Below, in pieces: positions 1 to 34,197 of a stretch of DNA of 34,197 nt. Made by a program: the position numbers and the translations under genes. Position 1 is the first letter of the stretch; each line of letters begins with the position of its first letter. The DNA is from Ferruginibacter sp. (lineage in GTDB: Bacteria > Bacteroidota > Bacteroidia > Chitinophagales > Chitinophagaceae), in NCBI GenBank assembly GCA_030655145.1, contig JAURWD010000133.1:1-34197 (forward strand), written 5' to 3'. A model generated the notes under the pieces. The model saw only the letters and a list, made by a program, of their open reading frames with translations. It was not told the origin of the DNA and searched no databases.

Positions 1-1
1 A

Positions 2-1405
2 CTTATTGCCGGCGCTACCGGTACCGGTAAGACGAAGACCCTGCAAATGATCAGTGAGTTTCTTAGTGATGCCAGCGTTCCCGTTTTACTCATGGATATC
101 AAAGGTGACCTGAGTGGTATCGCAGCAATGGGCTCAGTCAATGATAAATTGGTAGATCGCTACCAGAAAATAAAAATGGATTATTCGCCGGCTCAATTCA
201 CTGCAGAATTGATGACCTTGAGTGAAGAGAAAGGTGTGCGCTTAAGAGCAACCGTTAGTGAATTTGGCCCCGTTCTACTCACCAAGATCCTTGGCCTCAA
301 CGATACGCAAGGTGGGGTGGTTTCCATGATCTTTAAATACTGTGATGACAACAAGTTGCCACTGCTCGACCTAAAAGACTTTATCAAAGTCTTACAATAC
401 ATCGGAGATGAAGGCAAGGCGGCCATTGAAAAATCGTACGGTAAAATTTCCACCACGACAACCGGTACCATTCTCCGGAAAGTGATCGAATTACAACAAC
501 AGGGAGCCGATGTGTTTTTCGGAGAAAAAAGTTTCGAGGTGGCTGACCTCATGCGGATCGATGATAAAGGTCGCGGGATCATCAATGTGCTCCGCGTGAC
601 TGACCTGCAGGATCGGCCCAAGTTGTTTTCTACATTTATGTTGCAGCTGCTTGCAGAATTATATGCCTCTTGCCCTGAGGAAGGCGATCTCGATAAACCA
701 AAACTGGTCTTGTTCATCGATGAAGCACATCTAATATTCCAGGAGGCCAGTACTGCCTTATTGCAACAGATAGAAACAGTTATTAAACTGATCCGGTCAA
801 AAGGGATTGGCATTTTCTTCTGCACCCAAAACCCAATGGATGTACCACCGGGTGTGCTTGGACAGCTTGGACTTAAGATCCAGCATGCTCTGCGTGCTTT
901 CACTGCCGCAGATCGCAAGGTGATAAAACAAACCGCCGAAAACTACCCGGAAACCGACTATTATAAAACGGAAGACCTGATCACCCAATTGGGAATTGGG
1001 GAAGCCCTCGTGACGATGCTCAATGAAAAGGGTATTCCGACCCCGCTGGCACATGTGATGGTCTGTTCGCCGCGAAGCCGGATGGATGTGCTGACAGATG
1101 CTGAAATTGACAGCATTGTTGGCAAATCGAAACTTGCCGCAAAATACAACCAGGTTATTGACTCCGATAGTGCGTACGAGATATTGACGGCGAAGCTGGA
1201 GGAAGCCGCTGAACTAACGGCGGCCACCGCGGCACCAAAGGCTGGCAAGGCGCCAAAAGAAGAACCGAGCACATTTGAGAAGGTAGCGAATAACACCATC
1301 GTGAAAAGTATGGTGCGCACCGCCGGAACAACGATTGTTCGGTCCTTACTCGGTGCCCTCGGATTAGGTGGCCGGAGCCGGAAGAAAACCACTAAATGGT
1401 TCTAA
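2..1405 (+). CDS. DUF853 / HerA-like helicase-domain ATPase (YjgR family), 5' truncated
   Basis: The reading frame is open from base 2 to the stop at 1405 (467 visible residues), so the gene enters from outside the window. The first ATG, at 47, is not the start: the codons before it encode a Walker A loop, GATGTGKT, at visible residues 4-11. Walker B is the stretch LVLFIDEAH near residue 240. The tail is a basic, glycine-rich segment (around LGALGLGGRSRKK), which is typical of this family. Family members are about 500 residues, so only a short N-terminal piece is missing. The family is related to the HerA/FtsK hexameric ATPases, but its cellular role is not established. The next gene starts 76 bases downstream on the same strand with its own promoter motif. 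Family assignment is firm; function is unknown. Confidence 0.88.
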   Translation, partial: LIAGATGTGKTKTLQMISEFLSDASVPVLLMDIKGDLSGIAAMGSVNDKLVDRYQKIKMDYSPAQFTAELMTLSEEKGVRLRATVSEFGPVLLTKILGLNDTQGGVVSMIFKYCDDNKLPLLDLKDFIKVLQYIGDEGKAAIEKSYGKISTTTTGTILRKVIELQQQGADVFFGEKSFEVADLMRIDDKGRGIINVLRVTDLQDRPKLFSTFMLQLLAELYASCPEEGDLDKPKLVLFIDEAHLIFQEASTALLQQIETVIKLIRSKGIGIFFCTQNPMDVPPGVLGQLGLKIQHALRAFTAADRKVIKQTAENYPETDYYKTEDLITQLGIGEALVTMLNEKGIPTPLAHVMVCSPRSRMDVLTDAEIDSIVGKSKLAAKYNQVIDSDSAYEILTAKLEEAAELTAATAAPKAGKAPKEEPSTFEKVANNTIVKSMVRTAGTTIVRSLLGALGLGGRSRKKTTKWF

Positions 1406-1467
1406 AGCCGCTACCTATATTTTCGTTAATGCTCTGGTCTGTAACCCGCATATCTGCTCGTATTGGC

Positions 1468-1475
1468 TATTTTTG
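1468..1475 (+). promoter_or_regulatory. Bacteroidota -7 promoter motif before the LTA-synthase-like gene
   Basis: TATTTTTG matches the TAnnTTTG -7 consensus of Bacteroidota housekeeping promoters. It ends 5 nt before ATG 1481, so transcription would start at or near that ATG. This argues against the upstream in-frame TTG at 1463. I see no clear TTTG -33 element at the usual spacing. Confidence 0.5.
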
Positions 1476-1480
1476 CAGTT

Positions 1481-3409
1481 ATGTTTAGCGCAAGGCCCTT
1501 GTTTAATCAACGTTTCGGACCCGTACTCGTTCTTACCCTTATTGTCTGCCTGATCGGTTTCATCACGAGGTGCGTGTTGTTTTTCAAAACCATTGAATTT
1601 GTTGACGCTTCTTTCCTGCGGATCGTAGGAATATTTGGTATTGGTTTATTCTACGATTTTGTTGTGAGTTGTTTTTTTGCTGTTCCGGTGGCTGTTTATT
1701 GCTGGCTGGTAAGTGATACCTGGTATCGCAGCAAATGGCAACGGATATCGCTTTTCACTTTGTTCACCATCCTGATAATGGCGCTTGTCATTGTCGCCGG
1801 CAGTGAGATCGCCTTTTGGCAGGAATTCTATGTTCGCTTCAACTTCATCGCGGTAGATTACCTTGTTTTTACCAACGAGGTCATTGGAAGTGTACTGGAG
1901 TCTTACAATATGCCGCTCATCTTTACAGGGATATTCCTGGTGGCAGCCTTTATCCTTTTCTTTTTCCGAAAACTACTCATCGCTTCACAGCTACCAGTGG
2001 TTAAGTTCAGGCAAAGAACCCGGACGTTTTTGCTGCTGTTACTATTCCCCTTAGCTGCCTTTTTTCTCGTCAGCAACAAGTACAAGAATTTTTCGGATAA
2101 TAATTTTGTAAACGAACTTGGTGGCAACGGTTTGTATGAGTTTGGAGCTTCATTCTGGATCACCGGCCTGGGGTATGAAAAGTTTTATCCAAAGAACAGT
2201 GATGCAGAAAATTTTGTACGGCTTCGCCAGATGTTGCAGGCACCTAATGCCACGTTCTCGAATGACTCACTGAGTATTGACAGGGTTATCAAAAACGAAG
2301 ACCCGGAGAAAAAATTGAATGTAATGCTGATCAGCGTTGAAAGCCTGAGCGCTGATTACCTGGAATATTTCGGCAACAAAGAAAAAATTACCCCGTTCCT
2401 GGATTCATTGATTCCGCATAGCCTGTTTTTTGAGAATTTTTACGCAGCGGGTACCCGAACAGTTCGTGGCCTGGAAGCGCTCTCCCTGTCCATACCGCCT
2501 ACCCCTGGAAAATCTATTCTCAGGCGTCCGAATAATGAAGGCCTGTTTACTATCGGAAATGTTCTGAAGAGTAAAGGATATGCAGTGAATTTTATCTACG
2601 GAGGCAATAGCTTTTTTGATAACATGGGATCTTTCTTTGGCAATAATGGGTACACGGTGAAAGACTTAAGTAGCATCCCAACCTCGATGATCAATCATCG
2701 CACCTCCTGGGGCATCGATGATGAGGCTACGCTGAACTTTACGTTGCAGCAATGTGACCTCGCTTACAACGCCGGAAAACTTTTTTTCAATCATACGATG
2801 ACCTTAACCAACCATCGCCCGTACACTTACCCGGATGGCAGGATCGATATTCCTTCGGCTGCGCACACACCTGCCGGCGGGGTGAAATTCACAGATTATG
2901 CATTGCGGAAGTTTATGACAGACGCTGCAAAAAAGCCCTGGTTTAGCAATACCTTATTCGTGATCGTCGCTGACCATTGTTCGCAGAGTGCGGGAAAAAA
3001 TGCCTTGCCGGTAAACAAATATCATATTCCATGTTTCGTGTATGCGCCAGGGTTGGTGACACCTGCGATTGAAGCCCGCCTAACAAGCCAGATAGACCTG
3101 GCACCTACAATTCTTGGCCTTCTGAATCTGAACTACACCAGTCGCTTCTTCGGGATGGACGTTTTTCAAACCAGACCATCGCAGAATCGCTTGTTCATTA
3201 GTACCTACCAAAATCTCGGATACCTCAAAAATCAGCACCTGGTTATCCTTGCCCCGATGAAACAGCCCGAGTCATATACCCCTGATTTTAAAACGGGAAC
3301 GGGCATAAAAATACCGGATTCGGATACCCTGACGAAGGAGGCGATCGCCTGGTATGAGGGCGCCAGTTATTTGTTCAATTCAGGGAAGTATAAGAGCCTT
3401 CCAAATTAA
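1481..3409 (+). CDS. LTA synthase family membrane phosphotransferase (sulfatase fold)
   Basis: A 642-residue protein in two parts. Residues 1-200 carry about five hydrophobic segments (roughly 14-36, 44-78, 88-112, 143-163, 182-198). From about residue 278 a periplasmic sulfatase/alkaline-phosphatase-fold domain follows. The strand VMLISVESLS places a metal-binding Glu at about 287, GTRTVRGLEA supplies the likely nucleophile Thr (325 or 327), and VADHCSQSAG supplies the late Asp/His metal ligands. The architecture is that of LtaS/MdoB-type enzymes, which move phosphoglycerol or a similar head group from lipid to a glycan or lipid acceptor. A Gram-negative would not make classical lipoteichoic acid, so the acceptor is unknown. 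Start chosen at ATG 1481 because a -7 promoter motif sits just upstream; an in-frame TTG at 1463 is the alternative. Confidence 0.85.
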   Translation: MFSARPLFNQRFGPVLVLTLIVCLIGFITRCVLFFKTIEFVDASFLRIVGIFGIGLFYDFVVSCFFAVPVAVYCWLVSDTWYRSKWQRISLFTLFTILIMALVIVAGSEIAFWQEFYVRFNFIAVDYLVFTNEVIGSVLESYNMPLIFTGIFLVAAFILFFFRKLLIASQLPVVKFRQRTRTFLLLLLFPLAAFFLVSNKYKNFSDNNFVNELGGNGLYEFGASFWITGLGYEKFYPKNSDAENFVRLRQMLQAPNATFSNDSLSIDRVIKNEDPEKKLNVMLISVESLSADYLEYFGNKEKITPFLDSLIPHSLFFENFYAAGTRTVRGLEALSLSIPPTPGKSILRRPNNEGLFTIGNVLKSKGYAVNFIYGGNSFFDNMGSFFGNNGYTVKDLSSIPTSMINHRTSWGIDDEATLNFTLQQCDLAYNAGKLFFNHTMTLTNHRPYTYPDGRIDIPSAAHTPAGGVKFTDYALRKFMTDAAKKPWFSNTLFVIVADHCSQSAGKNALPVNKYHIPCFVYAPGLVTPAIEARLTSQIDLAPTILGLLNLNYTSRFFGMDVFQTRPSQNRLFISTYQNLGYLKNQHLVILAPMKQPESYTPDFKTGTGIKIPDSDTLTKEAIAWYEGASYLFNSGKYKSLPN

Positions 3410-3482
3410 TACTTTTATAACGATCTGTAAATCAATAAACTAACTTCTTGCTTTGTGTACAAATTACACAGCGGGGTTGCAA

Positions 3483-3490
3483 TATATTTG
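3483..3490 (+). promoter_or_regulatory. Possible -7 promoter motif in the 3410-3621 intergenic region
   Basis: TATATTTG fits TAnnTTTG. A TTTG lies at 3452-3455, but the 27-bp spacing is longer than usual. No ORF follows; the next element is a terminator-like hairpin at 3577-3609. The pair could delimit a transcript of about 110 nt. Weak evidence. Confidence 0.25.
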
Positions 3491-3576
3491 TGAAAATAGT
3501 CAGGGAAATGCTTGTATTTTAGGTGATTAGCCGTTATCTTCGTTTCGGTTTTTCATAGGATATTGGATTTTAAAGC

Positions 3577-3609
3577 GGGACTAGATTTCTATCTTGGTCC
3601 CTTTTTTTT
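3577..3609 (+). terminator. Rho-independent terminator-like hairpin
   Basis: GGGACTAG pairs with the arm ending GGTCCC (two G-U pairs, about 8 bp) around a nine-base loop, followed by a run of eight T on the plus strand. It lies about 170 bases past the stop of the LTA-synthase-like gene and just past the 3' end of the convergent recQ gene. It could end the upstream mRNA or a small intergenic transcript. Confidence 0.55.
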
Positions 3610-3621
3610 ACCTTTTATTTT

Positions 3622-5538
3622 TCATGGTCGCTTCCTTTTAAAAAGCTCTCCCTCTTTTGTGACTGCTAATTTCTCTTCCGCCTGCAAATAATTGATCACC
3701 TTCCAGATTTTTTCTTTCCTAAATCTTCCACCTCTTTCCAATAGTTGAGTGATCGGCAAATAAATATCCTCAATCTCCTTGAAAATGAATTCGGAGATCT
3801 GCTGGAATTCTTCCTTATCCAGATCAAGACTCTTTCGATCAAGGCAAGTATCACATATCCCACAGGCTTTCACGCTATGGTCATTAAAATATGTTGCAAT
3901 GAGCTGGCTCCGGCACGTGAGCGAGTCTTTCACAAAATCAGTCATTGCCTTTATTCTTTCTTCGAAATTTTTTTTTCGCAACAGGTAATTATCGAGGTTG
4001 ATGGTAAAACTGTCTGCATACATGCGGTTCAATATTAAGGTCAATTGCGGGGTTTCTTTCAGGGGAGAATATGCGATTATCCCATATTGCTTCAATTGGT
4101 TCAGGTCCTGGATCAATGAGGCTACGGGCTTACCGATAAATCGGGCAAGTTCGCCTTCATTGATTGATGCAGGATAATCAAAAATTCCTTCGTAGCTGCG
4201 TAAAAGCCCTTTCAACGTGGGTTCTAATGGTGGATGTTGCTGCTCAAAATCCTGGAGCGAAGATTTGTCAACTGTAAAAACTATGGTAGAAGGTTTAAAG
4301 AACACCTCGTTGAATTGCAGCAGTCCTTCCTGTTCCAGGGCTTTGATCGCATAACTTGTGCTCAACGGATCAAGTTTGAAAGCTTTCGTGAAAGCCGCAA
4401 GGTCGAAATCAAAACTACTTTCTTCTCCCATGCCGGCAGCCACCTGCAGGTGGTTCATTATCGCCGTGTATACCGCTTTGATTTGGTCTTTTCCGGGGTA
4501 ACGGATGGCCGGCTGTTGTTGAAGTTCGTCCAGTTCCCGGTCATTATATAGCAAAACGGCATAGGCCTTTTTACCATCCCTGCCCGCCCTGCCGGCTTCC
4601 TGGTAGTAATTTTCCAGGCAGTCTGGTACTCCATAATGAACCACAGTTCTTACATCTGGTTTGTCGATGCCCATTCCGAAAGCATTGGTACAGGCGATCA
4701 CCCTTGTTCGATTGTTGATCCAGTCCTCCTGGCGACGATTTCTGTCGGCACTCACCAGGCCAGCATGATAAAAGTCTGCATTTATTTTATTCAACTTCAG
4801 CAGTTCGGCAATATCCCTGGTGTGTTTCCGGCTTTTACAATATACCAGGGCACTTCCCTTTACATTATTCAGGATCTCCAGCAATTTGTGTTGCTTCGAA
4901 CCAACATTGAAAACACTATAAGAAAGATTGGCTCGCTCAAAAGATTGCTGAAACCGCAGCGACTTTTCATTAAAGCCCAGCTTTTCACAAATATCATTTT
5001 GAACAACGAGGGTAGCCGAGGCCGTTAGTGCAAGGAAGGGAATACCCGGCAGGTGAGTCCTTAATGCAGCGATGCGAACGTAGGGAGGACGAAAATCGTA
5101 ACCCCATTGAGAAATACAATGCGCCTCATCGATGGCCACAAGGCTGATCTTCATCAGCGGAAGAAATTCCAGGAAAAGATTTGTTTCAATCCGTTCCGGA
5201 GAAACGTAGAGGAATTTATAATTGCCAAAAGCCGCGTTCTGCAAAGTCTTTCGCACTTCAACGAAACTCATTCCGGAATACACTGATAAAGCTGGAATAC
5301 CTTTTTTCTTCAGGTTCTCAACCTGGTCTTTCATCAGGGCGATCAAGGGGCTGATTACAAGACAAATTCCTTCTTGCTGCATGGCCGGCACCTGGAAGCA
5401 AATCGATTTGCCGCCGCCCGTCGGAAGCAAGGCCAATACGTCATAGCCGTCAAGCACACTGTTGATGATGTCCTCCTGTAAAGGTCGGAAACTTGTATGT
5501 CCCCAGTACTCACTGAGTATTTCGTGTACAGATTGCAT
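3622..5538 (-). CDS. recQ: ATP-dependent DNA helicase RecQ (short form, no HRDC)
   Basis: A 638-residue superfamily 2 helicase that unwinds DNA 3'-5' in recombinational repair and replication-fork processing. Visible motifs in order: I (LLPTGGGKS, Lys44), II (DEAH in IDEAHCISQWGYDFRP), III (ALTASAT), V (AFGMGIDKPDVR) and VI (YYQEAGRAGRDG). The RecQ zinc-binding segment follows, with Cys residues in LTCRSQL and ACGICDTCL. The segment after the zinc site does not look like an HRDC domain; it is a short acidic/basic tail. Bacteroidota commonly carry both a long HRDC-bearing RecQ and a short one, and this fits the short type (established knowledge plus inference). It converges on the upstream plus-strand gene, and copA lies 73 bases upstream on the same strand. 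Confidence 0.95.
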   Translation of the reverse strand: MQSVHEILSEYWGHTSFRPLQEDIINSVLDGYDVLALLPTGGGKSICFQVPAMQQEGICLVISPLIALMKDQVENLKKKGIPALSVYSGMSFVEVRKTLQNAAFGNYKFLYVSPERIETNLFLEFLPLMKISLVAIDEAHCISQWGYDFRPPYVRIAALRTHLPGIPFLALTASATLVVQNDICEKLGFNEKSLRFQQSFERANLSYSVFNVGSKQHKLLEILNNVKGSALVYCKSRKHTRDIAELLKLNKINADFYHAGLVSADRNRRQEDWINNRTRVIACTNAFGMGIDKPDVRTVVHYGVPDCLENYYQEAGRAGRDGKKAYAVLLYNDRELDELQQQPAIRYPGKDQIKAVYTAIMNHLQVAAGMGEESSFDFDLAAFTKAFKLDPLSTSYAIKALEQEGLLQFNEVFFKPSTIVFTVDKSSLQDFEQQHPPLEPTLKGLLRSYEGIFDYPASINEGELARFIGKPVASLIQDLNQLKQYGIIAYSPLKETPQLTLILNRMYADSFTINLDNYLLRKKNFEERIKAMTDFVKDSLTCRSQLIATYFNDHSVKACGICDTCLDRKSLDLDKEEFQQISEFIFKEIEDIYLPITQLLERGGRFRKEKIWKVINYLQAEEKLAVTKEGELFKRKRP

Positions 5539-5611
5539 GACTCGTACTAAGTTAACACACCTTCTATAGTTTTAGTGGAATGCTTAAAAGGATTCCAGGG
5601 ATGGGTTTAGG

Positions 5612-7732
5612 TTAATTAACAGACTTGCATTTGAGGCGAATAGAATTGGCGGCGAGCACCACGTCGCTAAAGCCCATCGCGAGGGCGGCAAAACCCGGTT
5701 GAAGCAAACCGAAGGCAGCAATCGGGATGGCAATTATGTTATAGATGAACGCCCAAAAGAGATTTTCTTTGATAGTGATGAAGGTATGCTTGCCTAGTCC
5801 AAGCGCCAGCGGTAAATTTTTAAGCCCTTTGTTCACCAGCACAACCTGTGCAGTTTGCATGGCAACCTGGGTGGCTTCGCTCATAGAAATGCCAATGGTT
5901 GCCTTCGCAAGGGCCGGGGCGTCATTGATCCCGTCGCCTACCATAGCAACCGGAGCTTCGTTATTGAGTTGTTCAACAATTTCCAGTTTCTCCTCTGGAG
6001 ATTTATTTGCAAACACTTCTTTTATTCCCAGGGCGTTCGCTATGTTAGTCGTGCGGCCTACATTGTCTCCGCTCAGCAAAATTGTCCTGATTCGTTTCCG
6101 ATGGAGGTAATCTATTACCTCTTTGGCTTCTTCCCGGATGGAGTCTTCCATATCAAACCAACCGATCAACACATTATTCTTCAGCAGGTAGGCGGTGTGG
6201 TTATCTTCCTTCACCAGGCGAGCAGCAATTTGATAAGACCCGAGCTCATACACATTTCCCGTACTGTCTTCTGCCTCCAGGCCCCTGCCTTTGATCTCCG
6301 TAATTTTTTTCCAGTTCAAAGGGTTGCTGACTTTCCACTCGGTCGTGATGGCTCGGGCTATGGGATGGTTGGAATATTTTTCCAGCGAAAACACGATCTT
6401 TTTAAACTCGTCTTTCGGGAGGTTGCCGCTGTCAAAGTTGGTGATAGTGAAATTGCCCAGGGTTAGCGTTCCGGTTTTATCAAAGACTACCGTGCGAATG
6501 TTTTTAAATAACTCCAGGCTTTTCGCATTGCGGAAAAGAATGCCATTTTTCGTAGCTCGTCCAAGTCCTACCGCAATCGCGGCCGGAGTTGCGAGGCCCA
6601 TCGCACAAGGACAGCTGATAACGAGTACGGCGATACTGCGCATAATCGAGTCTGTTAGGGCGACATTGAAAGCAAAATAATTTAGAAGAAAGGTTAGGGC
6701 CGATATCACCAGCACAGCGGGCACGAAGACCGCGCTGATCTTATCTGCAAGTTGTTGGATCGGCGGCTTTTCGCCTTGCGCCTGTTTAACCAGGTTGAGA
6801 ATATTATTTAAAATAGTGTCCTTTCCAATGGCGGTAACCTGTGCTTTTACTGTTCCGTCAATTAGCAAGCTGCCGCCAATCAACATATCTTTCTTTTGCT
6901 TGCTTACTGGCTTGCTCTCGCCGGTGAGTAAAGCTTCATTGACCGTTGCATCACCCCATAGAATTTTACAATCAACCGGAACTTCTTCACCCGTTTTAAT
7001 CAATACCAGGTCGCCAACGTGCAGGTCTTTATTTTCGACAGGGAAGATGAGTTCTTTGTGCTCGTCATCAAAAGCGATCATGTTGGCCATGATCTTTTGC
7101 GAGCGGGCCAGCTTATTCAGCTCCTTCTGTGTCGTCGCCACACTTTTATGTTCTATCCACTCGCCGAGAAATACCAGGGTAATAATGGTGGCCGCCGTTT
7201 CATAAAAAATATAATTCAAGCCCAGCTCACCAACGGTGCCGATAAGGCTATAAACAAAGGCCGCTGTTGCACCCGTCGCGATCAGCACATTCATATTTGG
7301 GATCCCCCTGCGCAAACTCTTGACAGCACTTATCCCAAAAAATCCCATACCTACAATGTAAACAGGAAGACAAATGCCTAGTTGTATCCAGGGGTTCATC
7401 AGGAAATGCGGATGCCCGGGAAACATGTGTAACATTAAAACGGCAGTAAACGGGAGACAGAACAAAAATCGCTGCAGGTGATTGGCGAAGAGCGGCCGTT
7501 TTTGTTTCGTGTTGGATGGTTGTTGATCGTTGACTATTTCATACCCTAGGTCTTCGATACCCCGGGCTAAATTTTCTTTTGATTTCTTTTTTTCATCCAG
7601 GTCAAAGCTTACTTCGCCACCAATAAAATTTACTTTAACATCACTCAACCCTTGTTTCTCCAGGTATTGATTGATTGATAAAGCACAGTTGGTACAGGTC
7701 ATCCCCTTAACTTTCCATTCAACTTTTTCCAT
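5612..7732 (-). CDS. copA: Heavy-metal P1B-type ATPase, probable Cu(I) exporter
   Basis: A 706-residue P-type ATPase that pumps metal ions out of the cytoplasm using ATP. One N-terminal HMA domain carries the GMTCTNC metal site (Cys13, Cys16). The membrane ion site is SCPCAMGLATP (CPC at 374-376), diagnostic of the P1B-1 copper/silver class. The phosphorylated Asp is D418 in DKTGTLT, the actuator loop is LLTGES, and the hinge is GDGINDAPALA. Residues 80-190 and 330-395 contain the main membrane helices, with a last pair near the C terminus. The start at 7732 is supported by a -7 promoter motif ending 4 nt upstream. No CopZ chaperone or CueR-like regulator is adjacent. Cu(I) specificity is inferred from CPC; silver would also fit. 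Confidence 0.92.
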   Translation of the reverse strand: MEKVEWKVKGMTCTNCALSINQYLEKQGLSDVKVNFIGGEVSFDLDEKKKSKENLARGIEDLGYEIVNDQQPSNTKQKRPLFANHLQRFLFCLPFTAVLMLHMFPGHPHFLMNPWIQLGICLPVYIVGMGFFGISAVKSLRRGIPNMNVLIATGATAAFVYSLIGTVGELGLNYIFYETAATIITLVFLGEWIEHKSVATTQKELNKLARSQKIMANMIAFDDEHKELIFPVENKDLHVGDLVLIKTGEEVPVDCKILWGDATVNEALLTGESKPVSKQKKDMLIGGSLLIDGTVKAQVTAIGKDTILNNILNLVKQAQGEKPPIQQLADKISAVFVPAVLVISALTFLLNYFAFNVALTDSIMRSIAVLVISCPCAMGLATPAAIAVGLGRATKNGILFRNAKSLELFKNIRTVVFDKTGTLTLGNFTITNFDSGNLPKDEFKKIVFSLEKYSNHPIARAITTEWKVSNPLNWKKITEIKGRGLEAEDSTGNVYELGSYQIAARLVKEDNHTAYLLKNNVLIGWFDMEDSIREEAKEVIDYLHRKRIRTILLSGDNVGRTTNIANALGIKEVFANKSPEEKLEIVEQLNNEAPVAMVGDGINDAPALAKATIGISMSEATQVAMQTAQVVLVNKGLKNLPLALGLGKHTFITIKENLFWAFIYNIIAIPIAAFGLLQPGFAALAMGFSDVVLAANSIRLKCKSVN

Positions 7733-7736
7733 CCTG

Positions 7737-7744
7737 CAAAATTA
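7737..7744 (-). promoter_or_regulatory. -7 promoter motif for copA (minus strand)
   Basis: Read on the minus strand the bases are TAATTTTG, a match to TAnnTTTG, ending 4 nt before the copA ATG. This predicts a leaderless or nearly leaderless transcript. It is back to back with the tsaE promoter 38 bases away. Confidence 0.5.
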
Positions 7745-7782
7745 TTCTTTATGCTTCCCCACAGATTACTAATGAAGGAAAA

Positions 7783-7790
7783 TATCTTTG
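7783..7790 (+). promoter_or_regulatory. -7 promoter motif for tsaE
   Basis: TATCTTTG matches TAnnTTTG and ends 4 nt before ATG 7795, so the mRNA should begin at or next to the start codon. No clear -33 TTTG is visible. Confidence 0.55.
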
Positions 7791-7794
7791 CAAC

Positions 7795-8208
7795 ATGGAG
7801 GTGATTTTTACTTCAAGTCAAATTGGTGAAGCAGCAGACGGGCTCATAAAAAATTTAGATAGCCATCGCGTACTCGCATTTCATGGCGAAATGGGTGCGG
7901 GCAAAACTACCTTCATTCATGCCTTGTGTGAAGCAATGGGAGTAAAAGACAATATCTCCAGTCCAACTTTCTCCATCATCAATCAGTACACCTCTGGCAA
8001 CAGTGAAACCATTTTTCACATGGATCTTTATCGCCTCAAAGATGAAGCGGAGGCCATCAATGCAGGTGTTGAAGACTGCCTTTTTTCCGGTGATCTCTGC
8101 CTCGTCGAATGGCCTGGCAAGGCACCTGGAATTTTCCCGGATGATACCCTTCATGTTTACATTTCCGTGATAGACGAGCTTACCCGAAAACTTGAGTACG
8201 CCTTATAA
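7795..8208 (+). CDS. tsaE: tRNA threonylcarbamoyladenosine biosynthesis ATPase TsaE
   Basis: A 137-residue protein, within the usual TsaE range of about 140-160. The P-loop GEMGAGKTT lies at residues 31-39 (Lys37), followed by the family segment SSPTFSIINQY, the DLYRL motif, and the C-terminal LVEWPGKAP signature. TsaE works with TsaB and TsaD to make t6A at position 37 of ANN-decoding tRNAs in the cytoplasm; neither partner is in the window. The ald gene starts 107 bases downstream on the same strand. TsaE followed by alanine dehydrogenase is a pairing I recall from other Bacteroidota. Identification is firm. Confidence 0.95.
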   Translation: MEVIFTSSQIGEAADGLIKNLDSHRVLAFHGEMGAGKTTFIHALCEAMGVKDNISSPTFSIINQYTSGNSETIFHMDLYRLKDEAEAINAGVEDCLFSGDLCLVEWPGKAPGIFPDDTLHVYISVIDELTRKLEYAL

Positions 8209-8315
8209 GCTTTGCAAAATTGTATATCGCCTCTAGCGCCTGCTTTGAAAGATGATTTACCCAACGGCCTTCTCGCTATTAATTTGTAAATTGTAAGCTT
8301 TCAATTAAAATAAGC

Positions 8316-9530
8316 ATGGCTAAGTCAAAACCTTATATTTCTCCCTCCTTTAGTTATGAGACAATGGAAGAGACGCTCGACGTAAAACCCAAAGGAACCG
8401 AGTTATATATTGGTATTCCGAAGGAATGCTCTTTCAACGAAAACAGGATTGCGCTGACGCCGGAAGCTGTAGGAGTGATGGTAGCCAACGGTCATCGCGT
8501 TGTGGTGGAAACCGGTGCCGGTGAAGGGGCTAGTTACAACGATCGTGATTATAGTGAGGCCGGTGCGAAAATAGCGTATGACCGCAAGCAGGTTTTTGAG
8601 TGTGATGTGTTGGTGAAGAGCGCGCCGGTGAGTGAAGAAGAATGTGAACTCCTGAAACCGCACCAGTACATTATTTCGCCAATACATTTGGCCATTATGA
8701 AGCGGGAGATTTTGCAGAAGATGATGGAGAAGAAGATCACGGCCTTGAGTTTTGAAAATCTTAAAGACGACAGTGGCCATAACCCGATTGTAAGAAGCAT
8801 GAGCGAGATCGCGGGGAGTGCGGTCATGTTGATCGCGGGCCAGTATCTCAGTAATGCCAATAATGGAAAAGGTGTATTGGTGGGTGGTATCAGTGGAATT
8901 CCCCCGACAAAGGTTATCATCATTGGTGCCGGGATCGTCGGTGAGTATGCAGCACGTACTGCATTGGCAATGGGTGCAAGTGTGAAAATTTTTGACAACA
9001 GCATTTACCGCCTGAAAAGACTACAGAATAATATTGGTGGTCGTTTATGGACCTCCGTTATTGAACCTAAAATTTTATCAAAACAACTAAAAACCTGTGA
9101 CGTTGCCGTCGGCGCTTTGAGCAGTACCGCAGGGCGTACACCCATTGTCGTTACCGAGGAAATGGTGAGCAATATGCGTCCAGGTACCGTTGTGGTGGAT
9201 GTTAGCATTGACCGAGGGGGTTGTTTTGAAACCAGCGAAGTAACCACGCACGAAAAACCGGTGTTCCGGAAATATGATGTCATCCATTATTGTGTACCTA
9301 ATATACCAAGCGGGTTTGCACGTACAGCCTCCCAGGCTATCAGCAATGTGCTTATGCCGCTTTTACTCGAAACTGCCGATGATGGTGGAATTGATAATGT
9401 AGTGTGGTATAAAATAAACATCCGCAGCGGAATCTATCTCTTCAAAGGAAGCCTTACAAATTTTTACCTCAGCGAGCGGTTCGATCTGAAGTTTACCGAC
9501 TTGAATTTGTTGATCGCCAGTAAAAGATAA
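8316..9530 (+). CDS. ald: Alanine dehydrogenase (AlaDH/PNT family)
   Basis: A 404-residue NAD-dependent enzyme for L-alanine to pyruvate plus ammonium. Residues corresponding to the known active site are visible: Arg44 in NENRIALTP, Lys101 in VLVKSAP, His124 in SPIHLAI and Asp299 in VSIDRGG. The Rossmann motif is GAGIVG (about 204-209), and the late signature HYCVPNIPSGFARTAS is present. Compared with the roughly 370-residue classical enzyme it has about 30 extra N-terminal residues before YIGIPKE, plus a changed C-terminal tail. The AlaDH/PNT family also includes the transhydrogenase alpha subunit, but there is no membrane segment and no pntB neighbour, so Ald is preferred. Confidence 0.88.
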   Translation: MAKSKPYISPSFSYETMEETLDVKPKGTELYIGIPKECSFNENRIALTPEAVGVMVANGHRVVVETGAGEGASYNDRDYSEAGAKIAYDRKQVFECDVLVKSAPVSEEECELLKPHQYIISPIHLAIMKREILQKMMEKKITALSFENLKDDSGHNPIVRSMSEIAGSAVMLIAGQYLSNANNGKGVLVGGISGIPPTKVIIIGAGIVGEYAARTALAMGASVKIFDNSIYRLKRLQNNIGGRLWTSVIEPKILSKQLKTCDVAVGALSSTAGRTPIVVTEEMVSNMRPGTVVVDVSIDRGGCFETSEVTTHEKPVFRKYDVIHYCVPNIPSGFARTASQAISNVLMPLLLETADDGGIDNVVWYKINIRSGIYLFKGSLTNFYLSERFDLKFTDLNLLIASKR

Positions 9531-9595
9531 TCATTATTAAATCAGCGACGTTTACAGGGAACTACTTGTAGTTAAAGCGCTCGGTCTCTTCCGGG

Positions 9596-10207
9596 TTATT
9601 TGTAAGCAGCGATCTCCAGGATGTCTTCACAAAAATGGTATTCCTGCTGGTCGTTGCTGCTTACGATCACGAGTTTGTTATGCGTATGATCAGCGATCAA
9701 TTGCTGGTACAATGCTATTCCTTCCACATCGAGATTTGTAGTGGGTTCATCCAATAGTAACACAGGGGCCTCGCAAAAAAATGCCTGCGCAAGTTTTAGT
9801 CGCTGCTTCATGCCGCTGCTGAAATACCTTATCTGTTTATTGGCTGCCTTCTCCAATTGAACTGCAGCCAGTGCAGCTGCGGACGAAAGCGTTAATGCTT
9901 TAAACTGGTGATGAAACCGGAGGAATTCATCTGCCGTCATTTCTTCAATGAGTTCGAGGTAGGGAGCTGCCAGGCTTATTTGTTTGTGAACATTTTCTTC
10001 GAGAATGGAACGGTCATCCACCGACATCTCAACCTTGCCTTCATTGTGCGTTAATGCGCCGGCGATCACTTGCAATAAGGTAGATTTACCGGAGCCATTG
10101 GATCCCGTGATGGCGTATCTTTTTCCACCTGTGAATTGATAATTGACATGACGGAAAATCCATTCCCGGTTAAAGCGTTTGCCCGTATTTGTTAGTAAGA
10201 TCTGCAT
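9596..10207 (-). CDS. ABC transporter ATP-binding protein without a visible permease
   Basis: A 203-residue single nucleotide-binding domain. Walker A is GSNGSGKST (about 37-45), the ABC signature is the slightly degenerate YFSSGMKQRLKLA, and Walker B with its following residues is VLLLDEPTTNLD. The short length and the signature recall CcmA-like or lipid/haem-type exporter ATPases, but this does not fix a substrate. It is the last gene of the minus-strand lpx block, 167 bases after lpxA. No membrane partner is encoded on either side in the window (alanine dehydrogenase follows convergently), so the permease must be encoded elsewhere or the protein works alone. A link to lipid A or envelope transport is only suggested by position. 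Confidence 0.85.
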   Translation of the reverse strand: MQILLTNTGKRFNREWIFRHVNYQFTGGKRYAITGSNGSGKSTLLQVIAGALTHNEGKVEMSVDDRSILEENVHKQISLAAPYLELIEEMTADEFLRFHHQFKALTLSSAAALAAVQLEKAANKQIRYFSSGMKQRLKLAQAFFCEAPVLLLDEPTTNLDVEGIALYQQLIADHTHNKLVIVSSNDQQEYHFCEDILEIAAYK

Positions 10208-10374
10208 GGTGCAAACTTCGTAGGAACTCTAAAGGTTTATAACTTTTGAGGAGGAAAGTAATTGAAAAAGAAAGTTGAGTAAAGTGTTGAGGTTGAAGTG
10301 TGCGACGCCCATGAAGTTGATCAGAGAATAATGGCTTGGACAACAATTAACCAACTTCATAGATCACGAAAATG

Positions 10375-11172
10375 TCATTCGTCATCCATGCTGCCCTTGG
10401 TAAAACGTTTGATGATGCCCCGGCCACTCTCACGGATGAACGTAACAATTTCGTCGCGGGCATCACTCGCCGGTAGTTCTTCCTCTATAAAATTCAGCGC
10501 CTGTGAAGTATTCATCGCCTTATTGTAAATGATGCGGTAAATATCCAGGATCTGGTTGATACTCTCCAGTGAGAAGCCTCGGCGTTTTAGTCCAATTGAA
10601 TTTACACCGGCATAACTCAATGGTGCTCTTCCTGCCTTGATGAAGGGCGGCACGTCTTTGCTGACAAGGCTTCCGCCACTAACGAAGGCGTGCTGGCCAA
10701 TTTGAACAAACTGGTGAATGGCACACATGCCACCGAGTATGGCGAAATCGCCCAGGATAACGTGCCCCGCCATCTGCGTGTTGTTGCTCATGATGCAGTT
10801 GTTACCAACTTCGCAATCATGCGCAATATGACTGTACGCCATGATGAGGCAGTTGTTCCCAACCTTTGTCGTCCAGCGATCTTTACTTCCCCTGTTTACG
10901 GTCACAAATTCGCGGATGGTCGTATTGTCACCAATCTGAACAGTGGTCGGTTCGTTTTCAAACTTAAGATCCTGGGGAATGGCGGCGATAACGGCTCCCG
11001 GAAATATGCGGCAATTTTTACCAATGCGAGCACCTTCCATAATGGTCACATTGCTTCCGATCCAGGTGCCTTCTCCAATTTCTACGTTTTGATGAATGAC
11101 GCTGAACGGATCAACCTTCACGTTGGTAGCGAGCTTGGCATTGGGATGAATGTATGTGTGGGGGTGAATCAT
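10375..11172 (-). CDS. lpxA: Acyl-[ACP]--UDP-N-acetylglucosamine O-acyltransferase LpxA
   Basis: A 265-residue cytoplasmic homotrimeric acyltransferase for the first step of lipid A synthesis: 3-hydroxyacyl-ACP plus UDP-GlcNAc. Residues 1-185 are hexapeptide repeats of the left-handed beta-helix (for example IGEGTWIGSNVTI and VGNNCIM). The catalytic His is expected at about 118 in MAYSHIAHDC. The C-terminal helical region (about 190-265) ends in a charged tail. Length matches the family (about 260). It lies 124 bases downstream of the lpxC-fabZ stop, and that gap contains a perfect inverted repeat (11182-11204). Confidence 0.97.
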   Translation of the reverse strand: MIHPHTYIHPNAKLATNVKVDPFSVIHQNVEIGEGTWIGSNVTIMEGARIGKNCRIFPGAVIAAIPQDLKFENEPTTVQIGDNTTIREFVTVNRGSKDRWTTKVGNNCLIMAYSHIAHDCEVGNNCIMSNNTQMAGHVILGDFAILGGMCAIHQFVQIGQHAFVSGGSLVSKDVPPFIKAGRAPLSYAGVNSIGLKRRGFSLESINQILDIYRIIYNKAMNTSQALNFIEEELPASDARDEIVTFIRESGRGIIKRFTKGSMDDE

Positions 11173-11181
11173 TCGGTGGTA

Positions 11182-11204
11182 TTTGCTAATATAGAATTAG
11201 CAAA
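11182..11204. repeat. Perfect inverted repeat between lpxC-fabZ and lpxA
   Basis: TTTGCTAA and TTAGCAAA form perfect 8-bp arms around a 7-bp AT spacer, beginning 10 bases upstream of the lpxA ATG. There is no T-run on either side typical of a terminator. It could be a protein-binding site or an mRNA hairpin covering the lpxA start region. Confidence 0.6.
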
Positions 11205-11296
11205 TGTGCTAATTAATTGACTTAAAGATATTATGAATTTGGAATATGAAAGGTAAATTAAGAGTTCATTGGCTAATGCGAATACAGCTGGATTGA

Positions 11297-12703
11297 TCAA
11301 CTCCGTTTAACTAACTGTGCTGTAAGATCTCCTTCCGTGCATAGTTTGTTTCCAACGTACACGCTTCCACGCATCACGCAAATGCCGCGACGGATGGGTT
11401 CTATCAATTCCATTTTAAGGATCATAGTGTCGCCGGGAACAACTTTTTGTTTGAACTTACAATTTTCAATTTTGAGAAAGTAAGTATCATACTGTCCTTC
11501 GGGCATCGCATTAATGCAAAGTATCCCGCCCGTTTGTGCCAGCGCCTCAATCTGTAAAACGCCCGGCATAATTGGATTGCCGGGAAAATGTCCCTGGAAG
11601 AAGTATTCATTGAAGGTGACATTCTTGATACCGACGATCAGTTTGTCTGTCAGCTCGATGATCTTGTCAACTAACAAAAATGGAAAGCGGTGGGGTAAAG
11701 TATTTTCAATTTGCTGCAGGGTATAAACCGGCGGCAGGGTAGGATTGTACAAGGGCACATCTTTAGTGTGCTTATTTTTTTTGATAAACTGCTTGATCAA
11801 TTTTGCAAAAGCGACATTGCTGCTGTGACCGGGACGGTTGGCAATAATATGTCCCTTCACTGCATAGCCGCTCAGGGCGAGGTCGCCAACCACATCCAGC
11901 AATTTGTGCCGGGCTGGTTCATTTGGAAAACGTAACTCGAGGTTGTTTAAGTAACCTTCACTCTTTACTTCCATTTTATTGCGACCAAAGGCTTTTGCTA
12001 GCCGCGCCATTTCCTCTGGCGTTACCGGTTTGTCAACAACCACGATGGCATTGTTGATGTCACCACCTTTAATCAGATTGTTATCAAGCAGCGCTTCCAG
12101 TTCGTGCAAAAAACAAAAGGTGCGACAAGGTGCGATCTCCGTTTTGAAGTCAGCCATGCTTTTCAGACTTGCATGTTGCGTACCCAGGACAGGTGAATTG
12201 AAATCAATAAGTGTTGTGATCTTATAATTGGTAGAAGGAAGTGCGGTTATCTCAACTCTTTTTTCCTCGTCATAATAAGAGATGTTTGTGTCGATCGAAT
12301 ACCAGGTCTTGGCAGCGTCTTGTTCAACCACCCCCACCTCTTCAATAATTTCTACGAATGGTTCACTGCTGCCGTCGATGATAGGAATTTCCGGCCCGTT
12401 GATTTCGATCAGGCAGTTATCGACACCCATGCCAACCAATGCAGCCAGGATGTGTTCAACAGTGCTCACTTTAGCGTCGCCGGATTCGAGGGTTGTACCC
12501 CGCGAAGTATCCGTTACAAGATCACAGTCTGCTTTGATGATGGGACGTCCGGGCAGATCGATTCGTTGAAATTGGAAACCAAATCCGGGCTTGGCCGGGT
12601 TCAATGTCATATCTACATTTATGCCCGTGTGCAGCCCCGTGCCTGAAATATGTACTTCTGAAACTAATGTATGTTGTTTGTCAGGATTGAAATTCGCATC
12701 CAT
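11297..12703 (-). CDS. lpxC-fabZ: Bifunctional UDP-3-O-acyl-GlcNAc deacetylase / 3-hydroxyacyl-ACP dehydratase
   Basis: A 468-residue fusion. Residues 1-305 are LpxC, the Zn-dependent committed step of lipid A synthesis: Glu83-His84 in TVEHILAAL, His266 and Asp270 in ARHKLLDVVGDL, and catalytic His293 in NRPGHSSN. Residues 325-468 are FabZ, the hot-dog-fold dehydratase of fatty acid elongation: His338 in PHRFPFLLVD and Glu386 in GVLQIEALAQ, with the GHFPGNPIMPG signature. A short Lys-rich linker (about 305-320) joins them. This fusion is characteristic of Bacteroidota. Both enzymes draw on the 3-hydroxyacyl-ACP pool, so fusion ties lipid A and fatty acid flux together. It sits between lpxD and lpxA. 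Confidence 0.97.
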   Translation of the reverse strand: MDANFNPDKQHTLVSEVHISGTGLHTGINVDMTLNPAKPGFGFQFQRIDLPGRPIIKADCDLVTDTSRGTTLESGDAKVSTVEHILAALVGMGVDNCLIEINGPEIPIIDGSSEPFVEIIEEVGVVEQDAAKTWYSIDTNISYYDEEKRVEITALPSTNYKITTLIDFNSPVLGTQHASLKSMADFKTEIAPCRTFCFLHELEALLDNNLIKGGDINNAIVVVDKPVTPEEMARLAKAFGRNKMEVKSEGYLNNLELRFPNEPARHKLLDVVGDLALSGYAVKGHIIANRPGHSSNVAFAKLIKQFIKKNKHTKDVPLYNPTLPPVYTLQQIENTLPHRFPFLLVDKIIELTDKLIVGIKNVTFNEYFFQGHFPGNPIMPGVLQIEALAQTGGILCINAMPEGQYDTYFLKIENCKFKQKVVPGDTMILKMELIEPIRRGICVMRGSVYVGNKLCTEGDLTAQLVKRS

Positions 12704-12721
12704 GCTTTATTGAAATTTTGG

Positions 12722-12729
12722 CAAAGATA
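12722..12729 (-). promoter_or_regulatory. -7 promoter motif before lpxC-fabZ
   Basis: Minus-strand TATCTTTG, 18 nt before the ATG at 12703. It would give lpxC-fabZ its own promoter with a leader of about 14 nt, in addition to any read-through from lpxD. Confidence 0.45.
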
Positions 12730-12866
12730 TTTAAAAATATATGCGGAGGCGATTTGTCACAGAAAACTGCAAATGGCTGGTAAAGAGATTGCAATAACTC
12801 ACAAAGCCTGGCTGAAGAGGTGGCAGTTTCCTGCAGATATTATAATGAGTTTGGATTGAAAAATTG

Positions 12867-13922
12867 CTAGCCTTCCTGTTCGGCGCTTTGTTTGATGGCT
12901 TTAACCAGTTCTTCCAATTCTTTAATGCGTTTTTCGAGTTCAGGCAATTTTCGGGCGAGTGCCTGGCTGCGGAGTGCAGCCGTATAATCGTAGGCGGGAG
13001 AGCCCGTCACCGCAGTATTGGGCGTTTTAATGGATTTGCTGACCCCACTTTGCGCATTGATCTTGCTGCCATCAGCAATCTGCAGGTGACCAACAATACC
13101 AACTTGTCCGCCGATCATTACATTGTTGCCGACCTTGGTACTTCCACTGATACCTGCCTGTGCTGCTATCACGGAGTTGTTACCCACTTCGACGTTGTGT
13201 GCAATTTGTAACAGGTTATCGAGTTTGGCGCCAGCCTTTATCAGGGTACTGCCAATCGTACCACGGTCGATGGTAGTGTTGGCTCCGATCTCAACGTTAT
13301 TTTCAACAACCACATTCCCTATCTGGGGTACCTTTTTGAAAGTGCCATCTGGTTGAGGAGCAAAACCAAATCCATCCCCACCAATCACCGAACCCGCGTG
13401 GATCGTTACATTATTACCCACTACGCATTCATGGTAAATCTTTACACCGGGATGAATGGTTGAGTACTCACCTACAATCGAATTTCTGCCAAGGTATACG
13501 CCGGGAAATATTTTAGCACCATTACCTACGATCACGTTTTCACCTATGTAAGCAAAGGCGCCGATAAAAACGCCATCTCCTATTTTGGCGGTTGCATCAA
13601 TGTAAGAAGGTTGCTGAATACCGATGGGCTGTTGTGTTTGAATTTGCTGGTATTTTTCTAGCAGGGTTGCAAACGCACTGTAGGCATCAGGTACGCGGAT
13701 AAGCGTAGCCGTGATAGACTCCTTTAGTTCCTGCGCTTCGTTCACAATAATGAGCGAGGCATTGGTAACATATAAATATTCTTCGTATTTCGGGTTCGCA
13801 AGAAAGGTAAGTTGCCCGCTGCCGGCTTCCTCAATTTTACCAAATGAGTGCACGGAAGTTTCAGCATTTCCTTCAATGCGACCACCGACCATCATTGCTA
13901 TTTGTGCTGCTGAAAATTGCAT
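12867..13922 (-). CDS. lpxD: UDP-3-O-(3-hydroxyacyl)glucosamine N-acyltransferase LpxD
   Basis: A 351-residue acyltransferase for the third step of lipid A synthesis, adding the N-linked acyl chain. Residues 1-100 are the uridine-binding N-terminal domain (with the usual FLANPKYEEYL segment). Residues 105-310 are hexapeptide repeats of the left-handed beta-helix, and the C terminus is a charged coiled helix (LARKLPELEKRIKELEELV). The catalytic His is about 242 in QIAHNVEVGNN, and GGDGFGFAP is a family signature. Length matches the family (about 340). It is followed on the same strand by lpxC-fabZ after 163 bases. Confidence 0.97.
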   Translation of the reverse strand: MQFSAAQIAMMVGGRIEGNAETSVHSFGKIEEAGSGQLTFLANPKYEEYLYVTNASLIIVNEAQELKESITATLIRVPDAYSAFATLLEKYQQIQTQQPIGIQQPSYIDATAKIGDGVFIGAFAYIGENVIVGNGAKIFPGVYLGRNSIVGEYSTIHPGVKIYHECVVGNNVTIHAGSVIGGDGFGFAPQPDGTFKKVPQIGNVVVENNVEIGANTTIDRGTIGSTLIKAGAKLDNLLQIAHNVEVGNNSVIAAQAGISGSTKVGNNVMIGGQVGIVGHLQIADGSKINAQSGVSKSIKTPNTAVTGSPAYDYTAALRSQALARKLPELEKRIKELEELVKAIKQSAEQEG

Positions 13923-14009
13923 GTGTGTAATTGGGGGATTGAAATTTAGCCGGATTCTTTTGCAAAGTATCAGCTTTTGAGCGAGATAATTAGCATGTTT
14001 AACAAAAGA

Positions 14010-15191
14010 CTATCGTAAATAACAAATGTAATATTTTTTAATTTTACCACTTAAGTTTTGATTAATCAGTGCATCGTCGACTTCAGATATATCTTTAACA
14101 GACCCATCTTTAAATAAAATGTGAATGTGTTCATTTTCGAAATTATAAGTACTGCTCACGGCCTCCCCGGTAAACACCAACCAACCTGCTTCTTCTGCCG
14201 AAAGGCCGAGTCGCTCCATTGCTTCTTCTGTTTTCTGGCTAACAAATTCCCTGGAAACCGCTTCAGGAAAATATTTCACTTTTAGGAGGTCACGGTTCAC
14301 GATGCCTTTGCAAAGAAAGGCGAGTACCTTGTCTTCATGCGTCGTCCAACCTTTGATTGCGGATAAAATATCGTGGTCATCGAGGTAACAAAATTCTTCG
14401 AGACTTACTTTGTCTATGCAGTCAGTAATAAACTTATTTAGCGGAGCGGCGGTGGCGGCTTTGATATGCCTTGCCCGCTTGATGATGCGCTTTAGCATCT
14501 GTTCCGCACACAATACAGTTTTGTGCAGGTAGACTTGCCAATACATGAGGCGGCGGGAGACCAGAAATTTTTCAATGGAGTAAATGGCTTTTTCCTCTAC
14601 CATCAATTCGCCCTTGTGAACAGCCAGCATTTTGATGATGCGGTCATAGCCGATCACGCCTTCACTTACACCAGAAAAAAAGCTGTCACGGGTAAGGTAA
14701 TCCATCCTATCAACGTCGAGTTGACCACTGATGAGTTGATGCAGAAATTTCTTTGGATAGCGGTTTGTGAAAATTTCAATCGCGGTTTGCAAGCGCCCAT
14801 CGAACTGTTTGTTCAACTCTTCCATGATCAGTAACGAGATGGCTTCATGGTGCATGTTTTCAATGAGCACATTCTCCAGGGCGTGACTAAAAGGACCATG
14901 ACCCACATCATGCAAAAGGATGGCAATTTTGACACCCTGCTCCTCTGCTTCAGTAATTTCGATTGCTTTGCCTTTGAGGACCGTCACCGCGTTACCAACC
15001 AGGTGATAAGCACCCAGGGAATGATGCAAACGTGTATGGACGGCACCAGGATAAACCAGGTGCGCCATGGCCATCTGGTGTATGCGCCGAAGCCGCTGAT
15101 AAAAAGGATGGGCAATGATGCGAAAAATTAACTCGTCGTCAATAGTGATAAAACCATAAACGGGATCATTAATTATTTTTCTGAAAGACAT
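14010..15191 (-). CDS. HD-superfamily phosphohydrolase
   Basis: A 393-residue protein with an N-terminal HD domain: His52 in VHTRLHHSLGAYHL, then HD at 94-95 in LLHDVGHGPFSHALE, and a later Asp in QLDVDRMDYLTRDS. The spacing and the DVGHGPFSH motif resemble the dGTPase/SAMHD1-like branch. Such enzymes hydrolyse nucleotides, but the substrate is not deducible here. The gene heads the minus-strand lpx block, with lpxD starting 87 bases on. HD protein followed by lpxD, lpxC-fabZ and lpxA is a gene order I recall in many Bacteroidota. It is divergent from porX. Confidence 0.88.
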   Translation of the reverse strand: MSFRKIINDPVYGFITIDDELIFRIIAHPFYQRLRRIHQMAMAHLVYPGAVHTRLHHSLGAYHLVGNAVTVLKGKAIEITEAEEQGVKIAILLHDVGHGPFSHALENVLIENMHHEAISLLIMEELNKQFDGRLQTAIEIFTNRYPKKFLHQLISGQLDVDRMDYLTRDSFFSGVSEGVIGYDRIIKMLAVHKGELMVEEKAIYSIEKFLVSRRLMYWQVYLHKTVLCAEQMLKRIIKRARHIKAATAAPLNKFITDCIDKVSLEEFCYLDDHDILSAIKGWTTHEDKVLAFLCKGIVNRDLLKVKYFPEAVSREFVSQKTEEAMERLGLSAEEAGWLVFTGEAVSSTYNFENEHIHILFKDGSVKDISEVDDALINQNLSGKIKKYYICYLR

Positions 15192-15252
15192 TCGGAGATA
15201 GAAAGTAGTTGGTTAAGGTTACCTTCAAACCGCGGGTTTGTTAAAAGAAGCA

Positions 15253-15260
15253 CAAAGCTA
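15253..15260 (-). promoter_or_regulatory. -7 promoter motif for the HD phosphohydrolase gene
   Basis: Minus-strand TAGCTTTG fits TAnnTTTG, 61 nt before the ATG at 15191. It probably drives the HD-lpx block. No clear -33 element. Confidence 0.4.
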
Positions 15261-15295
15261 AATAAAGCAACCTAGCCTGTCTTTAAAAAATTAAA

Positions 15296-15329
15296 TTTGT
15301 ACGAATCGACGCCCCCTTTTTAACTTTTG
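15296..15329 (+). promoter_or_regulatory. Probable porX promoter
   Basis: A TTTG at 15296-15299 is followed, after a spacer of 21 bases, by TAACTTTTG, which has one extra base compared with TAnnTTTG. The leader to ATG 15375 would be about 40 nt. This is one of the few sites here where both -33 and -7 elements are visible. Confidence 0.4.
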
Positions 15330-15374
15330 CCTGACAACACTTACAACTCTCTTTTCACGACTTAAAAATTTTTC

Positions 15375-16931
15375 ATGAGCATATCGAAGATCCTTTGGGT
15401 AGATGACGAAATTGAAAGCCTTACCTCGCAAATTATGTTCCTGGAAAATAAGGGCTACGAGGTTCAAACGAAGACCAATGGATTTGATGCAGTTGAATAT
15501 GTTAAGTCGAACGTAGTTGATGTGGTTTTAATGGATGAAAGCATGCCGGGGATCACGGGGCTGCAAACCTTGCAACAGATCAAGGAAGTTAACAGCAATT
15601 TACCCGTGGTACTGATCACAAAAAATGAAGCGGAAAATTTGATGGATGAGGCCATTGGCTCGCAGATCAGTGATTACCTCATCAAGCCCGTTAATCCAAA
15701 CCAGGTTTGGTTAAGCTTGAAAAAACTCATCGATAACAAGCGCTTGGTAGCAGAAAAAACAACCTCTGCTTACCAGCAGGAATTTCGGAGCTTGTTTATG
15801 GCGCTTAGCAGTAACCCAAACTATACCGAGTGGATGGAAATTTATAAGAAGCTCGTTTTTTGGGAACTGGAAATGGAGAAAAGCGATAGCCCGGAGATGC
15901 AGGAAGTTTTTCAAACGCAGAAGACAGAAGCCAATACAGAATTTTTCAAATTCATCTCGCGGAATTATGCGTCCTGGATCGCCCCCAAAAGCGATGACAG
16001 CCCGATCATGAGTCATACGCTGTTGAAATATAAAGTAATGCCCCATGTTGAAAAAGGAACGCCTTTATTTTTTATTTTGATTGATAATCTTCGCTACGAC
16101 CAATGGAAAACGATTCAACCCATTTTCGCTGAAAGTTTCCGGATACAGGAAGAAGAAACCTTTTATTCGATACTGCCAACTGCCACGCAATACGCGAGGA
16201 ACGCCATTTTCTCGGGCCTGCTGCCGATTGACATTGAGCGCATGTTTCCGGTTCAATGGAAAAATGATGATGAGGAGGGAGGAAAAAATATGTTCGAGGA
16301 AGAATTTTTCAAAGGAAATCTAAAACGACTGGGCAAGGGCGACCTCAAGTATTCTTACACCAAGATCACGAACAACCATGACGGTCAGAAACTGGTTGAC
16401 AACATGCATAATTTCCTCCAGAATGACATCAATGTGATCGTGTATAATTTCGTCGACATGCTTAGTCATGCCCGCACTGAAATGGAGGTGCTAAAGGAGC
16501 TTGCCGGCGACGAGACAAGCTACCGAAGCATTACACAAAGCTGGTTTGAACATTCACCGTTGCACCAGGCCTTGAAGAAAATAGCGGATAAAAAAGTGAC
16601 GGTAATTGTCGGAACCGATCATGGCAGTGTGCGGGTAAAGACACCTGCAAAGGTGATAGGCGATAAACAAACAACCGCGAACCTCCGCTATAAACATGGA
16701 CGCAATTTAAATTACGAACCAAAGGATGTGCTGGCATTTAAGGATCCACGGCAGGCTGGTTTACCCGTTCCGAACGTAAACTCGTCTTTCATCTTTGGCA
16801 AGGGTGATATCTATCTCTGTTATCCTAATAATTACAATCATTTTGTAAATTATTACCGCAATACTTTTCAACACGGCGGCATTAGCCTGGAAGAAATGAT
16901 CGTGCCGGTGGTAAGAATGACCAACAAGTAA
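15375..16931 (+). CDS. porX: PorX: response regulator with PglZ (alkaline phosphatase superfamily) output domain
   Basis: A 518-residue protein. Residues 1-120 are a receiver domain: acidic Asp10-Asp11, phospho-acceptor Asp54 in VLMDESMPG, Thr82, and Lys104 in YLIKPVNP. A helical linker leads to a PglZ domain (about 225-518) with metal ligand Asp237 in LIDNLRYDQW, candidate nucleophile Thr271 in ILPTATQYARNA, and the late GTDHGS motif. PorX with the histidine kinase PorY regulates T9SS in Porphyromonas and Flavobacterium, and the PglZ domain has been reported to act on oligonucleotides (established knowledge, not shown here). No kinase gene is adjacent, as is usual for PorX. A partial T9SS cargo gene at the right edge fits its presence. 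Confidence 0.94.
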   Translation: MSISKILWVDDEIESLTSQIMFLENKGYEVQTKTNGFDAVEYVKSNVVDVVLMDESMPGITGLQTLQQIKEVNSNLPVVLITKNEAENLMDEAIGSQISDYLIKPVNPNQVWLSLKKLIDNKRLVAEKTTSAYQQEFRSLFMALSSNPNYTEWMEIYKKLVFWELEMEKSDSPEMQEVFQTQKTEANTEFFKFISRNYASWIAPKSDDSPIMSHTLLKYKVMPHVEKGTPLFFILIDNLRYDQWKTIQPIFAESFRIQEEETFYSILPTATQYARNAIFSGLLPIDIERMFPVQWKNDDEEGGKNMFEEEFFKGNLKRLGKGDLKYSYTKITNNHDGQKLVDNMHNFLQNDINVIVYNFVDMLSHARTEMEVLKELAGDETSYRSITQSWFEHSPLHQALKKIADKKVTVIVGTDHGSVRVKTPAKVIGDKQTTANLRYKHGRNLNYEPKDVLAFKDPRQAGLPVPNVNSSFIFGKGDIYLCYPNNYNHFVNYYRNTFQHGGISLEEMIVPVVRMTNK

Positions 16932-17049
16932 GCGGCGTTGGAGATTTTGCCAGGAAATTTATCAACGCTTGTTGAAAACGATATTTTTTAGTCTTCACGT
17001 TAAAGATGAAGTTGCAGCGGTTTTCAAAAACACAAGAGCAAGTTGAAGA

Positions 17050-17319
17050 ATGAAATTCACCCAGAACATATTAGATAAAATTGAAAAGATCGCGGAAGAA
17101 TGCGGGTACATCATCCGCTATGAACGTGGAACTTTTCAAAGTGGCTACTGCATCCTGCAGGAGAAGAAGGTTATTGTGCTGAATAAATTTTTCCAGGTTG
17201 AGGGAAGGATCAACACCCTCATCGACCTGTTGCCGCAGTTGGAAATTAATTTTGACTCCCTTACTCATGAGAGTCAAAAAATGTACGATGAGGTGATGGC
17301 GATTCAAAATGATAAATAG
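17050..17319 (+). CDS. Small uncharacterised protein, 89 aa
   Basis: I do not recognise a named family. The 89-residue product is soluble, with an N-terminal helix (residues 1-18), two strands around YIIRYERGTFQSGYCILQEK and KVIVLNKF, then two C-terminal helices. A metal or catalytic motif is not evident; the only cysteines are at about 18 and 35. It follows porX by 118 bases and precedes the MBL-fold gene by 78 bases on the same strand, and codon use looks like its neighbours. The predicted alpha/beta fold and good coding character support a real gene. The start ATG at 17050 follows an A/G-rich leader. Confidence 0.75.
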   Translation: MKFTQNILDKIEKIAEECGYIIRYERGTFQSGYCILQEKKVIVLNKFFQVEGRINTLIDLLPQLEINFDSLTHESQKMYDEVMAIQNDK

Positions 17320-17385
17320 GTAATTTGGTTCCTCCAACACAGCAAACTCTTCCTCCTTCCTTTCTGCCTTCTGCGGCAATCTGCC

Positions 17386-17393
17386 TATTTTTG
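17386..17393 (+). promoter_or_regulatory. -7 promoter motif for the MBL-fold gene
   Basis: TATTTTTG fits TAnnTTTG and ends 4 nt before the in-frame GTG at 17398. An ATG 5 nt further on is out of frame. The motif therefore supports both the GTG start and a leaderless message. Confidence 0.5.
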
Positions 17394-17397
17394 CCGC

Positions 17398-18177
17398 GTG
17401 CAATGCCCTCCACTTACAATAACTTTTCTTGGTACCGGAACCAGCAGTGGGGTGCCCATGATTGCCTGCGATTGCGAAGTGTGTACTTCGGCAGATAGCC
17501 GGGATAAGCGCTTACGCAGCAGCATTCTTGTCCAAAGTGCAAAAACGGCTTTCGTGGTAGATACAACGCCCGATTTTCGTACCCAGATGTTGCGGGAAAA
17601 TGTCAAAAAACTTGATGCTGTATTGTTCACCCATCCTCATAAGGATCACATAGCGGGGCTGGATGATGTAAAGGCTTTCACTTATTTTTCTGCCAAAGCA
17701 ATGCAGGTTTATGCAAACTCGCTGACGGAAGAGGCGCTGAAAAGAGAGTTTTCCTATGTGTTCTCCGATAAAAAATACCCGGGTATACCCGACATTAATC
17801 TAAACACCATCGATCTTTCACCCTTTTACATCGGAGATATTCCCGTAGTTCCCCTCATGGTCTGGCACCTCAAGATGCCTGTTTATGGCTTTCGGTTTGG
17901 AAGCTTTACCTACATAACTGATGCTAACAAAATAGAAGCTGCTGAAAAAGAAAAAATTCTTGGCAGCGAGGTCATTGTCATCAATGCCTTGCGGCATAAA
18001 AAGCACATTTCCCACTACACGCTCGATGAAGCCATTGCACTCGTGCAGGAATTAAAAATCCCGACGGCCTACTTCACACATACCAGTCATCAACTTGGCA
18101 AACATGCTGAGATCAACAGCAGTCTTCCTTCCGGGATGGCGCTGGCCTATGACGGGCTGCAACTTTCTTTCGATTAG
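17398..18177 (+). CDS. MBL-fold metallo-hydrolase (PhnP-like cyclic phosphodiesterase group)
   Basis: A 259-residue metallo-beta-lactamase-fold hydrolase. The metal motif HxHxDH is at 79-84 (THPHKDHIAG), the N-terminal strand is FLGTGTSSGVP, and a CDCEVC cluster lies at residues 24-29, as in PhnP-like enzymes that bind a structural zinc. Further ligands are likely Asp in YITDANKIE and His in THTSHQLGKH. The family includes 5-phosphoribosyl 1,2-cyclic phosphate phosphodiesterase, but there is no phosphonate (phn) gene nearby, so the substrate is open. It starts with GTG; the codons after it lead directly into the first beta strand, so no N-terminal part is missing. Confidence 0.88.
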   Translation: MQCPPLTITFLGTGTSSGVPMIACDCEVCTSADSRDKRLRSSILVQSAKTAFVVDTTPDFRTQMLRENVKKLDAVLFTHPHKDHIAGLDDVKAFTYFSAKAMQVYANSLTEEALKREFSYVFSDKKYPGIPDINLNTIDLSPFYIGDIPVVPLMVWHLKMPVYGFRFGSFTYITDANKIEAAEKEKILGSEVIVINALRHKKHISHYTLDEAIALVQELKIPTAYFTHTSHQLGKHAEINSSLPSGMALAYDGLQLSFD

Positions 18178-18250
18178 CTGGTGTTTTTCTTGTGTACTTC
18201 CACTTGCAGGTGGGATTCTCAAATTGTACTTTGACAGCAATCAGTTTTTT

Positions 18251-19192
18251 ATGTGGAAGCACCTGTTGTCAGCCTACCTTGATTTTTCAAAAAAAGAACG
18301 AAGAGGCATCACGATCCTCTGCGTGGTTATCTTACTATTAGCGATCCTGCCTTACCTGTTTCCTTTATTCATTAAGCCACCAGTGGTTGATTACAAAGTT
18401 TTCGAAGCTGAGATAGCTTCATTGGAAGAAGCGGATGCGGATAGCACGGAGAGATTCTATCCCAAATCGTATCAGCGGAATGATTCAAAAAGTTATAAGA
18501 CTTCTTTCGAAAAAGCTGAAGTGGTGAATTTAAGTGGTGAGCTTTTTAAGTTTGATCCCAATACAGCTACTGAAGCAGAGTGGAGCCGATTGGGGCTTCG
18601 CACTAAAACCATCGCTACAATTATTAAGTACCGTTCAAAAGGAGGGAGATTTTATAAACCAGGGGATCTCAAAAAAATTTGGGGCTTACATCCCGATCTT
18701 GCCCAACGCCTGGTTCCGTTTGTTCAGATCGGTCATTCTAATGCAGACAATGTTTTGCTACCTCCAGCCAGGAAACCTGAAAAGCCAGGATTGAGGGGAG
18801 TAGATATCAATTTAGCTGATACAACTGCTTTCATCGCATTACCGGGCATCCGTTCGAAGTTATCACAGAGAATTATTTTGTTTCGGACCAAATTGGGTGG
18901 TTTTTATTCTGTGGACCAGGTAGCTGAAACCTTCGGGCTCCCAGACTCAACTTTTCAGAAAATCAAACCCCGGTTGCAACTAGGCGTCCAACCTGTCAAC
19001 CAGTTAAATGTGAATACGGCCACCCTCGAGGAACTCAAGGCTCATCCCTATCTCCGCTACGCGGTGGCTAACGCCATCGTTCAATACCGAACCCAGCATG
19101 GAGCATTTAGTACAGTCGATGACCTGGAGAACGTTATGATTTTTTCTGCACCGCAATTATCAAAAGCCGCACCCTACCTACGCACCAATTAA
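18251..19192 (+). CDS. Membrane-anchored protein with three helix-hairpin-helix (ComEA-like) modules
   Basis: A 313-residue protein starting at ATG 18251; an upstream in-frame ATG at 18095 lies inside the MBL gene and is rejected. Residues 18-42 form one transmembrane helix (ITILCVVILLLAILPYLF) after a short basic N terminus. After a Ser/Lys-rich linker come three HHH repeats: around residues 100-150 (FDPNTATEAEW to GRFYKPGDL), 190-240 (VDINLADTTAF to GGFYSVDQV) and 255-305 (LNVNTATLEEL to GAFSTVDDL). Each has the NxA(T/D) opening and G-F/FY hairpin of ComEA-type DNA-binding modules. ComEA proteins bind incoming DNA in natural competence. A role in DNA uptake is possible but not proven; no comEC is in the window. 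Confidence 0.85.
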   Translation: MWKHLLSAYLDFSKKERRGITILCVVILLLAILPYLFPLFIKPPVVDYKVFEAEIASLEEADADSTERFYPKSYQRNDSKSYKTSFEKAEVVNLSGELFKFDPNTATEAEWSRLGLRTKTIATIIKYRSKGGRFYKPGDLKKIWGLHPDLAQRLVPFVQIGHSNADNVLLPPARKPEKPGLRGVDINLADTTAFIALPGIRSKLSQRIILFRTKLGGFYSVDQVAETFGLPDSTFQKIKPRLQLGVQPVNQLNVNTATLEELKAHPYLRYAVANAIVQYRTQHGAFSTVDDLENVMIFSAPQLSKAAPYLRTN

Positions 19193-19255
19193 AATAAAAA
19201 CTAACAGTTGTTAGTTTCAAATGCAGTTAATTTGCATTTCACCAGCAATTTTTGT

Positions 19256-20395
19256 ATGAATTTTCAAGCGAACGAACTCACGGAACAGGTAGCTCAAACA
19301 GCCCGCGACTTTGCCAATCATTACATCAGGCCGCACGTGATGGAATGGGACGAAAGCCAGGAATTTCCTGTACATGTGTTTAAAAAGTTGGGTGAACTTG
19401 GCTTAATGGGCGTACTAATTCCTGAAGAATATGGCGGAGCTGGTCTTAGTTATTTTGAATACAATGTAGTGATCCAGGAGATTGCGAAAGTTTGTGGATC
19501 TATCGGCCTTTCTCTTGCTGCGCACAACTCGCTTTGCTGTGGCCATATCATGAACTTTGCCAATGCGGATCAAAAAGCAAAATATCTTCCAAAACTTGCT
19601 ACAGCAGAACACCTGGGGGCCTGGGGATTAACCGAGCCAAATACTGGGAGTGATGCCGGAAATATGCAAACTACCGCTGTGCGGGATGGCGATGACTGGA
19701 TCATCAACGGAACGAAAAACTGGATCACCCATGGTAAAAGTGGTGACATTGCTGTTGTGATCTGCCGGACCGGAGAGCCGAGAACGCGAGATAATTGTAC
19801 GGCCTTTATTGTGGAGCGTGGGACACGAGGATTCACTGCAGGAGAAAAAGAAAATAAATTGGGAATGCGGGCCAGTGAAACCGCTGAAATGATCTTCGAC
19901 AACTGCAGAATTCCTGATGCCAATCGCATGGGACCCGTTGGAGAAGGATTTAAACAATCGATGAAAGTGCTTGATGGTGGAAGGATATCTATCGCAGCGC
20001 TCGGTTTGGGTATCGCCAGGGGTGCCTATGAAGCCTCCGTTCAATATGCAAAAGAACGACACCAGTTTGGTCAGCCCATTGCAAACTTTCAGGGAATCAG
20101 CTTCAAACTAGCAGATATGGCTACAGAGATCGCCGCAGCCGATTTGCTCATCAACAGGGCGTGTGAACTAAAATCCCTCGGGTTGCCGGTCACGAAAGAA
20201 GCAGCAATGGCGAAATACTACGCTAGTGAAGTTTCGGTACGAGTCAGTACTGATGCAGTACAGATCTTTGGAGGCTATGGTTATACAAAGGATTACCCGG
20301 TGGAGAAATTTTACCGGGACAGTAAACTATGTACGATCGGGGAGGGAACAAGTGAGATCCAGAAATTGGTGATCAGCAGGGAAGTGCTAAAATAA
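19256..20395 (+). CDS. Acyl-CoA dehydrogenase
   Basis: A 379-residue FAD enzyme that oxidises acyl-CoA at the alpha-beta bond in fatty-acid or branched-chain amino-acid breakdown, passing electrons to ETF. Visible: the N-terminal helical domain, the FAD/substrate segment AWGLTEPNTGSDAGNM, the middle beta-domain up to TAEMIFDNCRIP, the ACAD signature QFGQPIANFQ, and catalytic Glu363 in TIGEGTSEIQ. Substrate chain length cannot be read from the sequence. Start chosen at ATG 19256, giving the normal family length; an upstream in-frame TTG at 19208 would add 16 residues unlike the family. It converges on the lacI-type gene with a 14-base gap. Confidence 0.93.
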   Translation: MNFQANELTEQVAQTARDFANHYIRPHVMEWDESQEFPVHVFKKLGELGLMGVLIPEEYGGAGLSYFEYNVVIQEIAKVCGSIGLSLAAHNSLCCGHIMNFANADQKAKYLPKLATAEHLGAWGLTEPNTGSDAGNMQTTAVRDGDDWIINGTKNWITHGKSGDIAVVICRTGEPRTRDNCTAFIVERGTRGFTAGEKENKLGMRASETAEMIFDNCRIPDANRMGPVGEGFKQSMKVLDGGRISIAALGLGIARGAYEASVQYAKERHQFGQPIANFQGISFKLADMATEIAAADLLINRACELKSLGLPVTKEAAMAKYYASEVSVRVSTDAVQIFGGYGYTKDYPVEKFYRDSKLCTIGEGTSEIQKLVISREVLK

Positions 20396-20409
20396 TCATT
20401 ACCCAGGTT

Positions 20410-21429
20410 TTAAGCCTTTGACCGGGTTGACTCACGAATGATCAGTGACCCGGGAAGAACCAATTGTTGCACGCTATTGATATCTTCCATGCTATCTATC
20501 AGGAACCTGGTCGCGATCTCGCCCATCTGTTGTAAGGGCTGTTTTACATAGGTCAGTGGCGCATAAAATAAATCCCAGGATATCAGTTCGTCGAAAGTGA
20601 TCACCGCTAGTTCTTCCGGTACTTTTATTTTGATCTCATTTAAATGGATAACGCCGTACAAGGCGATTTCGTTTGATGCAAAAAGTAACGCGTCAACTGG
20701 TTCTTCAAGTGCCAGTAATTCGTCCATCACCTTGTTCACATCGGAGCGGATATTCCTGTTCATTACAACTCGTAAAGTTTCCGTTCCATCGATGTTAGCC
20801 TCATTCTTCAATGCGGCCAGGTAACCCCGTGTTCGCTCGTTTAGATTAAAGATTGTTGTGTCGTAATTGACCATTCCTATTCTTCGGTAGCCGCAAGCCA
20901 GCAGATGGTTGATCGCCTCATACGTTGCGTTAAAATTATCAAGCGCAACATAATTCGTATCCAGGTCTGGATAGTACCGATCGATCATAACAAACGGAAC
21001 CTGTTGTTCTTTCAGATAAACGATCTGGTCCGCCGTGTCCTCGCCCGGGGCTAAGATCAATCCATCAACCTGCCGGTTAACAAAAGTTTCAATGAGGTTG
21101 CGGAATTTGTGAGCGTTCTCATCTGAACTTCCAAATAATACTGTGTAATTACTTTTAGCAGCTTCATCTTCAATAATGCGGGCGAGGTGGGATGAAAATG
21201 GATTGGAAATATTCGCCACGATGAAGCCTAAGGTATTGGTCCGGTTGGTTTTGAGGCTGCGGGCAATCTGGTTCGTGCGGTAATTTAATTCCCTGGCAGT
21301 ATCACGGATCTTCTGGGCTACCAATTTATTGATCCTACCCGTATTCTTGCCATTCAGCACATACGATACTAACGCAGAAGAAACTCCTACCTGGCTGGCA
21401 ATATCTTTTAATGAGACCCTTTTAAGCAT
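20410..21429 (-). CDS. LacI-family transcriptional regulator
   Basis: A 339-residue DNA-binding repressor. Residues 5-55 form the LacI helix-turn-helix and hinge (SLKDIASQVGVSSALVSYVLNG, then YRTNQIARSL). From about residue 65 (NTLGFIVANISNPF) comes a periplasmic-binding-protein-like effector domain, with typical segments VDGLILAPGED, IGMVNYD and LAVITFDEL. The effector is likely a small sugar or nucleoside but cannot be named. It is divergent from a 97-residue gene at 21622, and the shared 192-base region holds a perfect palindrome (21555-21572) and a weaker inverted repeat near its own start (21441-21457). Repression of the divergent gene, with possible autoregulation, is the likely function. 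Confidence 0.93.
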   Translation of the reverse strand: MLKRVSLKDIASQVGVSSALVSYVLNGKNTGRINKLVAQKIRDTARELNYRTNQIARSLKTNRTNTLGFIVANISNPFSSHLARIIEDEAAKSNYTVLFGSSDENAHKFRNLIETFVNRQVDGLILAPGEDTADQIVYLKEQQVPFVMIDRYYPDLDTNYVALDNFNATYEAINHLLACGYRRIGMVNYDTTIFNLNERTRGYLAALKNEANIDGTETLRVVMNRNIRSDVNKVMDELLALEEPVDALLFASNEIALYGVIHLNEIKIKVPEELAVITFDELISWDLFYAPLTYVKQPLQQMGEIATRFLIDSMEDINSVQQLVLPGSLIIRESTRSKA

Positions 21430-21440
21430 GAAGTGTATAA

Positions 21441-21457
21441 GTTAATCATAAATTAAC
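21441..21457. repeat. Short inverted repeat upstream of the lacI-type gene
   Basis: GTTAAT and ATTAAC flank a 5-bp spacer, 12 bases upstream of the regulator start. The half-site resembles that of the perfect palindrome at 21555-21572 (GTTTAAT/ATTAAAC). It could be a weaker autoregulatory site, but AT-rich short arms can arise by chance. Confidence 0.35.
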
Positions 21458-21554
21458 ATTGGATCATTCGAAGAACATATTAAAAACATTATCAACCTAT
21501 TAAGATTAAAAAATCATGCCTCAATCACCTCGTCAAGAGCCGAAATAAATGGGG

Positions 21555-21572
21555 TGTTTAATCGATTAAACA
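21555..21572. promoter_or_regulatory. Perfect 18-bp palindromic operator for the LacI-type regulator
   Basis: TGTTTAATCGATTAAACA is an exact palindrome with the central CG typical of LacI/PurR-family operators. It covers the place where the -33 element of the promoter at 21581-21588 should be: its TTTA at 21557-21560 lies 20 bp upstream of the -7 motif. Bound repressor should therefore block transcription of the 97-residue gene. On the minus strand a TAATTTTG (21571-21578) abuts the palindrome and could be a divergent -7 element for the regulator gene. Confidence 0.75.
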
Positions 21573-21580
21573 AAATTATG

Positions 21581-21588
21581 TATTTTTG
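21581..21588 (+). promoter_or_regulatory. -7 promoter motif for the 97-aa gene
   Basis: TATTTTTG fits TAnnTTTG; transcription would start around 21593-21595, giving a leader of about 28 nt to ATG 21622. The operator at 21555-21572 lies directly upstream on the -33 position. Confidence 0.55.
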
Positions 21589-21621
21589 CTTTTTATTATT
21601 GATTAATTAAAATCAACAAGT

Positions 21622-21915
21622 ATGAACACGATTAAACAAATTGCGGTAATTGAATGTGGGGATTCATCAAAATTATTCCAATTATCACCAGTCAGCCAGT
21701 CACAGGGTTACGTGGTTTCCAAAATATACTATCAAAATGAAGTGCCCGCGAACGTTGTAAACTCAAACCATCCCGGAGCGATGGTGGTGAACGACAAACA
21801 GGCGATCATTGATGATTCCCTTATCGACATGGTAATTGTTTCCTCCCCATCGGGTGAGGAAATGGGCATTGTTGGAGAAATGTTGAAGGCCAACAAGTCA
21901 ACAACAATTTTGTAA
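21622..21915 (+). CDS. Minimal Gfo/Idh/MocA-like Rossmann protein, 97 aa
   Basis: A 97-residue product of no named family. It reads like only the first part of a Gfo/Idh/MocA NAD-binding domain: a first strand KQIAVIECG, a central VVNDKQAIIDDSLIDMVIVSSPSGEE resembling the family's strand-loop before the cofactor-contacting Pro, and a last helix-strand LKANKSTTIL where longer relatives continue with the EKP motif. The Gly-rich dinucleotide loop is missing (ECGDSS), and nothing downstream in any frame continues the dehydrogenase. It is therefore either a domesticated regulatory or scaffolding fragment or a remnant. An apparently regulated promoter with a perfect operator argues for function. 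The Gfo/Idh resemblance is by eye only. Confidence 0.7.
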   Translation: MNTIKQIAVIECGDSSKLFQLSPVSQSQGYVVSKIYYQNEVPANVVNSNHPGAMVVNDKQAIIDDSLIDMVIVSSPSGEEMGIVGEMLKANKSTTIL

Positions 21916-22100
21916 GAGTTCTACAGAAATTAGCGGCATAATCAACTAACGCAAGGCTTTTAAAAAGTGAGCCGTGTGTGCTGGTAGCTGTATGCTATTA
22001 CCCAACGCGATTTCCCCATAAATTGCCTGGGTCAATTACTGAGCAACTGCCCTAAATCGTTGATGTAAACCGTGAAATGACTATTGGAATGGCAGAAATT

Positions 22101-22135
22101 AAAAAGAGGCAGGATTAGATCACTGCCTCTTTTTT
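22101..22135. terminator. Bidirectional rho-independent terminator
   Basis: AAAAAGAGGCAG pairs with CTGCCTCTTTTT (12 bp) around a 10-base loop, giving a T-run on both strands. It lies 16 bases beyond the stop of the minus-strand gene at 22151 and about 185 bases after the plus-strand 97-aa gene, so it may serve both. The rest of 21916-22150 shows no gene. Confidence 0.85.
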
Positions 22136-22150
22136 AATATTTCAGTTTTC

Positions 22151-22495
22151 TTATTTTTTATCTCCAAACATCCCGCCGAGCTTTTCTTTTACAGCACCAA
22201 ATGCATCCTCTGCTTTGTCAGCTGCGCCTTTGGCAAAACCTTCAACTTTTTCACCGGTAGCTCCAGGAATAAAATCACTGATCCTGTCAAGAAATGAAGG
22301 TTCATCTACTGCCGGGGCACCCGGATCAACTATAGCCGAACTGTCCGCGGCTGCTGATGCAAAAAGGTTGTCTACTGCACCTGCCATCATTGGAAATTTT
22401 TCCTTGACAAATTCCTTAACAGTCTCAATTACATTATTTGCCTGTGCCGTCGAAATCCCCGTTTTTTCGGTGATCCGCGTAATTAATTCTTGCAT
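22151..22495 (-). CDS. Small uncharacterised helical protein, 114 aa
   Basis: I cannot name a family. Residues 1-45 (ELITRITEKTGISTAQANNVIETV...) look like a compact helical domain of the kind seen at the start of several short Bacteroidota proteins. Residues 46-70 are Ala/Asp/Pro-rich and probably disordered. Residues 70-114 form an amphipathic, Lys/Glu/Gly-rich helix stretch (GEKVEGFAKGAADKAEDAFGAVKEKLGG) reminiscent of YtxH/LEA-like stress proteins. There is no signal peptide or membrane helix. It is transcribed in the same direction as, and downstream of, the Rel/Spo gene reading leftwards, with a strong terminator 16 bases after it. A stress-related role is only a guess from composition. 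Confidence 0.7.
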   Translation of the reverse strand: MQELITRITEKTGISTAQANNVIETVKEFVKEKFPMMAGAVDNLFASAAADSSAIVDPGAPAVDEPSFLDRISDFIPGATGEKVEGFAKGAADKAEDAFGAVKEKLGGMFGDKK

Positions 22496-22574
22496 CGTGT
22501 TTATTTTAAATTGTGAAAAATAATGAATAGGTAGATAGCAAAAGGCACGCCGTTTTAATAAGGGGAGGGTTTGA

Positions 22575-24809
22575 TTATTCTGTATCGTAGCGGTCTACCT
22601 TTTCAATGCCCTGGAGGGCCATCAGGCGGTTACACAGTTCATCCAACTCTTCTTTATCATGAACAAATATCTTGAAGTTCCCCATAAAGATCCCGTCTTT
22701 AGCTTCCATGGTCATCGCCGAAATATTGAAGCGCATTTCTCCACTGATGAGGTTGGTAATTTTGTGGATCACCCCCACATCATCCAACCCAACAATCTTC
22801 AAACCAGTCAGGAAGGAAATTTCTTTGTTTTTAGCCCACTTTGTTTTCACCACCCGGTGGCCGTAGTTCGACATTAGCCTGGCAGCATTGGGGCAATTTG
22901 TCCGGTGAATTTTTAATCCTTCGCCTGTGGTGATAAAACCGAAAACATCGTCTCCGGGTATGGGTTTGCAACAGTTGGCAAGTGTGTACATAATGCGATC
23001 GCTGCTCTCCCCAAAAATGATCAATTCAGTATCCTTTTTCGGGTAAGTTCGGGCAACCTGCTCAGGTTCCACTTTTGCCTCCGGATCAACTTTAGGTTTT
23101 GGCAAGAAAAGCCGGTCACCTGAAGCGGTAAATTCCTTGAGCTCCTTTAGGTCAATCTTCTTGATGGCAATTTCATACAAGAGGTCGAGGGACGAATTTA
23201 CCTTGTAAAAGGACGCCAGTTCTTCCAGGTTATGTTGCGTCATCATGCCGCCGATGGCATCCAGTTTCTTTTGTAAAATGTACTTCCCATCCTCCGCAAC
23301 TTTTCTCTTTTCTTCTTTTAAAGTATCCTTGATCTTTTGTTTCGCTTTGCTGGTTACCACCAGGTTCAACCATTCCTGGCTTGGCTTCTGCTTCGCACTG
23401 GTAATGATCTCGATCTGGTCGCCACTGCGTAATTTATGACCAATGGGTACCAGCTTGTGGTTGACCTTTGCCCCGATGCATTTACTACCGATGGCGGTAT
23501 GCACTCCAAATGCAAAATCCAGCGCCGTAGCGCCGATGGGCAACATCTTTATATCGCCCTTGGGCGTGTACACATAAATTTCTTCAGCCAGGAAAGAGGT
23601 TTTAAAATCCTGCAAAAAATCGATGGAATTGGTATCCTGGCCGCTAAGTGCTTCCCGTATCTGGTGAAACCATTTGTCAAAGCGACTTTCATCACTGGTT
23701 CCTTCTTTGTATTTCCAATGCGCTGCCAGTCCTTTCTCCGCGATTTCGTTCATCCGTTTTGTACGGATCTGCACCTCAACCCATTTACCCTGTGGCCCCA
23801 TCACCGTTGTATGGAGCGCTTCATACCCGTTACTTTTCGGGTTGCTCAGCCAGTCACGCAGGCGTTCAGGCGAAGGATTATATTCATCCGTAATTATGCT
23901 ATACACCTTCCAGCAATCACCTTTCTCTTTCTCATACGTTGAGTCAACAATGATACGGATCGCAAAAAGATCGTACACTTCTTCAAAGCTTACTCCCTTT
24001 TTCTTCATCTTATTCCAGATGCTGTGGATACTTTTCGGGCGTCCGTGAATTTCGAACATGAAATCGGCCCGATCCAGTTTGTCCTTTAGTGGCCGGATGA
24101 AGTCATTGATATATCTGGTGCGTTCTCTTTTTGTTTCACGAAGTTTTTGGGCTATGTAGCGGTAGGTGTCGGGTTCCAGGTACTTCATGGACAGATCTTC
24201 CATCTCCGTTTTTATGGCGTACAATCCCATGCGGTGGGCGAGGGGAGCATATACATAAACAGTTTCGCTGCTGATCTTGAGCTGTTTTTCCCGCTTCATG
24301 CTATCGAGTGTCCGCATATTATGCAGGCGGTCGGCGAGCTTTATGAGGATCACCCGTGGATCATCAGTAAGGGTGAGCAGGATCTTTTTGAAATTCTCAG
24401 CCTGCTGGCTGGTATTTGTGTCCATCACCGAGCTGATCTTCGTAAGACCATCTACGATCTTACTGATCTCCGGCCCAAATTCCCGTTGCACGTCTTCGAG
24501 CGTGAGATCGGTGTCTTCCACGGTATCGTGAAGGAGGGCGCAGATGGTACTTCTTACCCCGAGACCGATTTCTTCTACACAAATTTTTGCCACCGCCAGG
24601 GGATGCAGAATGTAAGGCTCTCCACTTTTGCGACGCATCGTCTTGTGTGCATCCACTGCCATTTCAAATGAATGACGCAACAGTTCCTTATCGCCGGGCT
24701 TCAGTTTTGGCTTTAGTTCTTTTAATAGTCCGCGGTAATGCCGAAGTATCTCTTTCTTCTCTTCTGCCTCACTCAGGTTATATTTTTGTATCGGTAATGT
24801 CGCTTCCAT
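22575..24809 (-). CDS. RelA/SpoT bifunctional (p)ppGpp synthetase/hydrolase
   Basis: A 744-residue cytoplasmic long RSH enzyme that makes and degrades (p)ppGpp, the stringent-response alarmone. Order: HD hydrolase domain with intact His94-Asp95 in ALLHDTVEDT; synthetase domain (about 230-360) with GRPKSIHSIWNKM, LFAIRIIVDS and SNGYEALHTTV; TGS domain (IKMLPIGATALDFAFGVH); a zinc-finger/helical region (ANCCKPIPGDDVFGFI); and a C-terminal ACT domain (FNISAMTMEAKDGIFMGNF). An intact HD points to hydrolase activity, so a bifunctional Rel/SpoT is likely. Start set at ATG 24809: the longer in-frame opening from 24932 would run through the tRNA gene. It is divergent from tRNA-Leu, 71 bases away. Confidence 0.94.
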   Translation of the reverse strand: MEATLPIQKYNLSEAEEKKEILRHYRGLLKELKPKLKPGDKELLRHSFEMAVDAHKTMRRKSGEPYILHPLAVAKICVEEIGLGVRSTICALLHDTVEDTDLTLEDVQREFGPEISKIVDGLTKISSVMDTNTSQQAENFKKILLTLTDDPRVILIKLADRLHNMRTLDSMKREKQLKISSETVYVYAPLAHRMGLYAIKTEMEDLSMKYLEPDTYRYIAQKLRETKRERTRYINDFIRPLKDKLDRADFMFEIHGRPKSIHSIWNKMKKKGVSFEEVYDLFAIRIIVDSTYEKEKGDCWKVYSIITDEYNPSPERLRDWLSNPKSNGYEALHTTVMGPQGKWVEVQIRTKRMNEIAEKGLAAHWKYKEGTSDESRFDKWFHQIREALSGQDTNSIDFLQDFKTSFLAEEIYVYTPKGDIKMLPIGATALDFAFGVHTAIGSKCIGAKVNHKLVPIGHKLRSGDQIEIITSAKQKPSQEWLNLVVTSKAKQKIKDTLKEEKRKVAEDGKYILQKKLDAIGGMMTQHNLEELASFYKVNSSLDLLYEIAIKKIDLKELKEFTASGDRLFLPKPKVDPEAKVEPEQVARTYPKKDTELIIFGESSDRIMYTLANCCKPIPGDDVFGFITTGEGLKIHRTNCPNAARLMSNYGHRVVKTKWAKNKEISFLTGLKIVGLDDVGVIHKITNLISGEMRFNISAMTMEAKDGIFMGNFKIFVHDKEELDELCNRLMALQGIEKVDRYDTE

Positions 24810-24862
24810 GAATGAGACGAATTTACGAAAAGAAATCTGTTTTAATTTTTGGCGAAAACCCT

Positions 24863-24870
24863 TACTTTTG
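24863..24870 (+). promoter_or_regulatory. -7 promoter motif for tRNA-Leu
   Basis: TACTTTTG matches TAnnTTTG, ending 10 nt before the first base of the tRNA, so the primary transcript would begin a few bases upstream of the mature 5' end. A TTTG is present upstream, but too close to be a normal -33. Confidence 0.6.
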
Positions 24871-24880
24871 CACCCCTTAA

Positions 24881-24962
24881 CCGGATGTGGCGAAATTGGC
24901 AGACGCACCAGACTTAGGATCTGGCGGAGCAATCCATGTAGGTTCGACCCCTATCATCCGGA
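24881..24962 (+). tRNA. tRNA-Leu (anticodon UAG)
   Basis: An 82-base class II tRNA. The acceptor stem CCGGATG pairs with CATCCGG, with discriminator A at 24962. The anticodon stem CCAGA/TCTGG encloses loop CTTAGGA, giving anticodon TAG (UAG), which reads CUA/CUN leucine codons. A long variable arm (GGA GCAA TCC) and a T-arm with loop TTCGACC are present. The 3' CCA is not encoded. It is followed within 5 bases by a terminator stem. Confidence 0.97.
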
Positions 24963-24966
24963 CTAC

Positions 24967-24998
24967 AACACCCTCTCTTTCCTGAGGGGGTGTTTTGT
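24967..24998 (+). terminator. Terminator after tRNA-Leu
   Basis: AACACCCTCTC pairs with GAGGGGGTGTT (11 bp, one G-U) around a six-base loop, followed by TTGTT. This makes the tRNA a monocistronic unit separate from tig. Confidence 0.8.
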
Positions 24999-25068
24999 TA
25001 AGAGGTTATTAAAATCATTTATAAAATGCCCGGGTTGAAATTTTCGCCTAGGCCCCAAAAGCATCATT

Positions 25069-26436
25069 ATGGCATCAGTAGCAAGAGAGAACATTGGCCT
25101 GCTCAACGACAAAATCATTGTTAAAGTCACCAAAGACGATTACTTCCCAACGTTTGAGAAGAAGTTGAAAGAATATAGCAAAACCGTTAACGTGCCCGGC
25201 TTCCGAAAAGGAATGGTGCCACAGGGAATGATCAAGAAAATGTACGGTCCCTCCATCTATACCGATGAAGTTTTGAAGACGGTTGAGAAGCAATTATATA
25301 CTTACCTCGATACTGAAAAGCCGGAAATTTTTGCACAGCCATTGGCGATGGATGCAGACATCCGCAAACTGGATCTCAACAATCCTGCTGAATATGAATT
25401 CGGTTTTGAAATTGGCTTGAAACCAAGTTTCGAAATTCCATCCATTGAAAGTGCGCCGCTAACTTTCCATAAAGTAAAGGTGACAGACGAGATGGTGCAG
25501 GATGAAGTAGAACGCATGCAACAAAAAGGCGGCACCATTTCAGAGCCTGAAACCATCAGCGATGATGAAACCGTATTAAACATCCTGTTTACGGAAGTTG
25601 ATGAAGCCGGCAATGTGATTGAAGGTGGTGCGGTAAAAGAAAATTCTCTCATTTTTAGGTACTTCACACCTGCATTGCAGGAAGAGCTTAAAGGGAAATC
25701 AAAAGACGCAGTTGTTGTTACGCAATTGTCAAAAGCAATTGAAGGCGAGACGCTTGAAATGGTATTGCAGGATCTTGGATTTGCAAAAGATGACAAAGCC
25801 GCAGCAGATAAATTCTTCAACCTCAAGATTGTCAAACTCGGCAAGGTTGAGAACCGTGAGTTGAACGAAGCTTTTTTCGGTGAAGTATTTCCCGGAGCAG
25901 GGATTGCTACCGAAGATGAGTTTCGCCAAAAATTAAAAGAAGAGATCGAGCAGTATTGGGAAAGCCAAAGCCGTAACCAATTACACGATCAGATCTATCA
26001 CTTGCTTTTAGACGACACCAAAATGGAGTTCCCAGCGGAATTCCTGAAGCGCTGGTTGCAAACAGGTAGCCAGGAACGCAAAACAGCGGAAGAAGCAGAA
26101 GCGGAATTCCCAACGTTTAGCAGTCAATTAAAATGGACCTTGATCAGCGATAAGATCATCAAAGACAATAAGCTCGAAGTAAGCCAGGAAGAACTTAAAG
26201 AGTCAATGCGGGTTGAAGTAATGCGTTACTTTGGCACCATGAACCTGGGTGAAGATACCAGCTGGCTGGACAGCTACATCGATCGCATGCTGAAAGACGA
26301 AAAGCAGGTGGACGCAAGTTACCGTCGCCTGATTACTGATAAATTATTTGGCTGGGCGCAAAGCAAGGCTAACCCACAGCAAAAAGAAGTAAGTGCCGAT
26401 GAACTCACTGCAATGCAGCACAATCATCAACACTAA
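25069..26436 (+). CDS. tig: Trigger factor (ribosome-associated chaperone)
   Basis: A 455-residue chaperone that meets nascent chains at the ribosome exit tunnel. The ribosome-docking signature PGFRKGMVP (Gly44-Phe45-Arg46-Lys47) is intact. The central region (about 150-245) occupies the place of the FKBP-type PPIase domain but is clearly divergent: the usual aromatic active-site residues are hard to find, so isomerase activity is doubtful. The C-terminal helical arms (about 260-430) follow, with a polar His-rich tail (QHNHQH). Length agrees with Bacteroidota trigger factors (about 450). It is followed by a terminator and then clpP/clpX, an order conserved in many bacteria. Confidence 0.93.
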   Translation: MASVARENIGLLNDKIIVKVTKDDYFPTFEKKLKEYSKTVNVPGFRKGMVPQGMIKKMYGPSIYTDEVLKTVEKQLYTYLDTEKPEIFAQPLAMDADIRKLDLNNPAEYEFGFEIGLKPSFEIPSIESAPLTFHKVKVTDEMVQDEVERMQQKGGTISEPETISDDETVLNILFTEVDEAGNVIEGGAVKENSLIFRYFTPALQEELKGKSKDAVVVTQLSKAIEGETLEMVLQDLGFAKDDKAAADKFFNLKIVKLGKVENRELNEAFFGEVFPGAGIATEDEFRQKLKEEIEQYWESQSRNQLHDQIYHLLLDDTKMEFPAEFLKRWLQTGSQERKTAEEAEAEFPTFSSQLKWTLISDKIIKDNKLEVSQEELKESMRVEVMRYFGTMNLGEDTSWLDSYIDRMLKDEKQVDASYRRLITDKLFGWAQSKANPQQKEVSADELTAMQHNHQH

Positions 26437-26455
26437 AAGCAACACAAATTTCTTT

Positions 26456-26490
26456 AAAGGCCGAAGCACCCCGCTTGGGCCTTTTTGTTT
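26456..26490 (+). terminator. Terminator after tig
   Basis: AAAGGCC and GGCCTTT bracket an inner AAGC/GCTT pair, followed by TTTG TTT. It lies 20 bases past the tig stop and separates tig from clpP. Confidence 0.85.
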
Positions 26491-26631
26491 AAAGCCCAGT
26501 CCTGTTTTGCCGTTTTAGTAATCAAATTTCCCGTAGTGGAGATCATGTTCCGCCGTTTTGTCGCGTTTTATTTATAGCATAATATTTGGTTTCACCAATC
26601 AACTATACTTGTTATCCTAAATAATTACGAG

Positions 26632-27324
26632 ATGAATTTTGGAAAAGAATTTGAAAAATATGCGGTTAAACACCGTGGGATCAGTAGCAATACTTTGGAC
26701 GGATACATCAAACACAACGTTACCAACCTTACTCCCAATATCATTGAAGAACGCCCCATGAACATTGCTGTTATGGATGTTTATAGTCGCCTGATGATGG
26801 ACCGCATCATCTTTATGGGATATCCCGTAACTGATGAGGTCGCAAACATCATCACCGCGCAGTTTCTCTTCCTGGAGAGTACAGATCGCACCAAAGATAT
26901 CCAGATGTACATTAACTCTCCCGGTGGAAGTGTGTATGCAGGTCTGGGTATGTATGATACCATGCAGTTTGTTACGCCGGATATTGCTACCATTTGCACA
27001 GGTATTGCCGCCTCTATGGCTGCGGTGTTAATGTGTGCGGGTTCTCCAGGTAAACGTACAGCCCTCAGGCACAGCAGGATCATGCTGCATCAGCCAAGCG
27101 CCGGTGCCGGCGGACAGGCAAGCGACATTGAGATCACGGTCAATGAAGTAAAGAAAATTAAGAAAGAATTGTACGATGTTATTTCTCACCACACCGGTCA
27201 GCCTTTTGATAAAGTCGCATTGGATTGTAACCGCGATTACTGGATGACTTCCTCAGAGGCGAAAGACTACGGTATTGTGGATGAGGTGCTGACTACCAAT
27301 CCCCGCAAAACAAAGAAGGACTAA
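26632..27324 (+). CDS. clpP: ATP-dependent Clp protease proteolytic subunit (canonical ClpP)
   Basis: A 230-residue serine peptidase that forms a tetradecameric chamber fed by ClpX. The catalytic triad is Ser128 (GIAASMAAVL), His153 (IMLHQPSAG) and Asp202 (CNRDYW). The handle signature INSPGGSVYAGLGMYDTMQ is present, and the YSRLMMDRIIFMG segment after the N-terminal axial region matches standard ClpPs. About 45 residues precede this core, probably a propeptide plus the axial loops. A slightly imperfect -7-like motif (around 26580-26588) precedes it. The second clpP lies 117 bases downstream. Confidence 0.96.
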   Translation: MNFGKEFEKYAVKHRGISSNTLDGYIKHNVTNLTPNIIEERPMNIAVMDVYSRLMMDRIIFMGYPVTDEVANIITAQFLFLESTDRTKDIQMYINSPGGSVYAGLGMYDTMQFVTPDIATICTGIAASMAAVLMCAGSPGKRTALRHSRIMLHQPSAGAGGQASDIEITVNEVKKIKKELYDVISHHTGQPFDKVALDCNRDYWMTSSEAKDYGIVDEVLTTNPRKTKKD

Positions 27325-27388
27325 GAAAAGCAGGAGCTTTGTCCGGGCTGCATCAAAAATTCGGCTTTAGTGGCGTCGCACTCTTGTA

Positions 27389-27409
27389 CCGCAGCTCCAG
27401 ATTCTGCGG
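27389..27409 (+). repeat. Hairpin in the leader of the second clpP
   Basis: CCGCAG and CTGCGG form a perfect 6-bp stem with a 9-base loop, 32 bases upstream of ATG 27442. There is no T-run, so it is not a terminator. It may affect mRNA stability or processing between the two clpP genes. Confidence 0.35.
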
Positions 27410-27441
27410 ATTCAATTAACAATAAGAATAAAAAAGATAGT

Positions 27442-28068
27442 ATGTATATCAATAGCAACTACCGTACACGGTTCAACGATGAAGAGGAAAATCCACAGGA
27501 AACGCCAGAGAATCCAATGGAGAAAATGGTAAGCAGCTGGCAGTTCGACAAAAAATTTATTGAGCAACGCAAGATATTCTTATGGGGTGTTGTCGATGAT
27601 AAAAGTTCTAAAGACATTACGGCCCGCCTTCTTTACTTAGAAGCAATCGATCCAGGAAAAGAGATCACCTTTTACATTAATAGCCCAGGCGGCATGGTGA
27701 CAAGCGGCATGGTTATTTATGATACTATGCAGATGATCACCTCACCCGTAAGCACCGTGTGCATGGGAATGGCTGCGAGCATGGGTAGTATCCTGCTCAG
27801 CGGTGGTGAAAAAGGTCGTCGCTTCATTTTTCCAAATGGAGAAGTGATGATACACCAGCCTAGCGGTGGTGGACAGGGCACAAGTGCTGACCTGGAGATC
27901 ATGGCCCAGCAGATGCAAAAAACCAAAGAATTAGGTGCTCGCATTCTGGCGGAAAACTGTGGTCAAACCATTGAAAAAATATTGAAAGATTTTGACCGTG
28001 ATTATTGGATGGACGCCGGTGAATCGGTGAATTATGGAATTGTGGATGGCGTGTTGAGTAAATTGTAA
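27442..28068 (+). CDS. clpP2: Second, divergent ClpP proteolytic subunit
   Basis: A 208-residue ClpP paralogue with an intact triad: Ser113 (GMAASMGSI), His138 (VMIHQPSGG) and Asp187 (DFDRDYW), plus the handle INSPGGMVTSGMVIYDTMQ. It differs from the first ClpP in the N-terminal region: the axial-loop and YSRLMMDR segment is replaced by FDKKFIEQRKIFLWG after an acidic/Pro-rich lead (NDEEENPQETPENP). It could form a mixed ClpP1-ClpP2 particle or a separate one. ATG 27442 is chosen because it follows an A/G-rich leader; a GTG at 27370 in the same frame would add 24 low-complexity residues and absorb the hairpin at 27389-27409. It is followed by a strong terminator. Confidence 0.93.
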   Translation: MYINSNYRTRFNDEEENPQETPENPMEKMVSSWQFDKKFIEQRKIFLWGVVDDKSSKDITARLLYLEAIDPGKEITFYINSPGGMVTSGMVIYDTMQMITSPVSTVCMGMAASMGSILLSGGEKGRRFIFPNGEVMIHQPSGGGQGTSADLEIMAQQMQKTKELGARILAENCGQTIEKILKDFDRDYWMDAGESVNYGIVDGVLSKL

Positions 28069-28085
28069 TTCTACGGTGTGTAAAG

Positions 28086-28118
28086 AAAAAGCTTCATCGT
28101 TCCGGTGAAGCTTTTTTT
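28086..28118 (+). terminator. Terminator after clpP2
   Basis: AAAAAGCTTCA pairs with TGAAGCTTTTT (11 bp) over a 9-base loop, followed by further T residues, 18 bases after the clpP2 stop. A GTG at 28105 that would open the next reading frame sits inside this stem and is not a plausible start. Confidence 0.88.
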
Positions 28119-28140
28119 ATTCCGTCAACAAAACAGGAAC

Positions 28141-29226
28141 ATGAAGTTTGAGGAAATCATTAATGCAAAACGCTCCCTTCAGTCGGACCGGCCGTTGATG
28201 CAAAAGGATGCAATCCCGGTAAGTGACCCTTTGCATGAATACCTGTTAAAGAACGGCAGAAGTACACCCCTACCGCTTGCTTACTCAGACCTTGTTTATT
28301 ACAGCCATTCAAATGTTGTTCGCGACCAACACGGTAAGCTCACGCATTGGGAAACGGCCATTTTTGAAAAAGCAGATCAACAAACCCTTTACCCTGCCTT
28401 ACTTAACACCTTTGCATTATTACATACCGGATTGGAAGCCACCGCCGCTGAGCTTGAAATTGTGCAGGTTGATTTTTGTGAGTTTGGAAACAGCGTTCCT
28501 TTCCGCATAAAAGTCAGGGAGCAGTCTTCTGGAAAGGTCCAACAGTTTTACATCAAGATCGCCGACGCTTCCCGCATTTATGGGCTTGAATTGGAGCAAC
28601 TCCTGGCACCGGATCCCACCAATTTTTTATATGATAACAATACCCTCGTCGAAGCACATATTCCAGGCATGCCCGGCGATGTATTTTTGAGCGAGTACCT
28701 GCATCAATTACCGACCGCAACCCAAACCCAAATAGCAGCAGAATTTGTGAGTTTCAACGAACGATGTTTTGCAAGGTTGTTGGGTGATATGCGCAGCTAC
28801 AACTTTGTGATCGCTCAACACCCTGGACCAAATGAGCTATATTTTTTTCAACCGATCGATTTCGATCAACAGTCTTACGAAGGCAGAAAAAATTTGTACC
28901 TGCCCCAGTTTTACAAAGAAAATCATGACTATGTGGAACTCGTGCTAACTGCGCTTACCCCCGATCAGGTGGTCGGGTTGCAATTGAAGGAGCGGGAGCG
29001 CTTAAAAATGCAACTCACCGGCAATGTCTCCCGGGTAGTTCACTTGCTGGATTGCATGTCCAAAGACGAATTGTCAGAGGCTTACAAGGTGAGGCTCCTG
29101 CGTCGGGAACTGGATGAGCACTTTAAAACGGACGCCTTTGCACCTTGCAAGTCGATGGGTGAGTTGGTGAAATGCCAGTTGATTACTTTGCTCGGATCCG
29201 ACATTTTTGAGCAGGCTCATAATTAA
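28141..29226 (+). CDS. Uncharacterised protein with atypical kinase-like features, between clpP2 and clpX
   Basis: A 361-residue soluble protein that I do not recognise by name. Several features resemble the HipA/aminoglycoside-kinase fold: a strand pair and loop VDFCEFGNSVPFRIKV, a following strand FYIKIAD with Lys139, acidic residues at 150/152 on the next helix, a hinge-like LVEAHIPGMPGDVFLSEYL, a catalytic-loop-like LLGDMRSYNFVI with Asp216 and Asn221 at the standard five-residue spacing, and FFQPIDFDQQ with Asp240 where a DFG-type Asp would be. No sequence family is claimed; this is by eye. Start set at ATG 28141 because the earlier GTG lies in a terminator. It sits between clpP2 and clpX, with 112 bases before clpX. 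Confidence 0.8.
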   Translation: MKFEEIINAKRSLQSDRPLMQKDAIPVSDPLHEYLLKNGRSTPLPLAYSDLVYYSHSNVVRDQHGKLTHWETAIFEKADQQTLYPALLNTFALLHTGLEATAAELEIVQVDFCEFGNSVPFRIKVREQSSGKVQQFYIKIADASRIYGLELEQLLAPDPTNFLYDNNTLVEAHIPGMPGDVFLSEYLHQLPTATQTQIAAEFVSFNERCFARLLGDMRSYNFVIAQHPGPNELYFFQPIDFDQQSYEGRKNLYLPQFYKENHDYVELVLTALTPDQVVGLQLKERERLKMQLTGNVSRVVHLLDCMSKDELSEAYKVRLLRRELDEHFKTDAFAPCKSMGELVKCQLITLLGSDIFEQAHN

Positions 29227-29290
29227 CAAAATCCTGCAACGTTTGGGCCGACAATATTGTCCTCAAGGTAACGTTCTGTGCAGGGTTTCT

Positions 29291-29298
29291 TATCTTTG
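29291..29298 (+). promoter_or_regulatory. -7 promoter motif for clpX
   Basis: TATCTTTG fits TAnnTTTG, giving a leader of about 37 nt to ATG 29339. The leader contains AGGAGA about 17 nt before the ATG. It makes clpX independently transcribed from the clpP genes. Confidence 0.6.
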
Positions 29299-29338
29299 CA
29301 ACCCTAATTGATAAAACAGGAGAAATAAAAGAATCAAA

Positions 29339-30598
29339 ATGGCAAAACAACAAACTTTACACTGTTCTTTTTGTGGCCGAAGCCGCGATGAGGTGAAAAT
29401 TCTCATTGCCGGGCAGGAAGGTCATATCTGTGAGAACTGTGTGGATCACGCCCAGGAAATAATCGGCCAGGAGCTGATGATCTATCCCGAGGCGAAGCAG
29501 AATTCAGGAGGCAGCGGAGGAAGTAGTGGAACACACAAACTAACTGTTAAGAAACCAATCGAAATAAAGAAATTCCTGGATGAATACGTTATCGGGCAGG
29601 ACGATGCGAAAAAAATCCTCGCGGTCGCTGTATACAATCACTACAAACGGTTGAACCAAAAAGTGGAGAATGATGTAGAGATTGAAAAAAGTAACATCAT
29701 AATGGTTGGTGAAACCGGTACGGGTAAAACCCTGCTGGCGAAGTCTATCGCACGCATGTTGAACGTGCCCTTTGCGATCGTAGATGCTACCGTGTTTACA
29801 GAAGCAGGTTATGTAGGTGAAGATGTGGAGAGTATGTTGAGCAGGTTGCTCCAGGCTTGTAATTACGACGTAGCTGCAGCTGAAAAAGGAATTGTGTTCA
29901 TTGATGAAATTGATAAAGTTGCCCGTAAAAGTGACAACCCGTCCATAACCCGCGATGTTAGCGGAGAGGGTGTTCAACAAGGCTTACTCAAATTGCTTGA
30001 AGGAACTGAAGTGTTGGTACCACCGCAAGGCGGACGGAAACATCCTGAACAAAAACTTGTGAAGGTTAATACTTCAAACATCTTATTTATTTGCGGTGGT
30101 GCTTTCGACGGCGTTGACAGGATCATCGCCCGCCGGGTGAACACTCATGCTATCGGGTTTAGTGTAAACAAAACCCTGCAGGAATTTCAGCAAAAAAACC
30201 TGTTGCAGTTTGTGAATGCGGTTGACCTGAAGCAGTTTGGTTTGATTCCGGAACTCCTGGGTCGCCTGCCGGTGATCACATTCTTAAATCCACTGGATGC
30301 ACCCACTTTACGCAATATTCTTACCGAGCCAAAAAATGCATTGGTAAAACAATTTACCCGCTTGTTCGAGATCGAAGGGATCGAGCTCAAATTTGATGAA
30401 CCGGTCCTAGATTTTATGGTGGAGAAAGCGCTGGAATATAAACTAGGCGCAAGAGGTTTGAGGAGCATCTGTGAAAGTATCTTAACCGACGCGATGTATG
30501 AATTGCCTTCTCAAAAAGTAAAAACTTTCCAGGTAACGCTGGAATACGCACAACGGAAGTTCAACACCAGCAAAATGAGCATGCTCAAAGTTGCCTGA
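29339..30598 (+). CDS. clpX: ATP-dependent Clp protease ATP-binding subunit ClpX
   Basis: A 419-residue AAA+ unfoldase that recognises, unfolds and feeds substrates to ClpP. The N-terminal zinc finger has Cys9, Cys12, Cys31 and Cys34 (HCSFCG and CENCVDHA). The AAA+ core has Walker A GETGTGKT, the pore-loop motif GYVGEDVES and Walker B VFIDEIDK. The IGF loop that docks onto ClpP is visible in THAIGFSVN. The C-terminal small domain has the sensor-2 sequence LGARGLRS. A Gly/Ser-rich linker (SGGSGGSSG) lies between the zinc finger and the core. Length is normal for ClpX. It is followed by a terminator, then pta after 182 bases. Confidence 0.98.
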
Positions 30599-30620
30599 TA
30601 AAGTCTTAAAATTCAAAATG

Positions 30621-30648
30621 AAAGCTGTTCTGAGAACGGCTTTTTTTA
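30621..30648 (+). terminator. Terminator after clpX
   Basis: AAAGCTGTTC pairs with GAACGGCTTT (10 bp, one G-U) over a three-base loop, followed by T residues, 22 bases after the clpX stop. Confidence 0.85.
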
Positions 30649-30780
30649 TATCCATCGGTGCTTAAAATTATTGCAACCGATCTGTTCAAACTCATACATT
30701 CGATTGTTACGCATCATAATGCATTGCTCAAAATACCCGATTTTTGCAGCCATTAAACATCACCCAATCATTGCACTATT

Positions 30781-32871
30781 ATGTCTAAAGCGATCTACAT
30801 AACCTCTTCAGAACCGTACAGTGGTAAATCTGTCGTGAGCCTGGGGTTGATGAATATGTTGGCAGGAAAAATAAAGAAGATCGCCTATTTCAAACCTGTC
30901 ATCCGCGAAAGCGAAGAATCCGGGAAAGATATTTATATCCAGACCATGATCGAGCATTTCGGACTGGACCTGCAATATGAAGACACCTTTGCTTTTACTT
31001 ACAATGAACTGTTGATGTATCGCAGTGAAGGAAATACTGCTTACATCATCGACACCATCATTGCCAAATATAAGAAGCTGGAAGACCTCAATGATTTTGT
31101 ACTCGTTGATGGAACAGATTTCGCCGGCGACGGAGCTTCCTTTGAATTTTACTACAACCTCGAGATCGTAAAAAACCTCGGCATCCCACTGATTCTCATT
31201 ACTAAAGGTGACGGCTATTCGCCGGATGAGATCACAAAGAATGTGTTGTCGAGCCTCCAGGTGTTGGCAGACCGCGAGATAACGCTGCTGGCCATTATCG
31301 CAAATCGCGTAGCTGTTCCATACATAGAGGAATTGCAGCGGTATTTCGCCGAAAGATTACCAACAGGGCTATTGCATTCTATTGTTCCGATGAATAAGGA
31401 TCTGAGTAGTCCTACGATGAAAGAGATCATTTCCGCGGTTGAAGGCACGATCCTGTTTGGCCACGACTTTCTCTCGAACCCGGTCGACCATTATATCGTA
31501 GGTGCGATGCAGTTGCGCAACTGTCTTACCCGCCTGCAGGAAAATACGCTCATCGTTACCCCGGGTGATCGGGGCGATATCATCATTGCCATGATCCAGG
31601 CAAATCTTTCTAAAAATTATCCTAAGGTGGCGGGCATAATTCTCTCCGGTGGACTGGAGCCAGAAGAGCCCATTATCAAACTGGTTGAAGGATTGGAATC
31701 GGTTATTCCGATTGCCCAGGTTCAAACAGGCACCTTTGAAACCGTTACGCGGGTTGGCTCCGTACAGTCACGCATATACGCGGATAATAAATTCAAAATT
31801 GATCTTGCCATCAGCACCTTTGAAAAATACATCGACACCACAGCGATCATTGACCGAATCATTACCTCCAAGCCGGAGGGGATGACACCTCGCATGTTTC
31901 AATATGAATTGGTGAAACGCGCCAAATTGGCCAAGAAGCACATTGTGTTACCAGAAGGCACCGACGATCGAATCCTTGTTGCCGCTGCCAGGCTGCTAAA
32001 ACAGGAGGTAGTAAGGCTAACCATCCTTGGCAAAAAAGAGGAAATCGCCACTGCGGTCAAACGTTTAAACATTACGCTCGATCTAAACAATGTTGATATC
32101 ATTGATCCTGCAACTTCACCAAACTTTCCTGATTATGTTACTACGTTCTACGAGTTAAGAAAGAACAAGAATGTCAACATGGATATGGCTACCGACTTTA
32201 TGCGGGATGGTGCTTATTTTGGTACGATGATGGTTTACAAAGGACACGCAGACGGGATGGTCTCCGGCGCTATTAACACTACACAACATACCATTCGACC
32301 GGCGCTGCAATTCATAAAAACAAAGCCCGGTGTTTCAACGGTTTCATCCGTATTTTTTATGTGCCTTCCCGACAGGGTTACTGTTTTTGGTGATTGTGCA
32401 GTAAATCCCAATCCAACCTCGGAACAACTGGCCGATATCGCCATTTCTTCTGCTGAAAGCAGTATGATGTTTGGCATCGAACCGAAGATCGCTATGTTAT
32501 CATATTCGTCCGGAACTTCAGGGCAGGGAGAAGATGTTGAAAAAGTTCGCCGGGCAACCGAGCTTGTGAAAACCTCGAGACCGGATCTGAAAATCGAAGG
32601 TCCCATTCAATATGATGCAGCCGTGGATCCGGCAGTTGGAAAACAAAAATTGCCCAATTCAATCGTTGCGGGACAGGCCAGCGTATTGATTTTCCCTGAT
32701 CTGAATACGGGCAATAATACCTATAAGGCCGTGCAACGTGAAACCGGTGCGCTCGCGATCGGTCCAATGCTCCAGGGGCTTAACAAGCCTGTAAATGATC
32801 TAAGTCGTGGTTGCACTGTTGATGATATTTTCAATACCGTGGTGATCACCTCTATCCAGGCCCAACAATAA
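30781..32871 (+). CDS. pta: Phosphate acetyltransferase (long form with P-loop and DRTGG domains)
   Basis: A 696-residue cytoplasmic enzyme interconverting acetyl-CoA and acetyl phosphate. Residues 1-220 are a BioD/CobQ-like P-loop domain (SSEPYSGKS, Lys16), a regulatory region in long Pta proteins. Residues 225-350 match the DRTGG domain. Residues 375-690 are the PTA/PTB catalytic domain, with AKKHIVLPEGTDDRILVAAARLL, ADGMVSGAINTTQHTIRPALQ and SYSSGTSGQGEDVEKV. A degenerate -7-like GATTTTTG lies about 34 nt upstream. The ackA gene begins 29 bases downstream, so the two form an operon for acetate production or assimilation. Confidence 0.97.
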   Translation: MSKAIYITSSEPYSGKSVVSLGLMNMLAGKIKKIAYFKPVIRESEESGKDIYIQTMIEHFGLDLQYEDTFAFTYNELLMYRSEGNTAYIIDTIIAKYKKLEDLNDFVLVDGTDFAGDGASFEFYYNLEIVKNLGIPLILITKGDGYSPDEITKNVLSSLQVLADREITLLAIIANRVAVPYIEELQRYFAERLPTGLLHSIVPMNKDLSSPTMKEIISAVEGTILFGHDFLSNPVDHYIVGAMQLRNCLTRLQENTLIVTPGDRGDIIIAMIQANLSKNYPKVAGIILSGGLEPEEPIIKLVEGLESVIPIAQVQTGTFETVTRVGSVQSRIYADNKFKIDLAISTFEKYIDTTAIIDRIITSKPEGMTPRMFQYELVKRAKLAKKHIVLPEGTDDRILVAAARLLKQEVVRLTILGKKEEIATAVKRLNITLDLNNVDIIDPATSPNFPDYVTTFYELRKNKNVNMDMATDFMRDGAYFGTMMVYKGHADGMVSGAINTTQHTIRPALQFIKTKPGVSTVSSVFFMCLPDRVTVFGDCAVNPNPTSEQLADIAISSAESSMMFGIEPKIAMLSYSSGTSGQGEDVEKVRRATELVKTSRPDLKIEGPIQYDAAVDPAVGKQKLPNSIVAGQASVLIFPDLNTGNNTYKAVQRETGALAIGPMLQGLNKPVNDLSRGCTVDDIFNTVVITSIQAQQ

Positions 32872-32900
32872 TCGACTAAAAATCTTTTCAAGTTTTAACC

Positions 32901-34115
32901 ATGAATATTTTCGTCATCAATTCAGGCAGCAGCTCCATTAAGTACCAGTTGATAAAAATGCCGGAAGCTGAGATCGCCTGCAGTGGAATTGTTGAGCGTA
33001 TTGGGTTGGAGAACGCGGTCATCACGCATAAAACTTTTCCGGCAGGAGAGGAGAGAATAACGAAGCTGATGCCCGAAATGCCGGATCACGCCGAAGGACT
33101 TGCGCAGGTTGCGCTGCTGCTCACCGATGCGTCGATCGGCGTGATAAAAGATCCGGCTGAAATTGAGGTTGTTGGTCACCGGGTAGTGCATGGTGGTGAA
33201 AGTTTTGCCGAAACGACTGTCATCACCAGGGAGGTGAAGGCGGAGATCAAAAAACTCTTCCCGCTGGCGCCCTTGCACAATCCATCAAATTACTTAGGGA
33301 TAGACGTGGCTGAAAAGATTTTCTCTGCCGCAATCCAGGTCGCCGTTTTCGATACGGCCTTCCATCAGTCAATACCGGAAAAAGCCTTTCGCTTTGCCGT
33401 ACCCGCGTCTTTTTACTATGATCATGGAATTCGCGTGTACGGTTTTCATGGCACCAGTCATAAGTTTGTCAGTGAGCAAGCCATCGCATACCTGGGAAAG
33501 CAAGACACAAAGATCATCACCATACATTTAGGAAATGGTTGCAGCATGACAGCTGTTAAAAACGGCCGGTCCATTGATACAAGTATGGGAATGGGCCCGA
33601 TGAATGGATTGATCATGGGAACCCGTGCAGGAGATATTGACCAGTCCATGATCTTTCACCTGGTGAACCAGCTGGGGTACGAAATTGAACAGGTGCACGC
33701 AATACTTAACAAAAAAAGCGGCATGTTGGGCCTAACCGGTTTTAGTGATATGCGTGACATCAGGGCCGAAATGGACAAAGGAGATGGTGCGGCAAAACTC
33801 GCTTACGATATGTATGCCTACCGCATCAGGAAATATTTAGGAGCCTATACCGCGGCAATGAATGGACTAGATGCGATTGTGTTTACCGGTGGGGTAGGCG
33901 AAAATGATGTGCTCATGCGTTACATGTGTGCTAACGGTCTCGAATACCTGGGAATAAATTTAGATCGCGAAAAAAATGAAGCCAAACAAAGCGTTCTCCG
34001 TGAGATAAACACCAGCGCATCCCGGGTTAAGATCCTCGTTATACCCACAAATGAAGAACAGGAGATTGCTTCGCAGTGTGTGAAATTGCTGACGAGCCAG
34101 GCTATCGAACGATAA
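32901..34115 (+). CDS. ackA: Acetate kinase
   Basis: A 404-residue ASKHA-fold kinase that transfers phosphate between acetyl phosphate and ADP, completing the Pta-AckA pathway. Motifs: N-terminal NSGSSSIKYQL, the VGHRVVHGG segment, FDTAFHQSIP, the GFHGTSHKFV acetokinase signature, HLGNGCSM for phosphate binding, GMGPMNGLIMGTRAGDIDQ, and the adenosine motif FTGGVGEND. Length matches the family (about 400). Its last 14 bases overlap the 3' end of a minus-strand gene that enters from the right edge. Confidence 0.98.
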   Translation: MNIFVINSGSSSIKYQLIKMPEAEIACSGIVERIGLENAVITHKTFPAGEERITKLMPEMPDHAEGLAQVALLLTDASIGVIKDPAEIEVVGHRVVHGGESFAETTVITREVKAEIKKLFPLAPLHNPSNYLGIDVAEKIFSAAIQVAVFDTAFHQSIPEKAFRFAVPASFYYDHGIRVYGFHGTSHKFVSEQAIAYLGKQDTKIITIHLGNGCSMTAVKNGRSIDTSMGMGPMNGLIMGTRAGDIDQSMIFHLVNQLGYEIEQVHAILNKKSGMLGLTGFSDMRDIRAEMDKGDGAAKLAYDMYAYRIRKYLGAYTAAMNGLDAIVFTGGVGENDVLMRYMCANGLEYLGINLDREKNEAKQSVLREINTSASRVKILVIPTNEEQEIASQCVKLLTSQAIER

Positions 34116-34197
34116 CCACCATTCCTTTGATTATTGGGCGGTTATTTTTTAAGTCTAACATATACGTGTAAGCGCCCGCGGGAAGCTCAGTATTCTT
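34102..34197 (-). CDS. C-terminal fragment of a probable T9SS type B / CHU_C-domain secreted protein
   Basis: On the minus strand the frame is open from the window edge to the stop at 34102, giving 31 visible residues. The segment TELPAGAYTYMLDLKNNRPIIKG followed by MVVIVR and a stop matches the recurring end of gliding-motility-associated C-terminal (CHU_C, T9SS type B sorting) domains: the [P-x-G-x-Y-x-Y-x-x-D-L-x-N] strand pair and the G-x-V-x-[IL]-x-R terminus. Such domains target large surface or adhesin-like proteins through T9SS, agreeing with porX in this window. Only the tail is visible, so the rest of the protein is unknown. It converges with and overlaps ackA by 14 bases. Confidence 0.72.
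   Translation of the reverse strand, partial: KNTELPAGAYTYMLDLKNNRPIIKGMVVIVR

Follow-up and report, generated by a model that had tools for sequence, protein, structure and literature searches.

The PI3K/PIKK fold is familiar mainly from large signalling kinases of eukaryotes. In the ClpCP system of Firmicutes, a gene near the clp genes encodes McsB, which is a guanido-kinase-type protein. A catalytic-loop motif, DxH or DRH, is described for PI3K-type kinases in excerpts of PMC4550811 and PMC7619004. The LanM dehydratase CylM is a bacterial protein with a PI3K-like kinase fold and, according to an excerpt of PMC4550811, without clear sequence similarity to lipid kinases. CylM carries the DxH motif, capping helices, a KA domain and a cyclase domain. 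The protein described here resembles CylM, as far as that excerpt goes, in its predicted bacterial PI3K-like kinase fold, in the absence of clear sequence similarity and in its set of Lys, Asp, Asn (at +5) and Asp, whereas it has DMR in place of DxH and no second domain was recognised by Pfam in its 361 aa.

The gene encoding this protein lies in a window (the whole stretch of DNA that was analysed, 34,197 nucleotides of a Ferruginibacter sp. contig) that contains the following features.

26632..27324, + strand: clpP1 (PF00574)
27442..28068, + strand: clpP2 (PF00574), starting at ATG, with a second possible in-frame start, GTG at 27370, upstream
28084..28118, + strand: intrinsic terminator-like stem-loop with a T run, in the gap from clpP2 to the kinase gene (-18.9 kcal/mol, z -6.64, equalled by none of 200 shuffles)
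28141..29226, + strand: coding sequence of the homologue with a predicted PI3K-like kinase fold, 361 codons and a stop with an ATG start, assigned from homologues and a model
28204..28440, + strand: conserved N-terminal part before the kinase core, residues 22-100 (K22, Y34, L35, R40, Y48 and W70 invariant in alignment A1; helices and strands in the model)
28555..28575, + strand: putative beta-3 lysine and K..D..R motif, residues 139-145, KIADASR, comparable with KxGDDLR of PI3K/PI4K kinases
28783..28803, + strand: putative catalytic loop GDMRSYN (D216, R218, N221), comparable with GDRHxxN
28855..28866, + strand: IDFD (D240, D242), at the place of the Mg-binding HIDFG, with letters nearer to the IDLD of APH-type proteins
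29291..29298, + strand: TATCTTTG, a match to the sigma-A -7 box TAnnTTTG, upstream of clpX
29339..30598, + strand: clpX (PF06689 and AAA families)

A preliminary description of this DNA had reported a 361-residue open reading frame with K139 in FYIKIAD, a hinge-like stretch (LVEAHIPGMPGDVFL), D216 and N221 in GDMRSYNFVI and D240 in IDFD, located between clpP2 and clpX. All of these elements were found at the positions given, and the Pfam gene order around the gene (trigger factor, two CLP_protease, ClpX, Pta and acetate kinase) agrees with the location. An alternative in-frame GTG start at 28105 would yield a protein of 373 aa, but the ATG at 28141 is favoured because the closest homologues begin at the same position, with a common N-terminus of the form M-x-F-x-x-I-I-N-A. 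The opposite strand of 28141-29226 contains many stops in the single frame that was read.

The product is probably a free-standing and active atypical kinase with a predicted PI3K/PI4K/PIKK-like fold, belonging to an undescribed bacterial family and encoded by a unit of its own outside Clp function. A literature search by motif strings and words, thin on subscription journals, retrieved nothing on this kinase family.

The family occurs widely among Bacteroidota and within one order that contains Verrucomicrobiaceae. Members were detected in 33 of 98 related genomes and, phylum-wide, in 80 of 296, a count that includes G343 with its fragments only, as well as in 31 of 57 genomes of the order that includes the genome of locus L106 (Prosthecobacter debontii), each at E up to 0.001. 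That order is probably Verrucomicrobiales, and the profile scores in it are above those of many distant Bacteroidota. An old transfer of the family between phyla is possible. The fragments in G343 (C1:3158145-3158410) are two short pieces of the family gene that do not share a frame; the genome is a single contig, and a gene remnant is likely. A pattern scan of GTDB contigs (species genomes) identified at least 594 stretches, of which at least 585 encode relatives; the 80 loci kept include Pontibacter, Hymenobacter, Rufibacter, Mucilaginibacter, Chitinophaga, Saprospiraceae and Verrucomicrobiaceae among their hosts. No family match was found in phages or plasmids, and none of 23 pattern matches in viral contigs encodes a relative; a mobile-element or phage origin was rejected on these grounds, the genes being chromosomal.

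Two alignments were used. Alignment A1 contains 30 of 38 loci, the window included (L006, L008, L009, L011, L012, L014, L034 and L035 were left out for redundancy), and alignment A2 contains 73 of the 80 GTDB-scan loci and the window (L046, L052, L056, L059, L068, L095 and L101 were left out for the same reason). The aligned members are stand-alone proteins of about 333-372 aa.

A second copy of the gene is present in the genome of the window, at G000:C105:10256-11257 (L031:7248-8288), beside a gene that looks malic-enzyme-like by eye and has a PTA domain. Two copies were found in 5 of 98 genomes (G000, G019, G045, G047 and G051). The clp-linked copies of the two-copy genomes form a fast-evolving group in the tree (support 100/98), and the window branch has a length of 1.0; both P0001 and L016 are on long branches, and the exact point at which they join is uncertain. 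Departures at columns conserved at 95% or more number 17 of 95 in the window protein and 15 of 94 in L042, and at most 3 in every other row; the median over the rows is 1. The long branch, these departures, the second copy and the absence of a TAnnTTTR box before the ATG would fit a window copy that is a decaying duplicate of the second copy, a reading that is compatible with a kinase family and is here considered rather unlikely. The 361-codon frame is intact, the full catalytic set is retained in the fast-evolving clp-linked copies including that of the window, and in each of the other four genomes with two copies the clp-linked one has an open frame as well. Either relaxed constraint or a new role may lie behind the fast clp-linked copies. 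Estimation of dN/dS gave a value for one of six pairs (L002/L003, dN 0.056, dS 2.1), and the other five were most likely saturated.

The window protein gave no match in Pfam, NCBIfam, PADLOC or the PDB sequences, and no match to PF00454, PF01636 (APH) or PF07804 (HipA_C) at E up to 10. Among the members of A1, matches at E up to 1 extended to 17 Pfam families, led by Aegyptin_C (0.00089, in 3 of 30 members). The NCBIfam search with 38 members (A3) gave eight families at E up to 0.1, each in one member, including the FomB kinase (0.023), and the family profile gave eight matches among PDB sequences (E 0.11-1.6), mostly ribosomal protein L29. Aegyptin_C, FomB, L29 and the other weak library matches were rejected as chance, being scattered and present in no more than 3 of 30 or 1 of 38 members. 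The PADLOC defence-system scan of three members gave no match. A weak match to PI3_PI4_kinase (PF00454, E 0.0036, below the cut-off) occurs at another locus of the same genome (G000:C39:20149-20337, L149), and the PF00454 search of this genome matches that locus only and not the kinase gene.

Profile-profile comparison by hhalign gave scores of 16.0 with the PI3K-type profile (9 of 30 shuffles as high) and 18.5 with the APH profile (6 of 30); shuffles scored as high in 19 of 30 cases with HipA and in 20 of 30 with protein kinases. When four controls were used for each profile, the PI3K-type, HipA and protein-kinase scores fell within their controls, and the APH score stood above its own (13.0-16.8). 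This null result is a failure of detection and not a disproof because the profiles are shallow, with an effective number of 2.6 for the query and only four sequences in the PI3K-type profile. As no credible sequence match to a named family was obtained, the protein is called PI3K-like in its predicted fold, and membership of the PI3K family is not claimed.

The predicted kinase fold is the firmest part of the assignment. AlphaFold2 run on A2 for the window protein produced a bilobal kinase (pLDDT 88.9, pTM 0.86), and a second AlphaFold model, of a Flavobacteriales homologue that is 41% identical to the window protein, is a bilobal kinase as well (pLDDT 87.1). The kinase assignment of the preliminary description is thus upheld by two predicted models and by the invariant Lys/Asp/Asn/Asp set, and the structure prediction and fold search that it had proposed returned a kinase fold and not an unrelated one. 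In the first model K139 closes a strand that leads into a helix, the loop D216-N221 comes after a pair of helices, and IDFD after a pair of short strands. The resulting order, beta-3 (K139), alphaC, beta4, beta5, hinge, alphaD, alphaE, catalytic loop, two strands and IDFD, is that of kinases, and it fits the PI3K-superfamily layout given in an excerpt of PMC7619004.

VIA-align placed CtTel1 (Z 13.7), ATM (13.6), PI4KIIIb and Vps34 (both 13.5) closest to the first model, and all 50 matches listed are PI3K, PI4K or PIKK proteins aligned over 251-281 residues with rmsd 4.0-5.4. For the second model, Vps34 gave the top Z of 13.4 over 272 residues (rmsd 4.8), and all 50 matches listed again are PI3K, PI4K or PIKK. 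The aligned span among the matches listed for both models is 247-284 residues. VIA-align re-aligns and re-ranks the best 1000 matches of Foldseek, and the preference for PI3K stems from that re-ranking. Foldseek itself placed Vps34 first (1.1e-4) and mTOR second by E-value for the first model, 48 of the 50 matches listed being protein-kinase-type proteins with a TM-score by query length of at most 0.38. The APH and HipA folds are not among the 50 VIA-align matches listed for either model, an absence that excludes neither.

Thirteen residues (K139, D142, R145, E152, E171, H173, D180, D216, R218, N221, D240, D242 and Q243) are invariant in all 74 sequences of A2 and all 30 of A1. The conservation of Lys139, Asp216, Asn221 and Asp240 across homologues, which the preliminary description had asked to be checked, therefore holds throughout. 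The spacing of Asp-x4-Asn with a later Asp, on which that description had leaned, is worthless alone as evidence because the pattern D.{4}N.{5,40}D occurs in 440 of 844 non-family ORFs of at least 200 aa; it also occurs in 2547 of 3700 shuffled family proteins. A three-part pattern, K..[DE]..R / [GK]D....N / [IV]D[FL], was composed after the sequences had been viewed, so that its counts illustrate rather than test: it is present in 74 of 74 family members and in 4 of 4 PI3K-type kinases (mTOR, VPS34, PI4KB and ATM), in none of 3 HipA, 7 APH or 6 protein kinases, in none of 844 background ORFs and in 2 of 3700 shuffles. Background ORFs containing IDFDQQ were excluded from the motif counts, and the sequences of the four PI3K-type kinase domains are identical to those of PDB chains.

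Comparison with the PI3K superfamily (Vps34, PI4KIIIb, mTOR, ATM and Tel1) shows likeness in the predicted fold, in a beta-3 Lys within K..D..R, in GD....N (3 of 4 PI3K-type kinases, 0 of 7 APH) and in ID[FL]. The set of beta-3 Lys, catalytic Asp, Asn at +5 and Mg-binding Asp that is characteristic of the superfamily has its counterparts in K139, D216, N221 and D240 in 74 of 74 sequences. The family differs in its small stand-alone proteins, in the absence of a PF00454 match and of a profile-profile signal, and in two motifs: R218 stands at the place of the His of DRH, giving DMR, and D242 at the place of the Gly of DFG, giving DFD, both in 74 of 74 sequences, whereas Gly is present in 4 of 4 PI3K-type kinases. 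The motif D....N followed by [ILV]D[FLW][DE] is found in 74 of 74 family members, 6 of 7 APH and 0 of 4 PI3K-type kinases. Read as sequence signatures, the N-lobe motif and the glycine of the catalytic loop favour PI3K, and the Mg motif favours APH.

An APH-type or HipA-type kinase acting on a small molecule or a protein, in place of a PI3K-like one, is unlikely. It would account for the shared Asp-x4-Asn spacing, for the IDFD with its second Asp and for the highest hhalign score among the four kinase profiles, although that score is reached by a fifth of the shuffles; moreover, among 13 related genomes, 11 have APH-like proteins and 2 have HipA. The APH type (PF01636) is like the family in Asp-x4-Asn and [ILV]D[FLW][DE], but the absence of a profile match and the absence of both K..[DE]..R and GD....N from all seven APH sequences argue against it, as do the listed structural matches, within the limit given above. 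The HipA type (PF07804) shares Asp-x4-Asn with a later Asp, but it has no profile match to the window protein, lacks the motif context, K..[DE]..R included, in 3 of 3 sequences, and has no HipA_C match in the genome of the window; the neighbours within the window are clpP2 and clpX, with no HipB-type antitoxin adjoining. The HipA/APH label of the preliminary description accordingly finds no support as regards HipA and partial support, through the IDFD motif, as regards APH, which stays in contention. The PI3K rather than APH character of the kinase is likely.

Catalysis by the PI3K-like family is likely, judged from the conserved residues. ATP would be held between the two lobes, K139 of the beta-3 strand would hold its phosphates, and D216 would orient the acceptor hydroxyl. 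R218 would take the place of the DRH histidine of PI3K-type kinases, and N221 and D240, perhaps with D242, would bind Mg. The stretch after IDFD is very conserved (consensus QQSYEGRKNLYLPQFFKEN), which suggests one conserved acceptor, either a small molecule or one particular protein. It is conceivable, if doubtful, that the PI3K superfamily has in this single-domain family, conserved across Bacteroidota and a verrucomicrobial order, a free-standing bacterial relative that acts on one conserved substrate. Bacterial PI3K-like folds may extend beyond CylM. A small stand-alone family without a Pfam or NCBIfam name would offer a simple system for the working and origin of the PI3K fold, and the putative kinases hint at a phosphorylation reaction still to be described in two phyla.

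A pseudokinase, or a kinase fold used for another reaction (AMPylation, polyglutamylation, or phosphorylation and elimination as in the LanM CylM), would be consistent with the changes of DRH to DMR and of DFG to DFD, and CylM, a bacterial protein with a PI3K-like fold, does more than phosphorylate according to the excerpt of PMC4550811. The expected Lys, Asp, Asn and Asp are all invariant (74 of 74), and the window protein has no recognised second domain. This reading is improbable, and the pseudokinase named in the preliminary description is not favoured, since no catalytic residue is missing.

The neighbours of the gene vary by lineage and include aldolase-like and cysteine-synthase-like genes, a LytS/LytR-like pair and others (names assigned by eye). 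In distant Bacteroidota, 20 loci were fetched, of which 19 were readable; no kinase ORF was found at L191. At six of the 19 readable loci (L176, L180, L183, L185, L188 and L192), which belong to four families, a bshA-like gene on the same strand immediately precedes the kinase gene; among the 19, bshA is the same-strand neighbour shared by more than one family. It is the first gene of bacillithiol synthesis. Three of the six bshA-like genes were scanned, and all three match TIGR03999 (BshA) above the cut-off. This recurrence suggests, as a lead only, that thiol or malate-sugar metabolism might supply the acceptor. The presence of the bacillithiol pathway cannot discriminate because BshC (PF10079) is nearly universal (291 of 296 genomes of the phylum and 92 of 98 relatives). 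A metallo-beta-lactamase-like gene (by eye) lies downstream on the other strand at four of the distant-Bacteroidota loci. A proposed BshB beside bshA was rejected, as the gene looks by eye like another protein.

A clp gene adjoins the kinase gene at 15 of 138 family loci, in 14 genomes, some of the loci being short-flanked and the 138 including apparent duplicates (L039 of L010, L042 of L020 on the same contig, and L082 of L021). Among loci of at least 15 kb the count is 2 of 73. Ten of the 15 clp-linked loci, the window (L001) among them, are in the tree, and all ten fall in one 15-row clade (support 100/100); the others are L006, L008, L011 and L012 from the genus of the window, and L042, which is the contig of L020. 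In the same clade, L007, L010, L013 and L017 carry the gene between amidohydrolase-like and ligA-like genes (names by eye). At L006, clpP1 and clpP2 were seen with no clpX within 1.5 kb, and at L040 an extra gene lies between clpP2 and the kinase gene. The gaps in the window are 72 bp between clpP2 and the kinase gene and 112 bp between the kinase gene and clpX, all three genes being on the same strand.

A terminator-like hairpin with a T run is present in the gap between clpP2 and the kinase gene at all 12 clp-linked loci that could be read; shuffled gaps gave 0.34 on average and 2 at most. Three of the 15 loci were omitted from this count, namely L019 (clpP2 stop misplaced), L040 (intervening gene) and L042 (contig of L020). 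The consensus terminator scanner missed the hairpin of the window, probably because the stem takes in part of the T run. At 10 of the 12 loci the kinase ATG has a loose TAnnTTTR box no more than 20 nt away (shuffles: mean 0.5, most 4), but at only two of the 12 (L005 and L018) is there the strict form TAnnTTTG, which is the sigma-A box according to an excerpt of PMC9723704. A box so near the ATG would imply a very short leader; leaderless mRNAs make up only 5.5% in Flavobacterium psychrophilum, according to the same excerpt. Neither form of the box precedes the kinase ATG of the window copy, so read-through from clpP2 may occur there.

The clpX gene was surveyed at 30 loci in the genus, the best-scoring of 53 genomes with a match among 59 searched; three clpP2 distances (about 800 bp) in this survey were overestimated. 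The kinase gene precedes clpX at 11 of these loci, clpP2 lies upstream without the kinase gene at 17, and neither is present at two. The box TAnnTTTG occurs within 80 nt of clpX at 27 of the 30 loci (shuffles: mean 2.06, most 6), namely at 10 of the 11 that have the kinase gene and at 17 of the 19 that do not. In some genomes, then, the kinase gene sits between the clpP2 terminator and the clpX promoter, and in others it is located elsewhere.

A Clp-associated kinase that marks ClpXP substrates or adaptors, as the preliminary description had proposed from the gene order, would explain the same-strand arrangement with short gaps beside clp genes, but it is very unlikely given the terminator-like hairpin ahead of the gene, the clpX box that is found with and without the gene, the loci at which clpP2 precedes clpX with no kinase gene, the other location of the gene in close relatives and the small share of family loci with a clp gene. 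The neighbourhood survey for clpP/clpX linkage thus weakened the proposed link, which extends to one genus-level group of Chitinophagaceae only. The loose analogy with McsB found no support; the Clp neighbourhood is limited to that group, and the window protein has no Pfam match of any kind. The place between the Clp genes looks incidental, and the kinase gene appears, from its flanking signals, to be its own transcription unit and not functionally part of the Clp operon. The Clp reading is thereby corrected, as gene order alone would have pointed to the wrong pathway.

The two clpP genes of the window form a tandem (26632-28068) whose products are 37.6% identical by tblastn, and both are present at clp-linked loci, where clpP2 is mostly less conserved than clpX.
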